DNA of 64,000 bases from Candidatus Zixiibacteriota bacterium (GTDB lineage: Bacteria > Zixibacteria > MSB-5A5 > WJJR01 > JAJRUJ01). The translations under genes were made by a program, and so were the position numbers. Shown here in pieces: positions 1 through 64,000 of the stretch. The stretch's first letter is position 1. Each line of letters starts with the position of its first letter. Location of the stretch: positions 1 through 64,000 of the forward strand of contig JAGVQM010000017.1 in assembly GCA_020051695.1 (NCBI GenBank), in the 5' to 3' direction. The notes under the pieces were generated by a model, which was not told the origin of the DNA, did not search any database, and saw only the letters and a program-made list of their open reading frames with translations.

Positions 1-369
1 AGGTCCCAAGGGTTTGGCTGTTCGCCAATTAAAGTGGTACGTGAGCTGGGTTTAGAACGTCGTGAGACAGTTCGGTCCCTATCTGATGCGGGCGTAGGAT
101 ACTTGCAGGGTGCTGTCCCCAGTACGAGAGGACCGGGATGGACCAACCAACGGTGCGCCAGTTGTCGCGCCAGCGGCATAGCTGGGTAGCCGTGTTGGGA
201 CGGGATAAGCGCTGAATGCATCTAAGTGCGAAACCCACCCTAAGACGAGGTATCCCACTCCTTCGGGAGTCTGAAGACCCCTGGTAGACTACCAGGTTGA
301 TAGGCCATAGGTGGAAGCGCCGTGAGGCGTGTAGCCGAGTGGTACTAATAGGTCGTGCGACTTGACCTT
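1..369 (+). rRNA. rrl: 23S ribosomal RNA, 3' end (5' part outside the window)
   Basis: The first ~370 bases are the end of domain VI of large-subunit rRNA. The conserved sarcin/ricin loop core AGTACGAGAGGACC is at 121-134, and the typical ending GGTACTAATAGGTCGTGCGA is followed by the pyrimidine-rich tail at about 369. The 3' end is placed by likeness to the E. coli end and may be off by a few bases. 5S rRNA follows after about 320 bases, a long spacer for this junction. Confidence 0.97.
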
Positions 370-472
370 AAATTTTTTGTGGGTCGACGCGAAGATACAC
401 TACTTTGCAAACCAGTATGAAGTTGTCGGAGAATGGAACGTTCTTTAACGGTTAATGGTGTTCGATACGACG

Positions 473-595
473 ATGAAAAAAGTAGCGTGGATTGCCTTGG
501 CGGTCGTACTGGCCGTGGTCGTGATTTACGGTGCATTCCGGATCATCGATGCGATCTCCAACACCAAAAACAACGAGGTGACTGCCGAAGGATAA
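473..595 (+). CDS. possible 40-residue membrane peptide in the 23S-5S spacer
   Basis: An ATG at 473 opens a 40-codon frame ending at TAA 593-595. The product has a MKK start, one hydrophobic helix (about residues 5-23, rich in Val/Ala/Leu/Ile) and a polar acidic tail, the layout of a small single-pass membrane protein. There is no clear Shine-Dalgarno sequence before the ATG (the preceding bases are CGATACGACG), and it lies inside a presumed rRNA transcript, so translation is uncertain. It may be a chance frame or the remnant of an insertion into the spacer. I know no family for it. Confidence 0.3.
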   Translation: MKKVAWIALAVVLAVVVIYGAFRIIDAISNTKNNEVTAEG

Positions 596-596
596 C

Positions 597-639
597 CGCC
601 GCTTTTCAGCGGCGCCCCACCCGCCGTGGCGGGCTGGGG
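597..639 (+). other. two adjacent hairpins in the 23S-5S spacer
   Basis: Two strong stems lie back to back. The first is CGCCGCT/AGCGGCG (597-603 with 608-614, loop TTTC). The second is a longer stem pairing CCCC(A)CCCGCC with GGCGGG(C)TGGGG (615-639). Neither is followed by a T-run, so they look more like processing or folding elements of the rRNA precursor, or a palindromic repeat, than a terminator. Confidence 0.6.
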
Positions 640-693
640 GAGCGGCGAACCAAGCCGTAATTCTTCGGACACCAGACGAACCAGACGCAAAGC

Positions 694-813
<120 letters not shown>

Positions 814-820
814 TAAATCG

Positions 821-850
821 AAGCCCCGCTCGGATGAGTGGGGCTTTTTT
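821..850 (+). terminator. rRNA operon terminator
   Basis: Stem AAGCCCC (821-827) pairs with GGGGCTT (840-846) and runs into a T-tract, directly after 5S rRNA. Confidence 0.9.
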
Positions 851-961
851 ATTTGACAATTACGTAGAAGTTTGCTTTGTCCATTAGACAAGGCCAGCCG
901 ATTGGATTAATCGGAGCGATGACGATTATGTGGCGGGCCTTCTATGTAATAAGAGGCAATC

Positions 962-1144
962 ATGCCAATTTCTGTGAATTTCAAAGATTTGGTGGAATGG
1001 CTTGAAAAACAATGGCATCGTCCGCGTGCCATCATATCCCTTGAATTATTGGGGAGTATCTTCTTCCTTTGGAAATATACTGGTGATAATATATTAGATT
1101 TATCATCAGTTGAACTAGGCCTATTGTTGTTTTTAGCCCCGTAG
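962..1144 (+). pseudogene. short AT-rich ORF, possibly a truncated gene cut off by a repeat
   Basis: A 60-codon frame with an acceptable ribosome site (AAGAGGC, 5 bases before the ATG). The product begins like a normal protein: an amphipathic start, an aromatic-rich stretch, and two hydrophobic segments around residues 24-36 and 50-60. Its last residues and stop codon lie inside the ~100-bp repeat that starts at 1135, so the repeat supplies the stop. Base use is clearly AT-richer than the genes downstream. I do not recognise it. It may be the 5' remnant of a membrane protein interrupted by the repeat, or a genuine small protein. Confidence 0.35.
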
Positions 1145-1238
1145 CCCACCGGAACGGTGGGTTTTGCTTTTCAGCTCCTGCGCCTGCGGATTATCCGGAA
1201 AATTTTCCATAATCTGCCGTCGGTGCGAAAACCACCGC
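1135..1238 (+). repeat. ~100-bp structured repeat, copy 1
   Basis: About 100 bases that recur, imperfectly but colinearly, at 4602-4703. Three pairing elements can be seen: CCCACCG-gaa-CGGTGGG (1145-1161), a GGAAAATTTTCC palindrome with flanking TTAT/ATAA, and CGGTG/CACCG near the 3' end. It starts in the last codons of a short AT-rich ORF and ends about 60 bases before the next gene. Confidence 0.85.
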
Positions 1239-1299
1239 ATTCAATAATGACAGATTCATTTTCCCGAAATATATTCCGCCATATGGTTCGGAGCAATTC

Positions 1300-2790
1300 A
1301 TGTGGCGAAAAATAACAACATTCATCGCACTCGTACCGGCGCTTGCCGCGCTCTCCTGCGGCGGTACAACCGACACAGCGGCTTTGGTCGCCGAAGAGGA
1401 CGTACCCGCGTTTAGACGGCTGCCCTTTGTCGCTGATTCAGCGCAGATCAGAGAGATGGCCGCGGTATTCAGAACGACCGAACCTCGCTTCTGGAGAGAT
1501 ACCCTTTCGGCGGCCCTCAATCCGGACATCTTCTGGGCATGTCTGGAAGAATTCAGGCAATCCCGTCCGGAGCGGTGGGATACATTAATGTCCCGGCTGG
1601 CGTATTGCCGCGAGCAGCAGCTGGGGACGCCGATTGACGCCGAGCAACCCGATATCCGCTGGAGTTTGTTCCTGCAGTATGGCCCGCCGGCGGCCGAGTG
1701 GATCACACCCGGCGAGTATGCAGGGAACATCGGCGAGATGTGTACGACCTGGGTGTTCACCTGGACGCCGACCGTCGCGGATACCATGGAAAAGGCCGCG
1801 GGCTGTATCGCGGAACCCGGCCATGGTTACCCGGTACATCTTCTGGCCGGGAGCGATGAGGTGGCCCTCTCTCGCGGCAGAATTTACCCATATGTGGAAT
1901 TTTGGGTACTGCCCAACTGGGGGCAGGAAACTCACAACCTGTGGGTGGGGACCTGGATCCCGGGGAACCAGTTCAGCCGGCCTACGTTGGACGAGGGCTT
2001 GTTGCAGTTGGAGCTGCGGGTCTATGAACGGGACGGCAAACACCAGAAAACTATGGTTGCGCAAAAATATTTATCGACCGACCTCCAGATGCTGCGGGCA
2101 GCTGTGCATGTTGCGGCACAACGGCGATTCCTGCGCGCCATGGGGTATCTCGAGTGCGAGCTGCAGCCCGGAGACTATCGAGTCGTCCTGACGGTGCAGG
2201 GAGCGCGCCATAATGACGGCCGTGTCGAACATGACATCACGATCCCGCGCGACCCGCGCTTGAGCGATTTGCTGTTGATCCGGCAGATCAACGCGCAGGG
2301 CGTCAATCCGGGGATTTCACGGAATGGAGTGAGTCTGTACGCGGTTCCGGAGAAAGAACTCCCGCAGGGCATCACAGTCCGCACGCGTTTGGAATTCATT
2401 CTCCCGCCGGAATATGACGGCCGATATCATGTGTGCGCATCACTCCATCCGCTGGCCCGGCACCAGCTGCAGCGCACGACCGACGTCGCCACCGGACCGA
2501 TTCTTTACATTCAGGATGAAAACGGGAATCCGATGTATGGGATTGCCGCCCCCGACGACATGGCGCCGGATTCGCGACAGGGTAAAAAAGGCATCATTTT
2601 ACTGGATGAGGGCTATCACACGACGGATTCGGTCGTGGTATTCGAACTGCCGCTGGAATTAACCATGAAACCGGGAGACTATTTCCTCCGCATCGAGATC
2701 GGGGACACCAACAAAAAACGCACTCTCGGCAGCCGCAGTACTTTGATTCGCATTACAGCGCGGTCAAACGTGCACTTCAATCCTGAATGA
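1300..2790 (+). CDS. GWxTD-like secreted lipoprotein
   Basis: A 496-residue protein with a short basic start, a hydrophobic core and a Cys at residue 20 (ALSC), a slightly atypical lipobox suggesting an outer-membrane or periplasmic lipoprotein. The middle contains an LFLQYGPP segment that resembles the YGPPDE region of GWxTD-domain proteins of the FCB group, although the GWxTD pentapeptide itself is not evident. The rest looks like all-beta domains. The ATG follows AATTC without a strong ribosome site. It appears monocistronic, preceded by the 1135-1238 repeat. Function is unknown; GWxTD-type proteins are often secreted. The family call is tentative. Confidence 0.55.
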   Translation: MWRKITTFIALVPALAALSCGGTTDTAALVAEEDVPAFRRLPFVADSAQIREMAAVFRTTEPRFWRDTLSAALNPDIFWACLEEFRQSRPERWDTLMSRLAYCREQQLGTPIDAEQPDIRWSLFLQYGPPAAEWITPGEYAGNIGEMCTTWVFTWTPTVADTMEKAAGCIAEPGHGYPVHLLAGSDEVALSRGRIYPYVEFWVLPNWGQETHNLWVGTWIPGNQFSRPTLDEGLLQLELRVYERDGKHQKTMVAQKYLSTDLQMLRAAVHVAAQRRFLRAMGYLECELQPGDYRVVLTVQGARHNDGRVEHDITIPRDPRLSDLLLIRQINAQGVNPGISRNGVSLYAVPEKELPQGITVRTRLEFILPPEYDGRYHVCASLHPLARHQLQRTTDVATGPILYIQDENGNPMYGIAAPDDMAPDSRQGKKGIILLDEGYHTTDSVVVFELPLELTMKPGDYFLRIEIGDTNKKRTLGSRSTLIRITARSNVHFNPE

Positions 2791-2900
2791 CACTCGTTGT
2801 TTTGATTCTCGCAACTTATTAAAACACAACAGAATATGTAATTCACTCAGACTTTCGTTGTCTCAGTTTCGCCTCATTCAAACATTATTTGCCGGAATGA

Positions 2901-2927
2901 TTGTCTTTCAGGCGGCGCGCGTATAAT
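2901..2927 (+). promoter_or_regulatory. possible sigma-70-type promoter for the ACT-domain gene
   Basis: TTGTCT at 2901-2906 and a perfect TATAAT at 2922-2927, separated by 15 bases (shorter than the ideal 17). It lies about 60 bases before the ATG at 2990. Confidence 0.4.
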
Positions 2928-2989
2928 TTATAGGCAGTTATCGCAATTGAAGACGGCCGGGTGACCGGCCGCAAGCCAGGGAGGTGGAT

Positions 2990-3445
2990 ATGCCTTCACG
3001 GGTCAAAGAAGTTGAGTACTACTATGTGCTGGTGGCCGACCGGCCAGGCGAGGTCAGAAAACTTTTGGAGTTCCTCAGCGAAAAAGCGGTGAACCTGCTG
3101 GCGTTGACTGTTTTTCCCGCCGGTGGGGGCCAAAGCCAGCTTGATTTTTTTCCCGAAAACCCGGAACTGCTGAAACAGGCAACCGCGGACGCCAATTTCA
3201 AACTGGTAGGACCGAAGAAGGCCTTCATTCTTCAGGGGGAGGATAAAGTCGGCGCGTTGTATGAGTTCCATCTCAAGTTGTCCAACGCCGGGATTAATAT
3301 TCATGCTTCCAACGGTGTGGTCGACGGCACCGGCCGGTTCGGCTATGTGATCTGGGTCAATCCGGCCGATTACGAAAAGGCCTCCAAAGCGCTGCGAGCC
3401 AGCGACTGGAAGACGATCCAGACTAGTCCGCCGGGGCGAAAATAA
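2990..3445 (+). CDS. tandem ACT-like domain protein
   Basis: A 151-residue soluble protein. Residues ~8-70 form a first ACT-like unit (YYYVLVADRPGEVRKLLEFL, with the usual small-molecule-binding D-R-P-G turn), and residues ~80-140 a second with a GALYEFHLKLSNAGINIHAS helix. Such stand-alone two-ACT proteins are usually ligand-sensing regulators, but the ligand cannot be told. I chose the ATG at 2990 because GGGAGGTGG (2979-2987) sits correctly before it; an in-frame GTG at 2984 overlaps that site. It is a single gene with its own likely promoter. Confidence 0.75.
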   Translation: MPSRVKEVEYYYVLVADRPGEVRKLLEFLSEKAVNLLALTVFPAGGGQSQLDFFPENPELLKQATADANFKLVGPKKAFILQGEDKVGALYEFHLKLSNAGINIHASNGVVDGTGRFGYVIWVNPADYEKASKALRASDWKTIQTSPPGRK

Positions 3446-3658
3446 TCCGCCGGATCGAGGCCGAGCCGGTCAATGAGTCGGTGGGGCCGGCGACATATGC
3501 ACTCAAATTGGCGCAATTCCAATGGCGTGTGGCCGGGCGCTGTGTCCCCGAAATGCGAAGCGTTCTATGATCGGTTATTTGGCTTACAGCGACGCGCTTG
3601 GAAACCCTGGGCAAAACCTAGGGTCACACTGGCCGGGAAATCGGTTTTAGTCTGGCTC

Positions 3659-4561
3659 ATGAATTCGCGTATGGTACAGAATGACAACCATAGTGATCTG
3701 AAAACTCCTTCTTTAGAATCAGCAAAAAGAGAGTATGGTGATCGATTGACCGATTTGGAATTCGTGTGTGCGACCGCGTTAGAGATAAATGATTATATTA
3801 AGGGACGCCTCGCCGAGGACCCGCAATATCATGGATCAGCATTTTTTACCATGATTTGTTTTCAACTCCTGCAGATTCGTAGGATGCTAGGCCCGGATAA
3901 ATGTTCTCCAATAGGGCCGATGAAAGTAGAATTCAGTATCAGAGACAGTTTCTCACCCACTGTCATGATTAGATCGCTGTTGGAATCATATCTTCACTTT
4001 TTCTACCTGTGCGTTGACACAGTTAAAGATGAAGTTAGAAAGTTGCGTTTTTTGCATTGGGAATGGCATGATTTTAATGATCGAATCAGGGGCCTCGGGA
4101 AAAAGCCAATCGATCAGCAGGGCTTGGCGACACTGATCAGAAAGCAAAAAGAACTTCATGACGTTATCTTGGCATTGCCTGCGTTCCGGCAGCTTTCAAA
4201 GGAGTGGCAGAATCGTTTTTTTAAGGAAGCTAACCCAATTGTCATGCCCAAGAATAAAATAGCTGAGAAAGCTGGAATAAGTCCTCATTACTTCGATCAA
4301 ATTTACATATTTTTATCATCCTATGCTCATTGCGCTCCTCTCCCGGTTTCCCACCATCATGCGCTAACACACGAAAAAGCAGCCCAATACGAAATGTTGT
4401 CCCATCGGGCAGATTATGCAATAATCATCGGATGTTACGCCATACGCGATATAGTCGCTCTATTTCCTGATGCTCGCTTACGCGTCCATAAAAAGGTACT
4501 GGATTTAACAAGACATTGGTCTGAAATCGTTAAGAATTGGCCGGATCCGGATGGTGAGTGA
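3659..4561 (+). CDS. AT-rich hypothetical protein, perhaps DUF5677-like
   Basis: About 300 residues from the ATG at 3659 (a second ATG is at 3671; upstream in-frame sequence to 3473 lacks a good start). The protein is alpha-helical and soluble, with an IRSLLESYLHFFYLC helix in the middle and an FLSSYAHCAPLP segment near residue 215. This pattern recalls the poorly known DUF5677-type proteins of defence and accessory regions, but I am not certain of the family. Codon use is much AT-richer than in conserved genes around it, and the structured repeat (4602-4703) follows 40 bases after the stop. Together these suggest recent acquisition. Confidence 0.6.
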   Translation: MNSRMVQNDNHSDLKTPSLESAKREYGDRLTDLEFVCATALEINDYIKGRLAEDPQYHGSAFFTMICFQLLQIRRMLGPDKCSPIGPMKVEFSIRDSFSPTVMIRSLLESYLHFFYLCVDTVKDEVRKLRFLHWEWHDFNDRIRGLGKKPIDQQGLATLIRKQKELHDVILALPAFRQLSKEWQNRFFKEANPIVMPKNKIAEKAGISPHYFDQIYIFLSSYAHCAPLPVSHHHALTHEKAAQYEMLSHRADYAIIIGCYAIRDIVALFPDARLRVHKKVLDLTRHWSEIVKNWPDPDGE

Positions 4562-4601
4562 CGACGACCGAGTAATTTGAACTATGGTGCATATCTTGAA
4601 C

Positions 4602-4703
4602 AGCCCCGTAGCCCACCGGAACGGTGAGTTTTGTTTTCGCTGCCTGCGCCTGAGGATTCCCCGGAAAATTTCCCATAACCGGACGTCGGTGCGAAAACCA
4701 CAG
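4602..4703 (+). repeat. ~100-bp structured repeat, copy 2
   Basis: Colinear with 1135-1238: the opening AGCCCCGTAGCCCACCGGAA is identical, CTGCGCCTG, CCGGAAAATTT and GTCGGTGCGAAAACCAC are shared, and scattered substitutions lie between. The first stem is CCCACCG-gaa-CGGTGaG. As with copy 1, it lies just after an AT-rich ORF of foreign look. Confidence 0.85.
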
Positions 4704-4721
4704 TGCAGGCTCGGTTTTATA

Positions 4722-4750
4722 ACCCACCGGGCGTTTCGCTTCGGTGGGGT
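4722..4750. repeat. REP-like palindrome
   Basis: ACCCACCG (4722-4729) pairs with CGGTGGGGT (4742-4750). It uses the same CCCACCG/CGGTGGG core as the palindromes at 1145, 4612, 26705 and 27369, so it looks like a member of a dispersed family. It lies between repeat copy 2 and the left end of the transposon. Confidence 0.6.
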
Positions 4751-4797
4751 ACCGGTGTCCAAAGATGGCGCACGAGACGTACGCCATCCACTACAAT

Positions 4798-4824
4798 CCA
4801 CCCCAAATAAATTCGGAATGTCCC
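4798..4824 (+). repeat. left terminal inverted repeat of the IS1595-like element
   Basis: Begins CCACCCCAAATAAATTCGG and ends GTCCC; matches the reverse complement of 7115-7141 except at two central bases. Confidence 0.85.
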
Positions 4825-4846
4825 AAATAAAGGTAGAAGAAAAGAC

Positions 4847-4874
4847 TTGACAAGATTTCTACATATGTTATATT
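4847..4874 (+). promoter_or_regulatory. transposase promoter
   Basis: A consensus TTGACA (4847-4852), a 16-base spacer and TATATT (4869-4874), 36 bases before the transposase ATG. AGAAGGGA (4894-4901) can serve as ribosome site. Confidence 0.7.
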
Positions 4875-4910
4875 AGTCCCAGAAGATGGTAGAAAGAAGG
4901 GACTAAAAAA

Positions 4911-5768
4911 ATGAATATTGTGGAAATCTACAAAAGGTATCCAACGGAACATGATTGCATTCAATACCTTGAGAGGGTCCGGTGGCAGGGCAAACCGACT
5001 TGCCCATACTGTAACTCTCCTAAAATCAATACCTTGAAAAAGGAAAACCGATACCATTGCAATACCTGCAATACTTCGTTTAGCGTCAAAGTCCGCACCG
5101 TCTTTCATCGTTCAAGAGTGCCCTTGCAAAAATGGTTTCTGGCTATTAGTTTGATCCTGAACGCCAAGAAGGGCCTTTCGGCCCGGCAGTTGGCGCGGGA
5201 TATTCAGGTTGATAAAGATACGGCATGGTCGATGGGTATGCGTATCCGTAATGCAATGGTCAGCCAGCGCGAGTTATTGTCCGGGATCGTGGAAATGGAC
5301 GAAACTTTCGTTGGTGGAAAACCGCGCAAGACCAGATTCGGCGGGTCTGCTCCTCATGGTAGGGGAACTAAAAGACCTTCAGTGTTCGGGATGATTGAAC
5401 GGGGCGGGAAAGTCAAAGCTGAATACGTCAAAAAACCGAAGATAAGAAAAATGCACGAACTGGTACGGGCCAATATTGATTGCTCCAAATCTACCCTGAT
5501 GACTGATGAATTCGGCGGATTCAGGTATATTTCTCAAATCATAGATCATAAAACCGTGAATCATCGGGTTTGGTATGTGGATGGCGATTGCCATACAAAT
5601 TCAATCGAGAGTTTTTGGGCAATCCTGAAACGCGGTATCACCGGTCAGTACCACAAGGTGAGCGTTCGGTACTTGCCGCAGTATTTGAATGAATTCTGTT
5701 ACCGATTCAACAATCGTAAAAATGGTGATGTTTTTGTGGAAACACTTAATAAAGCGGTGGGGGCATAA
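4911..5768 (+). CDS. IS1595 family transposase (ISXO2-like)
   Basis: A 285-residue transposase. Residues ~30-60 form a zinc ribbon (CPYC...CNTC), as is standard for the family. The catalytic core follows: VEMDETFVGG (first Asp, ~128), LMTDEFGG (second Asp, ~200) and HTNSIESFWAILKRGI (~228-243, holding the third acidic/Asn position), then the RYLPQYLNEFCYRFN block characteristic of ISXO2-like DDE domains. The frame is intact and at full family length, so it is probably active or recently so. The stop overlaps the next start in a TAATG, coupling it to the P63C gene. Confidence 0.93.
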   Translation: MNIVEIYKRYPTEHDCIQYLERVRWQGKPTCPYCNSPKINTLKKENRYHCNTCNTSFSVKVRTVFHRSRVPLQKWFLAISLILNAKKGLSARQLARDIQVDKDTAWSMGMRIRNAMVSQRELLSGIVEMDETFVGGKPRKTRFGGSAPHGRGTKRPSVFGMIERGGKVKAEYVKKPKIRKMHELVRANIDCSKSTLMTDEFGGFRYISQIIDHKTVNHRVWYVDGDCHTNSIESFWAILKRGITGQYHKVSVRYLPQYLNEFCYRFNNRKNGDVFVETLNKAVGA

Positions 5769-6673
5769 TGGAAACAAAACTTCCTAAAGCAATTTTTGGA
5801 TCACCAGATCGACCGCTCCGCATTGGAAACCTCGAAATACCATGTTACGTCCTGGAAGATGGCAAGAGAGTCCTTGTGCAAGGTGGTATGTTGCAATCTC
5901 TTAATATGTCGCAAGGCACTGGCAGTCGATCTTTGGTCGGGGGTGATCGATTAACCAAATTCATAGGAGGAAAGCGAATTAAGCCATACGTTACCAAAGA
6001 GTTAGCGGATATGATCAAAAATCCAATTCATTTTACTATGTCAAAGGGTGGAACTGCGTACGGATATGAAGCAACCGTGCTAGCTGACTTATGCGATGCT
6101 GTTCTTGCGGCCCGTGAAGCTGGTATATTACAGCCACACCAGCAAGCACATATTGCTAAACAGTGCGAAATCCTAGTTAGGGGCTTTGCCAAAGTCGGTA
6201 TTATAGCACTTGTCGATGAAGCAACAGGTTATCAAGAAGTACGGGATAGAGAAGCTCTCCAAAAAATCTTGGACAGGTATATCACTGATGAATGGGCAAA
6301 ATGGACAAAAACATTTCCTGACGATTTTTACAGACATCTATTCCGGCTAAAGGGATTACCATACCCGCCGCCAGCGTCGGGGAAAAAACCAAGTTATGTG
6401 GGTCACTGGACAAACGACATTATCTATTCTAGACTTGCACCCGGAGTCTTGCAAGCACTTAAAGATAAAACACCAAGATTGCCATCCGGTACGCGCGTTA
6501 GAAAATTCCACCAATCCTTAACAAGAGATTATGGCCATCCTGCACTGAAAGAGATTTTGACGAACGTAATATTTCTTATGAGAGGTTGCACTACTTGGAA
6601 AGACTTCAAGCGAATGCTGGAAAGATCGGCTCCTCGATATGGGGATACTATACCTATGGATTTAGACATTTAA
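5768..6673 (+). CDS. P63C domain-containing passenger protein
   Basis: A 301-residue soluble protein whose start codon overlaps the transposase stop (TAATG). The N-terminal half (GSPDRPLRIGNLEIPCYVLEDG..., ~10-130) and the C-terminal half (~155-290: an ATGYQEVRDREALQKILDRY helix, then SYVGHWTNDIIYSRLAPGVL and YGHPALKEIL) match my memory of P63C-domain proteins found in phages and mobile elements. The molecular role of the domain is not established. Translational coupling to the transposase makes it a stable cargo or helper of the element rather than a random neighbour. Confidence 0.8.
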   Translation: METKLPKAIFGSPDRPLRIGNLEIPCYVLEDGKRVLVQGGMLQSLNMSQGTGSRSLVGGDRLTKFIGGKRIKPYVTKELADMIKNPIHFTMSKGGTAYGYEATVLADLCDAVLAAREAGILQPHQQAHIAKQCEILVRGFAKVGIIALVDEATGYQEVRDREALQKILDRYITDEWAKWTKTFPDDFYRHLFRLKGLPYPPPASGKKPSYVGHWTNDIIYSRLAPGVLQALKDKTPRLPSGTRVRKFHQSLTRDYGHPALKEILTNVIFLMRGCTTWKDFKRMLERSAPRYGDTIPMDLDI

Positions 6674-6685
6674 CAGGAGATTGAA

Positions 6686-6826
6686 ATGGGAAAGCAGAAG
6701 ACAAGGACGATCTACCGCAGGTCCGACACGGGAGAAATTTGCAAAAAAGATTATGCCGAAAAACACCCTAAAACGACAGAGAAGGAGCAGGTTCGGATAC
6801 CACCACCGGAGAAAAAGAAAAAATAG
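6686..6826 (+). CDS. 46-residue basic protein, transposon passenger
   Basis: A strong ribosome site AGGAGA (6675-6680) stands 5 bases before the ATG at 6686, 12 bases after the P63C stop. The product is small, very basic and ends in a Lys run. Its YRRSDTG...KDYAEKHPKTTEKE stretch resembles the short R-x-TG...YAxxHPxTT peptides common in phages and mobile elements. Another frame from a TTG at 6681 is longer but has a worse start. Function unknown; a small nucleic-acid-binding accessory protein is possible. Confidence 0.6.
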   Translation: MGKQKTRTIYRRSDTGEICKKDYAEKHPKTTEKEQVRIPPPEKKKK

Positions 6827-6831
6827 CAAAG

Positions 6832-7086
6832 CTACTTTTCTCTTAATACTGTCATCTTGCGGATTGCCTTTGCCGGGATTGTAATATCTCCCGTGCCATA
6901 GACGGTTATGCCTTCATTTTGCTCACCGGAAAGGTGGGGTACGATAAGTACGTGTCCGTTCTTTTTAGAGGCAAGCCATCCTACCGAACGGCATAATAAT
7001 GGCTCGCATTCTTTTATTAAATTATCAAGCGGTTTCCAGCCATGCATCGAATAGGAATCCACCCATTCAACCAATACTAATTTCAT
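6832..7086 (-). CDS. 84-residue phage/mobile-element-type hypothetical protein
   Basis: Runs opposite to the other transposon genes, convergent with the 46-residue ORF. GAGGGG lies just before the ATG on the minus strand. The product begins MKLVLVEWVDS and contains SVGWLASKKNGHVLIVPH and a C-terminal IPAKAIRKMTVLRE, a layout familiar from small phage and plasmid proteins whose role is unknown. It lies wholly within the inverted repeats, so it moves with the element. Confidence 0.7.
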   Translation of the reverse strand: MKLVLVEWVDSYSMHGWKPLDNLIKECEPLLCRSVGWLASKKNGHVLIVPHLSGEQNEGITVYGTGDITIPAKAIRKMTVLREK

Positions 7087-7114
7087 AACCCCTCAACACT
7101 TTCTACCATTAACG

Positions 7115-7141
7115 GGGACATTCCGAATAAATTTGGGGTGG
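7115..7141 (-). repeat. right terminal inverted repeat of the IS1595-like element
   Basis: GGGACATTCCGAATAAATTT followed by GGGGTGG; the reverse complement equals the left repeat at 25 of 27 positions. Confidence 0.85.
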
Positions 7142-7226
7142 CCACCCGTCGCACGAATTTGGCTGTTCCGCTCAATGAATATGCTCTATATATTGCGATG
7201 AATTATTGACCTGGGAGGATGAACCG

Positions 7227-7790
7227 ATGATAAGACGAATCTCACTCATCCTGATTGCCGCACTATTATTCACGGCCTCAACCGCCTCGGCCTTCAACCA
7301 CCACCGTCAGGGTTTTGCCCTCGGTGTGGGGCTGGGGGTGACGCCCAAGGCGCGCTGGGAAACGAATTTCCGCGCGGAGGAACACGTCGGGTTTGGCGTC
7401 AACGGCTATATCGGCTACGGCTGGGATGCACACAATCTCCTCCTGTTTGAGGTCAATTCCACGCGCTGCGGTTCGGAAGAGGTTGACTGGACCGATCAGG
7501 GGTTTATCGGTCCGGCATGGTATCATTATTTCGGCCGGCCGGGCCGCTCGGCGTTCACGATGGTCGGCATGGGCCTGTATAACTTCAGCTCCACCTATTG
7601 GGGTACTTTATTCGAGGAAACGCGGACACGGACCAACGATCCGGGGCCGGGGATGCTCCTGGGCGGCGGGTATGAATTCGCCCGCCATCTGCAGATCGGC
7701 GGCTACCTGGGTTTTGGCCGAACGACCGGTGTCCTGGGTAATTATGATCACGTACATTTTAGTATCCTGGTGGGGGCGATGGGGTATTGA
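7227..7790 (+). CDS. small outer-membrane beta-barrel-like protein
   Basis: 187 residues from the ATG at 7227, which has GGGAGG eight bases upstream; an in-frame TTG at 7206 lies before that site and is unlikely. A signal peptide (about 22 residues, ending TASTASA) is followed by a Gly- and aromatic-rich sequence with alternating pattern (GFALGVGLGVTPKARW, FSILVGAMGY at the end), typical of an eight-strand porin-like barrel of the OmpW/OmpA-barrel type. No specific ligand is suggested. It is the first gene past the transposon and 92 bases ahead of the Ni-SOD gene. Confidence 0.7.
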   Translation: MIRRISLILIAALLFTASTASAFNHHRQGFALGVGLGVTPKARWETNFRAEEHVGFGVNGYIGYGWDAHNLLLFEVNSTRCGSEEVDWTDQGFIGPAWYHYFGRPGRSAFTMVGMGLYNFSSTYWGTLFEETRTRTNDPGPGMLLGGGYEFARHLQIGGYLGFGRTTGVLGNYDHVHFSILVGAMGY

Positions 7791-7882
7791 TCGTCACCTT
7801 CTCCGTCGCATATTTTTTGTTATCCGCCAACGATTTTCTTCCGTTACGCAGTATCATCTGAGACATGTAAAAGGAGGGTACT

Positions 7883-8368
7883 ATGTGGCATAAATCACTC
7901 GCAGCGGTTGCCCTGATTATGATTCTGGGGACGGCGTCCACGGCCTGGTCTCATTGCCAGATTCCGTGCGGAATTTATGACGATGAAACTCGCTTTACCA
8001 TGCTGGCCGAACACATCACGACCATCGAAAAATCGATGAACGAAATCATCCGGCTCTCTGTCGCTGCCGAAAAGGATTTTAACCAGATCGTCCGCTGGGT
8101 GAACAACAAGGACACCCACGCCGACGAATTTTCCGACATTATCACCTATTATTTTATGGCCCAGCGAATTACGCCGGTCGAGGATGGGCCGACCGATGCT
8201 TTTCGCGACTACCAACGCAAAATCATTCCGTTGCACGGACTACTGGTTTATGCCATGAAAGCGAAACAGACCGCTGATTTGGCCCATGTCGAGAAATTGC
8301 GGTCGTTGCTGGCCGATTTTCGGACGGCATATTTCGGCCCACAGGACGAACAAAAACTCGGGGAATAG
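7883..8368 (+). CDS. sodN: nickel superoxide dismutase with a Sec signal peptide
   Basis: 161 residues. The first 23 form a classic signal peptide ending in TAWS, and the mature chain would start HCQIPCGIYDD, the nickel hook of Ni-SOD: His1, Cys2, Pro5, Cys6 and Tyr9 are all present. The helical remainder fits the four-helix bundle of the hexameric enzyme (mature length ~138). In Streptomyces the hook is exposed by a dedicated SodX protease acting on a short propeptide. Here signal peptidase cleavage would itself create N-terminal His1, and no SodX gene is nearby. The enzyme should act in the periplasm, removing superoxide. AAAGGAGGG precedes the ATG. Confidence 0.92.
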   Translation: MWHKSLAAVALIMILGTASTAWSHCQIPCGIYDDETRFTMLAEHITTIEKSMNEIIRLSVAAEKDFNQIVRWVNNKDTHADEFSDIITYYFMAQRITPVEDGPTDAFRDYQRKIIPLHGLLVYAMKAKQTADLAHVEKLRSLLADFRTAYFGPQDEQKLGE

Positions 8369-8418
8369 TCCGGGGCGGAAAAACTACACCTTCCGGGCCG
8401 GGATATATCTTTATCGTG

Positions 8419-8913
8419 ATGAAAAACAACTCTGGGCATTCATGGACGATCCGGGAAATCCGCCCAGATGAGGAACGGACCGCGCGCGAGGTCTTTTATG
8501 CCGCGCTGGATAACGTACACGCCAGCCTGAAGAATAAACATCAGGCCCCCGGTGCTGATCTGCTGGACATTCAGGAGTCGTATACCAATCAGCCCGGCTG
8601 TGTCTTTCTGGTCGGGCTCGTTGACAATCGAATTATCGCCACCGGCGCCTTGACCCGGCTCAACGATCGCCAGGCCAAACTGCGCCGGATGTCGGTCCTG
8701 CCCGAATATCAGGGAAACGGCTGCGGCAGGGCGATGCTGGCCCGGCTGGAGGAAGTCGCCCACGAATTCTCATATGCTGAAATCATCCTGGACACCGCCG
8801 GTCTGCTCACGGCCGCGATTGAGATGTACACTCGTGCCGGATATGCCGAGTTTCAGCGGGAGGATGTCGGCGACGGTATGCAACTGATTTATTTCCGTAA
8901 GAAACTGGGGTGA
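8419..8913 (+). CDS. GNAT family N-acetyltransferase
   Basis: 164 residues. The acetyl-CoA-binding motif A is clear: LRRMSVLPEYQGNGCGRAML (~90-110) contains the Q/R-x-x-G-x-G/A turn, followed by the final strand-helix IEMYTRAGYAEFQRE. It transfers an acetyl group from acetyl-CoA to an unknown amine. The start is ATG 8419; a GTG at 8416 is one codon upstream. Only 4 bases separate it from the deacetylase gene, so they are cotranscribed. Confidence 0.88.
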   Translation: MKNNSGHSWTIREIRPDEERTAREVFYAALDNVHASLKNKHQAPGADLLDIQESYTNQPGCVFLVGLVDNRIIATGALTRLNDRQAKLRRMSVLPEYQGNGCGRAMLARLEEVAHEFSYAEIILDTAGLLTAAIEMYTRAGYAEFQREDVGDGMQLIYFRKKLG

Positions 8914-8917
8914 CGGT

Positions 8918-9892
8918 ATGACGGGGAGGTGGACGCGTGTTCAGACAACAATGATCAGTCTGTCTCTTGTCATAATCACGGCTATGGGCCCGGCCGCAGA
9001 GGCAAGTGCCGTTGACCGGCCGCCCGGGACAGGCGCCGTGGGGCGCATTGCCCTGAGTTTCGACGATGCTCCCTGGGGACAGGGGGCTTTCCTGACCGGA
9101 CCGCAGCGGACTGATTCGCTCATTGATAAACTGCATGACCTGGGGATCAATCAGGTAGTGTTTTTCTGTGTCACCGAACGTCTGGGTTACCACCGGGGCC
9201 ATGAACGGCTGCGGCGGTATGCCGACGCGGGGTTTCTGCTGGGAAACCACAGCCATACGCATCCGGAACCGCCGGCGGACAATGTCTCTGGTTACGTTGC
9301 GGACATTATTGAGGCCCACGATTCACTTAAACAATTTGCCGGATTTGTCCCCTGGTTCCGCTATCCGCGGCTGGATGAAGGCCGCACACGGCTGTCCCGC
9401 GACGCGATCCGGGTCGCGCTGGATTCCCTGGGCTATCGTAACGGCTATGTTACTGTCGATACCTGGGACTGGTTCCTGGCCCAGCGCTGCCGGGAAATGC
9501 GCCGGGCGGGCCGGTCCACCAATTTTGAAAAATTGGGCGAGATATATGTCGAGATGATTTGGGGTTCGATCATGTTTTATGATTCGTTAGCCCGCGAGAT
9601 TTTGCACCGTTCCCCGGACCACGTGCTGCTGTTGCATGAAAACGATCTGGCTGCGCTCTATATCGATGACCTTGTGCGCAAGATCAGGTCACAGGGCTGG
9701 TCGATCATTTCGCCTGTCGAGGCCTACCGGGATACCATTGCCGCCATGGTCCCCGACGTGCTGGAAAATAACCAGGGCCGGATTGTCGCGCTCGCCCGAG
9801 AACGCGGGTATCAGGGGCCGGGACGCCACCATGCTGAAAATGCCGCCTATGTCGACAGTGTTCTCACGGCACGCGGCATCTTTGGCCCCTGA
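8918..9892 (+). CDS. secreted polysaccharide deacetylase (NodB homology) family
   Basis: 324 residues with an N-terminal signal sequence (~1-31). The NodB-type motifs are present: LSFDDAP (motif 1, metal-binding Asp-Asp), GNHSHTHPE (motif 2, His-x-x-x-His), FRYPRLDEG (motif 3) and LLLHEND (motif 5). These mark a metal-dependent N- or O-deacetylase of the carbohydrate esterase 4 superfamily, exported to the envelope. The C-terminal ~60 residues extend beyond the catalytic domain. The substrate cannot be told from the sequence. It is in a tight unit with the GNAT gene before it and the APH-like gene after it. Confidence 0.85.
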   Translation: MTGRWTRVQTTMISLSLVIITAMGPAAEASAVDRPPGTGAVGRIALSFDDAPWGQGAFLTGPQRTDSLIDKLHDLGINQVVFFCVTERLGYHRGHERLRRYADAGFLLGNHSHTHPEPPADNVSGYVADIIEAHDSLKQFAGFVPWFRYPRLDEGRTRLSRDAIRVALDSLGYRNGYVTVDTWDWFLAQRCREMRRAGRSTNFEKLGEIYVEMIWGSIMFYDSLAREILHRSPDHVLLLHENDLAALYIDDLVRKIRSQGWSIISPVEAYRDTIAAMVPDVLENNQGRIVALARERGYQGPGRHHAENAAYVDSVLTARGIFGP

Positions 9893-9926
9893 TCGGACAG
9901 TCCTGCCGAAAACCACGCCGAGCACC

Positions 9927-10817
9927 ATGGACGCCTTTAATCCCAACAATCGGAAAGACGCGTGCGAGGCGTATCTGTCCCGCGCACTAGATACCCCGGT
10001 CAGTTTCCTTGCCGCATCCCTGCTCAACACTGGTTCCCGGCGAACGCCGTGGCGTTTGCATGTTGCCCTGTGCGGTGGATGTCGCTCATTTGTCCTTCGG
10101 CTTAATCCTGAGCATGGGGATTGCGAATACTCAAGTTTGGGTGCGATGGCTGGAACGTCCGTCCCCACGCCACGGGCTTATGGATGGGACCCGATCGGTT
10201 CAGCGTTGGGTGTTCCTTGTTTTATGGAGGATTTTATCACCGGCGAACCGTTATTGCCATACCTGCTGGCTGGTGAGTGGTGGGCGGAAGATTTATATGT
10301 GGATACAGTTTGCCGGTTGCAGGCGCTCGAACCAAACATTCTCATGCCGGTCATCGATCGACTGGCACCCGTCAAGACCGCTGATTATATCATTGCCGAT
10401 GCGGGGGCGTTTTTTCGACAGCAGCCCGATGGTTTGGCGGATGCCGTGATGGAGAAACTCGCGGCAACAACGCCGCCCCCCTTGCCGCCTTGTTTCAGCA
10501 ATGGTGATTTGTATCCCGATAATTTCCTTGTCCGTGAGAATAAACTCGCTGGTGTGATCGATTGGGAACACGCCGGTTTATCCGATCCGTTATACGAATT
10601 TCTGATTGTCTTTTCTGCGCATCCGGAGCTGCGGGGGAGAGGGACCGAGGAGCGATACTTGCGGCGGAGAGGTTTTGACCGGGAGTGGTTATGCTGGTAT
10701 CGCGGATTGGAATATCTTACTTCGTGGGTCTGGACCCTGCGCACCGGACAATCGTTTCACCGACAGACCCGCGACAACCTTCGCCACGAACTTCAACAAT
10801 GGTTGACACGCCGGTAA
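9927..10817 (+). CDS. aminoglycoside-phosphotransferase-fold (APH) family kinase
   Basis: 296 residues from the ATG at 9927. The longer frame reaching back to 9636 overlaps the deacetylase and is not likely. The kinase core is visible: CFSNGDLYPDNFLV (~190-205) is the catalytic loop, with the Asp kept but the usual His of HGDxxxxN replaced by Asn, and VIDWEHAGLSDPLYE (~218-232) is the metal-binding loop. The family phosphorylates small molecules such as choline, homoserine, sugars or antibiotics. Nothing here argues for antibiotic resistance; a metabolite substrate is more likely. Confidence 0.75.
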   Translation: MDAFNPNNRKDACEAYLSRALDTPVSFLAASLLNTGSRRTPWRLHVALCGGCRSFVLRLNPEHGDCEYSSLGAMAGTSVPTPRAYGWDPIGSALGVPCFMEDFITGEPLLPYLLAGEWWAEDLYVDTVCRLQALEPNILMPVIDRLAPVKTADYIIADAGAFFRQQPDGLADAVMEKLAATTPPPLPPCFSNGDLYPDNFLVRENKLAGVIDWEHAGLSDPLYEFLIVFSAHPELRGRGTEERYLRRRGFDREWLCWYRGLEYLTSWVWTLRTGQSFHRQTRDNLRHELQQWLTRR

Positions 10818-10898
10818 TTCGAATTGCAGGATTCGACAACAAAATTTCTACAAAATTATGGTTGACACCCGGCCCGGCGATCTGGTTTGTTGACGAGC

Positions 10899-11525
10899 AT
10901 GTGGAGAGAGCGACGTTTGGTCGTGATGCTGTGGTGTATGGCGGCGGCGTGTGGCGTGCTTGTTGCCTGTGATGGTGGCGCCCGGGAACCGTCCGGCAAT
11001 CTGGACTTTGCTGTCGTCGATTCACTGTTAAGCCCGGCGTTTGTTGTTCCGCAGGCCGGCAAGCAGGTCAATCCGCCCCGTGGTTTTACCCCGGTGCCCG
11101 ATTCGGTTTTCTCCCTGCTCTGGGGCCGGCTGCAGGCCGGTCTTGGTCCCGATGCGGGGTTGGAAATGGTCGGCTGTTTTCTTGATTCGGCCTACCCCGC
11201 CGGATTGGTCGTTTCGGTCATCGATACGTTGAACTTATCCGGCGATACCGGCACATATTTCCGCGTTTACGGCACATCGTTGCGCGATTCATTCCGCGAG
11301 TGCGAGGTGCGCGAGGGTGAATACCGCGTGCACGATATTTTTGTAAAAAACTACCTGCTGACCGATAGCGCCGGTATCCGTTTCCAGTTGTTATGCCTGT
11401 CGGAGACAGGCCACGCGCTGGAGTTGATGTATTTTGCCCCGCGTTCTATATACCCTCAATATATCAAATGCTTTGAGTCGTCAATCGGGAGTCTGCAACT
11501 CATTAACCAGGGAGGTAGTCCATGA
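10899..11525 (+). CDS. hypothetical lipoprotein
   Basis: 208 residues with a signal region MWRERRLVVMLWCMAAAC and a lipobox LVAC giving a lipidated Cys followed by Asp-Gly-Gly. The mature part has no domain I recognise; it contains alternating beta segments and ends in a Gly-Ser-Pro tail. I prefer ATG 10899 to the TTG codons upstream. Its stop overlaps the next start (ATGA at 11522), and the ribosome site of the next gene (GGAGGT) lies in its last codons, so the two lipoproteins are made together. Confidence 0.65.
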   Translation: MWRERRLVVMLWCMAAACGVLVACDGGAREPSGNLDFAVVDSLLSPAFVVPQAGKQVNPPRGFTPVPDSVFSLLWGRLQAGLGPDAGLEMVGCFLDSAYPAGLVVSVIDTLNLSGDTGTYFRVYGTSLRDSFRECEVREGEYRVHDIFVKNYLLTDSAGIRFQLLCLSETGHALELMYFAPRSIYPQYIKCFESSIGSLQLINQGGSP

Positions 11526-11815
11526 AGAAACTTGTCCAGGTGGTAGTTCTGGCCGCGGTGCTGCTGGTGCTTGTCGGCTGCGCCGCGCATACGCACATCA
11601 TCGGCAACGGCGCGCAGACCGGCGCGATGGAACAGCAGCGGCAATGGTATGTGCTCTGGGGGCTGGTGCCCATCAATGAGGTTAATACCGACGCGATGGC
11701 TGCCGGTGCGGCTGATTACACCATCAAGACCGAACAAAGTGCGCTGGACGTAGTGATCAACATTTTCACCGGCTGGGTAACGGTGTATTCCCGCACGGTA
11801 ACGCTCACCAAGTAA
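11522..11815 (+). CDS. Bor/Iss-like small lipoprotein
   Basis: 97 residues. The signal MKKLVQVVVLAAVLLVLVGC has a textbook lipobox (LVGC). The mature part (HTHIIGNG, WYVLWGLVPINEV, IKTEQSALDVVINIFTGW) has the layout of the phage lambda Bor / Iss lipoprotein family, in which a short beta region precedes a conserved glycine-rich end. Those proteins sit in the outer membrane; the role here is unknown. It overlaps the preceding lipoprotein gene by 4 bases and is followed by a strong terminator. Confidence 0.65.
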   Translation: MKKLVQVVVLAAVLLVLVGCAAHTHIIGNGAQTGAMEQQRQWYVLWGLVPINEVNTDAMAAGAADYTIKTEQSALDVVINIFTGWVTVYSRTVTLTK

Positions 11816-11840
11816 CTGCCCTGTATTACGGCAAAAACAA

Positions 11841-11866
11841 AGCCCCGGCCGCTGGCCGGGGCTTTT
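11841..11866. terminator. terminator between converging genes
   Basis: A perfect 10-bp stem AGCCCCGGCC/GGCCGGGGCT with a 3-base loop, followed by TTTT on the plus strand. It lies between the Bor-like gene and the end of the kinase gene on the other strand and mainly serves the plus-strand unit. Confidence 0.85.
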
Positions 11867-11885
11867 GTGTGCCGACAAGTTTCGC

Positions 11886-14336
11886 TTACATGGCGTACGA
11901 TTTCGGACTCAGACTCGAAACAAAATCGACCAGGTCGGCGGCGATTTCCCCGACGCTCTGGAACCGTTCGTATGGATCTTTCGCCAGACACCGCAGGGTG
12001 ACGACCTCGAAAATGCCCGGGATGTTCTCGTCGATTTCCGTGGGTTTAATCGGGTCGCTGTTTAGGATGTTGTAGATCAACTGGCTGATGTTCTCGCCGG
12101 TGAACGGTTTTTGATGTGCGATGAGTTCGTAGATTACCACGCCGAGACTGAAGATGTCCGAACGGTGATCGACTTTCTCGCCCCGTAGCTGCTCGGGTGA
12201 GATATAGCTCGGGGTACCGAGGGCAATTCCCGTTTGTGTCATTGTGGCATTGGGCTGTTCCAGCCGGGCGATGCCGAAGTCCGCGACTTTTATTTCAAAA
12301 TTGTCGAGGACCAGGATATTGGCCGGTTTGACGTCGCGGTGGACGATGCCCTGCTTATGCGCATAATCGAGCGCAGCGCAGACCTGCATGACGATTTTGG
12401 CCAGGATCTTGTAATTCAGGGCTTGTTTCTTTTTGACGACCTCTTCAAGGGTGTAACCCTCGACAAATTCCATGGCGATATATTCCAGATCGCCTTCATT
12501 GCCCACGTCGTAAATTGTCACAATATTCGGGTGGGACAGCCGGCCCACCGCCCGCGCCTCGCGGTAAAACCGTTCGCGCAGTTCCGCCGACTCTTCCGCA
12601 TTGGCCTGGGCGCCGAATCGGACGGTTTTCAGGGCTACGGCCCGGTCGATGGCCGGGTCTTTTCCGCGATATACAGTACCCATCGCTCCCTGGCCGACCA
12701 GCTCGATGACCTCATATCGCCCGAGTTGGCGGGGAATGGCGGCCGGTGTATTGAGGATCGGGGCCGGGGTCGCCTCGCGCGGCGGCGGCTGCGGTTGCAG
12801 AGCGTGGATGGGCGGCATGGAGTTGTTGGCAATACCGCCCGCCGGCGGCCGACTGCCGTGCCGCCTTGCATCTTCGATGACGTCGTCGGTGATGACCTGG
12901 GTCGCGGCCAGCTCTTCCTTGGTGATCATGCCGCTGCGGACTTTGGGACGGGCCGGGCGCATCACGTTACTGCGCTGTCCGGGTTTGCCGATGGAACTTA
13001 CCCTGGGCATCTGCACTGTCCGGCGCGCAGCCGTCGCGGGTTGTTTATCGAGCGCGTCGGCTGCCGAAGTCCGCAGTTTGACCAGCGGCGAGAGGACCAG
13101 GAACAGGAGCACTTCCAGCGACGGGTATAACGTCTTGGTTACCAGATGGAACGATGAATATAAAATGTAGTTCATATTAATGATGATAAACAGGAAGACG
13201 GCCAGTACCACGATCCGGTATTGCAGGGTGATCCGGGGCAGCACAACCCCACAGAACAAGCCGATCGCGGCCAGGATCAGCAACTCCAGAAGCCCGGTGA
13301 GGTTGGCCTGGGCGATGAACCGCTTGCGCATGATACTTTCCACGGCATTGGCGATGCGTTCGGAGCGATGCATCACGGGTGAGGCCGGTGTCCGGACGGT
13401 GCCGACATAATTGCCGGCGGTCACGCCGACGATGACGACTTTGCCCTTGATCAATTCGAGGTTCGCGTTACCCTCAAGGATGTGCCCGGCCGAGATGGAG
13501 GGAAACGTGTGCGGTCCGCCCCAATATTCGATCAACATCCGGCCCCGGCTGTCGGTCGGGACTTGCAGATGCCCGATCACCACTTCCCGGCCGGGATTGA
13601 TTTTCATCTGCGGCCGATGAATGTCCAGGGCGGCGCGGACCAGCTGCACCGCCATCGACGGATAGTATTCGCCGGCGTATTTGACCACTAGCGGGTCGGT
13701 CCGGACAATTCCGTCCGGTCCGGGGACGGAATTGACATGCCCCAGGTTCCACGCTGCTTCCGAAACCGCCTGTGACGGGGCGCGCACATGATTGGCTTGA
13801 AGCGGTGGATAGTCCAACAAGCCCCGGCCGTCATCAGCGATAATATACGTACTTTTCGAAATGCCCGGAGGCGTCGTCGCGCCCGAAATCGGTTTATCGG
13901 AAATATAAAAATCAAGGGGAGTTATCACGTTCCCGGCGCGCTGGATGACCCCGGAGAGGAATTCATTGCCCTCCCAGTCGATTTCACCGTATACCGGCAA
14001 TTCGAAATCCAGGCCGATTGCCGCGGGTTTGTACTCGGCCAGCATGCCGATGAGGTAGCCGATACGTTCGGCGTCCCAAGGCCATTCGCCGATCTTATCG
14101 ACGGCCGCATTGTCGATGGGAACCAAGACCGTGCGGTTGGGCACACCCTGCTGCCGCCCCAGCTGGATCATCTTATCCTGGATCTTCAACTCCAGACCTT
14201 CCAGCCAGTCGTGGCGGTCGAGGTAGAGGATGACGACCAGCAGGGTGACGACGACATACAACAAAAATGGCGTGGAGCGCGTCAGGCCGGGGTTGTTCCC
14301 CAGCAGTGACCGCAGCTGTATCCTGGGTAATTTCAT
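11886..14336 (-). CDS. CHASE2-domain transmembrane Ser/Thr protein kinase
   Basis: 816 residues. An N-terminal membrane helix (~22-42) leads to an extracytoplasmic CHASE2 sensor domain (~45-345; note PIDNAAVDKIGEWPW and VGVTAGNYVGTV). About three membrane helices (~350-425), a Pro/Ala/Arg-rich linker and a C-terminal Hanks-type kinase (~545-800) follow. Kinase residues are intact: GQGAMGTVYRG (P-loop), VALKTV (Lys), IVHRDVKPANIL (catalytic loop), VADFGIARL (DFG) and GTPSYISPEQL (activation end). It should phosphorylate Ser/Thr in response to an external signal. It ends the FHA-phosphoesterase-kinase operon, and the FHA protein is a natural phosphothreonine partner. Confidence 0.93.
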   Translation of the reverse strand: MKLPRIQLRSLLGNNPGLTRSTPFLLYVVVTLLVVILYLDRHDWLEGLELKIQDKMIQLGRQQGVPNRTVLVPIDNAAVDKIGEWPWDAERIGYLIGMLAEYKPAAIGLDFELPVYGEIDWEGNEFLSGVIQRAGNVITPLDFYISDKPISGATTPPGISKSTYIIADDGRGLLDYPPLQANHVRAPSQAVSEAAWNLGHVNSVPGPDGIVRTDPLVVKYAGEYYPSMAVQLVRAALDIHRPQMKINPGREVVIGHLQVPTDSRGRMLIEYWGGPHTFPSISAGHILEGNANLELIKGKVVIVGVTAGNYVGTVRTPASPVMHRSERIANAVESIMRKRFIAQANLTGLLELLILAAIGLFCGVVLPRITLQYRIVVLAVFLFIIINMNYILYSSFHLVTKTLYPSLEVLLFLVLSPLVKLRTSAADALDKQPATAARRTVQMPRVSSIGKPGQRSNVMRPARPKVRSGMITKEELAATQVITDDVIEDARRHGSRPPAGGIANNSMPPIHALQPQPPPREATPAPILNTPAAIPRQLGRYEVIELVGQGAMGTVYRGKDPAIDRAVALKTVRFGAQANAEESAELRERFYREARAVGRLSHPNIVTIYDVGNEGDLEYIAMEFVEGYTLEEVVKKKQALNYKILAKIVMQVCAALDYAHKQGIVHRDVKPANILVLDNFEIKVADFGIARLEQPNATMTQTGIALGTPSYISPEQLRGEKVDHRSDIFSLGVVIYELIAHQKPFTGENISQLIYNILNSDPIKPTEIDENIPGIFEVVTLRCLAKDPYERFQSVGEIAADLVDFVSSLSPKSYAM

Positions 14337-14353
14337 CGTGCAACGCTCCGCAT

Positions 14354-15082
14354 TTAATGTCCTGTTTCCAGACGATCGATTAAGAATTCGGGCAGTCCCA
14401 CCGCACGCATTTTATCCTGCGTTTTTTCGATATCGTACGGCACCCGCGCATAGGTGAGCTGCTGCCGCTCCGGGTCGTATACGGCATAACATGCGCGCGG
14501 ATCGCCGTCCCGTGGCTGTCCGACCGAACCGACGTTGATAATGTACCGCGCATCGTCCTTTATGTGCAGGTCTGCCGCAGGCAACTCACTGCAGGGGCTG
14601 TCTTTGGCCTCTTGGAATATCCGTGGTTGATGCGTATGTCCGACAAAACAGACCCATTCGCTGAAATTTTTCAATGCTGCCAGGGCGGTCAACTGATCCA
14701 AAATATAATCCCAGTGTTGCGGCCGCAGCGGCGAGGCATGTACCAGGTGATGCTGCCCCACGGTCTGGCTCATAGTAAATGAGTGCAAGATCTGCCGCGC
14801 CTCAGCGTTAAGCGCCGTACGGGTCCAGCGAATAGCTGCCTGGGCATGTTTGTTGAACTCTTCAGGACCGTTTTCCTGCAGGACTGCATGATCATGGTTA
14901 CCCATCAGCCGCACTGTCGTCAGCTCTGCGATCATCTTCAGACATTCATTCGGAGAAGGGCCGTATCCCACCGCGTCACCGATGAAAAAGGCACGTGTGA
15001 TACCGCGGCGCCCAAAATCCTCCGCAACGGCTTCCAATGCCTCAAGATTGCCGTGTACATCCGAAAAGATTGCCCAACTCAT
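14354..15082 (-). CDS. calcineurin-like metallophosphoesterase
   Basis: 242 residues with all metallophosphoesterase signatures: FSDVHGN near the N-terminus, FIGDAVGYG (~35), MGNHDHAV (~60), LVHASP (~113) and FVGHTHQPR (~145). These ligands bind two metal ions. The short single-domain form resembles YfcE-like or PPP-related phosphodiesterases. In this operon it might be a phosphatase opposing the CHASE2 kinase, or a nucleotide hydrolase; the sequence does not decide. Its start overlaps the FHA gene stop (ATGA), so translation is coupled. Confidence 0.85.
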   Translation of the reverse strand: MSWAIFSDVHGNLEALEAVAEDFGRRGITRAFFIGDAVGYGPSPNECLKMIAELTTVRLMGNHDHAVLQENGPEEFNKHAQAAIRWTRTALNAEARQILHSFTMSQTVGQHHLVHASPLRPQHWDYILDQLTALAALKNFSEWVCFVGHTHQPRIFQEAKDSPCSELPAADLHIKDDARYIINVGSVGQPRDGDPRACYAVYDPERQQLTYARVPYDIEKTQDKMRAVGLPEFLIDRLETGH

Positions 15083-15777
15083 GCATGGAGCCCGGCGATA
15101 AAACGGAAAATTGATTTTCCTATCTTAATTAAGTCCCCGTTTTTCAGCTGGTGCTGAATGATCGGTTCTCCGTTGACCAGGGTCTTATTCTTGCGGCCGG
15201 TATTTGTTAGGAAAAATTCCCCGTCGGCAGGAGTTATTTTCGCCTGCAGTTCAGAGATAAACCAGCCCTTTACGCGGATATTGACCCACGGGGCTTTTCC
15301 GAAAGTCACGACGCCCGGCCCGATGCGATATTCATTGATCGCTGAATGTTCCTGCGCCTCCAGGACCGGCCCGCCCCCGGCGTGCTGCACCCGCTGGCGG
15401 TCCTGCTGGTCCTGCTGCACACGTTCTTTCTGCTTTTTCGTGTTCAGGACCATGGTGCCGTCAAGGTCTGAAAACTTGGTCTCATGGGAGTTGTCGCAAT
15501 GGAACTCCAGGTTGTATTTACCGATGGTGATGACATCATTGTTTTTCAGGACTTCCTCATCGACCCGCCGGTTGTTGACAAATGTGCCGTTGAGTGAGCC
15601 GTTGTCGATCAGGACTGCTGACTCGCCGGCCAGTTCGATTTCAGCGTGTTTCCGCGAGATTCCCCGGTTATCCAGAACGACATCGTTATCCGAGGTGCGG
15701 CCAATGGTGATCCGTCCTTTCTCGGTGACGATGCGTTCGATGACCTTTTCCTCATATTTTACTACTAGTTCCGGCAT
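15079..15777 (-). CDS. two-domain FHA protein
   Basis: 232 residues from the ATG at 15777, chosen because GGAGGT stands 4 bases before it; the frame continues 11 codons upstream without a ribosome site. Residues ~20-95 are a canonical FHA domain (ITIGRTSDNDVVLDN, ISRKHAEIE, LIDNGSLNGTFVNN), which binds phosphothreonine. After a Gln/Arg-rich linker a second, more diverged FHA-like unit follows (VTFGKAPWVNIRVKG... TLVNGEPI). The linker begins DGTMVLNTKK, a possible phosphorylation site. It is the first gene of the operon with the phosphoesterase and the kinase, and is probably the kinase's phospho-reader. Confidence 0.9.
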   Translation of the reverse strand: MPELVVKYEEKVIERIVTEKGRITIGRTSDNDVVLDNRGISRKHAEIELAGESAVLIDNGSLNGTFVNNRRVDEEVLKNNDVITIGKYNLEFHCDNSHETKFSDLDGTMVLNTKKQKERVQQDQQDRQRVQHAGGGPVLEAQEHSAINEYRIGPGVVTFGKAPWVNIRVKGWFISELQAKITPADGEFFLTNTGRKNKTLVNGEPIIQHQLKNGDLIKIGKSIFRFIAGLHA

Positions 15778-15870
15778 GCCGACCTCCGCAAACCTTTGAT
15801 CCAGCGACAAGTATCACTATTGGGGCACGCTTGTGTTGCACGATCGGCGGCCCATAAATATATTTTCGGT

Positions 15871-16902
15871 ATGCAGATAGGAAACTTGACTATTGCCGAG
15901 CCCCTTTGTCTGGCGCCGATGGCCGGGGTCTCCGACGGGCCATTCAGGCGGTTGTGCCGCCGCTATGGGGCAAACCTGGTGTATTCCGAGTTTCTCTCCT
16001 CGGATGGCCTGGTACGCGGCACGATGCCCCAACAGAAAAAAATGGCTTTCGATCCCGAAGAGCGGCCGATCGGCTTCCAGTTGTTCGGGGCGCGGAGTGA
16101 GACAGTGGCTGCGGCGGCTAAGATGTTGTGCCGCATCAAGCCCGATCTCATCGATTTGAACTTTGGCTGTCCGGTCAAAAAGGTCGTCCGTAAAAATGGG
16201 GGGGCGGCAATCCTTAAAAACCTCGATCTCCTGGAGGAAATCGTCGCGCGCGCCGCCGCAGCAATCGACTGCCCACTGACTGTCAAGATGCGCGCGGGTT
16301 TTCGCGATGTGGTCTTCATCGAGGCCGCGCAACGGGCCGTCCGCGCCGGGGCCGCCGCAATCACTTTACACGCCCGCACGGGCGCCTCCGGGTACGCTAC
16401 ACCTGCCAACTGGGAGTTTATCAAGCAGTTAAAGGAAGCCGTGGGCGTCCCGGTCATTGGCAACGGCGATATCCGGAATGCCCCGGACGCCGAGGCCATG
16501 CTCCGTCAAACCGGGTGTGACGGCGTCATGATTGGGCGTGCCGCCCTGGGCCGGCCGTGGTTGTTTGGGCAAATTGTCACCTATCGGAAAACCGGCCAGC
16601 CGCCGCCGGAACCGCTGCTGGAAGAAAAATTCGATGTACTGTTATGGCATCTGGCCGAGGAGATGAAACTGCACGGTGACAAGCGTGGTTTGTTACGGAT
16701 GCGGCGCCATATGGCGTGGTATGTCCGGGGCTTGCCTGCGGCCAACCGCTTGAGACCTGAACTGTTTGCCGCCGCCGATTATCAGGCGGTCATTGGGGTT
16801 TTGCAGGCCTATCGGCGGCAACACCCGAATGCCGACGAGTGTCCCATGGCGGCGGACGATAACGAACCCCTGCCGCTGTCCACCAGCAGCGGCCAATGGT
16901 GA
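15871..16902 (+). CDS. dusB: tRNA-dihydrouridine synthase (DusB-like)
   Basis: 343 residues from the ATG at 15871, where the family alignment starts (MQIGNLTIAEPLCLAPMAGV). FMN-binding and catalytic elements are clear: APMAGVSD at the start, LNFGCPVKKVVRKNGGAAIL with the active-site Cys (~100), VKMRAGF, ITLHARTGASGY and VIGNGDI...GVMIGRAALGRPW. The enzyme reduces uridines in the tRNA D-loop with NADPH. The CPVKKV form and N-terminal pattern fit the DusB branch. The C-terminal tail is longer than usual and low in complexity. It is divergent from the FHA gene, with a ~90-base gap. Confidence 0.92.
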   Translation: MQIGNLTIAEPLCLAPMAGVSDGPFRRLCRRYGANLVYSEFLSSDGLVRGTMPQQKKMAFDPEERPIGFQLFGARSETVAAAAKMLCRIKPDLIDLNFGCPVKKVVRKNGGAAILKNLDLLEEIVARAAAAIDCPLTVKMRAGFRDVVFIEAAQRAVRAGAAAITLHARTGASGYATPANWEFIKQLKEAVGVPVIGNGDIRNAPDAEAMLRQTGCDGVMIGRAALGRPWLFGQIVTYRKTGQPPPEPLLEEKFDVLLWHLAEEMKLHGDKRGLLRMRRHMAWYVRGLPAANRLRPELFAAADYQAVIGVLQAYRRQHPNADECPMAADDNEPLPLSTSSGQW

Positions 16903-16992
16903 TTGTCATTCGGGTTATTGACATGCCGGAGGCAAAGTAATACCCTACAGCAGGAAAATGGGGCCTCGGGGGCCGGATAATAAGGGGAAAAC

Positions 16993-17973
16993 ATGAGCAA
17001 TACGATTTGGATCTTCGCCCAACAGAAAAATAATACTGTCGCACCGGCAGCATTTGAGCTGTTAAGCGTTGGAAAATCCCTGGCCGAGCAGCTCGGCGGG
17101 ACGGTGGAGGCCGTCACTTTCGGAAAAGATATTCAAGCCATCGCCGCCGCGCTGTTTGATCACGGCGCACAGCAGGTCCATGCTGTCCAGCACGATTCGC
17201 TGGGACATTTTAGTGATGATTTATATGCCGGACTCCTGGCCGAATTAATCAAACAGCATCAGCCGGCCATTGTCTTGGGGATTGCCTCGACCTATGGCCG
17301 CGCATTGTTCCCGCGCACGGCGGCGCTGCTGGAAGCCCCAATTGCCGGTGACGTACGCTCCGTCAAAATCGATAATGGCGCGGTTATCTGTGAAAAACCG
17401 GTCTATGGCGGGAATGCCACCGCGGTCATTTCCTTTGCCGGTCATCGCCCCGCGATGATTACCGTGCGGCCGAAAACCAATCCTGAAGCCGGTTCCACCG
17501 GGGGGACGGGTCAGGCGCGGTTGATTGAGCTGCCCGCCGGGCTGGTTGCGCGCAATGTCGTCAGCGAATCAGTCGCCGCTGAAGGTGGCGAAGTCAGTCT
17601 GGCCGAGGCCGATATTATTGTCTCCGGCGGCCGGGGGATCAAGGCGGCGGAGAACTATAAACTGATCGAAAATCTGGCGGGGGTGTTGGGTGCGGCCCGG
17701 GGTGCTTCCCGGGCGATTGTGGATGCCGGCTGGGTCCCGTATTCGCGCCAGGTCGGGCAGACCGGCAAAACAGTCAACCCTAAATTATACATCGCCTGTG
17801 GCATTTCCGGTGCGATCCAGCACCTGGTCGGGATGCAGTCCTCACGCGTAATTGTCGCGATCAACAAAGACGCGGAGGCGCCGATTTTCAGCGTGGCGAG
17901 CTATGGTATCGTTGGTGACTTATTCGCGTATGTGCCGGCGATCACCAAATATTTCGCCGAAAAACTCGGCTAA
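16993..17973 (+). CDS. etfA: electron transfer flavoprotein, alpha subunit
   Basis: 326 residues. The N-terminal half (~1-185) is the ETF alpha/beta-like domain and the C-terminal half the FAD-binding ETF_alpha domain: [22 protein letters not shown] (~203-225), then [37 protein letters not shown] split over ~232-270, with the standard [11 protein letters not shown] and GISGAIQH motifs. It carries electrons from dehydrogenases to the quinone pool or elsewhere as a dimer with EtfB. No etfB is adjacent, which is unusual; the partner must lie elsewhere. AAGGGG precedes the ATG. Confidence 0.93.
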
Positions 17974-18009
17974 ACCGCCCATCGGCGGTTGTCTGCCTAA
18001 TTTGTCCTG

Positions 18010-18035
18010 GGGACCGTTGGCTGTACGGTCCCTTT
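18010..18035 (+). terminator. likely etfA terminator
   Basis: Stem GGGACCGT (18010-18017) / ACGGTCCC (18025-18032) with a short T-run. A smaller hairpin AACCGCC/GGCGGTT lies just after the etfA stop. Confidence 0.65.
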
Positions 18036-18138
18036 GTATTTGCCGGAAACCGAAGACCCACCAATAAATGAATGTACCGCGTATGAGAGAAAACGTATAA
18101 TTTTGCGGGGGAGGATGGGCGAACCGGGTCGGAAGCCG

Positions 18139-19854
18139 ATGATTAAACATAAGATGAGTGCACTATCAAAAAAACTGTTACTGCTGTGCATAGTCGTTTT
18201 GTGCTGTGGGGTGTCTGGTTGCGCCGGTCCTCAGCAGCTACGTCCCGGGCCGGCCGCGGAACGGATTCCCGAGCACTTGAACGAAATGGCCTTTCACCAT
18301 TTCTCGAACGGCGCCATCTTGATGCTGGACGGCAACTATATCATGGCCGCCGAGGAATTTGAGAAGGCGTTGACCTATGAGCCGCATTCCCGGGAGACCC
18401 GGATTTCTCTGGGCGAATGCTACTTCAACCTCCGCGAGTTTGAGAAAGCCCTGGCTGTAGTCTCGGCCATCGACATCAAGGATGGCCGGACCTGGAAGGC
18501 GCTGGCGACGTATTATCGCGGATTGAACCGCGAACAGGAAGCCTATGATGCCTATCGCCGGGTGATCGAGGTCGATTCGGCCGACGCCGACGCCTACTGG
18601 TACCTCGTGCAGTTGGAAATGCAGCAGGGACAGATGGACTCGGCGGTGGCCTTGATGGAACGACTGACCCAGGTCCGCCGGACACCGCGGATGATGGTTG
18701 AATTGGGTCGGCTGTATCACCGTGCCGGCCGTATGGAAGACGCTTCGGAGTTGCTGCAAAAGGTCATCGATGGCGTATATGGTCTGCCGCCGGGAGAGGC
18801 CTTTGAGTTGCAGGCCGACCTGCTGGCCCAACTGGGCCGGCATGAGGAGGCCACGGCGGTGTTGCACCGGGGGATCATCCTGTTCCCGGAACTCGTTAGT
18901 CTGCGGGAAAAACTGATCGATGCGCAGATCAGCAGCGCCGACTTCGAGGGGGCTGCCGAGGAGCTGGCGGCGTTGCTGCAGTTGCGGCCCCGGCCTCAGG
19001 ATTACCTCCGGATGGCGGAATTGTATTTCCAACTGGGCCGGTCCCTTGAAGCAGACAGTTTATACAAAGTGGTCGCTGATTCCAATCCCGATGTCTATTT
19101 GCCGCACCTTCGTCTGGGGCAGTTGAAAATGATGCGCGGCGAACTTGATTCGGCAAGGATCCACCTGGCGCGCGCGGTTGAGATCGATGACGAAATGCCG
19201 GACGCCTATTTGTCCTGGGCCAATTCGTACATTGCGCAGGATTCGATCCGGCGGGCTATCGACATCGCCCGCGAAGGCGAGGGTATCGCGCAGCCACGGG
19301 GGCGGCTGCAGTTTTTTATCGGGGTGTCCTATTCGCGGCTGCATCTGTACGATTCGGCGATCGTCTGGCTGGAAGCGGCGCTCGGCGAGGAACCGGCTGA
19401 ACTGAACGTGCGCTTTTCTCTGGGCGCCGCCTATGAGCGGGCGGGGCGTTTTACAGACGCCGACACCACCTTTCAGCAGTTGATTGCTGTGGATTCCAAT
19501 CATGCCGGGGCGCTAAACTACCTGGGGTATATGTATGCCGAGGAGGGCATACATTTGGATGTGTCCTTGTTGTTGATTGAACGCGCGGTGGCCCTCGAGC
19601 CGGAAAACAGCGCTTTTCTCGACAGTTATGCCTGGATTTTGTATCGGCTCGACCGCATTGATGAAGCCGCCGTGCAAATCCGCAAGGCCTTTGAATTCAT
19701 GACCATCGAAGACCCCGTAATGTACGACCACTACGGTGATATCCTGGCTCGGCAGGGTGAAATGAAGCAAGCCCGTGACCAATGGGCCAAAGCCCTCGAA
19801 TTGGACCCGGAAAACGACACAATCAAGGAAAAACTCCATTCACGTGTGCCATGA
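18139..19854 (+). CDS. TPR-repeat lipoprotein
   Basis: About 571 residues. The exact start is uncertain: ATGs at 18115, 18139 and 18154 are in frame. I use 18139, where GGAAG stands a few bases upstream; the GGGGGAGG before 18115 abuts that ATG. The signal ends in GVSGC, a good lipobox. The rest is made of about a dozen tetratricopeptide units (for example NGAILMLDGNYIMAAEEFEKAL, LGECYFNLREFEKALAV, ALNYLGYMYAEEG) and ends ARDQWAKALELDPENDTIKEKL. Such proteins scaffold complexes at the inner face of the outer membrane. It heads a run of envelope lipoproteins reaching to 22643. Confidence 0.85.
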   Translation: MIKHKMSALSKKLLLLCIVVLCCGVSGCAGPQQLRPGPAAERIPEHLNEMAFHHFSNGAILMLDGNYIMAAEEFEKALTYEPHSRETRISLGECYFNLREFEKALAVVSAIDIKDGRTWKALATYYRGLNREQEAYDAYRRVIEVDSADADAYWYLVQLEMQQGQMDSAVALMERLTQVRRTPRMMVELGRLYHRAGRMEDASELLQKVIDGVYGLPPGEAFELQADLLAQLGRHEEATAVLHRGIILFPELVSLREKLIDAQISSADFEGAAEELAALLQLRPRPQDYLRMAELYFQLGRSLEADSLYKVVADSNPDVYLPHLRLGQLKMMRGELDSARIHLARAVEIDDEMPDAYLSWANSYIAQDSIRRAIDIAREGEGIAQPRGRLQFFIGVSYSRLHLYDSAIVWLEAALGEEPAELNVRFSLGAAYERAGRFTDADTTFQQLIAVDSNHAGALNYLGYMYAEEGIHLDVSLLLIERAVALEPENSAFLDSYAWILYRLDRIDEAAVQIRKAFEFMTIEDPVMYDHYGDILARQGEMKQARDQWAKALELDPENDTIKEKLHSRVP

Positions 19855-19984
19855 ATCCGGGGGATGCTGAATCCCTCGGTCAATTGCCATTGTCGGTTAT
19901 CATCCCCGGTCGATGGTGTCGGCAATTATCGGCGCCGGAAATTCTTCAGTTGCATCGCCGTCTGCTGCCGGGTAGTATAAATCC

Positions 19985-21751
19985 ATGATGGGTTGTCGTC
20001 GCGGATCCAGGGACTGGCCGGGGTCGGAGATTGATCTCCCGCTTCCTCGTGAGACGGTACAGCGCGAGTTCCCGGCCTGCTTCGCCGTTATCGTGCTCAT
20101 GTTTTCTCTTGGCCTGTCGGGTTGCGCCAAAATTCAAGCGCCGCCGGGTGGGCCGGAAGATCATACCCCGCCGAAAATCGTTGCCACCACTCCAGCAACC
20201 GGTTCTGTAAACGTTGCGCGGGATGTCACGGTTCAAGTTGAATTTTCCGAGCCGATTATCAAAAACAAACTGGCTGCGGCAATCTATATCTCTCCGCGTC
20301 CGGCTGCCGCGCCGGGCTTCAGTGGAGGGAAGAAAATCATGGCAATCAGCTGGCCAGATTCGCTGGCGGCCAACACCACGTACCTTATCACTATCGCGGC
20401 CCAGATCGGCGATTTGCGCAACAATAAACTGCTCGATTCGTATGTGTTGGCTTTCTCCACCGGCCCGGCCATCGATTCCGGAACCGTGACCGGCATCGTC
20501 TATGACGGCGACAAACCGGCGCCCAATACTCAGGTCGTACTTTTTGCCCTGCCGCTGGATTCCGCGGACGCCATCTATATTCCGCCCGATTATATCACTG
20601 AAAGCGGTGCGAATGGGGCCTTCTCGTTTACCTATCTGCCAGGCAGAAATTACCGCGCATATGCGCTGGTCGACAAAAACAAGAACCGCACTTTGGATTA
20701 TGGGGAAAAATCCGGCGTCGGCGCCTTTGACATCCTGCTTACCCCGGATGAATATGTTTCCCCCCCGTTGTTCCTCTATTTGCAGGATAGCGATACCACG
20801 GTTTTCTCGTTAAAACAATGCCGCGTGAATCCCGATCGCGTGGTGCAGGCCAAATTCTCCCATGAAGTGGATACTTCGGTAGTCCGTTCCGCCGGGTGGG
20901 AAGTTCGTGCGGTGAACGACAGCACGAGGTTACCGGTGCGTGCCGTTGCCCCCGATCCGCAGGAACCGACTGCTGTTCGTCTGATTCTCGCCGATGCCGC
21001 AGTTGGAATTTCCTACCGCTTGCATGTCGGCGGGCTGAGTGACATTCGCGGCGGAGATCTTGATACTGTGCCGGCGACCGCCGAATTTTTCTGGCCGTCG
21101 GCCCCGGATACGGTCCTTCCCGCAGTGGCGAAATCCATACCGACGCCGGGCGCTACTGCCGTGAGTCTCAGCGATCCCCTGCAATTATGGTTCTCCGAAC
21201 CCGTCGATACCGCTCGCGCGGCAGCAAGTCTCTATCTTGCCGATTCGGCGGGCAATCGGGTCGCGGGGACAATCCTCTGGTCGGGGAATTGGGAATTGCT
21301 TTTTGCCCCGGGAGCCGATTTAGCCGGCGGCATGCAATATCTCCTGGTGCTGGATTCGGCCGGGCTGGTGGATGCCGTGGGCAACGCTTCCACTGCCCGC
21401 TGGGTCGCTGATTTCACGACCTTTGATCCGCAAAATCTGGGGGCGATTACCGGCAGTCTGACAGTTACCCCGGCGGAGTGGCAGAATCTGCCGATTATCG
21501 TTGAATTCCTGGCCCAGCAGGAAAGAGCATTCAGCCGCAGGATGACGTTTTCCGCGCGGGAATCGTTCAGTTTTGATACCCCTGCCGACCGGTATCTGAT
21601 GCGGGCGACCGTAGATCTCAACCGTAACGGGCGATTCGATCCCGGCGCTGTTCTGCCGCATGCTCCCGCGGAGCCGCGGTTTAACTTCCCTGATACAATC
21701 GATGTCCGCGCGCGTTTTACCACCGAGGGTGTAGACCTCACGATCCCCTGA
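19985..21751 (+). CDS. Ig-like domain lipoprotein (Big_5 type)
   Basis: 588 residues. The lipobox LSGC at about residue 47 is followed by AKIQAPPGGPEDHTPPKI, the hallmark start of a large FCB-group lipoprotein family. Two SbsA/Big_5-like Ig domains follow: one at ~65-155 (VARDVTVQVEFSEPI... TYLITIAAQIGDLRNN) and one at ~380-480 (SLSDPLQLWFSEPV... YLLVLDSAGLVD). Each senses nothing obvious but is typical of surface or periplasmic structural proteins. The middle has a carboxypeptidase-regulatory-like segment (GTVTGIVYDG). The N-terminal ~28 residues before the hydrophobic helix are longer than normal, so the true start may be further in. Confidence 0.8.
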   Translation: MMGCRRGSRDWPGSEIDLPLPRETVQREFPACFAVIVLMFSLGLSGCAKIQAPPGGPEDHTPPKIVATTPATGSVNVARDVTVQVEFSEPIIKNKLAAAIYISPRPAAAPGFSGGKKIMAISWPDSLAANTTYLITIAAQIGDLRNNKLLDSYVLAFSTGPAIDSGTVTGIVYDGDKPAPNTQVVLFALPLDSADAIYIPPDYITESGANGAFSFTYLPGRNYRAYALVDKNKNRTLDYGEKSGVGAFDILLTPDEYVSPPLFLYLQDSDTTVFSLKQCRVNPDRVVQAKFSHEVDTSVVRSAGWEVRAVNDSTRLPVRAVAPDPQEPTAVRLILADAAVGISYRLHVGGLSDIRGGDLDTVPATAEFFWPSAPDTVLPAVAKSIPTPGATAVSLSDPLQLWFSEPVDTARAAASLYLADSAGNRVAGTILWSGNWELLFAPGADLAGGMQYLLVLDSAGLVDAVGNASTARWVADFTTFDPQNLGAITGSLTVTPAEWQNLPIIVEFLAQQERAFSRRMTFSARESFSFDTPADRYLMRATVDLNRNGRFDPGAVLPHAPAEPRFNFPDTIDVRARFTTEGVDLTIP

Positions 21752-21875
21752 GCGCCGCAGATTCACTGCTCCCGGCATATTTTATAGTTGCGCCGCTGTC
21801 GGCGAACCCTGAAATTCACCAGAGGTGAGGGGCAGGGGCTAAAACATATCTGGTAATACCCGCCGGCGGGGTCGA

Positions 21876-22643
21876 ATGACATCGGTACCACAAAATAGAC
21901 TGGCGTTACTCGTGTTCCTTAGCACATTGCTGTTCAGTAGTCCGCCGGTTTCGGCCCAGGCGCCGGCGAATCCTATTGCCGACTCGCTCATCGCGGGCCA
22001 GATACGGCTGGGTCTCGTGGCAATGCAGCGTGGTGATTACCGTCAGGCCTGCGAGATGTTTCGGTTGGTGCTCGATGTCGATTGGAATAATCCCCAGGCC
22101 TACCGGTGGTGGGCCAAAGCCGAAGCGGACCTCGCCGGGCACATTCAGGGACTGGTGCAAGCGGGTGATCGTTCCATGGGCCGTGGTGAGTATGCTGAGG
22201 CGCTGGCCAATTACCATGAAGCCCTGCGCGCTGATTCCACTCGCGCGGATATCAGGCAGCGGGTGCGCTGGGCCGGCAGAAAAATTTATGCCGACCGGTT
22301 GGTGTTGGCCGGCCTGACGGCATATCTCGCCGGCGATTACAACCGCATGAACAGCGCACTCGATTCGGCCCTGGCCTATAATCCGGAGCATGCCGCAGCC
22401 CTCGCTTTGCGGGAAAAATGCCGCCCGGGGGCCACCACTGCTGAGCGATCGCAGTTACGTGATGATCCGGCGATGTGGGAGTTGCATTTGTCTGCCTTGA
22501 AGATGTACCGCGATGGTGACTATGCGGCAGCCATTGAACAATGGGAAACGATCTTACAAAAATATCCGGGAGATGCGGACGTCCTGGCCAATATCGAGCA
22601 GGCCCGGCTGCGGCTGCAACCGGGCAGCGGTGATGTGAAATAG
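21876..22643 (+). CDS. secreted TPR protein
   Basis: 255 residues with a signal peptide (~1-28, ending PPVSAQA) and helical TPR-like units: LGLVAMQRGDYRQACEMFRLVL, SMGRGEYAEALANYHEAL, GLTAYLAGDYNRMNSALDSAL and ALKMYRDGDYAAAIEQWETILQKYP. Probably periplasmic. It ends 21 bases before the fused kinase-phosphatase gene and is likely cotranscribed with it, so it might scaffold or report to that signalling protein (inference). Confidence 0.75.
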   Translation: MTSVPQNRLALLVFLSTLLFSSPPVSAQAPANPIADSLIAGQIRLGLVAMQRGDYRQACEMFRLVLDVDWNNPQAYRWWAKAEADLAGHIQGLVQAGDRSMGRGEYAEALANYHEALRADSTRADIRQRVRWAGRKIYADRLVLAGLTAYLAGDYNRMNSALDSALAYNPEHAAALALREKCRPGATTAERSQLRDDPAMWELHLSALKMYRDGDYAAAIEQWETILQKYPGDADVLANIEQARLRLQPGSGDVK

Positions 22644-22664
22644 CGGTTTTTCCCGTGGGATTGT

Positions 22665-24914
22665 ATGGCCAAAGTACTCATCAAAGAATCAGTCGCGGAT
22701 TTTGACGCTGCCGAGGAAAATCTCGAAAAAGTTCGGAGTTTTGTCCGGGACCGGCTGATCGAGACTCCTCTGGCCAAAAAAGACATTACGGGGCTGCTGC
22801 TGGCAGTAGAGGAGACAGTCTCCAATATTATCCGCCACGGTTATTTGTTCGGTCCGGGGAATATCCGCGTGCGCGTGGCGCACGATCGGAACAAGGTGAC
22901 GATTTCATTTGTCGATTCCGGCCGCGCCTTTGAATGGCCCAAGAAGGGCACTCCCGATTACCAACGCATGGTGGCCACCTCACGGCAAGGTGGTCTGGGA
23001 CTGGTTTTAATTGAAAGGGTTACCGACCACGTTCATTATTCCCGTACGCCCACCGGCGAAAACGAACTGGTGTTGACCAAAAATTTCCGCGCCACCCGGG
23101 GCCGGGGGCTTTCGCTGCGCTGGCGGTGGGCGGTGACCGGGATGGTGTTGTCCACGGTGGCCGGCGCGGTTTTTTATCTGGCAGCAGCCAACCAGGCCGA
23201 GACACGAATTCGGCGGACATTCTCGGCCAACTGGGTTAATTTTGCCCGCACCGCAGCTTCGGCTTCGGCCGCAAGGATTCTGAGCCGTGCTGCTGACGCG
23301 GAATTTTATGACCTCGCGGTCGGCATGGCCCGCCCCGACAGTTCGCTTGAATACCTTGTGCTCACCGATGCCCGGCAATTGGTCCTGGCCGATACTCGAG
23401 GCCCGGAAAACATTCATCTGCGCCATATTCACCCGGCTGAAATCCAGGACGGCCTGTACGATTCCTTGCAGCACGTCTCTTCCGGTACGCCGGCATTTTA
23501 TGTGATCTCGCCGGCCGTTGCCGGAGGCCGCACGGTCGGTTTTGTCCAGGCCCGGGTCAGTGGGGCATCCATGCTGGCCCAACTGCAGGGGACGCGCCGG
23601 ACCCTGCTCATTTTTTCTTCTGCAGCGGTAGTATTGTGCTGGGGTTTGTCAATATTGCTTTCGGGGTGGCTTGTCCGGCCGCTGCGCCGGCTTTCCGGAG
23701 TGGTGCAGGGGCTGGCCCGCCGCGGGGTAGATGAAATCCAGCCCGAACGCGGCGGCGATGAAATCCAGCAAATCATCGGCGCCTTCAACTCCGCAGCCGA
23801 TCGGATTCATAAAACCGAACGCGACCACTATTCCCGGGAATTGGCCCGCCGCGAATGGGAAACCGCCGAGGAGCTGCAAAAAGCGCTGGTTATGTCCGAA
23901 TTTTCCGGGGTGCCCGGGTTCGAGATCGGCACCCTGTACCGTTCGGCAAAATACGTTGGTGGTGACTGGTTCGATGTGTTTTCGCTGGACGATCACAGCT
24001 TTGTGGTAAGCATCGCCGATGTTTCGGGCAAAGGTGTTCCCGGAGCGCTGGTGATGGCCACCGTGCGGACCGCAGTGCGCCTGCTGGCCCCGCAACACCG
24101 GGAACCGGCCACACTCCTTTCGGCGGTCCACCAATTCGTGGCCGGAAATATCAGGGCCGGGATGTTTGTGACCATGTACCTCGTGGTCGTCGACACGCGC
24201 GCCGGGGCCATTACTTTCGCTTCGGCCGGCCATACGCCGATGTTGTTCTTTCGGCGGGCCGAGGACGAAGTCTTTGACTTGAATCCTCGCGGCTGGCCGT
24301 TGGGGATGCGGCTGCCGGAGGGCGCATCGTTTGAATCGCGGTTGGAATCAGGCAGCTTACCGCTGCACGAGGGTGATATCTTCGTGCTGTTTACCGATGG
24401 TATCAGCGAGGCCCGCAACGATCAACGCGAGTTTTTCGGCGTTTCCCGCCTAAAAGCGATTATCGCCGGCAAAAGCCGGCTGAGCGCCGAGGAGATCTCC
24501 GGGGCGATCGACGCCCGCGTCACCGAATTTTCCAGCGACACTCAGCCCCGGGATGATCTGGCTGCGGTGGTGGTTAAACGCACTGCCGAGGTCCCCGAAT
24601 CGAACAACGGTCGGCAGCGGATAATGGAAACAGGGGAAATCGAGGCCCTCGCTCCGGCCATCGACTGCTGGAAAAGCGGAGAGACCGACGCGCTGACCAA
24701 AAAGCTTCTGCATGTCGTCGCCCGCCATCCGGATTTTGATCCGCCGCAAATTTCGCTCGAGTTGGGCCGCGAGGAATACCAGGCGGAACAAATCAATGAA
24801 CAGACCGTGCGTGTCCGCCTGCTCCGACTACATTTAGACTCTCGCGCCAACCGGCGACGTTTCACTGCATGGGTCAATGGCCGGTCTGACATTCCGACAG
24901 GGGAGGCCGGTTAA
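22665..24914 (+). CDS. membrane protein fusing an RsbW-type kinase domain to an RsbU/SpoIIE phosphatase
   Basis: 749 residues. Residues ~5-140 are a HATPase_c_2 domain of the anti-sigma-factor kinase (RsbW/SpoIIAB) type: LLAVEETVSNIIRHGY (N-box), SFVDSGRAFEW (G1) and SRQGGLGLVLIERVTD (G2). A membrane helix (~153-173), an extracytoplasmic region (~175-305), a second helix (~308-330) and a HAMP-like segment follow. Then comes a PP2C/SpoIIE phosphatase (~410-640: EIGTLYRSAKYVGGDWFDVF, SIADVSGKGVPGALVMA, FASAGHTPMLFF, LFTDGISEARN, RDDLAAVVV). The two would respectively phosphorylate and dephosphorylate an anti-sigma-antagonist (STAS) protein. A kinase in front of the membrane sensor is unusual. 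The C-terminal ~100 residues are unassigned. Confidence 0.9.
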   Translation: MAKVLIKESVADFDAAEENLEKVRSFVRDRLIETPLAKKDITGLLLAVEETVSNIIRHGYLFGPGNIRVRVAHDRNKVTISFVDSGRAFEWPKKGTPDYQRMVATSRQGGLGLVLIERVTDHVHYSRTPTGENELVLTKNFRATRGRGLSLRWRWAVTGMVLSTVAGAVFYLAAANQAETRIRRTFSANWVNFARTAASASAARILSRAADAEFYDLAVGMARPDSSLEYLVLTDARQLVLADTRGPENIHLRHIHPAEIQDGLYDSLQHVSSGTPAFYVISPAVAGGRTVGFVQARVSGASMLAQLQGTRRTLLIFSSAAVVLCWGLSILLSGWLVRPLRRLSGVVQGLARRGVDEIQPERGGDEIQQIIGAFNSAADRIHKTERDHYSRELARREWETAEELQKALVMSEFSGVPGFEIGTLYRSAKYVGGDWFDVFSLDDHSFVVSIADVSGKGVPGALVMATVRTAVRLLAPQHREPATLLSAVHQFVAGNIRAGMFVTMYLVVVDTRAGAITFASAGHTPMLFFRRAEDEVFDLNPRGWPLGMRLPEGASFESRLESGSLPLHEGDIFVLFTDGISEARNDQREFFGVSRLKAIIAGKSRLSAEEISGAIDARVTEFSSDTQPRDDLAAVVVKRTAEVPESNNGRQRIMETGEIEALAPAIDCWKSGETDALTKKLLHVVARHPDFDPPQISLELGREEYQAEQINEQTVRVRLLRLHLDSRANRRRFTAWVNGRSDIPTGEAG

Positions 24915-24952
24915 ATTGGCACCGCATCACCGCCGGCAGGGGGCATTTGTGC

Positions 24953-24982
24953 TTGACAAACTTCGCGTTGACTCCTTACGTA
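24953..24982 (+). promoter_or_regulatory. hrcA operon promoter
   Basis: TTGACA at 24953-24958 with a possible -10 region TACGTA at 24977-24982 (18-base spacing), immediately upstream of the CIRCE operator. A sigma-70-type promoter blocked by HrcA is the standard design. Confidence 0.6.
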
Positions 24983-24989
24983 GGACTTC

Positions 24990-25016
24990 TTAGCACTCTC
25001 CATAATGGAGTGCTAA
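24990..25016 (+). promoter_or_regulatory. CIRCE operator (HrcA binding site)
   Basis: A perfect CIRCE: TTAGCACTC, nine bases, GAGTGCTAA. HrcA binds it and represses; heat releases the block. It lies 17 bases before the hrcA ATG, so it autoregulates hrcA-grpE. No second CIRCE is seen before dnaK. Confidence 0.97.
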
Positions 25017-25033
25017 GTCAAAAAGAGGAATGC

Positions 25034-26074
25034 ATGGGGTTTGATGCGCTTAATGAGCGTGAGCAGGCGATCCTTAAGCTCTTGATCGAACACTACGTAG
25101 CCACCGCTGAGCCGGTTGGCTCACGGATTCTAGCTCAGAAATACACGATTGGGCTGTCTCCGGCGACAATCCGCAATACAATGCAGGATCTCGAAGAGTT
25201 GGGTCTGGTCGAACAGCCGCACACCTCGGCCGGACGGGTTCCGACCGATAAGGGTTACCGCACCTTTGTTGATCAGTTGCTGGAACTCAAGCCGATTTCC
25301 GGCCAGGAGGCCCAGGCCCTCCGAGAACAAATCAATGCCGAGGGTTCGACCGCGGTCGAGGACCTGCTGGAAAAAACAACGCGGGTGCTGGCCTCGATCT
25401 CGCAACAATTAGGCGTAACTCTGGCGCCACGTTTTGATCAGGGGATTTTGTCGCACGTCGAACTGATTCCAGTAGCCCAAAAAAAAATCCTGTTAATCCT
25501 GACGGTCAAATCGGGACTGGCCCGGACGCTGTTGGTCGAGGTGGATGTCGAGTTAAGAGATGCTGTTCTCGAACGCACGGCCCAATTGTTGAACGAACGG
25601 CTATCAGGTTCAAAAATAGGTGACTTGCATCAAAATCTTAAAGAGCGGGTTAAAGATTTGACCGGCGCCGATGCGCGGTTGTTGAAGATGTTTGTCAATG
25701 CGTCTGACTCACTTATGGGTATGGGCGGCGCCGGGGCGCTGCGGCTGGAGGGCACGACCAATCTGGTCGGCAATCCCGAATTCAAGGACCATGAAAAATT
25801 ATCGGGGGTTATTCAGCTTTTGGAGGAGCGGACCTCGCTGGTGGAATTATTACAGCAAAAGGGGATCGGCGAGGGTATCGTGATCACCATCGGCAAGGAA
25901 ATCAACCTGTCGGAGGCCGAACCCTGCGCCATGGTCACCTCGGCTTACCATGCGGGCCGCGTCTCCGGGACGATCGGCATTATCGGGCCCAAACGCATGA
26001 ATTACGGCCGTCTGGTTTCACTGGTCGAGACCACCGCGAAACTGTTGAGTAAGCAATTAAAAAAGATGTTCTAA
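25034..26074 (+). CDS. hrcA: heat-inducible transcription repressor HrcA
   Basis: 346 residues from the ATG at 25034, which follows the CIRCE and an AAAGAGGAA ribosome site; an in-frame start at 24947 would put the promoter inside the gene. The winged-helix N-terminus is classic: LNEREQAILKLLIEHYVATAEPVGSRIL, then LSPATIRNTMQDLEELGLVEQPHTSAGRVPTD in three blocks, and a GYRTFVDQLL hinge. The GAF-like C-terminal domain ends with GTIGIIGPKRMNYGRLVSLVE, also conserved. It represses class I chaperone genes by binding CIRCE, with GroE needed to keep it active in known systems. grpE follows after 7 bases. Confidence 0.98.
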   Translation: MGFDALNEREQAILKLLIEHYVATAEPVGSRILAQKYTIGLSPATIRNTMQDLEELGLVEQPHTSAGRVPTDKGYRTFVDQLLELKPISGQEAQALREQINAEGSTAVEDLLEKTTRVLASISQQLGVTLAPRFDQGILSHVELIPVAQKKILLILTVKSGLARTLLVEVDVELRDAVLERTAQLLNERLSGSKIGDLHQNLKERVKDLTGADARLLKMFVNASDSLMGMGGAGALRLEGTTNLVGNPEFKDHEKLSGVIQLLEERTSLVELLQQKGIGEGIVITIGKEINLSEAEPCAMVTSAYHAGRVSGTIGIIGPKRMNYGRLVSLVETTAKLLSKQLKKMF

Positions 26075-26081
26075 TACCACT

Positions 26082-26687
26082 ATGAGCGAGAAAAAAGAAC
26101 AAGCACCGGCGCCCGAAGAAACCGATCCGACGGAAGTCGAGATCGAACATCTCGATTCTCAGCCGGATGAAACCAAGCCGGCGGCCGAGGGACAACCGGC
26201 CGAGCGGGTCGAAAAAACCGAGCCGGAGACTCCGCCCGACTGGGAGGACCGTTATTTGCGGCTGGCTGCCGAGTTCGATAATTACCGGAAACGTTCGGCG
26301 CGGGATTTTGCCCGGATTGTCAAGACCGCCGAGGGCGAGTTGATCCTGGAATTGACCGAGGTTTTGGATAACCTGGAGCGCGCGCTTAGTCCCGAACACC
26401 GCAACGGCGGGTTGGAAGAATTGGTCAAAGGGATTGAATTAACCCGCGAGCAGTTTCAATCCGTGCTGGAGAAACGCGGTTTAACCCGCATGAAATCCAT
26501 CGGCGAACCGTTTGATCCCGAAAAACATGAGGCGATGATGCAAATGGACTCCGATGATATCCCGGAAGGCCATGTCGCCGGTGAAATCGCCGTAGGGTAT
26601 GAGTTAGGGGATAGAGTCCTGCGCCACGCCAAAGTCATCGTCTCCCGCGGCCCGGCGAAAAAAGCAGAAGAAACAGAAAAGGAGTAG
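26082..26687 (+). CDS. grpE: nucleotide exchange factor GrpE
   Basis: 201 residues. An acidic, disordered start (~1-48) is followed by the long dimer-forming helix (YLRLAAEFDNYRKRSARDF) and the beta domain: FDPEKHEAMMQ, IPEGHVAGEIAVGYELGDRVLRHAKVIVSRG spread over ~145-190, all conserved. It drives ADP release from DnaK. It is directly after hrcA. dnaK, usually next, is displaced by about 1.6 kb of accessory sequence that begins with a palindrome 14 bases past the stop. Confidence 0.97.
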   Translation: MSEKKEQAPAPEETDPTEVEIEHLDSQPDETKPAAEGQPAERVEKTEPETPPDWEDRYLRLAAEFDNYRKRSARDFARIVKTAEGELILELTEVLDNLERALSPEHRNGGLEELVKGIELTREQFQSVLEKRGLTRMKSIGEPFDPEKHEAMMQMDSDDIPEGHVAGEIAVGYELGDRVLRHAKVIVSRGPAKKAEETEKE

Positions 26688-26701
26688 GTCGAATACCGGG
26701 T

Positions 26702-26720
26702 ACCCCACCGCTTGCGGTGG
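26702..26720. repeat. REP-like palindrome after grpE
   Basis: CCACCG-cttg-CGGTGG in a context GGTACCCCACCGCTTGCGGTGG that recurs at 27366-27387, while CCCACCG/CGGTGGG cores are at 1145, 4612 and 4722. The sequences after the two nearby copies also share a GTCATTC...CGCAGG-like tail. Confidence 0.75.
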
Positions 26721-26809
26721 ATCGGTGATTTTTCAGTCGTCATTCGGGTGCAGGCCGGAAACATGGGGCAGGGAGGAAACCAATCCACCCCGGTGGAGCC
26801 GTACACAAG

Positions 26810-27289
26810 ATGGATTCAGGAGTGGCGATATCACTGGCGGTCTCACTTTTGCTCGCGCGTGGCAGCAAATTATATGCGGAGGCAAGAAACCGACTGCGAT
26901 GCCATTTTGCATTTGTTGAGATTAAACCTGATGCCGGGATCCAACTGGTGCTGGAGTGCCGGAATGCTTCTTCCCATCAGGTCGAAATGGAAGAAGTCGA
27001 ATTAACATTGAACCACAGGTATCTTGGGGAAATAATTTTCAAGCCGTCGGCGAAATTTGATGTGACCGGGTGGCCCAAAACTGGGCGTGTTGTTGAGGTA
27101 CCACGCCAGAGCGTTCGGCGAATACGCGTTTTGTTTGCTCCGGAAGAGATTCCCAATCCGGAGACGGCGCGGAAAGAGACAGCACAGTATGTGCTTAATA
27201 AGGCGACCGAGTTGAAGTTTAATGTCCATGTACTGTATCGGGGCCGTTCATACGAATCGGGTTGGGTCAGCGGGCCGGAGCGATTATGA
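26810..27289 (+). CDS. small single-pass membrane protein, paralogue A of a pair
   Basis: 159 residues. A short hydrophobic start (VAISLAVSLLLA) would anchor a beta-rich soluble domain. Its core, LECRNASSHQVEMEEVELTL...LGEIIFKP, matches the product of the gene at 27682-28218 (IRCQNSTDEDLEVEEV...LGRILFNKP), and both go on with a V/I-P-x-x-x-x-R-R-(I/V) turn. The two are therefore diverged paralogues. No known family is recognised. It sits between grpE and dnaK, flanked by palindromic repeats, so it was most likely inserted as part of an accessory block. No clear ribosome site stands before the ATG. Confidence 0.6.
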   Translation: MDSGVAISLAVSLLLARGSKLYAEARNRLRCHFAFVEIKPDAGIQLVLECRNASSHQVEMEEVELTLNHRYLGEIIFKPSAKFDVTGWPKTGRVVEVPRQSVRRIRVLFAPEEIPNPETARKETAQYVLNKATELKFNVHVLYRGRSYESGWVSGPERL

Positions 27290-27367
27290 AGCAGGAGGGA
27301 TATCCGCCGCGGTGGGGAAAGCAGGGACGGGGTAGGGGACATCTGCAAAGAACACAAGAAACATGGT

Positions 27368-27388
27368 ACCCCACCGCTTGCGGTGGGT
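27368..27388. repeat. REP-like palindrome
   Basis: ACCCCACCG-cttg-CGGTGGGT: a near-perfect palindrome, the cleanest member of the CCCACCG/CGGTGGG family in the window. It lies 20 bases before the MITE-like foldback. Confidence 0.8.
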
Positions 27389-27407
27389 CGGCAAAATCTG
27401 ATTTGTC

Positions 27408-27585
27408 ATTCCCGCGCAGGGGCTTGTTGAAAAAGTCCCATCGGAGGATTTTTTGCAGGTCGGGTTCCGAGTGAAGCGGAGCGCAACGAGAAACCCGGCA
27501 AGGAGATGTCGGCTTTCTTCGTCCGCCTGTGGCGGACTCCGGAAGCCGACCTACCGGGTTTTTCAACAAGCCCGCAGGCGGGAAT
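27408..27585. mobile_element. MITE-like foldback element (about 178 bp)
   Basis: Terminal inverted repeats of 27 bases (27408-27434 and 27559-27585; 23 match) share GGCTTGTTGAAAAA with its reverse complement and end in ATTCCCGC / GCGGGAAT. Inside lies a second long hairpin: GTCGGCTT (27508-27515) with AAGCCGAC (27543-27550), and within it GTCCGCC-tgt-GGCGGAC (27521-27537). No reading frame of note is inside. The whole transcript would fold into a large cruciform. It looks like a non-autonomous element or a composite REP. Confidence 0.75.
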
Positions 27586-27628
27586 CCAATCTGGCTTTTG
27601 AAGATATTTACCGGAATCCAGGGGCGGG

Positions 27629-27646
27629 GCAGATGTGGACATCTGC
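27629..27646. repeat. perfect palindrome before the second paralogue
   Basis: GCAGATGT-gg-ACATCTGC, 8-bp arms. A half copy (GGGGACATCTGC) lies at 27336-27347, upstream of the foldback. It could be an operator for the gene at 27682 or a remnant of repeat insertion. Confidence 0.6.
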
Positions 27647-27681
27647 CGCGGCGGACCGCCCACGAGGAGTAAAATTTGATC

Positions 27682-28218
27682 ATGGAATGGATGTTTGATA
27701 ATATAATTCCCTTTTCCGTGGGGGTAGTTAGTACTGTGATTGCGGGAATAATTCTCCATTGTTGGAAAAATCGATTCCGATTTTCAATCAAATATGAAAT
27801 GCCAACATATTCTAATCAGCTATTTGTCCTCAATATAAGGTGCCAAAATAGCACTGACGAGGATTTGGAGGTTGAAGAAGTTATATGCGACATGACGCAT
27901 GCAGAACTTGGTCGTATATTGTTCAACAAACCCGACTATATAAAAATCGACAACGAGGAAAATGCCGCAATCATTCCGGCCAAGAAAATGCGCCGGGTGA
28001 CGGCAAGATTTGATATGCGGCATCAGGGAAATGATGATGTTTGGAATGGCAAAGTGGGGGCGGATTTATTTCAAGCATTAACAAAGCATACGTTGACGAT
28101 CCTCACTACTTATAAGGGAATAAAAAAGAGAATAGAATGCAAAGTGCCAAATGATATGTTAAATTTGATTGAACAAAAAGGTCCATTTGTCCGTGCGATT
28201 GGGGGGATAAGACGTTAA
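27682..28218 (+). CDS. small single-pass membrane protein, paralogue B of a pair
   Basis: 178 residues from the ATG at 27682; a TTG at 27676 is better spaced from the GAGGAG at 27664-27669 and may be the true start. A membrane helix (IIPFSVGVVSTVIAGIILH, ~6-25) precedes a soluble domain with the block IRCQNSTDEDLEVEEV shared with paralogue A (26810-27289). The base composition is AT-richer than both dnaK and paralogue A, suggesting independent arrival or faster divergence. Function unknown. It sits just ahead of dnaK in the same direction. Confidence 0.7.
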   Translation: MEWMFDNIIPFSVGVVSTVIAGIILHCWKNRFRFSIKYEMPTYSNQLFVLNIRCQNSTDEDLEVEEVICDMTHAELGRILFNKPDYIKIDNEENAAIIPAKKMRRVTARFDMRHQGNDDVWNGKVGADLFQALTKHTLTILTTYKGIKKRIECKVPNDMLNLIEQKGPFVRAIGGIRR

Positions 28219-28220
28219 TT

Positions 28221-28238
28221 AATACCCCTAAGGGTATT
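28221..28238 (+). other. short hairpin upstream of dnaK
   Basis: AATACCC-ctaa-GGGTATT, directly after the paralogue B stop and 58 bases before dnaK. There is no T-run, so it is a weak terminator or a site in the dnaK leader. A CIRCE is absent here. Confidence 0.5.
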
Positions 28239-28296
28239 GTGCGCGTAGACTATATCGAAAATAATTCGTTGAAAATATGCGGAGGGTTGACAGGCA

Positions 28297-30219
28297 ATGG
28301 GTAAAGTGATCGGTATCGATCTGGGGACCACCAACTCCTGCGTGGCCGTCATGGAAGGCGGCGATGCGGTGGTCATCCCCAATCCCGAGGGCGGGCGCAC
28401 CACCCCGTCGGTGGTGGCGTTCACCAAATCCGGGGAACGGCTGGTCGGACAGGTCGCCAAACGACAGGCGATCACCAATCCGGAAAACACCATTTTCTCG
28501 ATCAAGCGCTTTATGGGGCGCAAGCATCACGAGGTTTCCGCCGAGGAAAAAATCGTCCCTTATAAAGTCGTGGCCGATGTCGGCGGCGATTGCCGGGTGA
28601 AAATCGAGGACACGCTGTATGCTCCGCCGGAAATCTCGGCGATGATCCTCCAATCGATGAAAAAAACGGCCGAGGAATATCTCGGCACGACGGTCACCCA
28701 GGCGGTGATTACCGTTCCCGCCTATTTTAACGACAGCCAGCGGCAGGCGACCAAGGACGCCGGGCGCATCGCCGGGCTGGAAGTGTTACGCATCATCAAC
28801 GAACCGACCGCGGCCTCGCTGGCCTATGGGCTGGATAAAAAGAAGGATGAAAAAATCGCCGTGTTCGATTTGGGCGGCGGTACCTTCGATGTCTCCATCC
28901 TCGAATTAGGCGACGGCGTCTTTGAAGTTCGCTCGACCAACGGCGACACGCACCTCGGCGGCGACGATTTCGACCAGCGCATCATCGATTGGATGGCCGA
29001 CGAGTTCAAACGCGAACAGGGCATCGACCTGCGCAAGGACCGCATGGCCCTCCAGCGGCTGAAAGAAGCGGCGGAAAAAGCCAAATGCGAACTGTCCACC
29101 ACGATGCAGACCAATATCAACCTGCCGTTTGTGACCGCCGATCAATCCGGCCCCAAACACCTTGATTTGACTCTTTCCCGCGCCAAGCTGGAACAATTGG
29201 TCGACGACCTGATTCAACGCACCGTCGGGCCATGTAAAAAGGCCTTGCAGGATGCCGGTTGTGCGGCATCCGATATTGACGAGGTCGTGCTGGTCGGCGG
29301 GATGATTCGCATGCCGAAAGTGCAGCAAGTGGTCAAAGAGATCTTCGGGCGTGAACCGCATAAGGGTGTCAATCCCGATGAAGTCGTGGCGATCGGCGCG
29401 GCAATTCAGGGCGGTGTGCTTTCCGGCGATGTCAAGGACGTGTTGTTGTTGGACGTCACGCCGTTATCCCTGGGTATCGAAACGCTCGGCGGAATTATGA
29501 CCCGGCTGATCGAACGCAATACGACGATCCCCACCAAAAAATCGCAAATATTTTCAACTGCCTCGGATAATCAACCGGCGGTTTCGATCCATGTGTTACA
29601 GGGCGAACGCGAGATGGCGCTCGACAACCGTACGCTCGGGCGGTTCGACCTCGTGGGTATCCCGGCGGCGCCGCGCGGCGTGCCGCAAATCGAAGTCAGC
29701 TTCGATATCGACGCCAACGGCATCGTGCATGTCTCGGCCAAAGACCTCGGCACCGGGACCGAGCAGAAGATCAAGATTGAATCATCCTCCGGTTTGTCGG
29801 AGCAGGAAATCGAAAAGATGGTCAAAGACGCCGACCAGCATTCCGAAGAAGATAAAAAACAAAAAGAACTTGTGGAGGCTCGCAACAAAGCCGACCAGAT
29901 GGTTTACACCACCGAGAAAACACTTAAAGATTACGGTGACAAAATCTCCGACAACGATAAGAAAAACATCGAGTCGGCCATCGAAAAAGTCAAGGCGGTA
30001 CAATCAGGATCAGATGCGGCGGCAATCAATTCGGCCATTGATGCGTTGATGACGGCCTCGCATAAACTGGCCGAGGAAATGTACAAGCAGCAGACCGCGC
30101 AACAAGGCGGTGGGGCCACGGCCGGACCGCCGCCGGGGGCGGGCCCGGCTGAATCATCGGCCGACAAAGGCGGCGCGGTGGACGCCGATTTTGAAGTCGT
30201 CGATGACGATAAAAAATAA
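28297..30219 (+). CDS. dnaK: molecular chaperone DnaK (Hsp70)
   Basis: 640 residues. All Hsp70 signatures are intact: [17 protein letters not shown] at the start, [17 protein letters not shown] (~188-204) and [17 protein letters not shown] (~330-345; the usual GGSTR reads GGMIR), then the substrate domain ([16 protein letters not shown]) and a Gln/Gly/Pro-rich tail ending [11 protein letters not shown]-driven folding of clients with DnaJ and GrpE in the cytoplasm. GGAGGG stands before the ATG. It forms an operon with dnaJ (56-base gap) but is separated from grpE by the accessory block. Confidence 0.99.
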
Positions 30220-30275
30220 TTGTCGGCGAGTCGATACCCAGGTGAATTGGTATAGATCAGGCGGTAGATACGCGC

Positions 30276-31433
30276 ATGGCCAAACGTGACTACTATGAAA
30301 TCCTCGAACTGGGGCGCGATGCCTCCGAGGACGAAGTGAAAAAAGCGTATCGCCGCCAGGCGGTGAAATTTCACCCCGACAAAAATCCGGGCGACAAAGC
30401 CGCCGAGGAAAAATTCAAGGAAGCCACCGAGGCCTATGAAATCCTCAAAGACCCGCAAAAGCGGCAGGCGTATGACCAATACGGCCACGCTGCGTTTCAA
30501 CAGGGCGCAGGCGGTGGCTTCGGCGGTTTCGGCGGATTTGATCTGTCCGATGCCCTCCGCGCGTTCATGCGCGATTTCGGCGGCTTTGGTGGCGCTTTCG
30601 ATGACCTGTTCGGCGGGGGTGGCCGGTCACGACGCAACGGCCCGGCACGCGGCCAGGACTTGCGGATTAAATTGCCCATGACCCTGGAGGAACTGGCCAC
30701 CGGCGCCAGCAAAAAACTGCGGATTCAGCGGCTGGTGGATTGTGACCGTTGCGGCGGCACGGGCGCCGAGCCGGGACATGCTGCGGAGCGCTGCCCTAAC
30801 TGCCATGGCGCCGGAGAAGTCCGTCAGGTTTCCCGTTCATTTTTCGGGCAGTTTGTCAATGTGTCCGCCTGTTCGCGTTGCCGTGGCACGGGCCAGATTA
30901 TCACCCATCCCTGCACGGTGTGCCGGGGGGAGGGACGTGTCCACGGCGCCACCACGCTCAATGTGAAAATCCCCGCCGGGGCTGGCAACGGCAATTATGT
31001 CCCGGTCTCCGGCGCGGGGCATTCCGGGACTCACGGCGGCCCGCCGGGCGACGCCGCTGTGCTGATCGAAGAGAAGCCGCACGATATTTTTACCCGCGAC
31101 GGTGACAACCTTATCTGTGAGGTCCCGATCAGCGTCTGTCAGGCCGCCCTGGGCGATGAAATTACCGTACCCACCCTTAACGGCGACGAAACGGTTAAAA
31201 TCCCCGCCGGTACCCAGTCCGGCAAGATCATCCGGCTGAAAAACAAGGGCATCCCTCACCTTCAGGGTTTCGGCCGGGGGGATGAACTGGTGCGGCTGGT
31301 GGTTTGGGTGCCGACCAGGCTCTCGGCCGAGGAAAAGCAGTTGTTCAAGAAACTGGCAGCCATGCACGGCACAAAACCACCCGCTGCCGACCGGAGTTTC
31401 TTCGAAAAATTGCGGCAGACGTTGGGTGTATGA
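30276..31433 (+). CDS. dnaJ: chaperone DnaJ (Hsp40)
   Basis: 385 residues. A J domain (~1-70) with the HPD motif ([18 protein letters not shown]) is followed by a Gly/Phe-rich linker with repeated GGFGGF. The zinc-binding domain has four CxxCxGxG-type repeats: [32 protein letters not shown] and [10 protein letters not shown]. The C-terminal peptide-binding domains ([12 protein letters not shown]... [19 protein letters not shown]) complete it. It presents clients to DnaK and stimulates its ATPase. It is the last gene of the heat-shock cluster; a strong terminator lies 280 bases downstream. Confidence 0.98.
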
Positions 31434-31713
31434 GAGTTCGGGCGAGCGGACGCGCGGTGGAATTCTTCGGCTTAAAATGATTTCTGCGGTATTACGAAGT
31501 CCCGTATCGGTTAAGATATAAGCACTTACGGCAGTCGAATAGACTCTTGGGGCGGCAAAAATGTCTCCTCAGCTACACGTATCGCTACACTCGATGTAAG
31601 ATATTGATACAAATAGATTCCCGCTTAAGGAATAAAGTCCCGCATGATGGGTATTTTCGATGTGGGGTGCCCTCCCTATCGTGGGTCCCTGCCGCTTCTT
31701 GGCTGTTGACGAC

Positions 31714-31748
31714 GGGAGCGGCCCGCCGGCCGCTCCCCAATTTTTTTT
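31714..31748 (+). terminator. strong terminator downstream of dnaJ
   Basis: A perfect 10-bp stem GGGAGCGGCC-cgcc-GGCCGCTCCC followed by CAA and a run of eight T. It should end transcripts coming from dnaJ. Confidence 0.9.
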
Positions 31749-31879
31749 ACGGCGGATGGATTTGTGGAAGTTTTTCCGCGAAAAATTTTTTGTGGGCCAA
31801 ACCAAAAAAGACAATTATCGTATTGTATTTTGAAAGAGGGAGGCAGGACAGGCACATTGGCCGAATTATTTCAAGTTCA

Positions 31880-32043
31880 CGTATGAGACATTAAGTGTTC
31901 CGCTGCCCAACGGGCCGGTGAATTTTGTGTAATCGGTTGTGGTTGAATAACGAGACATCCGAACCGTGTAATCCCCTGGGGACCGCATAGTGCGGGACTT
32001 AAGGGATAAACAGCCCCGGTGACCCCGACACCGGGGTTTTTTT
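31880..32043 (+). ncRNA. candidate small RNA ending at an orphan terminator
   Basis: A non-coding stretch that ends in a textbook terminator (CCCCGGT at 32014-32020, ACCGGGG at 32030-32036, then seven T). The dnaJ transcript is already stopped at 31714-31748, so something should start in between. Small stems (CCCC-t-GGGG around 31974-31982 and CCGCA/TGCGG at 31983-31995) precede the terminator. No family (6S, tmRNA, SRP, RNase P) is recognised and the 5' end is only a guess. Confidence 0.3.
32014..32043 (+). terminator. orphan terminator
   Basis: Stem CCCCGGT/ACCGGGG with a 9-base loop and seven T on the plus strand. It is not oriented to serve the minus-strand gene that ends at 32088. Confidence 0.85.
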
Positions 32044-32087
32044 ATGCAGGATGATGCGCCTGTTCAGGTTGGTGAAATACCGGAGAA

Positions 32088-33410
32088 TCAGACAATAGAC
32101 AACAGCGTCTCCACCAGACTATACGTGGATTGATGAACCCGGCAACCGGTTTCCTCCACCACGACGGGCGGGGTTTTGTCGTCCAGAAACAATTCCTCCG
32201 AATTAAGGCAATCCGGTGGCAGGACGACATCGCAGTCAGTCAATCCTGCTTTGCGCAGACCGGCAACAATATCCTCGCCGGTCAACAAGCCACTCACCGT
32301 AACCGTCTGGCCCCAGAATTCGCTCGGCACGATTTCCACCGTCAGCTTCAAATTTGCTACTGTCGCCGAAATCCGATTGGCCAGCTCTTTCAGGAACGGG
32401 CCGGCCGACTTGCCGGTGACCAGGGTCAATTGGCGCGGAGCAGGGAGGGAAGCCGGCAGGCGGTCACGTTCTTCTTCGAATGTATCCATGAACCGCCGAA
32501 GCAAACCGATCCCATTCTCCAGCTGGGGATAATCCCCATAATATTCCGCTGGGGGGACGGGTTGACCCGCGAGGATAAACAATTCATCGGCGGCGTACAC
32601 CAGCGGATCATCAAAACGCGCCAGGCACGATTCGCGCATGCGCTCGATCTGTTCGAGCAACCTGCGTCCCTCTGCCGAAGTGTTCAAGCGCACTTCTGGC
32701 AATCCCTCGCGGTATCTGGTCAAACCCACCGGAACCACGCCGATTGACAGGACATCCGGATACAATTCCGCCAGATCATTAAGTGTCCGGTACAGGACCG
32801 CGCCGTCGTTTAATCCGGGGACGACGACAATTTGTGTATGGACCATGATGCCCCGGTCGATCAGCCGCCGCAGGTCGTCCATTATCGGCCGGGCCTGCGG
32901 CGCCGACAGATGGCGCCGTCGGACAGCATCATCCGTGGCGTGCACTGAAATGTAAAGCGGGGAGAGGCACTGCTCGAATATGCGTTCATAATCATCGTCG
33001 GTTACATTCGTCAGCGTGATAAAATTCCCGTGCAAAAAAGACAGCCGGTAATCGTCGTCCTTGATATACAGCGCCCGGCGCATGCGTTTTTTGGGCTGCT
33101 GTTTGACAAAACAAAAATCGCAGTCGGCTTTGCAGACACGAATTCTATCGGGGACGAGTTCCACGCCCAATTGCCGGTCGATCGGTTTGTCGATGCTGAC
33201 CGTGATTTCACTGCCGTCGGCTCGACGGATCTCGATATCCAACTCTTCGTCGGCTGAATAGAAGATCACATCCAGCCCGTCGCGGACGGTTTGGCCGTTG
33301 ATCGAGATGATTTCATCTCCCGGAGTTAGTGTCCCGGCGGGGATGAATTCATCGTCGACGATTCTGGCGATATAGACGCCGATGGCACGACCTCCCAGGT
33401 TATCAAACAC
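32088..33410 (-). CDS. DUF512 / PDZ radical-SAM-like FeS protein
   Basis: 440 residues. A PDZ-like N-terminus (GVYIARIVDDEFIPAGTLTPGDEIISINGQ in pieces, ~10-70) is followed by a radical-SAM-like region with the cysteine motif CKADCDFCFVKQQP (~93-106) and HATDDAVRRRHLSAP. The DUF512 C-terminus follows, with VYAADELFILAGQPVPP and GLLTGEDIV. The family occurs in Firmicutes and Cyanobacteria as a predicted FeS oxidoreductase of unknown substrate. The start is a GTG that follows the stop of the upstream gene without a gap (TGAGTG), so the two are translated in tandem. Confidence 0.85.
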   Translation of the reverse strand: MFDNLGGRAIGVYIARIVDDEFIPAGTLTPGDEIISINGQTVRDGLDVIFYSADEELDIEIRRADGSEITVSIDKPIDRQLGVELVPDRIRVCKADCDFCFVKQQPKKRMRRALYIKDDDYRLSFLHGNFITLTNVTDDDYERIFEQCLSPLYISVHATDDAVRRRHLSAPQARPIMDDLRRLIDRGIMVHTQIVVVPGLNDGAVLYRTLNDLAELYPDVLSIGVVPVGLTRYREGLPEVRLNTSAEGRRLLEQIERMRESCLARFDDPLVYAADELFILAGQPVPPAEYYGDYPQLENGIGLLRRFMDTFEEERDRLPASLPAPRQLTLVTGKSAGPFLKELANRISATVANLKLTVEIVPSEFWGQTVTVSGLLTGEDIVAGLRKAGLTDCDVVLPPDCLNSEELFLDDKTPPVVVEETGCRVHQSTYSLVETLLSIV

Positions 33411-34460
33411 TCAGCGTACCACAATTCGGTACGCGGTGTCGTCCTCATCCTGCAGCTTTTCCAGAAGTTCCCGGGCCTTTTCCAACCTGGTGAACGAACC
33501 CACTTGCACGACCCAGTATGTTTTCCCGGCGATTTTGCGATTATAAAAATGCACAGTGTACCCCTGGGCCCCGTATTTTTCATGCAGGCGCTGGGCATTG
33601 TCTTTATCGGCGAAGGCCCCGAGCTGCACGGTGTAGACAATATCGGCCAGCTTTTCGGCGTGGTCGTCGCCGGGGCGGGAATCGGCCTCAACTGATGAAC
33701 CGGATGTTCCGGAATACAACATACTCGCGTTCGGGTATTTCTCCGTCAGGATTCCACGGTAGAGCATCATGCGGTCATGCTCTCCCAGGCGTTCATAGGC
33801 CTGCGCCAGTCCGATCAGACTCTGGCTTTCCAGGTAATGGTCATCTTCACGTGACAAATCGCGGTAGGCGCGCACACCGGCTTCGAGATCGGTCCGGGAA
33901 TCGGCAGATAATAAATACAGGCGTTTGACCCACTCCGACGAGGGGTTCTCGGCGATTGCGTTCTTTAATTCTGTTTCCGCCACCCGAACCTGCCCGGTTT
34001 TGAGCTGGGCCAGGATCGTCCACCAGCGCACGGCATCCACAGAGTGGCTTTTCCCGGCAAAAGTCCGGAGGAATTCCTCGCCTTTTTCCAAAATGGCGCC
34101 ATACGATTTTGTTGCCGCCAGGATCTCAATCAGCAGCAGGCAGGCCTCGTCTCCGGGCGGCCGGTTGCCTGCGGAGTTTAATGCCTGCAACGCCCATGAC
34201 TGGGCGGACAAGCCGCCGGGTTCAGTCCGGGCCATGACCAGCAGCGCTTCCGGATCTCCGGGATAATCGGCCAGGATTGTCCGCGCCATGCGCCGCGCTT
34301 CATCAGGTCGGCCGTCGGCCAGCGCCCCCCGGGCCTTGTCGATCATCGCCGCTTCACTATCAGCGCAGACCGCTGCCAGTCCGCACAACAGCGCCAGACA
34401 AAACCCGAACACCGGCCCCAGGCGAGGATTGTTCGAGACTGTGAACCCAGGAGCGACCAT
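33411..34460 (-). CDS. TPR and SPOR domain protein
   Basis: 349 residues. A signal or anchor region (~16-36) precedes TPR-like helices (DEARRMARTILADYPGDPEALLVMA... LIGLAQAYERLGEHDRMM). The C-terminal ~75 residues are a SPOR domain: VYTVQLGAFADKDNAQRLHE and VVQVGSFTRLEKARELLEKL. SPOR domains bind denuded peptidoglycan glycans, placing this protein in the periplasm, probably near the septum. It lies between lapB (32 bases) and the DUF512 gene in one operon. Confidence 0.85.
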   Translation of the reverse strand: MVAPGFTVSNNPRLGPVFGFCLALLCGLAAVCADSEAAMIDKARGALADGRPDEARRMARTILADYPGDPEALLVMARTEPGGLSAQSWALQALNSAGNRPPGDEACLLLIEILAATKSYGAILEKGEEFLRTFAGKSHSVDAVRWWTILAQLKTGQVRVAETELKNAIAENPSSEWVKRLYLLSADSRTDLEAGVRAYRDLSREDDHYLESQSLIGLAQAYERLGEHDRMMLYRGILTEKYPNASMLYSGTSGSSVEADSRPGDDHAEKLADIVYTVQLGAFADKDNAQRLHEKYGAQGYTVHFYNRKIAGKTYWVVQVGSFTRLEKARELLEKLQDEDDTAYRIVVR

Positions 34461-34492
34461 GGTCTAGTTGCCGGGCGCGTCGGGCCGCAAGG

Positions 34493-35668
34493 TCAAGTTT
34501 CGTTCCAGAGTTTGAAGGTGTTGAAATTTTTGCATTCGGGGCACCGCCACAGCGGTTCGATGGTCTTGAATGAGCATTTTCCGCAGCGATACCCGCGCGG
34601 TTTGAACGGCAGCGTATCCAGCAGCTGGTCGAGTTCTTTCACCGCGTGCTCGAGTTCGCTGCTGTCTTTCAGGATGCCGATCAGTCCGGCCCGGGCGGTT
34701 ACATTGTCGGCATCGATGTCCAACATCAATCGGTAATGTGATTCCGCCTCGCGCAAATCACCCTTTTTGCGGGCAATCTCGGCTAAACCGGAGAGCGCCG
34801 GCAAGTTGCTGGGGTCATCTTCCAATGTCTTTTCATACACGCGGGTAATTTCGCCAAACTGTCCCAATTCAAAATATGCCTTTTGCAGACGTTTGAAGAC
34901 CAGGTAACCGGCCCGGGGTTGGATGTCAAGCAGTTTGGACCACCACTCCACCGCATCTTTGATTCGCTGGTCATGATAATACGTTTCGCCGACACCCAGA
35001 TATGCCGGCAGGCAGTTTTTGTCCAGGTCCAGGGCCTCCTTAAACTGCATCCGCGCCTTATGGCCGTCGCCGGTGTCCTTCAGGATTTTCTCTCCAGCGT
35101 AATACTTGTACAAGGCCAGCACATCTTTGTGTTCCTCGCCCAGCCGTTTGTCCACCTGGGTGCGCATCTTGAGCGCATCCTCCCAGCGCTCTTCATCCTC
35201 ATACAACCGGACCAGCCGTTCGGCCGCCCACAGATCGGACTTAGTAAGTTTCAGGATTTCCCGAAGCTCCTGCTCCGCGGCCCCCGGGTTGCCGGCGGTC
35301 AGATAATCCAGCGCCAGGGCATGGTGCACGTCCCGCTGCTGGCGATGGGTTAGTCCGCCGCGCAGAGTCAACTCCTTATGGACGCGGATTGCGCGATCGG
35401 TCTTTTTATGTTTGCGCAGGATATCGCCGAGCTGGATATATGCATCCAGGTTGTCGGTGCGCACGGCCACGACTTCCTTGAGTTTGGAAAATGCGGTGGC
35501 GTCATCACCGGCGACCAGCGCCTGCAGCGCCTCGATATATAATTGCGAATCCCCGGTGTCCGCACGCCGGCGCGTCCGCGACAGATACACAGCCCCGATC
35601 GCCGCGGCGGCCAGGATCAGCAAGACGAATAGCCAGCCGTAATTAAATGAATACCCCATCTCTTCCAT
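34493..35668 (-). CDS. lapB: LapB-like TPR protein with rubredoxin-like metal site
   Basis: 391 residues from the ATG at 35668, preceded by GGAGAG; an ATG ten codons upstream lacks a ribosome site. One N-terminal membrane helix (YGWLFVLLILAAAAIGAVYL) is followed by TPR units (~45-340) and a C-terminal rubredoxin-type knuckle: YRCGKCSF...WRCPECKNFNTF. This is the LapB/YciM architecture. In E. coli LapB adjusts LPS synthesis by steering FtsH onto LpxC and helps assembly. It is next to lapA, the same pairing as in proteobacteria, which strengthens the call. Confidence 0.9.
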   Translation of the reverse strand: MEEMGYSFNYGWLFVLLILAAAAIGAVYLSRTRRRADTGDSQLYIEALQALVAGDDATAFSKLKEVVAVRTDNLDAYIQLGDILRKHKKTDRAIRVHKELTLRGGLTHRQQRDVHHALALDYLTAGNPGAAEQELREILKLTKSDLWAAERLVRLYEDEERWEDALKMRTQVDKRLGEEHKDVLALYKYYAGEKILKDTGDGHKARMQFKEALDLDKNCLPAYLGVGETYYHDQRIKDAVEWWSKLLDIQPRAGYLVFKRLQKAYFELGQFGEITRVYEKTLEDDPSNLPALSGLAEIARKKGDLREAESHYRLMLDIDADNVTARAGLIGILKDSSELEHAVKELDQLLDTLPFKPRGYRCGKCSFKTIEPLWRCPECKNFNTFKLWNET

Positions 35669-35706
35669 ACGTCTTATCTCTCCGGTGTACGGTGTCACCC
35701 GGGTCT

Positions 35707-36009
35707 TTATAATTCATTAATTTCCTCGAGTGAGCGGTTGCGCAACGCCGTGATTTCCACCGTCAGCCGCTTGGTTTGTCTGCGTTGCTCGCGCAGTTCC
35801 GATAGAATTTTTAATACATACGACAACCCCAGCACAAACGTGATCAACATACCGGCGAGAAAGGCCCAGTATGCCATGTAGACCAGCGGCACGTTGTCAT
35901 ATTTCGTGCGTAACAGGTCCACCGAGACCGTCTGATGGGCGTTGAGCATCGAAAAACCGACGACTACGGCGATAATGAGTAAAACCAACACCATGCGTAA
36001 GGCCCACAT
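35707..36009 (-). CDS. lapA: LapA family (DUF1049) inner-membrane protein
   Basis: 100 residues with two membrane helices (~4-22 and ~44-66) and a charged coiled-coil tail (LSELREQRRQTKRLTVEITALRN). The spacing of helices and the FSMLNAHQTVSVDLL segment fit LapA (YciS). GGGGGAAG precedes the ATG. It is the first gene of the lapA-lapB-SPOR-DUF512 operon and is divergent from the TPP riboswitch. Confidence 0.85.
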   Translation of the reverse strand: MWALRMVLVLLIIAVVVGFSMLNAHQTVSVDLLRTKYDNVPLVYMAYWAFLAGMLITFVLGLSYVLKILSELREQRRQTKRLTVEITALRNRSLEEINEL

Positions 36010-36131
36010 AATACTTCCCCCTCTCCTGGGTCCGTCGGCAGTCTAAACCGGCCGCCCGCCTGTGTCAACACAAAAGCCGCCGATCCCCCAAAATGAAAAA
36101 GTACTTGCTTTTTGCCCGTGTCTGCCCCCTA

Positions 36132-36222
36132 CTTTCCGGCAGAGGGTTGAACGGGGGTGGTCCCATGGGCCTGAGATCAAACCCCTCGAACCTGATCCGG
36201 GTAATACCGGCGGAGGAAGAAA
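36132..36222 (+). promoter_or_regulatory. TPP (thiamin pyrophosphate) riboswitch
   Basis: The conserved core is unmistakable: GGGGGTG (36153-36159), CTGAGAT (36171-36177), ACCTGATC (36190-36197) and GGTAATACCGGCGGAGGAA (36200-36218). TPP binding to this aptamer lowers expression of downstream genes. A 9-bp stem (CCGTGGACG/CGTCCGTGG, 36232-36256) follows and could belong to the expression platform, with the ribosome site GGAG at 36304-36307 further on. The exact outer stem is not resolved. It controls the TonB receptor and the symporter. Confidence 0.95.
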
Positions 36223-36312
36223 CAGCCCGAACCGTGGACGTGCTTTGCGTCCGTGGCGCAGCAAGCCGCTTTTCCCGGTTGATTGTATTTTCCCCTGGCC
36301 CGAAGGAGTGCG

Positions 36313-38772
36313 ATGATGAGCGCGTATCGAATTCTCCTTTCTGTTATGTTCTGCCTGTTTTCTGTCGTTTCCGCCCGCGCCGCGGCCATAACCGGCCGGG
36401 TCGTCGACCGTATCACCGGAAACCCGCTGGCTGGGGCCGGCGTGCAGACCGTGGACGGACAATTCGGTACGACCACCGATACCAACGGAGTTTTCTACCT
36501 CGACGGTCTGGCTGAGCATGATCAATGGCTGGCCATCAAATCGCTGGGATATGAGCTGTTCAAGGGCCCGTTCGTCCCCGGCGGCGAACGGCGGGAAATA
36601 GCCCTGAGTCCCACTGTGTTACCGGGGCAGGACATCGTGGTAACCGGTGACCGTGCCCGCCGCCGCGAGACGCCGGTGGCGTTCACCAACATCCCGCAGC
36701 GGGAAATCGCGGAAACCTATTGGGCACAGGATATCCCGCTGCTGCTGATGCAGACTCCGGGAGTCTACGCGTACTCCGACAACGGCAACGGGATCGGCTA
36801 TTCCTATGTGTCCGTGCGCGGCTTCCCGCAAAGCCGCGTGGCGGTCATCATCAACGGCGTCCCGCACAATGATCCGGAATCACATGAAGTTTTCTGGATC
36901 GACATGCCCGATTTCCTCGGTTCGGTCCAGGACATTCAAATCCAGCGCGGCGTCGGTTCCTCGCTGTACGGCTCAGCGTCAATCGGTGGTACGATCAACG
37001 TCAATACATCCTATGCCGATCCGAACCGCAAGATTACGGTCACTACCGGCGCGGGTTCTTACGGCACCCGGAAAATTGCCCTCGATTTCAATTCCGGGCT
37101 GGTGGAAAACACTTACAACGTGTTCGGGCGCTTTTCGCGGTTGGTCTCCGACGGTTACCGTGATCTGGCCTGGACCGATCAGTGGGCATATTTTATGGGC
37201 GTAGCCCGTTTCGACGGCGGATTGACCAATCGCTTCCAGGTGTACGGCGGGCAAGAGGAAACACACCTGGCGTATAAAGGCATCGTTAGGGATTCACTGA
37301 GCACAAACCGAAAATACAACCCCATCCAATTCCCCGGCGAAATCGACCATTTCAACCAGCCGCACTATGAATTGTTGACCAATTGGCGGTTGCGTGATAA
37401 CCTCGAACTCGACAATACCCTGTTTTATATCAAGGGTAAGGGCTATTACGATCAGTTTCGCGAAGACCGTGATTATGCCGAATACAACCTGGTCGAATTT
37501 ATCGATGCCGGCGGCAATGAAGTCAACGAAACCGATCTGGTACGGCGCCGTTTTGTCGAAAATGATTTTTGGGGTTTAGTACCACGGGTAACCTATCGCA
37601 CTGACCGGCTGCGCCTGGCGCTCGGCGCCGAGGTGAACAATCACCGCGGGGTCCACACCGGGACTATCATTTGGGCCGAAATCCTCCCGCCGGATTCGGT
37701 ACAGGCGGTTGCTCCGGGGCACAAGTACTATGATTACGAGGGGCGCAAAATCTCCGGCTCCGTGTTTGCCAACGCCGAATATGCCTGGACGCCGAGTATT
37801 ACCACCATGACCGCTTTGCAGTACCAGTATCGCCGGTATGAATTGCTCCACGACCACCGTAGCGGGATCAACCACGTCACACCGTATAGTATCCTTTCGC
37901 CGCGTGTGGGGATCAATATAAACCTGACCAAACATGCCAACGCTTTCGCCAACGCCGCATATACGCAGCAAGAACCGTCCAGCGACGAAATTTTCGACCC
38001 GCAGGACTACTGGTCAAGCCCTGCGGATTATTTCAATATCTTTAACGCCGCAACCGGCCGGGGAGAGGACCCGCTGATGCAGCCGGAAAAATTGCTGGAC
38101 GTGGAATTCGGCGCCGGTTATCACCAGCGCCTGTTCTCGGCCGAGGCCAATATGTACTGGATGCGGTTCGCGGATGAAATTGTCTATAACGGCGGGCTTT
38201 CCGGGGACGGGGTGCCGATTCGGGTCAATGCGCCGGCATCGATCCACCGCGGCGTGGAACTGTCCGCGGCCCTGCGGCCGTTCGGCGCGCGTGACCGTCC
38301 GGGGTTGCAGGGGCTGGAATTTTCCGGCAATCTCAGCTATGCCGATAATTACTTCGATGAGTTCGAAGAATACCTCACCGACTGGTCTGACTGGCCGCCG
38401 CCGATCGATACCGTCTCCCGCGCAGGCAACCCCATTGCCGGTTTCCCCGATTTTTTGGCCAATCTGCGGGTCGCATATGCGTATTCCTCGGTGAAGATTT
38501 CGGCGCACATGTTCCATGCCGGACGGATCTATCTGGACAACACGAACAATCGGGAATTCTCGGTCGATCCGCATACCGTGTTCAACGCGGCCCTGCGTTA
38601 TGCACCGCAGATGAATCCCCATCGGCCGCAACTGGCCTTTGAAGTGCGGGTCAATAATGTACTGGATACCGAATTCGAAACCGGGGGATATGTTGAACCC
38701 GATGATGGATTGGGTCGCTGGATCGTCGGCGCGGAACGTAACGTCTATCTCTCACTGAGTGTGAGTATGTAG
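36313..38772 (+). CDS. TonB-dependent outer-membrane receptor under TPP control
   Basis: 819 residues from the ATG at 36313, nine bases after GAAGGAG; an earlier in-frame TTG has no such site. A signal peptide (~1-25) is followed by a carboxypeptidase-regulatory-like domain (ITGRVVDRITGNPLAGAGV), a plug (~95-210: VPHNDPESHEVFW, VQDIQIQRGVGSSLYGSASIGGTINV) and a 22-strand barrel ending in an aromatic beta strand (ERNVYLSLSVSM). The riboswitch in its leader implies uptake of thiamin, its phosphates or a pyrimidine/thiazole precursor across the outer membrane. The symporter gene follows after 10 bases. Confidence 0.92.
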   Translation: MMSAYRILLSVMFCLFSVVSARAAAITGRVVDRITGNPLAGAGVQTVDGQFGTTTDTNGVFYLDGLAEHDQWLAIKSLGYELFKGPFVPGGERREIALSPTVLPGQDIVVTGDRARRRETPVAFTNIPQREIAETYWAQDIPLLLMQTPGVYAYSDNGNGIGYSYVSVRGFPQSRVAVIINGVPHNDPESHEVFWIDMPDFLGSVQDIQIQRGVGSSLYGSASIGGTINVNTSYADPNRKITVTTGAGSYGTRKIALDFNSGLVENTYNVFGRFSRLVSDGYRDLAWTDQWAYFMGVARFDGGLTNRFQVYGGQEETHLAYKGIVRDSLSTNRKYNPIQFPGEIDHFNQPHYELLTNWRLRDNLELDNTLFYIKGKGYYDQFREDRDYAEYNLVEFIDAGGNEVNETDLVRRRFVENDFWGLVPRVTYRTDRLRLALGAEVNNHRGVHTGTIIWAEILPPDSVQAVAPGHKYYDYEGRKISGSVFANAEYAWTPSITTMTALQYQYRRYELLHDHRSGINHVTPYSILSPRVGININLTKHANAFANAAYTQQEPSSDEIFDPQDYWSSPADYFNIFNAATGRGEDPLMQPEKLLDVEFGAGYHQRLFSAEANMYWMRFADEIVYNGGLSGDGVPIRVNAPASIHRGVELSAALRPFGARDRPGLQGLEFSGNLSYADNYFDEFEEYLTDWSDWPPPIDTVSRAGNPIAGFPDFLANLRVAYAYSSVKISAHMFHAGRIYLDNTNNREFSVDPHTVFNAALRYAPQMNPHRPQLAFEVRVNNVLDTEFETGGYVEPDDGLGRWIVGAERNVYLSLSVSM

Positions 38773-38782
38773 TCGTCCAATC

Positions 38783-40189
38783 ATGGACCAGACCCTGTCG
38801 CTGCACCCGATTGATGTCGGCATCTTGATCATCTATGCCGCAACGCAGATGTATGTCGGGTTGCGCCTCGCCCGGCGACGGGACACGCAGGAAAACGCAA
38901 CTAGTTTTCTTCTCGATGGCCGGCGCCTGACCGTACCGGCATTTGTCGCCTCGCTGGTTTCCACCTGGTATGGCGGCATCCTGGGTGTGGGGGAGTATAC
39001 TTACAAATACGGCATCTCCAACTGGTTGGTCTTCGGCGTTCCCTACTATTTGTGGGCCGGTGTTTTTGCCGCAAAACTGGCGGCGAAAGCGCGTCGCACC
39101 CCGTTCGTTTCGATTTCCGATCATCTATATGAAAGTTATGGCCGTCCCGCGGGAATTGTGGGTACGTCATTGATCTTCGTCATGACTTTGCCGGCGGCAT
39201 ATATGTTGATGATTGGCGTGATCTTCAAGTTGTTTTTTGGCTGGCCGCTGTGGATCGGGGTCGCGGGTGGGGCGCTGCTTTCGGTGGTCTATATCTATCT
39301 CGGCGGTTTTCGCTCGGTAATCCGCACGGATATTTTACAGTTCGTCGTGATGTTCGGCAGCTTCGCGTTGATCCTGCCCTTTTGCGTTTTCAAGTTTGGT
39401 GGGCTTGGTTTTTTGATCAAGATGATACCGGCGACCCATTTCACCTGGCACGGCGGCAACTCCGTGCAATATGTCCTGGTCTGGTATATCATCGCCACAG
39501 CGACATTAATCGAACCGGCGTTTTACCAGCGCTGTTATGCAGCCAAAAGCGAAGCCGTCGCTCGCCGGGGCATCTGGATTTCGATTATGTGCTGGTGTCT
39601 TTTTGATTTTCTCACGACCAGCATCGGCTTATACGCCCGCGCCCTGCTGCCCAATCTTGCCGACCCGGTCGCCGCGTTTCCGGTGTTGGGGGCAGAGTTG
39701 TTGCCGCCGGTGATTGCCGGATTGTTTTTTGTCGGGATGTTCACGACGATTATTTCGACCGTCGATTCGTATGCCTTCCTCGCCGCCATCGCTCTGGGCC
39801 GCGATCTTATCTGGCGCAACCTGCGCCACAGAACTGAGTCGACCGTTCAATTCTGGACTCGTTTCGGCTTGTGGATCTCCGCGGGGTTGGCTGTGGGCTT
39901 GGCAATCTATTCGGAATCGGTCGTCGACTTGTGGCACGACCTGGGCACTATCGGCGCGCCGGCGCTGGTGCTTCCGCTCCTTGCGACATTTTCAGAAAAA
40001 TGGCGGCTGCCCCGGCCGTGGGCCGTGATATCCATGCTGACCGCCGGGGGCGTTAGTTTGAATTGGTTGCTTCTGGGCAAATTTGCGCCGGGTGGTTATC
40101 CCTTGGGAATCGAGCCGATTATTCCGGGGCTGTTCATTTCAATTGCACTGTATTATATCGGCCGCCGCAAAATCGTTGACGGGAGTTGA
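38783..40189 (+). CDS. sodium:solute symporter (SSS family), likely thiamin-related
   Basis: 468 residues, about 13 membrane helices, with the SSS family core: GGRSVIRTDILQFVVM-like segment YLGGFRSVIRTDILQ (~170-185), FVGMFTTIISTVDSYAFLAAIALGRDL (~315-342, the Na+-binding TM8-equivalent region) and a STWYGGILGVGEYTYKYG entry loop. It should import a small organic solute with Na+. Being cotranscribed with the TPP-riboswitch TonB receptor, its cargo is probably thiamin or a precursor; SSS-type transporters (ThiV) have been predicted from THI elements before, and this may be one. Confidence 0.88.
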   Translation: MDQTLSLHPIDVGILIIYAATQMYVGLRLARRRDTQENATSFLLDGRRLTVPAFVASLVSTWYGGILGVGEYTYKYGISNWLVFGVPYYLWAGVFAAKLAAKARRTPFVSISDHLYESYGRPAGIVGTSLIFVMTLPAAYMLMIGVIFKLFFGWPLWIGVAGGALLSVVYIYLGGFRSVIRTDILQFVVMFGSFALILPFCVFKFGGLGFLIKMIPATHFTWHGGNSVQYVLVWYIIATATLIEPAFYQRCYAAKSEAVARRGIWISIMCWCLFDFLTTSIGLYARALLPNLADPVAAFPVLGAELLPPVIAGLFFVGMFTTIISTVDSYAFLAAIALGRDLIWRNLRHRTESTVQFWTRFGLWISAGLAVGLAIYSESVVDLWHDLGTIGAPALVLPLLATFSEKWRLPRPWAVISMLTAGGVSLNWLLLGKFAPGGYPLGIEPIIPGLFISIALYYIGRRKIVDGS

Positions 40190-40288
40190 TAATGTCGAGG
40201 CTGCAGTAAAATATTCTACTCATCCGTAAGTCTGCCAATGGCTTGAGTCGTCTGGGATGCGAATAGCAGAAAAACCACTCCATTTTAC

Positions 40289-40317
40289 TTGACAAAATTT
40301 GGGTTATGGTCAATTTG
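40289..40317 (+). promoter_or_regulatory. possible promoter of the dockerin gene
   Basis: TTGACA at 40289-40294. Instead of a standard -10, TCAATTTG lies at 40310-40317, close to the TAnnTTTG box used by the primary sigma factor in Bacteroidetes, about 20 bases downstream. The evidence is suggestive only. Confidence 0.35.
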
Positions 40318-40348
40318 AGTATAAGGCAATTTAATCCGGAGGTAGTCT

Positions 40349-41293
40349 GTGGGCGCAGGTGGGTATATTACGCGGGTCGCCTTTGCGGCTGCAGTGTTTT
40401 TATTCTCAGCGGCGAATGTTTTCGCCGCATGGCGGGTGTCAATCGAGTCAAAAACCGTCCCTGCCGGGCAAACCAATGTACACGTCAACTTCAACATCGC
40501 CTTCGATCTTAATTTGGCAGGCGCCGATGTTCCTGTTATTGTGCGTGAATTAACGCCGGGTTCCTTCTGGACGGGACAATTACCCTATGATACCTCGAAT
40601 AACCCATATTACCTGTGTGACATGGCCCATAATGTCGAATGGCATTGGAGTACCGACCCATTTCCCTGGACAGCCCAGATGGAACAAGTGCGGCCGGGTG
40701 TGCCGGCGTCCCCGTGCGATTCCGAAGGGGATGTAGGGTACGATGGCGTCTCGCCTGACCATTTCAGTGTCGATGCCGCAGGCACAGGGGGAAGTGAACC
40801 GGCCAAACCCGAGGGCTTGGATGCGGTGACGATCATTTTTGATGTCACCGATGTTCCGGGACAATTCGAATTCGATACTGCCTGTTTCACTTCAACCTTG
40901 CCGAGCATCTTCTTGATCGATGGCCTGTTCCCCCCGACGGACCACGGGCCGCTGGGCACCGGGGAATGCACGTTCGACAAAGGCATCATCACCATCGTCG
41001 CCGGCAGCCCGCCCTGTGGCTGCGGCATCAAGGGTGACCTGAACAATGACCAATTAGTTAATCCGCTGGACGCTGTTTATCTGATGAATTTTGTCTATCG
41101 AAGCGCGGATAACCGGACGTATCCTGCTGACTGGGATTGTCAGTATGATCTGGGAGACGGCAATTGTGATGGGGCAATTACGCCGCTGGATGTCATCCTC
41201 TTCAATAACCTGATCTACCGGAGCCGGGATTACATGTGCAACCCCTGCACTGAGGGCTACGAACCCTGGCTCGGTGGTGCTTGCGGGGGGTAG
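40349..41293 (+). CDS. secreted protein with type I dockerin repeats
   Basis: 314 residues with a GTG start supported by GGAGGT seven bases upstream and a signal peptide ending NVFAA. Residues ~25-215 are all-beta with a possible cohesin-like or adhesion role. The C-terminal ~70 residues hold a dockerin pair: GDLNNDQLVNPLDAVYLMNFVYRS and GDGNCDGAITPLDVILFNNLIYRS, in which the Ca-binding D-x-N-x-D loop is followed by the PLDxxxLxNxxYR helix typical of Zixibacteria-like dockerins. It would mediate assembly of surface or secreted complexes. A bidirectional terminator follows. Confidence 0.85.
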   Translation: MGAGGYITRVAFAAAVFLFSAANVFAAWRVSIESKTVPAGQTNVHVNFNIAFDLNLAGADVPVIVRELTPGSFWTGQLPYDTSNNPYYLCDMAHNVEWHWSTDPFPWTAQMEQVRPGVPASPCDSEGDVGYDGVSPDHFSVDAAGTGGSEPAKPEGLDAVTIIFDVTDVPGQFEFDTACFTSTLPSIFLIDGLFPPTDHGPLGTGECTFDKGIITIVAGSPPCGCGIKGDLNNDQLVNPLDAVYLMNFVYRSADNRTYPADWDCQYDLGDGNCDGAITPLDVILFNNLIYRSRDYMCNPCTEGYEPWLGGACGG

Positions 41294-41330
41294 CGGGGCT
41301 GGTGCGAATTCAAATGTCCGGATAACATAA

Positions 41331-41364
41331 AAGCCGGTGTCCCTTGCAGGGGCACCGGCTTTTG
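41331..41364. terminator. bidirectional terminator
   Basis: AAGCCGGTG...CACCGGCTT stem with TTTT on the plus strand and TTTT on the minus strand, between the convergent dockerin and FlgD-tail genes. Confidence 0.85.
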
Positions 41365-41383
41365 CCATGACTACTATGCTCTG

Positions 41384-43990
41384 CTATTTAATAATCACAA
41401 TTTTCCCGACCTGCGTGCCCTGGTCGGATTCCACCGTATACAAATAAATCCCCGAAACGACGGCCTGCGTGTTGCGCGTGATCATGTCCCAGGCGGTGTG
41501 CGAGGGTGTGTCCGAAAACCGGTCGTCGGGATGATGGATTTCCCGGATCAGGTCGCCGTCCAGTGAAAAAATCTTGATCGTCGCCCGTTCCGGCAGGTTG
41601 ACGAAGTGGATCCGCCGCGTGCGCTCCTTGAACCCGACGTGGTTGGGGTCTTCGTATCCCATTTCGCGGTATTTTCCGTCGATGCGATAGGGGTTGGGAT
41701 AGACCGAAACTCTCAGTTTTTTTTCCTGCACGTAATTCGGCGAATACGACGCGTACGCCAGTTGCATATTGGTTTGCGGTGATGATTCCAGCGGGCTTAA
41801 CCCACCTTCGGGAAAGCCGTGGTCAAAGGCGGTCACAGCAAAATAGTATGACTGGCTGGGCAGCAAATCATCGATCGTGCACTGGTAATGGCCGAAATAC
41901 AGGTACGACTGTGTCTGTCCGCTCCACAGGGAGTCGGTGCGGATATACTGGATGGGGTTGGTCAGGATGCGCCCGCCTTCTTCGTAGGCGTTGCCCCGGT
42001 TACCGCCGTGCGGTTTGAAATAATAACGCGTGCCGTCATCGGCATAGTAGCATGAGACGGGGTCGGGATAATTCCGGGGGTCGAAATCGGCGCCGTACAC
42101 CGCGGCCAGTTCATCCAGGGTCATCGGCCGTTCGCTGCTGACCCAGGGGCTGGGGAACGCATAGCGGTCATAATGGTACGGTTCGAAATTCACCCGGTCC
42201 CAGGAACTCATCAGAGCCAGCGAGTTCGGATTATGTCCCAACCCCAGGTATACGTTGTAACCCTCAAAATCAGGCCGCCGCGAAAAGCCGTCGTAAAACG
42301 TCTCCGACAATCGGCCGTCCCACTCCAGATGAATTTTGCCCGGCTCGGAGGTAATAATAAGTTCCGGAGACGGCGGCGGAGGCGGCCCCTTCAAATCCGG
42401 GACGCCGTCGCCCGAATAGAAGACTGTATCGCAGATCTCCGCATCATAGGGGTACCAGCCGTCCCAGTACAATGTGGTGTCGCGACAGCGGGAGGTCAGG
42501 AAATATCCCCGGCAGCCATCCTCATCGGTGTCGATTCCCGGATTGTCGTAGACCCATCTGGCCCACTGCATGTTGCGCGACAAGTCGGTGAAATCGAGGT
42601 TCTTCAGGTATTCTGTTTGGCGCCGCGGCAAGTTGCGAATGTTGTCCGCCGAGAGGTGGAAACCGTCCCCGCAGGCAAAGGCCAGCACGATTTCGATGGA
42701 ATCGCCCGCTTCGATATCGTAAGGCCCGGCCGAGAGCAACCCCCTGGTCGCGTATCCCCGCGAGATATTGTTGGCGAAATATTCATCGGCTGAATAAGGT
42801 GGGGTGATCCAGCCCTGCGAGCTGAAATCGGTGTTGGCCCACACTTGATCGTAGTCGATTTCTCCGTTGGACATGCGGCGGTATTTGTGCCGGTCGCCCA
42901 GCGGTTCGCCCATCCCGCCGATCCACGATCCTTTACGCGGTTCGTGCTGCGGGCCCCAGTCGTAGGCAGCGTTGGAGCTGGAGACCCACCAGTTGAACGA
43001 CCGTCCCGCCCGCCAGCGCCAACAGTGGTAATCATCCCAGTACCCCCAGTCGCTGTGGTAGACCCACTGGGGTTCCCCGATAATGCTGAATCCCGCCGCT
43101 GAGCGGATGCTTTGTCCATCAAATCCGCTGCGTCCGGCCGGGTCCCCGTCGTTATCGGCAAACCAGACCATCTGCAGTGTATCCGAAAACCCGTACCCGG
43201 CAATCGAGGCCATGGTGTCACGGTACCCGATCTGGTCGTCCCACATGCTCTCGGTCAGGTTGAGATGATGGACTTGCGGCTGGACTTGGAAACCAACCCA
43301 GGCCTCCCGAATTGTGCTCTCGCCCATATTGGCGATCCAGTAGCGGATGATGATGAAATCTTCAGCGTATTGATACGGCCAGGCAAATGATTCCTGACGG
43401 ACCCTGAGGTTCAGCGGTTTGTGCGGCCGCCAGGACCACTGGTCGGCCGGTACATAGGCCTGCGCTGTGAGGGTGTCGGCGTATTCGGCAATAAAATCTT
43501 GTTCGGAGACCGCCTCCGGCGAATAGAATGCGCTGTTACTGCGGATCGAACGTTCAATGACCCGTCCACCCGAGAAATATTCTCCGGGATAAAATTCGGT
43601 CAGCCCATAATACATATCGTGCGCCGTGGAGACGACCGTGTCCGAACCTATAAGCCCCCCGACCCATAGCGCACCCAGGTACAGGTGTTCAAAATTCGTG
43701 GAAGCCGGGAAATATGCCCCCGGTGCGGACAACCCGGTCATCGGATCGACCAGATCGCCGCCCATGCCGCCGATCGTGCCCCAGTTGGTAATCGTAAACA
43801 ACAGATTGTTGACATCATGAGTGCGCAGCACGGTGAAAGGTGTCGCGGCGTCGGCATCCGGCCGGGTCAGGGGAAAACTGCTTGTTTTGTGCCGGAGAAA
43901 CGGCGGGTCTTCCGGTTGAGCGGATCCCGGAAGTGGCACCAGCCAGAGCATGGCGGTCGTAAGAAGCATCACTGAAATCCCGCCTTTCAT
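41384..43990 (-). CDS. large secreted protein with FlgD/T9SS-like C-terminal domain
   Basis: 868 residues from the ATG at 43990, whose signal peptide (ISVMLLTTAMLWLVPLPGSAQ) fits best there; the frame extends 32 codons further. The body has many Tyr/Trp-rich beta segments with no family I can name. A fibronectin-like segment sits around 550-760 (PSPELIITSEPGKIHLEWDGR). The last ~85 residues are a FlgD-Ig-like / type A sorting-like domain: VSVYPNPYRIDG, IHFVNLPERATIKIFSLDGDLIRE and SGIYLYTVESDQGTQVGKIVIIK in pieces. Such tails direct or anchor surface proteins in the FCB group. Probably a surface protein. Confidence 0.75.
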   Translation of the reverse strand: MKGGISVMLLTTAMLWLVPLPGSAQPEDPPFLRHKTSSFPLTRPDADAATPFTVLRTHDVNNLLFTITNWGTIGGMGGDLVDPMTGLSAPGAYFPASTNFEHLYLGALWVGGLIGSDTVVSTAHDMYYGLTEFYPGEYFSGGRVIERSIRSNSAFYSPEAVSEQDFIAEYADTLTAQAYVPADQWSWRPHKPLNLRVRQESFAWPYQYAEDFIIIRYWIANMGESTIREAWVGFQVQPQVHHLNLTESMWDDQIGYRDTMASIAGYGFSDTLQMVWFADNDGDPAGRSGFDGQSIRSAAGFSIIGEPQWVYHSDWGYWDDYHCWRWRAGRSFNWWVSSSNAAYDWGPQHEPRKGSWIGGMGEPLGDRHKYRRMSNGEIDYDQVWANTDFSSQGWITPPYSADEYFANNISRGYATRGLLSAGPYDIEAGDSIEIVLAFACGDGFHLSADNIRNLPRRQTEYLKNLDFTDLSRNMQWARWVYDNPGIDTDEDGCRGYFLTSRCRDTTLYWDGWYPYDAEICDTVFYSGDGVPDLKGPPPPPSPELIITSEPGKIHLEWDGRLSETFYDGFSRRPDFEGYNVYLGLGHNPNSLALMSSWDRVNFEPYHYDRYAFPSPWVSSERPMTLDELAAVYGADFDPRNYPDPVSCYYADDGTRYYFKPHGGNRGNAYEEGGRILTNPIQYIRTDSLWSGQTQSYLYFGHYQCTIDDLLPSQSYYFAVTAFDHGFPEGGLSPLESSPQTNMQLAYASYSPNYVQEKKLRVSVYPNPYRIDGKYREMGYEDPNHVGFKERTRRIHFVNLPERATIKIFSLDGDLIREIHHPDDRFSDTPSHTAWDMITRNTQAVVSGIYLYTVESDQGTQVGKIVIIK

Positions 43991-44207
43991 CCGCAACCCC
44001 GCTTTCTGCTTACCGCATACGGGTATCTTCCCGGCCGGTTTCAGTATCTGTGAGATGAGTTTCAAACACTGTTGTCCTGCGAACATGTGCCCTCCGCTGC
44101 CAGTACGGATTATGTGCTACTACCCGCATGTCAGCACGATATTCCGGCCCAATCAATCGCAGACCGACCCTCGGGGCAAGTACCTTCTCCACATTCTCAG
44201 CCGGCTG

Positions 44208-44242
44208 AAAAAAAGACGGAGAGCCGACTGGTGCTCTCCGTC
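44208..44242 (-). terminator. terminator of the S9 peptidase gene (minus strand)
   Basis: On the minus strand GACGGAGAG pairs with CTCTCCGTC and runs into seven T (44208-44214 as A on plus). It lies 38 bases past the peptidase stop. Confidence 0.88.
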
Positions 44243-44279
44243 AAGAATCTCAGGACCCGGCGCCCACGGCCGGTTGGGC

Positions 44280-46181
44280 TTATTGCAGGTGTTTTTTCAG
44301 GAAATCCACGCGGCGGCGGTAATCAATCAACACATTCGAGCGCTTGGACGACCCGTGTCCCTCATCGGCGAAAATGAGCGTATCGACCGCGATCCCCCGC
44401 TTGCCGAGCGCGGTTGCGATTTGCCGCGCTTCGCTTACCGGCACACGGGGGTCGTTTTCGCCATGGATGATCAGCAAAGGCGCAATAATTTTGTCAACTT
44501 TATTGATCGGTGAGATCGATGCCAGGAATTCCGGGTCGGAGAGCGGGCCATACTCCGCTTCGCGCAACCCCCGACGATATGCCGCGGTATTTTCCAGAAA
44601 AGTGATGAAATTGGCAATACCCACCGAATTGACGCCCGCAGCCCACAAATCAGGGTTTTCAGTCAGGCAGGCCAACACCATGTAACCGCCGTAAGAACCA
44701 CCCATGACCGCGATTTTATTGGGGATCGCATAGCCCGCCTCACCCAGGAAACGGTTGGCGTATTCATAATCCCGAACTGATTTCAGCCGGTCTTTGTAAT
44801 TGTCCATCTTGATGAATTCCTGCCCATACCCCGATGACCCCCGCGGATTAACGGCCAGCACGCCGAACCCATTGGCCAGGAAATACTGGAAATTCCGAAT
44901 AAAATCCGGACGGAACTGGCTTTCCGGCCCGCCGTGGGCATAGACAATGAACGGCACGGGATGCCCCTTGGAAAACGTTGGCGGCAAATAAAGAAATGCC
45001 GGAATCTCCATCCCGTCGAATGATTTGAATTTGACCAGTTCCGGTTCCACAAAGATTGCGGGATCGATGCCCGCATAGGCGGAGAATGTGAATTGTCTCA
45101 ACTGCCGCGAACCCCAGTCCCAGACCCAGCAATCAGGAGCTTTGGCCGAACTGGTGAAACTGAAAGCCAGTTGCATCCCCTGCGAGAAGGCCAAGCCCGA
45201 ATACATCCCTTTCATCGGCGGTGCGGGGAGCTCACGGCCACTGGCCAGGTCCATGACATGCAGGTCGGCATAACCCTCTTCATTGATAATCCAGGCCATC
45301 TTGGACCGGTCAGGAGACAGCTCCAGTCCTTCCACTTCCCATTGTGAAGCGGTGTCGATGAAGGTGATTTCCCTGGTTGCCAGGTCCATCGTGGCCCGCC
45401 GGTTAATGTGGTCGTCGTTGGCATCGCAGATTAAATAACCGGTGGTACCATCCGCCGCAAAGACGAACCCATCATACATGGCGTCCCCTTGGTGAGGGGT
45501 CAAATGCTCGGATTTAAGTGTCGCCAGGTCGATGAGATACAAATCGTTATTGGTATTCGAATAAAACGTATACTGCACTAGTTTCGTGCCGTCGAGTGAC
45601 AGGTCCATCGGCCCGTTGTATCCCTCTCTGGCGGCGATGGGCCGCGTTTGGCGTGAGACCACATCCATCTCGTAGACATAGAAATCTTTGCCGTTTTCCT
45701 GGTTGGAACGATAGTAAATTTTGCTGTCGTCGGGCGACCACAACGGATCGCCGAATTGTACGTCCGGCATATCGGTCAACTGTTCCGCGCGGGCGGTTTC
45801 GGCTGAAATCAGGAATAGTTGGGAATTTTCATTGCCGCCGATGCCCGTGCCGACAATCGCCCATTGGCTGGAATGAGACAACGACGCAAAGTCGATGCCG
45901 TCCTGGAAAAACGTCAATTGTATCGGCCAGCCGTCGCCGGATAGCCGGTACAATTGTGTGACGCCCGACATGCTCGACTGAAAAAACAGCTTCGTGGCGT
46001 CGGTGGATATTTCCGGACTTCCGCAATAACCGATCTGCATAAACGTTTCAATATCAGGGATATACGGAGCGGCACCCATTAAGTTGGGCCCCTCAGATTT
46101 TGCCACCGAAGTGGGTTGTACCTGCTGTTGGCATCCCGCCGCAACCGCCAGGGCTAGAACAACCAGGAACATCCGTCTCAC
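44280..46181 (-). CDS. S9 family (prolyl oligopeptidase/DPP-like) peptidase lipoprotein
   Basis: 633 residues with a GTG start at 46181, supported by AAGGAGG on the minus strand. The frame extends to an ATG at 46220, but that codon lies in the -10 box of the promoter. The lipobox VAAGC makes a lipoprotein. Residues ~60-370 form WD40-like/TolB-like beta-propeller blades (WSPDDSKIYYRS, LSPDRSKMAWI). The C-terminal alpha/beta hydrolase holds GGSYGGYM (nucleophile Ser), ENDPRVP (Asp) and DEGHGSSK (His). It cleaves peptides, probably after Pro or Ala, in the periplasm. Confidence 0.92.
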   Translation of the reverse strand: MRRMFLVVLALAVAAGCQQQVQPTSVAKSEGPNLMGAAPYIPDIETFMQIGYCGSPEISTDATKLFFQSSMSGVTQLYRLSGDGWPIQLTFFQDGIDFASLSHSSQWAIVGTGIGGNENSQLFLISAETARAEQLTDMPDVQFGDPLWSPDDSKIYYRSNQENGKDFYVYEMDVVSRQTRPIAAREGYNGPMDLSLDGTKLVQYTFYSNTNNDLYLIDLATLKSEHLTPHQGDAMYDGFVFAADGTTGYLICDANDDHINRRATMDLATREITFIDTASQWEVEGLELSPDRSKMAWIINEEGYADLHVMDLASGRELPAPPMKGMYSGLAFSQGMQLAFSFTSSAKAPDCWVWDWGSRQLRQFTFSAYAGIDPAIFVEPELVKFKSFDGMEIPAFLYLPPTFSKGHPVPFIVYAHGGPESQFRPDFIRNFQYFLANGFGVLAVNPRGSSGYGQEFIKMDNYKDRLKSVRDYEYANRFLGEAGYAIPNKIAVMGGSYGGYMVLACLTENPDLWAAGVNSVGIANFITFLENTAAYRRGLREAEYGPLSDPEFLASISPINKVDKIIAPLLIIHGENDPRVPVSEARQIATALGKRGIAVDTLIFADEGHGSSKRSNVLIDYRRRVDFLKKHLQ

Positions 46182-46215
46182 AAAACGCCTCCTTCTGTTT
46201 TTTGTCCAACTTACT

Positions 46216-46245
46216 AACATACTCCGTGACGCGAGTCTGTGTCAA
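46216..46245 (-). promoter_or_regulatory. promoter of the S9 peptidase gene
   Basis: On the minus strand TTGACA (46245-46240), 18 bases, TATGTT (46221-46216). Start of transcription would fall near 46209, about 28 bases before the GTG. Opposes the plus-strand promoter at 46288. Confidence 0.7.
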
Positions 46246-46287
46246 GACCGCTTTATCCTCCGGGCGCATAACCTGTTCCGGTTTGTT

Positions 46288-46316
46288 TTGACTTACGGCG
46301 CGCCGTGTGCGATGTT
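46288..46316 (+). promoter_or_regulatory. promoter of the GNDxY-repeat protein gene
   Basis: TTGACT (46288-46293), 17 bases, GATGTT (46311-46316), 30 bases before the ATG. The -10 is a weak match. Confidence 0.45.
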
Positions 46317-46346
46317 TTGGTTGGCAATGTGGCGGAGAGAAAAAAA

Positions 46347-48329
46347 ATGATGGAGCGTTTTATCCCGGCTATGCTCGTGATTCTGGCGTGTGTTCCCGCG
46401 GCGTCGGGGCAGGTCTTTGATCCGTTGGGTCAGGTCCTGGGGCAGGTTGGGCTTGACCGGGAACAACTCACGTTTGATGAATATGATATGTCCAACTACG
46501 GGGGCGGCGAGTTCGTCCTGCCCTTGTTTACCGCCCTGCAGCGCCGTCCTCTGAAAATCCCGCCTTATACCGATTCGTACGCCCGCGTGCTGGATATTTC
46601 CGGACACCGCCTGCAGGATATTATCAGTTTTGCCTCGCTGCGCATAGATGAAGGGTCGCGCCGCTCATTACTCGCCAACTCCCTGGATACAGTCCTCGCT
46701 CAGGTCCAAAGAGGCCGGGATTTGTATTCGGCTATCGATGTACTTCACACCCGGCTGGGCGCGAGCCGGCACGAGTGGCGGGCTTCAGCCACTGGCCGGC
46801 TGGAAAACGTCCCCAAAACGGTACGCGATATCGCCGCGGTGGTGACCCTTGCCGCCGCGGAAGCAGTCCGTTGGCCGAAGTTGGCCTTCAGGAATGCCGA
46901 GGACCGTTACGGAATGGACACGATGGTTACCAGGGCACTGCGGGTGCTGGCTTGGGAGGATGACACCCACGATGAAGACTTTTACGAATTCATCCATGAC
47001 ATCGACTGGAAATATCTGCACGCAGGGGCACAGGACCTCGCCGCTGCCGTCGATTGGGCTTGCGATACGCTGTCCCGACTGGCCTTTACCGAAAATTTCC
47101 AATTTGCCGTAGCCACCGCTCTGGGGCATATCGTGCTCAACGGGCAGGGCGGACATAAGTACCCGGCGGACGATTATTTCCTGGTCATTGATGTCGCCGG
47201 AGATGATTCCTATGCCGGGGGGGCTGCCAATCGTGAATATGGCAAATGGATCAGCGTGGTCATTGACTGCGGCGGCAACGACAAATATAAAATTGCGGGA
47301 GATTCGCTTTCCGGGTCGTTCGGCGCAGGCATATTCGGGTACTCGTTTCTGGTTGACCTGAAAGGTAACGATACGTATTTCGGCAACAATCTGACGCAGG
47401 GCGTCGGATTGTTCGGGGTGGGGTGTCTGGCCGATTTCAGCGGCAACGACACCTATATCTCTCGGACACAGGCCCAGGGCGCGGGGATTTTCGGCATCGG
47501 TTTGTTATATGACGGCGGCGGCAAGGATACCTACAAAACCTACCAGATGGCCCAGGGTTTCGGCTACACTAAGGGGATGGGGATCCTGCACGATGCCGGC
47601 GGCGATGACTTATATACGGCCGATGATCAGGATATTCGTTACCCCGCGTCGCAGACAAAAGAGCATAACGACAGCATGGCCCAGGGCGTGGGGTATGGCT
47701 CGCGGCGCGATTACATCGACGGCTACTCGCTGGCCGGCGGTATCGGACTGCTCTACGACGCGGCGGGTGATGATCGCTATTCCGCCGGCTTGTTTGCCCA
47801 GGGTTGTGCCTACTGGTATTCGATCGGGATCCTGGCCGACCGCGCCGGTAACGACACGTATTCCGGCGTATGGTACGTCCAGGGATCGGGGGCACATTTC
47901 GGCGTCGGTTACCTCAATGACAAAGCCGGTAATGACAAATACACGGCCACGCATAACATGGCGATCGGCGCCGGGCATAATTTTGCCGTGGGCATGTTCA
48001 TCGACGAAACCGGTGACGATGTCTATGAAGCTCCCAACCTTTCACTGGGCGGCGGCAACGCCAACGGCATCGGGATTTTCTGGGACCGGGATGGTGCAGA
48101 TAAATATATAATCAATGCCGCGACCACGCTCGGCCGGGCCAACGTGGCTTCGCGCGGTTCATTGCGCGATTATATCCAGACGCTCGGAGTTTTTCTGGAT
48201 ACCGGCGGCGATGTGGACATCTACCCGGCGGACAAATCCTTCGCCAAAAATAAAACACTCTGGATCCAGCGCGGCACCGATGCTGACGCGCTGCTGGATA
48301 CCGAAAAAGGATGCGGCGGCGACTTTTAG
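46347..48329 (+). CDS. secreted GNDxY-repeat protein, probable beta-solenoid
   Basis: 660 residues with a signal peptide (MMERFIPAMLVILACVPAASG). An N-terminal helical region (~25-265) is followed from ~280 to ~615 by about ten repeats of roughly 27-30 residues: G-[ND]-D-x-Y, a few residues, A-Q-G-x-G, then G-[IV]-G-x-L-x-D (for example GNDTYISRTQAQGAGIFGIG, GDDRYSAGLFAQGCAYWY). The period, Gly content and Asp/Asn turns suggest a right-handed beta-helix with possible Ca2+ sites like RTX repeats, though the motif is not the GGxGxD nonapeptide. No known enzyme motif is seen. It ends 36 bases before the DUF6599-like gene, so it is probably cotranscribed. Confidence 0.7.
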   Translation: MMERFIPAMLVILACVPAASGQVFDPLGQVLGQVGLDREQLTFDEYDMSNYGGGEFVLPLFTALQRRPLKIPPYTDSYARVLDISGHRLQDIISFASLRIDEGSRRSLLANSLDTVLAQVQRGRDLYSAIDVLHTRLGASRHEWRASATGRLENVPKTVRDIAAVVTLAAAEAVRWPKLAFRNAEDRYGMDTMVTRALRVLAWEDDTHDEDFYEFIHDIDWKYLHAGAQDLAAAVDWACDTLSRLAFTENFQFAVATALGHIVLNGQGGHKYPADDYFLVIDVAGDDSYAGGAANREYGKWISVVIDCGGNDKYKIAGDSLSGSFGAGIFGYSFLVDLKGNDTYFGNNLTQGVGLFGVGCLADFSGNDTYISRTQAQGAGIFGIGLLYDGGGKDTYKTYQMAQGFGYTKGMGILHDAGGDDLYTADDQDIRYPASQTKEHNDSMAQGVGYGSRRDYIDGYSLAGGIGLLYDAAGDDRYSAGLFAQGCAYWYSIGILADRAGNDTYSGVWYVQGSGAHFGVGYLNDKAGNDKYTATHNMAIGAGHNFAVGMFIDETGDDVYEAPNLSLGGGNANGIGIFWDRDGADKYIINAATTLGRANVASRGSLRDYIQTLGVFLDTGGDVDIYPADKSFAKNKTLWIQRGTDADALLDTEKGCGGDF

Positions 48330-48365
48330 GCGCCATCGTGCACTGCCACCGTTTTCGGGACCGAA

Positions 48366-49226
48366 ATGATGAGCGACTTTAGTTTTCTTCCGGCGGAATT
48401 CGATGGTTGGCGGCAGGCGGGTGAGACCGTCTTCTACGACCGCGAAACCATTTTCGATTACATTGACGGCGCCGGTGAGGTGTATCGCCTGTATGATTTC
48501 CGGAATGTTGCAGTGTTTACCTTTGAGCGGGATGGCGGCGGCTCGGTACTGGTCGAACTTTTCGACATGGGTTCGGCCGGCGATGCGTACGGGATTTTCA
48601 CGTTTTACCACGAAGGGAAGGATCTCCAGCTCGGGGACGGCGGCTATCTTCGCCCGCAGCTAGTCTGCTTCTGGCGTGGGCAATATTTCGTTTGTGTGTC
48701 TCCTTGCTCTGACTCGCCCGTGCCCGATCCGCTCCTGGAAGACGCGGCGCGGCTTATCGCCGCACAAATCCCCGCCGGAGGCAGTCCGCCCGCATGGCTG
48801 AAGTATTTCCCCACTAGGGACCGCCGGGCGCAATCACTGCGGTATTTTCATTCCCATCAGGCGTTGAACTATCATTGCTTTGTTTCCGAGGAAAACGTGT
48901 TGCGGCTCAACGAAAAAACCGAATGCCTGTTGGGGAGTTATCGGCTCGGCGGCCGGAGTTTTTTTCAATTGTGGGTCCGCTATCCTACGACGGCGGCGGC
49001 CGATGCCGCCTATGATTTCTTCACGCGCATGTATTCGCCGCAGACATGGCAAATGGGTGTTGTCGAGAACGATGACGGTACTTGGGCCGCTGCAGCCAAA
49101 CATGAATCATTTATCGCCGCAGCTTTCGGCCTGCCCTCGGCCGCCGCGGCCGATTCATTGCGCGAAACGACAAAACACCTGTTACGCGAGGCGGCCAAAA
49201 ACCTGCAGCGGGAGGTGGAAAAATGA
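48366..49226 (+). CDS. DUF6599-like protein
   Basis: 286 residues, no signal peptide. The opening LPAEFDGWRQAGETVFYDRETIFDYIDGAGEVYRLYDF and the following VELFDMGSAGDAYGIFTFYH are the hallmark of proteins I know as DUF6599 (the name is from memory). A possible second copy of the fold is in the C-terminal half (ENVLRLNEKTECLLGSYRL). Function is not established. It overlaps the DUF362 gene by 4 bases (ATGA at 49223), so the two are made together. An ATG one codon downstream could also serve as start. Confidence 0.7.
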   Translation: MMSDFSFLPAEFDGWRQAGETVFYDRETIFDYIDGAGEVYRLYDFRNVAVFTFERDGGGSVLVELFDMGSAGDAYGIFTFYHEGKDLQLGDGGYLRPQLVCFWRGQYFVCVSPCSDSPVPDPLLEDAARLIAAQIPAGGSPPAWLKYFPTRDRRAQSLRYFHSHQALNYHCFVSEENVLRLNEKTECLLGSYRLGGRSFFQLWVRYPTTAAADAAYDFFTRMYSPQTWQMGVVENDDGTWAAAAKHESFIAAAFGLPSAAAADSLRETTKHLLREAAKNLQREVEK

Positions 49227-50122
49227 AACATTCAACTGAGTATATCTCTCGCCGTGATTTCCTGCGCGGTACTGCCGGGATAACCCTGGCCGCGGCAACC
49301 GGCCTGAGCTTGAACGTGAATGCCGAGGACGTCCTGCCCCCCAAAACCCGGCTGGTGCTTATCCGTGACGCCGGGGTTTTCAACGAGAAGGGGAATATTA
49401 ACCGGGAAGTCCTCGAGCGCATGCTCGATGAAGCAGTCATGACTTTCTGTCAGGCGCAGGATGCGGCAACGGCGTGGAAAACGCTGGTTCGCGCGGAGGA
49501 CCTGGTCGGTATCAAAAGTAACGCCTGGAATTCGTTGCCCACCCCGCCGGAGCTGGAACAGGCCTTGCTCAAACGTGTAATGGCCACAGGGGTGCCGGAA
49601 AAAAATATTGCCGTCGGCGATCGGCGAATTCTGGACAACCCGATCTTCCAGAACTCCACTGCCCTGATCAATGTGCGCCCCCTGCGTACCCATCACTGGT
49701 CGGGCGTCGGCGGGTGCATTAAAAACTATATCCAGTTCGTGCCTCAGCCGTGGGATTACCACAACGAGTATTGCTCGCCGCTGGCCTCGATCTGGGATTT
49801 GCCGATCGTCAAGGGCAAGACGCGGCTGAACATCCTGGTCTTGCTGCAACCATTGTTCTACGGCATCGGGCCGCATCATTACGATCGTTCATACGTATGG
49901 AATTATTGTGGATTGCTTGTCGGCAACGACCCGGTCGCTCTGGATGCTATCGGGGTGCAGTTGATCATGGCCAAACGCCGCGAGCATTTCAAGGAGGATC
50001 GGCCGCTGACTCCACCCGCCATCCATATCACCCGCGCCGACACCACCTATGGCTTGGGCACTGCAGATCCCGCCAAAATCGAGCTGATTAAACTGGGGTG
50101 GGCGGACGGGGCACTGGTTTAA
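49223..50122 (+). CDS. DUF362 protein with a Tat signal
   Basis: 299 residues. The N-terminus SRRDFLRGTAGITLAAATG is a twin-arginine signal, so the folded protein is exported, usually because it holds a cofactor. The DUF362 core follows (VLIRDAGVFNEKGNINREVL, LVGIKSNAWN, LINVRPLRTHHWSGVGGCIKNYIQF in pieces, and GNDPVALDAIGVQLIM). In other members it is linked to FeS or ferredoxin-like chemistry, but here I see no CxxCxxC cluster motif. It forms a coupled pair with the DUF6599-like gene. Confidence 0.85.
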   Translation: MKHSTEYISRRDFLRGTAGITLAAATGLSLNVNAEDVLPPKTRLVLIRDAGVFNEKGNINREVLERMLDEAVMTFCQAQDAATAWKTLVRAEDLVGIKSNAWNSLPTPPELEQALLKRVMATGVPEKNIAVGDRRILDNPIFQNSTALINVRPLRTHHWSGVGGCIKNYIQFVPQPWDYHNEYCSPLASIWDLPIVKGKTRLNILVLLQPLFYGIGPHHYDRSYVWNYCGLLVGNDPVALDAIGVQLIMAKRREHFKEDRPLTPPAIHITRADTTYGLGTADPAKIELIKLGWADGALV

Positions 50123-50143
50123 CACCGGTTGTCCGATTATGCG

Positions 50144-50770
50144 CTACGGGCGGCAATTGCGGCAGGGTGACATTCCCAGGTAGTACGCCTCGCGCCGCGA
50201 CGAGTATTGTTTCATATGGTCGGCGCGGATTCCGGCTGCCGCCGAGCAGCCGGGGCGATGAAAACGGAAGCCGATTGTCGAACCGACATAGAATTCCTCA
50301 TCGTCGTCCCCCGCCAACAGCAAAGTCCAGACTCCCCGGCCGGCATCAATGGCTTCTTTTTGCCGGGCGATCAGAGGGCCGAGATATTCCTCATTGTCCT
50401 CGAAACCATAGACCACCGCCAGCCCGGCGGTGACCAGCGATTCGGCAACAAATATCTCATCCACAACTACACGGGCCAGCGTCCGGCCGTAGCGGTCTAG
50501 CGCCCGGCGGCCGGGAAACAGCGTCACCGTTTTGCCGTACACCAGATCGATATTCAATTGTGTGGCTTCCTCATAAAATGGCTGGTCGTGCTCCGGGGTA
50601 TCGACACACATATAGCGGACGACGCGGCCATCCTCCAGCTCGACGGTGTCACCGTCGATGACCCCGATGACCAGGGCCGATTGCGGCTGACGGTCCGTTG
50701 CCGGTCCGACGCACGAACATACCAGCGCAGCCAACCCCAGTAGGATTCCGCGATATCGCCGGAGTTTCAT
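50144..50770 (-). CDS. thermonuclease-fold (SNase) lipoprotein
   Basis: 208 residues from the ATG at 50770, which overlaps the preceding gene stop (ATGA); longer in-frame sequence upstream is within that gene. The signal ends LVCSC. The SNase core is visible: VIGVIDGDTVELEDGRVVRY (~30-50), VDTPEHDQPFYEEAT, a conserved DRYGRTLARVVVDE (catalytic Arg region) and AGLAVVYG. The last ~40 residues carry FHRPGCSAAAGI...PCRNC, a cysteine-containing tail often attached to this fold and related to the Ada-type metal site. Nuclease activity is likely but unproved. Confidence 0.85.
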   Translation of the reverse strand: MKLRRYRGILLGLAALVCSCVGPATDRQPQSALVIGVIDGDTVELEDGRVVRYMCVDTPEHDQPFYEEATQLNIDLVYGKTVTLFPGRRALDRYGRTLARVVVDEIFVAESLVTAGLAVVYGFEDNEEYLGPLIARQKEAIDAGRGVWTLLLAGDDDEEFYVGSTIGFRFHRPGCSAAAGIRADHMKQYSSRREAYYLGMSPCRNCRP

Positions 50771-51291
50771 GAGGCGATATCCTGTTGGTCCTCTTGAGTT
50801 CCGGCGCCAAACCATCTGGCAATCCGCTCACGGGAAAACAACACCCACAAGACAAACGGCAGCGCATAGGAAAACATGAAAACAGGGGAGATGCCGACAT
50901 AAAACGACCGGCCCGATCCCAGTCGGCTGCGCAACAGGTACAACAACGGCGGCGTTGCCAGTTGCCAACAGCCGATAATAGCCAGCCCGGTCAAACCCCA
51001 GGTCAACCGCCGCCACCCGGCAGGCCCGGCGGCGATCATCAGTGCCACAAACGGCAGCACCGACAAAACATAGCCGCGCGCCAACTGCCAGCTCGTGGTG
51101 TAGATCGCGGCGTCCAAGGCACATATTCCATAGACCCAGCGCAGGATCGGTCGCTGCCAGGAAAGCCAGAGTTGTTCCAGTCCGCCGGGCCAGAATGTCC
51201 CCAGGCCGGGCGCTGCCCCTTGCCAGACCACAAACAACGCCGCGGAGACTACCGCCAGTTTAAGCACGAGCAGCGCGAGAATGCGCAACAT
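50767..51291 (-). CDS. membrane protein linked to the exosortase
   Basis: 174 residues, about four to five membrane helices (LRILALLVLKLAVVSAALFVVW, YGICALDAAIYTT, VLSVLPFVALMIAAGP, LTGLAIIGCWQLATPPLLYLL in pieces, FMFSYALPFVLWVLFS). It starts inside the exosortase gene (32-base overlap) and its stop overlaps the SNase start, so it belongs to a three-gene unit. RefSeq knows an exosortase-H-associated membrane protein; this may be one (recalled, not verified). Function unknown. Confidence 0.65.
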   Translation of the reverse strand: MLRILALLVLKLAVVSAALFVVWQGAAPGLGTFWPGGLEQLWLSWQRPILRWVYGICALDAAIYTTSWQLARGYVLSVLPFVALMIAAGPAGWRRLTWGLTGLAIIGCWQLATPPLLYLLRSRLGSGRSFYVGISPVFMFSYALPFVLWVLFSRERIARWFGAGTQEDQQDIAS

Positions 51292-51826
51292 GCCGCACCA
51301 CCTTCAGAATCCACAACAGCCAGACCGAGGCGATCATCAGAATCATGGTCACTTGCCAGAAATAAATATGAAAAAAGTCGAACCAATCGGGGCGGATGTT
51401 ACCGACAACTACCAGCAACACCATCCGCACGATATTCAACGAATATAGTACGATTGCCCCGCCGATGACGCCGATCAGTTTTTCCCGCCGGCTCGCCGGA
51501 TAAGCCAGGGCGGCGGCGATAAAAATGACGATTTCGTAAATCCCTGTGCATTCTTCGATGATCTCGATTGCAATGTTCGGTGCGGAAATAAATCTGCCCT
51601 GCAGCGAAATCTCCATGCCCCCCAAACTCAGGACACTCCCCACCAGCCGAGCGGTTGCTGCCATAAACAATATCATCTGGTCGTTAAATACCGCGCTGAT
51701 TGCGGCATAGACCACGGAGAAGACAAGCAGCAGGACAACAAATAACACAATAAACAGCACTGCGGGGTGGAGCCGGCGCCACCATGACGTCCTGGTCTGT
51801 TTTTTCGCGCGCGGCAACCGATACAT
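51260..51826 (-). CDS. exosortase/archaeosortase family transpeptidase, XrtH-like
   Basis: 188 residues and about six membrane helices. The catalytic triad of the family is intact: Cys in EECTGIYEI (~92), Arg in LNIVRMVLL (~134) and His in FFHIYFWQ (~153). Exosortases cut proteins with C-terminal sorting signals (PEP-CTERM-like or IPTLxxWG-CTERM) and may attach them elsewhere. The short size and the EECTG form remind me of exosortase H. No obvious sorting-signal substrate and no exopolysaccharide genes are in the window. It heads a unit with a membrane protein and the SNase lipoprotein. Confidence 0.85.
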   Translation of the reverse strand: MYRLPRAKKQTRTSWWRRLHPAVLFIVLFVVLLLVFSVVYAAISAVFNDQMILFMAATARLVGSVLSLGGMEISLQGRFISAPNIAIEIIEECTGIYEIVIFIAAALAYPASRREKLIGVIGGAIVLYSLNIVRMVLLVVVGNIRPDWFDFFHIYFWQVTMILMIASVWLLWILKVVRHVAHSRAARA

Positions 51827-51892
51827 ATCTACAGGGCCTTTAGCTATGTCTGGACGCTGTTAAAGTATAACCTGTGGCCGGAGTCTTGACCA

Positions 51893-53794
51893 GTGCAAAA
51901 TAAGGTGACCCACGGGCGGCAGCTCAAAATCGCCTTTATCGTGCTGGCCGCGATGCTGTTGGTTTCGCAGTTGTCGTCAATCCTGTTGTTGAACGGGGTT
52001 TTGCACACGGAGGAAGAAAAAATCCGCCTGCGGCTGGGCGGTTTTGTCGATGGTATCCTCCATGTGTGGTCGGCGGGTGGCTGCGATCTGGAGACGGCCG
52101 ATACCCTGGTCGGCCGAGTTTTGCACTCGGACGCCCTGTCGGCGGTCTGGCTTGCCGAATATCATGATTCCACCGGTTGGCGTATCCGCCGCTTCGGCGA
52201 GACAGACGTACTCCCCGCGGGGCTTGGCGGGACCCCTGAACCCGGCAACATCGGGCGCAGCGGCGCCGAGGATATCCCCTACGTCAACGCCGATTATGAA
52301 ATCGGCGGTCGGCTGTATCGCTCATTTTCAACGACGCGCATCATCAACGGCTTTCCCATCGTGGTCGGCGCTGCCGTGCCGATACCGACCGTGGCTCGCT
52401 TGCGCGGTTTGCGAGATTGGGATTTCATTTTGCGGGCGGGCATCCTGGTCATGTTCATCTGGTTTGCCCTGCAATTTTTCCGGCTGATCTTTGTCCCTTA
52501 TCAGAAAATGCGGGCGCAGGCCGAACGATTGTCGGGTTCCGAATGCCTCGCCGGACCGAAAAGTGATGATGTTGAGTATGTCATGGAGGCGTTTGCTGCC
52601 GCCGTGGCCCGGCTGACCCGCCAGAAGGACAATCTGCAACAGGAATTCGATCAAAGCAAGAAACGGTATGAAAACCTTGAAAAATTCAATACGTACATCC
52701 TCAATTCCATGTCGGCAGGTATTCTGATCTTTGATCGGCAGGGGACAGTCCTGCGGTTGAACCCCTCGGCGGGACGGATCCTGGGTTTGGATTCGGCGGA
52801 AGTGATCGGCCGTTCCTATCATGATCTGGCGCAGCGTTTCCCCGAATTGGGGACGGTACTCGAAGCCGGTTTGCAGGATGCCCGGACCTTCGTCCGGCGG
52901 GAAATAACCATCAGCTTGCTGCGGGAACCGGGAGAAAAACGATATCTGGGTATTACGACATCATTGATTTACAACGATGCGGAAAAGATCGTCGGCATCA
53001 GCGTCCTGTTGACTGATTTGACTGAAATCAAGCGTTTGCAGGCCGATTTGGAAAACAACCGCCGGCTGGCGGATTTAGGTGAAATGGCCGCGGGGCTGGC
53101 GCACCAATTGCGCAATTCGATGACCGCGATTGTCGGGTTCGGTCGGCTCCTGCGCAGCAAAGTCGCCGGTGACGAAAAGGTGGCGAACACGGTGGATGAT
53201 GTCCTCCTTGAAGCCGCCGAATCCGAGCAGATGCTCGCGCAATTTTTGAATTTTGCGCGGCCGATGTCTCTGGAAAACAGTCCGGTATCTTTAAGCGAGA
53301 TAATCGACCGCGCGGCCGAGATGGTCCACGCCGACCTCGAGGAACATCAGGTCAAACTTACGGTACAGCGCGCCGGCACGGACGATACGATCAACGCCGA
53401 TTCCCTGATGCTGCGCCAGGTGTTTGTCAATCTGTTCCAGAATGCGGCTGAAGCGATCGGCAAGGGCGGCAGAATCGACGTGCGCCTGTATCCCCCGGTA
53501 CAGGGGGCCGGGGAGGAGCCCGGGCGGCACTGGCTGGTCCGCGTGGGGGATAACGGCCCCGGCATCCCGGGGAACGACCACGAAAAAATTTTTCGACCTT
53601 TTGTGACCTCCAAACAAACCGGCACCGGTTTGGGGTTGGCGGTGGCGCGCAAGATCGTGCTGTGTCACGGCGGATACCTCAGCGTGGAGTCCTCTACGCC
53701 TGCCGGTACGGTTTTCCTGCTGCGGCTGCTTGCGTTGCAAACTTCTATTCCCGAGGGCACGCTGCAAAAGTATTTGGCCGACCACAAATTATGA
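51893..53794 (+). CDS. membrane histidine kinase with PAS domain
   Basis: 633 residues with a GTG start. Two membrane helices (~13-34 and ~182-203) flank an extracytoplasmic sensor of ~145 residues. A coiled-coil/HAMP-like linker, a PAS domain (~263-385: ILNSMSAGILIFDRQGTVLRLNPSAGRILG), the H-box (GEMAAGLAHQLRNSMTAIVGF, phospho-acceptor His) and the ATPase (NLFQNAAEAI, DNGPGIP, GTGLGLAVARK) follow. The pattern is that of NtrB/ZraS-type kinases. No response regulator gene is next to it; a tRNA follows, so its partner lies elsewhere. Confidence 0.93.
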   Translation: MQNKVTHGRQLKIAFIVLAAMLLVSQLSSILLLNGVLHTEEEKIRLRLGGFVDGILHVWSAGGCDLETADTLVGRVLHSDALSAVWLAEYHDSTGWRIRRFGETDVLPAGLGGTPEPGNIGRSGAEDIPYVNADYEIGGRLYRSFSTTRIINGFPIVVGAAVPIPTVARLRGLRDWDFILRAGILVMFIWFALQFFRLIFVPYQKMRAQAERLSGSECLAGPKSDDVEYVMEAFAAAVARLTRQKDNLQQEFDQSKKRYENLEKFNTYILNSMSAGILIFDRQGTVLRLNPSAGRILGLDSAEVIGRSYHDLAQRFPELGTVLEAGLQDARTFVRREITISLLREPGEKRYLGITTSLIYNDAEKIVGISVLLTDLTEIKRLQADLENNRRLADLGEMAAGLAHQLRNSMTAIVGFGRLLRSKVAGDEKVANTVDDVLLEAAESEQMLAQFLNFARPMSLENSPVSLSEIIDRAAEMVHADLEEHQVKLTVQRAGTDDTINADSLMLRQVFVNLFQNAAEAIGKGGRIDVRLYPPVQGAGEEPGRHWLVRVGDNGPGIPGNDHEKIFRPFVTSKQTGTGLGLAVARKIVLCHGGYLSVESSTPAGTVFLLRLLALQTSIPEGTLQKYLADHKL

Positions 53795-53824
53795 CGGCGG
53801 ACCGGCAAATGGGCCGGAAAGCGG

Positions 53825-53854
53825 TTGACAAAGACAGCCATCGTGTAGTAAAGT
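53825..53854 (+). promoter_or_regulatory. promoter of tRNA-Leu
   Basis: TTGACA (53825-53830), 18 bases, TAAAGT (53849-53854), 34 bases before the mature tRNA. Confidence 0.75.
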
Positions 53855-53888
53855 CTACTGCCTGAAGTCATGGGCGCTTGGAGTACGC

Positions 53889-53973
53889 GCCGGAGTGGTG
53901 AAATTGGCAGACGCGCCGGACTCAAAATCCGGTGAGACCTAAATCTCGTGTGGGTTCGATTCCCACCTCCGGC
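53889..53973 (+). tRNA. tRNA-Leu (anticodon CAA)
   Basis: Acceptor GCCGGAG pairs with CTCCGGC; the anticodon stem CCGGA/TCCGG holds the loop CTCAAAA, giving anticodon CAA (reads UUG). The long variable arm (GTGAGACC...TCTCGT) marks a class II leucine tRNA, and the T-loop is TTCGATT. The discriminator A is at 53974 and CCA is not encoded. Confidence 0.97.
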
Positions 53974-54079
53974 ATTTACCGAACGGCAGACCAAAATTAC
54001 TGTTCAGCCGGCTCGATTAGCCGCAATACAACAAAAACTCCCTGCCCCCCGGGTCAACCATCCCCCGGGAAGGAAAGAC

Positions 54080-54529
54080 TCATACACCGATAAGTTCTTT
54101 GACTTTCGCCACGACCAGTTCCGGATCGATGGGTTTGTCGATGAACATGTCGGGCTTGACCAGCCCCTCCTCGCGCATCTCGCGGATGGATTTGCGCATC
54201 GCCTCCCGCAAGCTGTCATAGGGACTTTCAGCGGTGTCACCGCTTTGCGCGTCGAGGTCCTCCAGGACTTCCGCGACCCCGGTCAGCATGATGACCGGCA
54301 GGTCTTTGTACTGTTCGTCGCGGCGAAGTTGCTTGAACAACACAAACCCGGTCTTTTTGGGCATCATCACGTCCAGCAGTACGAGGTCCGGCCGTTCGTT
54401 CTGGATTTTTTCCAGCCCGTCTTTGCCGTTATAGGCGGGCACTACCTCATAACCGTTCTCCTCAAGGGCCGCCGTCAGAAATTTGACCGTGTTTTCGTCG
54501 TCGTCAACCACCAGCACTTTTTTTGCCAT
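54080..54529 (-). CDS. stand-alone receiver protein with an insertion
   Basis: 149 residues from the ATG at 54529, with AAGGAGGG before it; longer upstream sequence belongs to the kinase gene. A CheY-type receiver: VLVVDDDENT (acidic pocket), LVLLDVMMPKKTG (phospho-Asp) and FIDKPIDPELVVAKV (Lys). Between strand 4 (VIMLTGVAEVL) and the Lys strand an extra ~35 residues rich in Asp, Glu and Arg extend the alpha4 region. There is no output domain, so it works by protein contact. It overlaps the kinase gene by 26 bases and is last in the Qmo-Dsr run. Confidence 0.9.
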   Translation of the reverse strand: MAKKVLVVDDDENTVKFLTAALEENGYEVVPAYNGKDGLEKIQNERPDLVLLDVMMPKKTGFVLFKQLRRDEQYKDLPVIMLTGVAEVLEDLDAQSGDTAESPYDSLREAMRKSIREMREEGLVKPDMFIDKPIDPELVVAKVKELIGV

Positions 54530-55958
54530 GGATGCCCTCCTTGTTTTTACCGTCCACGGGGAGCATAATACGGAACATCGCCCCGCTATCCGGTTCGGAT
54601 TCCACCTCAATCCTGCCCCCGTGTACGTTAATCATTCGCGATGCAATTGACAAGCCCAGTCCGGTGCCGGCTTTGCTTTTAGTGCTGAAAAATGGAGTGA
54701 AAATATGCGATTTTACCTCATCGGTCATGCCGCAGCCGTTATCCCTGACTTCGATGACCAGTTCGGCGGCCTCCGGTGACGGATACGCCCGCAGCGTCAC
54801 CCGGGGTTTTTCGTCAGTATGGTATTCTTTCCACAGGCAGGCGTCCACCGCGTTGGAGACAATATCCATCGCCGCGGAATGCACCATCCGCGCATCGCAC
54901 ACCACGGCCGGCAAACTTGACGGGAGCTGAAGTTGTACATCCACCCCCTTGTCCTGCGCAGTCTGCCTGATGACTTGATATATTTCCGTCAGTGTTTCCG
55001 ACAGATCGACCCGGTTGACCGTGGGTTTGAAGTCTTTAACATATTTGAGCATATCCAGCGACATTTTGGTCAGACCGGTGATGCCGACCTGGACGATGTC
55101 CCAGCCCTCGGTCAGCATCTTGCGGTCGTCCTTGGCCAGCCCGGTCTTGACCATATAGGCCCCGCCTTTACAGGCGTTGAGCATGTTTTTCATCGAGTGC
55201 TGAATCCCGGTAAACACCTGGCCGATCGCGGCGAACCGCTGCGACTGGATCAACTGCGCCTGCAGCTGTTTTTCTTCGGTGATATCCTTGCCGATGCCGA
55301 TCGTGCCGATGATCGCCCCCGTGGGGTTGCGCAACCGGGACAACGTGAGCAATACGTCGCGGACCGCCCCGTTTTTGGCCAAAAGCTGTGTCTCATAGTT
55401 GACCACGCTTTCGGCATACTGCAGTTTTTGGGCCATCACCTTGCGTTCCTGCGGGTCGGTGAACAGGACCTCAACGGATTTGCCGATGACCTCCAGCCGG
55501 TGGTACCCCAGGGCATGTTCGGCGCCGCTGTTGATCGTCTGGATTTTGCCCGAGGCGTTCACCGTGATGATAATATCCGCCGAGCTTTCCAGGATGCCCT
55601 CGAGATAATCACGGTTTTTCTTCAATTCGATCAGGGAGGAGGACAACATGTCGGCCATATCATTGAACGACGACGCCAGCGGGCCGAACTCACTTATTTC
55701 ATCCTCTGCCAACCGGAAATCGAAGTTCTTTTCCGCCAACTCGTTCATGCCGTCGGCCACGCGCTTGATGGAACGGTTGATACAGCGGTCGACCAACAGC
55801 CAGGTAACGCCGACACCCAGGAGCAGCGCTATCGCAAAAACGATAATCAGCGGCAAGCCCGGTGTGGCGACCAGACCCCTGAGTGTTACGAACAACAATA
55901 AAAGGATGATCACGAAAGCCGAGCTGAGTTTCCAGAAAATGGGAATGCGTTTCAACAT
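54504..55958 (-). CDS. membrane histidine kinase with HAMP and PAS domains
   Basis: 484 residues from the ATG at 55958, preceded by GGAG. Two close membrane helices (~9-28 and ~32-52) leave no real periplasmic domain, so it senses through the membrane or the cytoplasm. HAMP (~53-105), PAS (~117-235), an unusual H-box IGQVFTGIQHSMKNMLNA, and an HATPase (VSNAVDACLW, DNGCGMTDEV, GTGLGLSIASRM) follow. The paired receiver overlaps its 3' end. Located 84 bases after dsrP, it may sense the redox state of the Qmo-Dsr membrane complex (inference). Confidence 0.92.
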   Translation of the reverse strand: MLKRIPIFWKLSSAFVIILLLLFVTLRGLVATPGLPLIIVFAIALLLGVGVTWLLVDRCINRSIKRVADGMNELAEKNFDFRLAEDEISEFGPLASSFNDMADMLSSSLIELKKNRDYLEGILESSADIIITVNASGKIQTINSGAEHALGYHRLEVIGKSVEVLFTDPQERKVMAQKLQYAESVVNYETQLLAKNGAVRDVLLTLSRLRNPTGAIIGTIGIGKDITEEKQLQAQLIQSQRFAAIGQVFTGIQHSMKNMLNACKGGAYMVKTGLAKDDRKMLTEGWDIVQVGITGLTKMSLDMLKYVKDFKPTVNRVDLSETLTEIYQVIRQTAQDKGVDVQLQLPSSLPAVVCDARMVHSAAMDIVSNAVDACLWKEYHTDEKPRVTLRAYPSPEAAELVIEVRDNGCGMTDEVKSHIFTPFFSTKSKAGTGLGLSIASRMINVHGGRIEVESEPDSGAMFRIMLPVDGKNKEGIHGKKSAGG

Positions 55959-56041
55959 GGGCGGCTCCAACTGTCCCACAATTGAGTTCAATCTCCAACC
56001 GACTCGCCTTGGAATGGCACCTCCGGCCTTCACGTGAACGA

Positions 56042-57238
56042 TTATACGGCGGGTCCGGGCGGCCCGGAGATCCGGGCCTCATTGGGCAGCAACTTGAAAA
56101 CTTTCAGCCCCCAGACGAACAAAAAACCGATCACGCCGAAAACCCCTAACGCCTGCAGCACTTCGGCGAAGCTAACCGAATATGAGGCGGTCCCTTCGAC
56201 AAGGGGAGAGGCCGTGATCTCCATGCCGGGAAACAACTCCGGCGGGTGGGTCAGCCCCGGCAGGACAATAACATACCGTTCACACAGCACGCCAAAGACC
56301 ACCAGGATCGAGGCGACAACAATCCAGCGGATTTGTTTGCCCGTCCGGTCACGGAACAAAATGAACAATGGCACACCCAACCCGACAATCATCAAACCGA
56401 ACCAGAACAGGATGCTGTGGAAACCACCGAACAGGTAGTACAATGCCGCCCCGCGCAACTCCACTACATACGCCCGGTAGGCATTTTCCACGGCAAGGAA
56501 ATACATCACCACCAGCGTGCAGATTGCCAGGAAGCGTCCCAGCCAGATAATCAATTCGTCATCGACATGGCGGTTGGTGATTTTGAACAACCCGACGATC
56601 ATTAAAATCATCAGTGCCGTGCCCGAGGCCATCGCCGCCGCCACGAAACTTGCCGGTAACAGCGGTGATTCGTACAACATCCGCGCCCCGAAACCAAAAA
56701 TCGCCCCGGTACCGGTGTGGACACAAAACGCCCAGCCGAACGCCAGCGTGGCGATGACTTTGGTCAGGGTCTTTTTCTCGGTAAACAACGCCCATAAATA
56801 AATAATACAAATCAGGATGTGTCCATTATACAACAGCGGATTAATCGAAAACATCGATTGCAGATTAAAGTGTACGAACGGTTCCACGAACACCCGGTCC
56901 AGCCGTCCCTGGTCGGTGAGGATCGACATCAGCCCGGCGATTAAAAACAGCATCGCCACATACACCGCCATCCGCGCGAACGGTTTGTATTCGATTTTGC
57001 CGAACACACCGTACAATCCGGAAATGACCAGCGACCCGGCGGACAACCCGATGTAATAGACCGCCATGACAATCTGCAGTCCCCACGGGACGCGGTTGGT
57101 CATGCCGGTGATATAAATGCCCTTTTGGCAGACAACATACGTGGCGATGCCTCCCGCAGCCGCCAGCGCCGCAAAGACAAGCAGCAACATCCGATACTGA
57201 AGCGACGTGCCCTCAATCCGATCGAATGTGATATTCAT
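56042..57238 (-). CDS. dsrP: NrfD/DsrP-type quinone-reactive membrane subunit
   Basis: 398 residues with about ten membrane helices and the NrfD family pattern: PWGLQIVMAVYYIGLSAGSLV (~51-71), FGWAFCVHTGTGAIFGF (~160), ENAYRAYV and VLCERYVIVLPGL. NrfD-type subunits bind menaquinone and pass electrons to the periplasmic FeS subunit. It directly follows the Tat-exported ferredoxin gene (25-base gap) and dsrJ, which is the dsrJ-dsrO-dsrP order of sulfur-oxidising and sulfate-reducing bacteria, hence the DsrP call. dsrM and dsrK, which normally precede them, are replaced by qmoABC. Confidence 0.85.
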   Translation of the reverse strand: MNITFDRIEGTSLQYRMLLLVFAALAAAGGIATYVVCQKGIYITGMTNRVPWGLQIVMAVYYIGLSAGSLVISGLYGVFGKIEYKPFARMAVYVAMLFLIAGLMSILTDQGRLDRVFVEPFVHFNLQSMFSINPLLYNGHILICIIYLWALFTEKKTLTKVIATLAFGWAFCVHTGTGAIFGFGARMLYESPLLPASFVAAAMASGTALMILMIVGLFKITNRHVDDELIIWLGRFLAICTLVVMYFLAVENAYRAYVVELRGAALYYLFGGFHSILFWFGLMIVGLGVPLFILFRDRTGKQIRWIVVASILVVFGVLCERYVIVLPGLTHPPELFPGMEITASPLVEGTASYSVSFAEVLQALGVFGVIGFLFVWGLKVFKLLPNEARISGPPGPAV

Positions 57239-57263
57239 GCCGTACCCTCACCTTTGTTGGCGC

Positions 57264-58004
57264 CTACAGCCCAATGTAATAGACTTTCGGTTCAGTTCCC
57301 AGGTCCTCGCGAATTCGTTTGACGGCCATTGTCGAGGTCACCCGGGAGATTGTGCTATGCGGATCGTTCAAATCGCCGACACTCAAGGCCCCGGCGCCGG
57401 TTTTGGCGCAGGCCTCCACACAGGCCGGCAACTCGCCTTTGTCCAGCCGATGGGCGCATAAGGTGCACGATTCCGCCACGCCGTGCGACCGCTTGGGCCG
57501 TTCCTTGTTGGGCCAGTGTTCATCGTCCCGAAAATTGAACTGCCGCGCATTGTAAGGGCAGGCGATCATGCAATACCGGCAGCCGATACAGCGGTGGTGA
57601 TCGACGATGACGATGCCGTCGTCGCGTTTGTACGTGGCCTGCACGGGGCAGACCTGCGCGCACGGCGGCCGGTCACAGTGATTGCATAACATGATCACCG
57701 ATTTTTCTTCGCCCCCCGCATCATGTTCGCTGGAGAGCTTTATCTTTCTGATCCAGTGGTTGTCCCAGCGTGTATCGTTGTGGAACGAGACATTGTTTTC
57801 GCGGCGGCAGGCCTCCATGCATGCCGTACAGTCCTCACGGCATTGGGTCAGATCAACCAGCATCCCCCACCGCTTGCCGGAGGCCGGGATGTCGGTGCCT
57901 GCCTTGTTGGCATATGTCGAAGTCAGGAAACGGAATGCGTAAGCGCAGGAAGTCCCCGCCAACAGCGTGCCGCCTGCCGTCTTCAGAAAATCCCTTCGGT
58001 CCAT
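57264..58004 (-). CDS. dsrO: DsrO-type periplasmic 4Fe-4S ferredoxin
   Basis: 246 residues. MDRRDFLKTAGGTLLAG is a twin-arginine signal. Four cysteine clusters follow: CREDCTACMEACRREN, CNHCDRPPCAQVCPVQATYK, CIGCRYCMIACPYNARQF and CTLCAHR...CVEACAKTGA, giving four cubane-type FeS centres as in NrfC/DsrO/PsrB. Exported folded to the periplasm, it wires the cytochrome DsrJ to the NrfD-type membrane subunit. The position between dsrJ and dsrP fits. Confidence 0.92.
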   Translation of the reverse strand: MDRRDFLKTAGGTLLAGTSCAYAFRFLTSTYANKAGTDIPASGKRWGMLVDLTQCREDCTACMEACRRENNVSFHNDTRWDNHWIRKIKLSSEHDAGGEEKSVIMLCNHCDRPPCAQVCPVQATYKRDDGIVIVDHHRCIGCRYCMIACPYNARQFNFRDDEHWPNKERPKRSHGVAESCTLCAHRLDKGELPACVEACAKTGAGALSVGDLNDPHSTISRVTSTMAVKRIREDLGTEPKVYYIGL

Positions 58005-58075
58005 TCCTTGCCGTCCTTTTCAGCAATTGTTCTGATCACGCCGCGTGTTCCGCATGATTCCGTGCCCCGGCCTGC

Positions 58076-58456
58076 TCAGGGATAATAATGGCACCCCCAG
58101 CAATCCGGTGTCAGGCTCGTCGCCAGATGACATTTGTCGCAAAACCGCTCCCGGCTGGTATGGCAGTTTTTGCACTTGTCCAGCCCGGTCTCATCACGAA
58201 CACCGTACCTGACGACTTCCTCTCTGGTCTGGCGCAACAACTCCCAGTGGTGCAAGCGCATGTATTCGACGGCGCGGATACACGTATCGCCGGGGGCCGT
58301 GGCTTTTTCGAGGAACTCGCCGGGACTTCCCGACCCGCGCGGGATTGCGCTGCCGACAACCGCGTACACCAGCGGAAACAGGATCACCAGCATCAGGACC
58401 ACTATCAGGAGTGTCTGTTTGTTTCCCGCACGTTTGCCGCTTATCCGCTCAGGCAT
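58076..58456 (-). CDS. dsrJ: DsrJ triheme cytochrome c
   Basis: 126 residues from the ATG at 58456, which has AAGGAGG upstream; it overlaps the qmoC stop by 8 bases. One N-terminal membrane helix (QTLLIVVLMLVILFPLVYAVV) anchors a periplasmic domain with three heme motifs: CKNCH, CDKCH and CWGCH. DsrJ is known for an unusual Cys/His heme ligand, and the matching TCIRAVEYMRLHHWELL segment with a lone Cys about 35 residues before the first CxxCH is present. It is the periplasmic electron acceptor or donor of the DsrMKJOP complex; here it follows Qmo. Confidence 0.93.
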   Translation of the reverse strand: MPERISGKRAGNKQTLLIVVLMLVILFPLVYAVVGSAIPRGSGSPGEFLEKATAPGDTCIRAVEYMRLHHWELLRQTREEVVRYGVRDETGLDKCKNCHTSRERFCDKCHLATSLTPDCWGCHYYP

Positions 58457-59744
58457 GGATTTCCTCCTTGGCCGGTTGCTGCACGGCGTCACGTGCCGCT
58501 AGCTGTACTCTCCCTTTTTTGCGCCCGGTATATTCGGCATGTACCAGCGCCGTTGTCCGGTATACCAGGTGCGCAAACTTGGAATAGGGGAGATACAGGA
58601 TCAGCGCACAGACAAACAGGAGATGGACAAAGTAAATAATATGGCGGTGCGGTTCCAGCCGCAGGTAATGCAGGATTTCGGTAAAAAAACCGGTGAGGAT
58701 GACAAGCAACAATGTCGAGATCAGCGTCCAGTCGAAATATGATCCTGCGCCTGCCTGGTCGGTGTTGCGGGAGCGATAGAAGATCATCAACGACAAGCCG
58801 GCCAGTAACGCCGCGCCGCCCGCGTTGGCCAGCAGTTTCCAGGGGTTCCAGAAACCAAAGGGGTAGACAAAATCCTTTTGCATCAGGGGATTGATGCCGG
58901 CGGTGATCACCCACAGGGTGACCATGCCCAAAGCCAGAAAACCGAAAAATACCAGCAAATGCGACCAATAACGGGGACGCTCCCTGGTGCACGAAGTGAA
59001 GTTATCATGCACGAATACACCTTTGAGTGTCGCGCCGATGCTCGGCCACAAGCCCTTGACCGGCGCCCCGGCGTTGGCGTTCAGCCCGTGCCAGAACCGC
59101 CCTACACTCACGATTGTCACCAGCAACACCAGAGCGCTGATGGTGAAGAAAAAGCCGTTCAACAGCCAATGGGGGAACACGCTGGAATAGGAATACACGA
59201 TACGCTCTCCGGTATCCACTCCGATGCCCAGCGCGTCCGCCAACGGAATTTTTAACCATAAAACCAGCGATAACAGCGCCGTGGGAATGCCCAGCAGCAA
59301 GGGGATACACTTCGGGTCATTGACCCATCGGCCCAAAAAGCGGGGGAACGCGTTGGCCATCACGCTTTGTTGCCGGATTGCCGCCAGCAGGTCGCCCGGC
59401 CGCGCGCCGCGCGGGCAGCGGGTGGAGCAGTCGTTGCACTGGTAGCACAACCACACATCTGCATCCCGCACCAGGCACTCTTTCATCCCCCAATTGGCCC
59501 AGGCCATTTCTTTGCGGGGAAACGGCGAATCATCCGGCGCCAGTGCGCAAGTCGCCGAACAGGTACCGCATTGAAAACACTTCAGGAAATAATCACCGCT
59601 GGTCCGGCACAGGGTAAGAATGAACTCGAGGTCCGGCTCCACGCCCGTGGGTGAGCCGGTGGCGGATAAGGCGGGAGTGGTCCGTGGACCGGCCCGCGCG
59701 CGTGTCTCGCATGTTTCGTGTACGGTATTCCCGGCAGTTTCCAT
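58449..59744 (-). CDS. qmoC: QmoC, HdrC-HdrE-like membrane subunit
   Basis: 431 residues from the ATG at 59744, before which GGAGGGG lies at the right distance; the frame also extends 19 codons further. The N-terminal ~130 residues hold two 4Fe-4S motifs, CFQCGTCSATCALAP and CYQCNDCSTRCPRG, as in HdrC. Six membrane helices follow with histidines placed as in the b-type heme domain of HdrE/DsrM (VFPHWLLNG, HDNFTSC, ILHYLRLEPHRHIIYFVHLLF in pieces). QmoC links the soluble QmoAB flavoproteins to the menaquinone pool. It is third in qmoABC. Confidence 0.92.
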   Translation of the reverse strand: METAGNTVHETCETRARAGPRTTPALSATGSPTGVEPDLEFILTLCRTSGDYFLKCFQCGTCSATCALAPDDSPFPRKEMAWANWGMKECLVRDADVWLCYQCNDCSTRCPRGARPGDLLAAIRQQSVMANAFPRFLGRWVNDPKCIPLLLGIPTALLSLVLWLKIPLADALGIGVDTGERIVYSYSSVFPHWLLNGFFFTISALVLLVTIVSVGRFWHGLNANAGAPVKGLWPSIGATLKGVFVHDNFTSCTRERPRYWSHLLVFFGFLALGMVTLWVITAGINPLMQKDFVYPFGFWNPWKLLANAGGAALLAGLSLMIFYRSRNTDQAGAGSYFDWTLISTLLLVILTGFFTEILHYLRLEPHRHIIYFVHLLFVCALILYLPYSKFAHLVYRTTALVHAEYTGRKKGRVQLAARDAVQQPAKEEIHA

Positions 59745-59813
59745 TGTTGCATCCCCTCCGGCCGTTTCCGTGAATTGCCGCCAATAGCAAACTGCTGCCA
59801 TACGTTACATCAG

Positions 59814-62087
59814 CTACATCCCTTTGAACGGGTTCATCCCGATCTCTTCGATCACCTCCGCAAACTTGTTGAAAATTTCCGGGAGCTTGTCGTATTCCGA
59901 AATCTGCAGTTGATGCAGTTCCACCCGCTGGTTTTCCATCGACATCTGCTGCAACTTTTCGCGGATATTGTCCCCGCGCGTGTTGGCCAGCTCGCTGCCT
60001 TTAATGAAATGGCACTGATAATCATCGCCGTATTTGCAGCCGATCAGCAGCACACCGTCATACCCGGCCGATACCGCCGTGGTGACCCATACGCTGTTGA
60101 CCGAACCGAGGCAGCGCACGGGAATTACCCGCACAAACGGGTTGATTTTCAAGCCGTGCCGGCCGGCCAGTTCCAGGGCGGGGATCGCGTCGTTTTCGCA
60201 CATTAACGCCAGGATGCGCGGTTTTTCTTCGAATTCCTCGGGGACATGTACTGCCTTGATCATCGAGGCGATAATATCCACCGAATAATCCTTGAACGAG
60301 ACGATCCGTTCGGGGCAGGCGCCCATGCACACCCCGCAGCGTCGGCAGCGCGTGGCGCGCAGCAGCGGCGTGCCTTTGGTATCTTCATTGAGCACACCGA
60401 ACGGACATTCCTCGGTGCAGCGTTTGCATTGCGTGCAGCGTTGCAGGAAAAAGTCGGGATATGACTTGTCCCCGGCGCGCGGGTGCACCGCCTCACCACG
60501 CGAGGTCATCTCGACGCACTGGATCGCCTTCAATGCCGCGCCCGTGCCGTCCTCCCGGCTGCTCAAGCCGTCCATCGGCTGCCGCACACAACCGGAAGGA
60601 TAGATGCCGGTGCGCCGGCTTTCGTAAGGAAAACACACAAAATGCGAGTCAGGGTACCCATATTGCAGAATGGGCAAATCGGGTCCCTGGCGATACTCCA
60701 GATTGAGGATCTCGGTTCCCTCATGGCGTTTGAGCTGTTCCACTTTTTCCGCGGCGGCCTGGCGCTGGATTTCCGATTCACCGGCGGTGACCTTGATTTT
60801 GGCCTCCTCCAGCGCGCGGATCGCCTCGCCGTCGGCCGAATTAGGGGCCATCCCGGACGCCAGGACTACCAGATCAACGATCACCTGGATTTGCTCACCG
60901 GGCATGGTATTTTTCGCGGTGATCACCAGCCTGCCGTCGCCGTTGCGGGTGATCTCGGTCACTTCGCCGCGAGTCAGAAAAACTCCCGGGTCTTGCTGCA
61001 CTCGGCGATAGAAGTCTTCGTATTGACCGGGAGTTCGGATGAATTCGTAGAAAATATAGGCCTTCGTGTCCGCACCGCTTTCCCGCAGATACAACGCCTG
61101 CTTTAACGAGGTCAAACAACAGATCGACGAACAATACGAATGATGTTCCTTGCTCCGCGAACCGCCGCACTGGATGAAGGCAATGCTCTTGACCTCCCGG
61201 CCGTCGGAGGGCCGGGTGATCCGACCGTGTTCCTTGACCATCTGCTCCAGCTCGACATTGAGGATGACATCGTCGAGTTTGCCGTATGGCAGCGACTGCC
61301 GCGGATCAACCGGGTTCCAGCCGGTGGCTTGAATGATCGCCCCGACCCGGAACGAAGCTACAGTCTCACCGCCCGGTGTACCGTTGGGGCTGGATTTCAA
61401 AACGACATCAAACAATCCCGGCGCCCCGGTAATTTTGCCGGAAACCGCCGCAAGGTAGACCGTGATGCGCGGGTGCCCGGTAACCTCGGCGATCAAGGCC
61501 CCGACGCAGGTATCCTCCAATTCGCGGTAGGGTGGTCTGGTCGGCACCGATTTATGCTGTCTGGCCAGCCAGCCGCCCAGCGCTTTCGATTTTTCGATCA
61601 ATTTGACTTCATACCCGGCTTTGGCGGCTTCGAGTGCCGCAGTCAGCCCGGTGATCCCCCCGCCGACAACCAGGATACTCTTGTCGATCGCCTCTTCGGG
61701 CTGGAACGGCGCCAGTGGTGCCATCTTCCCGACCTTGGTGATATACATGCGGAGGTAATCCTCCGCCAGCATCTGTGTATCCTCATCCTTTGCCGGCTGG
61801 GTCCAGACCACGTTTTCCCGCAGGGCAATCTTTTCGACGATGACCCCCTCGGGAAAGGCGTTATCCGTATAGCGGCGGGGCGAGATCCCTGCGATGACAA
61901 CCTTGGTTAAACCTTCCTGTTTGATGTCGGCATTGATCGCCGTCAGTCCGGGTCCTTCACAGGATTCGACAGTTTTGCAAAAGGGGACTTTGAATTCTTC
62001 GGTGGCGACTTTAGTTAATGCCTCAACATCCAGTGCGTCGGCTATGCCGTAACCGGTACAAATGAAAACCCCGATTTTATCATTCAT
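59814..62087 (-). CDS. qmoB: QmoB, HdrA-like FAD/FeS protein with MvhD domain
   Basis: 757 residues. An HdrA-like flavoprotein: GGGITGLTAALEAAKAGYEV (FAD-binding, ~141-160), CGGSRSKEHHSYCSSICC (HdrA-type cysteine region, ~312-329), then two ferredoxin clusters CTQCKRCTEECPFG and CRRCGVCMGACPERI (~555-605). A C-terminal MvhD-like delta domain follows (ALMCENDAIPALELA, RCLGSVNS, GCKYGDDYQCHF). It carries electrons between QmoA and QmoC and may bifurcate. GGAGGGG of its ribosome site lies in the end of qmoA, 4 bases overlap-free apart. Confidence 0.93.
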   Translation of the reverse strand: MNDKIGVFICTGYGIADALDVEALTKVATEEFKVPFCKTVESCEGPGLTAINADIKQEGLTKVVIAGISPRRYTDNAFPEGVIVEKIALRENVVWTQPAKDEDTQMLAEDYLRMYITKVGKMAPLAPFQPEEAIDKSILVVGGGITGLTAALEAAKAGYEVKLIEKSKALGGWLARQHKSVPTRPPYRELEDTCVGALIAEVTGHPRITVYLAAVSGKITGAPGLFDVVLKSSPNGTPGGETVASFRVGAIIQATGWNPVDPRQSLPYGKLDDVILNVELEQMVKEHGRITRPSDGREVKSIAFIQCGGSRSKEHHSYCSSICCLTSLKQALYLRESGADTKAYIFYEFIRTPGQYEDFYRRVQQDPGVFLTRGEVTEITRNGDGRLVITAKNTMPGEQIQVIVDLVVLASGMAPNSADGEAIRALEEAKIKVTAGESEIQRQAAAEKVEQLKRHEGTEILNLEYRQGPDLPILQYGYPDSHFVCFPYESRRTGIYPSGCVRQPMDGLSSREDGTGAALKAIQCVEMTSRGEAVHPRAGDKSYPDFFLQRCTQCKRCTEECPFGVLNEDTKGTPLLRATRCRRCGVCMGACPERIVSFKDYSVDIIASMIKAVHVPEEFEEKPRILALMCENDAIPALELAGRHGLKINPFVRVIPVRCLGSVNSVWVTTAVSAGYDGVLLIGCKYGDDYQCHFIKGSELANTRGDNIREKLQQMSMENQRVELHQLQISEYDKLPEIFNKFAEVIEEIGMNPFKGM

Positions 62088-62090
62088 TGG

Positions 62091-63353
62091 CTACGCCCCT
62101 CCGTTGAGGCATTGGATTGCCTTCAATGCCGCTGCCGTTGCATCCTTGGTCGTCCGGGAGACATCACAGGGGTGTTTAGCGCAGCCGGCCGCATATACGC
62201 CGGGAATGTTGGTGGTCCCGTCAATAAATCCATGCTCATCATATGTCAACCGGAATGGGATCTTTTCCGCCGCGCCGGCGGGTACCATGCCGGTGGCCAG
62301 CACCACCAGGTCGAATTGCAGATGCAGGTTCCCCTGTCCCAGCGTGTCTTCCACTTTCACAAGCAGGTCTCCGGCGTCCGGGGCTTCGCTGATCTCCGCC
62401 ACTTTGCCTTTGACAAACGAAATGTTGGCATCATCGAGCATTTCGTAATAGAATTTTTCGAGACTGCCGAGGGTGCGGATATCGATGTAGAACATCGTTG
62501 CCCTGGCGTTTTCATTTTTCTCGCGCACATATCTGATTTGTTTAAGCGAGGCCATACAGCAGACCGCTGAGCAGTAGGGGAGATGTTTTTCATCCCGCGA
62601 TCCGGCACACTGTACGAACGCCACATTCTCCGCCTTTTTGCCGTCAGACGGCCGAATAATTGCGCCGCCGGTCGGGCCGCCCCGTGCGGCCAGCCGCTCC
62701 ATCATCACGTTGGTGATTACATTGGGCAAGCGGCCGAAAGCCAGATTGTCCAGTTTAGTGGCGTCATAGGGCTGCCAGCCGGTGGCGACAATCACCGCGC
62801 CGATCTTCACCTCGAGGTGCTGCTCGGCCATATCCAGATCAACCGCTCCCGCGGGCAGGATCTCGGCCAGTTTGGCCTCGTCGGACGCCGAGAGCACCGC
62901 GCGGTCGAGCACATAATCCGTGGGGTATGCCATATCATGCGGCTGATACAAGGCCGTGGTCCGGTCCATGCCGTAATTGAAATCGTTGGGTCGCGTCGCT
63001 GAGAGTTGGGCCGTGAAGGAATCATCCAGGGAATATGCGCCGGTAACGTACCGGGGTTTAACCCTGATCCGGGCTTTGAAATTGCCCGCGGTCCCCGCCA
63101 GCTCTTCTACCGTGGCCGGTGTGTAGACAGTTATCCGCGCGTTTTGTCTGATCCGCCGGACATTGATCTCAAAACCGCAACTGGGCGGGCACATTTTAGG
63201 GAAATACCGGTTCATCCGGATGACGCGCCCGCCAAGATATGGTTCTTTTTCCACGAGGATCACGCGGTAGCCGACCTCTGCAGCTTCCACCGCCGCGGTC
63301 ATGCCCGCGATGCCTCCGCCGATTACCAGGATTGCTTGTGGTTGCTCGCTCAT
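62091..63353 (-). CDS. qmoA: QmoA, HdrA-like flavoprotein
   Basis: 420 residues from the ATG at 63353, where the family starts (ILVIGGGIAGMTAAVEAA); a longer frame upstream lacks a proper site. Features: FAD-binding GGGIAGMTAAVEAAEVGYRV, GGRVIRMNRYFPKMCPPSCG (flavin/cluster region), CAGSRDEKHLPYCSAVCCMA (HdrA cysteine cluster) and YAAGCAKHPCDVSRTTKDAT at the C-terminal end. Unlike QmoB it lacks the ferredoxin domain. In sulfate reducers QmoABC passes electrons from menaquinol to APS reductase (AprBA). AprBA genes are not in the window. Confidence 0.93.
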   Translation of the reverse strand: MSEQPQAILVIGGGIAGMTAAVEAAEVGYRVILVEKEPYLGGRVIRMNRYFPKMCPPSCGFEINVRRIRQNARITVYTPATVEELAGTAGNFKARIRVKPRYVTGAYSLDDSFTAQLSATRPNDFNYGMDRTTALYQPHDMAYPTDYVLDRAVLSASDEAKLAEILPAGAVDLDMAEQHLEVKIGAVIVATGWQPYDATKLDNLAFGRLPNVITNVMMERLAARGGPTGGAIIRPSDGKKAENVAFVQCAGSRDEKHLPYCSAVCCMASLKQIRYVREKNENARATMFYIDIRTLGSLEKFYYEMLDDANISFVKGKVAEISEAPDAGDLLVKVEDTLGQGNLHLQFDLVVLATGMVPAGAAEKIPFRLTYDEHGFIDGTTNIPGVYAAGCAKHPCDVSRTTKDATAAALKAIQCLNGGA

Positions 63354-63991
63354 GATTCCATCTCTGGTCGTCCTATAACACGGCGGCATCCCGCCGCCGA
63401 GCGTGCACTTCGATAAGGGTCGGGCAACACCGGCCCATGTTAGCGTTGGTCAAGCGCGGTGTCCGTCACTTCAGCCCCGACATGCGTGTCGGCAAGCGTG
63501 ATCAATCCGGGGCCGGTTAATAATAATTACTTGCCGGCACGCCCGCCAACTCAAAAATCTCCCGGGTACACAGTTTTTTCTCTGCCCCTTTCGCATTAGG
63601 CTTAAGCGCCCAGTTCCCGTCACAGCGCGTTATCCTGCCGGCGGCAGGCGCAGGAAAAGTCCTGCACGGCGAATAATACAGGATCAATATGCTCCTGATG
63701 TCACCGTTAAATCCGGTTGGAACGCCGAGTGAGTGTAAGCTGCCGTTGCAGAAATTCCGCCCTCAATTGTGTTTCGTCCGGTTTGTCCGGGGGGGGGCGG
63801 CACACTGTGCAAACAAATTCACATCTCATTTGGCCAGGGGGCGTCCTACTGCTAATTTGTTTTTTGCACGTACGGCCGGAAACTTTTAGTGAACAACAAC
63901 TTGAGGGATAAGTCAGTATAACAGCATTTTTTTCGGAGCTCGGCGAAAACCGGCCCGGTTTGTGCATCTATATTTTGGCGGTGAGTTGAAC
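63354..63991. other. 638-base region upstream of qmoA
   Basis: No convincing gene is seen. On the minus strand a possible qmoA promoter lies at 63549-63520. Two tight hairpins lie between it and qmoA: CCGACA-tgcg-TGTCGG (63477-63492) and CGGCGG-catc-CCGCCG (63381-63396), the latter just before the gene. A run of nine G is at 63789-63797 and a CCTGCCGgCGGCAGG palindrome around 63635. The long leader with hairpins may be regulatory. A plus-strand gene may start at 63992. Confidence 0.5.
63520..63549 (-). promoter_or_regulatory. possible qmoA promoter
   Basis: On the minus strand TTGGCG (63549-63544), 18 bases, TATTAT (63525-63520). The leader would be about 160 bases and includes the hairpins at 63477-63492 and 63381-63396. 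Confidence 0.35.
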
Positions 63992-64000
63992 ATGCAAAAT
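63992..64000 (+). CDS. possible gene start cut off by the window end
   Basis: The last bases read GGCGGTGAGTTGAAC then ATGCAAAAT. A GGCGGTG ribosome-like site lies about 8 bases before the ATG. Only three codons are visible, so the product cannot be told. It would be divergent from qmoA. Confidence 0.25.

Follow-up and report, generated by a model that had tools for sequence, protein, structure and literature searches.

Nickel superoxide dismutase (Ni-SOD) has been described as cytoplasmic and as dependent on SodX for its maturation. In the canonical SodN/SodX systems of Streptomyces and Prochlorococcus (PDB 1q0d, 1t6u), the N-terminal His of the enzyme has to be freed. In canonical Ni-SOD, the ring of this His1 is held by Arg47 and by Glu17 of a neighbouring subunit; peptide mimics of the enzyme lose their activity upon N-acetylation, i.e. 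when the N-terminus is blocked, which indicates a requirement for a free amino terminus (PMC5722923). Cyanobacteria bearing sodN without sodX have been read as possibly unable to use Ni-SOD (PMC8346466).

As search bait, a study from 2025 (PMC12537917) employed a planctomycete Ni-SOD signal peptide that ends in ASA before the His, and many Ni-SODs were retrieved with it. The part of that study considered here uses the signal peptide only, and a treatment of SodX, clade structure or maturation was not found in it. Even so, Ni-SOD with a signal peptide has to be regarded as an already known architecture. The initial annotation, which set such an enzyme apart from the known systems, was hence right about its existence and not about its novelty. 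According to the same part of the study, removal of a signal peptide also creates a metal ligand in LPMO, CopC, DUF4198 and anglerases (PMC12537917). The folds of these proteins are unrelated to that of the enzyme analysed here and none of them is a superoxide dismutase.

The window, i.e. the whole stretch of 64,000 nucleotides that was analysed, carries a sodN-like gene at positions 7883-8368, which is the only Sod_Ni gene of its genome. Comparison of the gene product with Pfam Sod_Ni (PF09055) yielded 90.1 bits (cut-off 25, E 2e-25). The precursor consists of MWHKSLAAVALIMILGTASTAWS followed by HCQIPCGIYDDETRF, and the mature part opens with HCQIPCGIYDD (Table 1). It had been annotated as a Ni-SOD with a Sec-type signal, cleavage of which would leave the hook of His1, Cys2, Cys6 and Tyr9 at the N-terminus. 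Both points agree with our analysis, as the hydrophobic leader of 23 residues ends in A-W-S and the residues HCQIPCGIY directly follow the predicted cut between Ser23 and His24. The same arrangement is found in the Ni-SOD of the planctomycete Roseiconus lacunae (WP_230780104.1), the bait of the 2025 study (PMC12537917), in which the signal peptide MTRLLTATLALMFTASIASA stands directly before the His of a Pfam Sod_Ni protein; the likeness concerns signal peptide and architecture.

Table 1 Features of the sodN-like gene and its predicted product in the window
Feature	Position	Strand	Basis or remark
sodN-like gene, precursor of a putative exported-class nickel superoxide dismutase	7883..8368	+	PF09055 match, 161 aa
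Shine-Dalgarno AGGAGG	7872..7877	+	read in sequence; 5 bases upstream of ATG
Sec-type signal peptide (predicted) MWHKSLAAVALIMILGTASTAWS, 23 aa	7883..7951	+	without twin-arginine motif
Ala21-Trp22-Ser23, triplet predicted to be recognised by signal peptidase I, with the cut behind Ser23	7943..7951	+	leader matrix
Nickel hook His1-Cys2-Gln-Ile-Pro-Cys6-Gly-Ile-Tyr9, predicted mature N-terminus	7952..7978	+	alignment, 99 Ni-SODs
Mature enzyme (predicted), 138 aa, four-helix bundle	7952..8365	+	AlphaFold, Foldseek

We read these features jointly as those of an exported Ni-SOD that depends on Sec, signal peptidase I and nickel loading outside the cytoplasm, and assign this reading a probability of about 0.8. 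The precursor would cross the Sec channel unfolded, after which ordinary signal peptidase I would cut behind Ala-Trp-Ser and free the amino group of His1 for nickel. The cleaved chain would fold and take up the metal outside the cytoplasm, and its activity would be the removal of superoxide in that location. Signal peptidase I would be the counterpart of SodX, which does this job for the cytoplasmic enzymes.

Ni-SOD loci for comparison were obtained from three sources: the phylum of the window, in which 31 of 133 genomes encode Ni-SOD, GTDB genomes scanned with a pattern in an undirected manner, which provided 118 loci with names, and four other phyla, whose genomes were searched in full. The loci were divided into two classes by residue 11 of the mature domain only. 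Class D, the group of the window, follows HC[EQ].PCGI[YF].D and class P, the canonical group, follows HC..PCG.YDP. All 92 class D loci were found to encode a hydrophobic leader (Kyte-Doolittle maximum over 10 residues of 1.9 or more), whereas the leaders of class P are short and non-hydrophobic, with a maximum below 1.9 in 117 of 118 loci. The sole exception, locus L147, has a leader maximum of 2.12, yet sodX adjoins. Medians of leader hydrophobicity, determined in smaller sets, are 2.87 for class D and 0.92 for class P.

The neighbourhood of the genes separates the classes as well. A local SodX profile derived from 36 ORFs adjoining canonical sodN detected SodX next to sodN in 104 of 118 class P loci versus none of the 92 class D loci. 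Among loci flanked on either side by 1.3 kb or more, the values are 74 of 77 and 0 of 76, respectively. For most of the canonical loci seemingly devoid of sodX, either the contig ends there or SodX is encoded at another place of the genome. Three loci of Gammaproteobacteria (L224, L225, L227) encode a canonical enzyme with the hook HCDIPCKIYDP and, as seen by eye, an S26-like ORF just downstream; they were missed by the hook pattern and left out of the class counts. The exported group is set apart by its hydrophobic leader together with the missing sodX. A survey of signal peptides against sodX, as suggested along with the initial annotation, therefore gave the expected pattern, and a sodX linked to a window-type sodN in relatives, named there as counter-evidence, did not turn up in any of the 92 loci.

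Since the seeds of the local profile were drawn from class P loci, the curated model TIGR02754 (SodX) provides an independent check. None of the 133 genomes in the phylum of the window, 31 of which carry sodN, gave a match above its cut-off, and neither did any of 15 named class D genomes of other phyla, where the best match reaches about 24 bits and is partial and signal-peptidase-like. Among 18 class P genomes, 16 gave a full-length SodX match, 9 of them above the cut-off. The genome of the window is likewise free of matches above the cut-off, which extends the earlier statement that no sodX-like gene lies nearby to the entire genome. A SodX located elsewhere in this genome was considered and rejected, as those weak TIGR02754 matches that were checked proved to be genes for signal peptidase I (TIGR02227: 159, 149 and 122 bits). 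The genome harbours several signal peptidase I paralogues, one of which might be dedicated to the Ni-SOD. In two Chloroflexota genomes with canonical Ni-SOD (L080, L124), only signal-peptidase-like TIGR02754 matches were observed, L124 being situated at a contig end; loss of SodX or incomplete genomes are possible explanations.

The mature part of the window protein, modelled with AlphaFold together with 98 relatives, forms four helices (pLDDT 91.4, pTM 0.84). A Foldseek comparison with the PDB yielded Ni-SOD chains as all of the top 11 matches, with a probability of 1.0 and TM-scores of up to 0.82 (normalised to target length). This comparison of folds matters because solved Ni-SOD structures are retrieved weakly by sequence search alone. 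In the alignment of 99 Ni-SODs, His1, Cys2, Pro5, Cys6 and Gly7 are invariant, while Tyr9 is kept in at least 90% of the sequences. The position of Tyr62 is occupied by Tyr in all 44 aligned members of class D, and Arg39, Lys44 and Glu/Asp45 are also kept in the exported class.

Fold and equivalents of His1, Cys2, Cys6, Tyr9 and Tyr62 are thus common to the window enzyme and canonical SodN, and in both the N-terminal His would have to be freed. The two differ in that the window enzyme shows an identity of about 16-19% to canonical SodN, bears a Sec-type leader instead of a short propeptide, lacks SodX and has several changed second-shell residues. Substitutions that distinguish class D from class P are Asp3 to Glu/Gln, Trp59 to Val/Ile, Asp61 to Gln, Lys64 to Met/Leu and His67 to Arg. 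The position of Arg47 is always His in class D, a residue that is common there in class P too, and Glu17 of the canonical enzyme has no clear class D counterpart in the alignment. Changes of second-shell residues and of the hydrogen-bond partners in the His1-Glu17-Arg47 contact could affect the activity. Against the curated sodN equivalog TIGR02753, the window precursor scores 30.4 bits and the mature part 26.8 bits, which is below the cut-off of 90. At E 1e-24 this model matches 55 of the 99 aligned members, a number identical to that of the class P members in the alignment. The window protein is a member of Sod_Ni with Ni-SOD fold and ligands that falls outside the curated canonical sodN group; it probably binds nickel and catalyses superoxide dismutation.

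Replacement of the second-shell residues throughout class D and scores below the curated sodN cut-off would also suit an exported protein with Ni-SOD fold and hook that serves chiefly to bind or deliver nickel (or copper) outside the cytoplasm without being a superoxide dismutase. An N-terminal His also occurs in other exported proteins that carry metals, as reported in the part of the 2025 study considered here (PMC12537917). Nevertheless, we regard such a carrier as unlikely. All metal ligands, Tyr9, the Tyr62 equivalent, Arg39, Lys44 and Glu/Asp45 are kept, and the fold is the same as that of Ni-SOD. Moreover, neither recurring nickel transport genes nor a conserved gene with a nickel role were found among the neighbours of the class genes, and the genome of the window is otherwise devoid of a leader-bearing superoxide dismutase. 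It encodes two Fe/Mn superoxide dismutases, both without signal peptide, and no CuZn superoxide dismutase was found in it, so that the Ni enzyme is the only superoxide dismutase found with an export signal. Its proposed job is that of the periplasmic copper-zinc enzyme SodC, an exported superoxide dismutase beside cytoplasmic Fe/Mn enzymes; SodC differs from it in fold and metal and is the very enzyme absent from this genome.

The leader of the window protein features a positive n-region with Lys/His, a strong hydrophobic core and a polar c-region. Its cleavage site was judged by our own leader statistics, by sliding of the register and by a leave-one-out leader matrix. Residue -1 is small (A, S, G or T) in 86 of 89 class leaders and residue -3 is mostly small or aliphatic. 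The (-3,-1) rule holds exactly at the hook in 85 of the 89 leaders, and in just 13-38 of them when the register is slid by 1-8 residues. A matrix derived from the 88 other leaders scores the Ser23|His24 cut at 10.8 bits, while the next-best cut in the window precursor, within the hydrophobic core, reaches 3.7 bits. The initial annotation had likewise placed the cut between Ser23 and His24, and a predicted site elsewhere, named there as counter-evidence, did not turn up. By our own scoring, n-region, core and (-3,-1) site correspond to a Sec/signal peptidase I substrate, and signal peptidase I is present in the genome. The arrangement of leader and hook is not a product of chance.

Two other export routes were rejected. 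Tat export does not fit, given that a twin-arginine motif is absent from the window leader and no Tat-like motif occurs in the 89 class leaders. Processing of a lipoprotein by signal peptidase II is at odds with the His ahead of the hook Cys2, as a lipobox has a small residue at that place.

The position of the AWS site stands, whereas its diagnostic value by itself does not. Canonical leaders processed by SodX likewise end in V-S-A/V-x-A or A-x-A ahead of His-Cys, because SodX is related to signal peptidases, and a shared A-x-A/S site alone is therefore no proof of export. This resemblance, together with several S26-type genes in the genome, could be taken to mean that the leader represents a propeptide removed in the cytoplasm by a SodX-like protease, which would be encoded elsewhere in the genome and have escaped detection. 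Such a propeptide is very improbable, however, since the S26 genes that were checked are full signal peptidase I genes, the search that recovered no SodX above the cut-off in 133 genomes of the window's phylum does detect it in canonical genomes, and the leader resembles a signal peptide in its hydrophobicity in every class member. An uncut signal peptide that anchors the protein in the membrane with a non-functional hook is scarcely credible, as the small -1 residues are locked to the hook far above other registers and selection would keep the hook for nothing.

An exported Ni-SOD is also in line with the distribution of class D. In an unrooted tree of 202 mature domains (143 columns, quick search), a single branch with an SH-aLRT value of 100 splits class D from class P. 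The nearest relative of the window enzyme stems from a MAG labelled Omnitrophota (L096). Named hosts of class D belong to Thermodesulfobacteriota, Planctomycetes, Bacteroidota, Gammaproteobacteria, other proteobacteria and Omnitrophota. A named isolate with the gene is Desulfoluna limicola (L075). Actinomycetota, Chloroflexota and Archaea, in which class P is plentiful, contribute no named class D locus. The host phyla of class D are diderm, and seven Omp85 matches in the genome of the window point to an outer membrane. Three genomes of Planctomycetota, G265 (L170, L211), G334 (L166, L212) and G356 (L167, L213), encode one enzyme of each class, and SodX adjoins the class P copy only, not the class D copy.

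Three class D loci of Planctomycetota (L219, L220 and L221), which form one clade, deviate from the common arrangement. A spacer of about 15-20 residues separates signal peptide and hook, and residue -1 before His-Cys is L, R and R, respectively. Owing to this spacer, cleavage by signal peptidase I would not suffice to expose the hook; exposure would need another protease, or else the hook would not be exposed. A third processing step may operate in this subgroup. A description of the subgroup was not found in the literature searched, nor was an account of the dichotomy of leader and SodX, part of which may be contained in the 2008 sodN survey or the 2004 SodX paper.

A wider picture is conceivable, in which Ni-SODs of two compartments mature by two routes that exclude each other. 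The exported branch, spread over diderm phyla, would use general signal peptidase I and would have to load nickel outside the cytoplasm, and the planctomycetal subgroup would add its third step. As a whole this picture is tentative, and we would put the odds somewhat against it. Given that SodX and signal peptidase I are related, one of the routes may derive from the other; for example, SodX may be a tamed signal peptidase that let Ni-SOD move into the cytoplasm.

If export holds true, Ni-SOD would be a periplasmic superoxide dismutase in many diderm bacteria, and the exported branch would be a place to study nickel loading outside the cytoplasm. The inference that organisms lacking sodX are defective would be wrong for this branch, in which the missing SodX accompanies a signal peptide. 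The exported branch would also offer a simple expression system, as E. coli should process the precursor without an added protease.

With regard to gene context, eight genomes of the window's class (L002, L006, L008, L011, L020, L021, L023, L024) have the gene at a conserved position in the vicinity of YajC-, peptide deformylase- and Fmt-like genes, the neighbours being named by eye from translations. This setting is absent at the sodN gene of the window. Upstream of the latter, an IS1595/ISXO2-type transposase followed by a P63C-domain protein was observed (4911-6673), and rearrangements may take place at this locus. The minus strand of the window encodes a fusion of a CHASE2 sensor with a Ser/Thr protein kinase (11886-14336); genes for a phosphoesterase and for an FHA protein lie upstream of this fusion on that strand.
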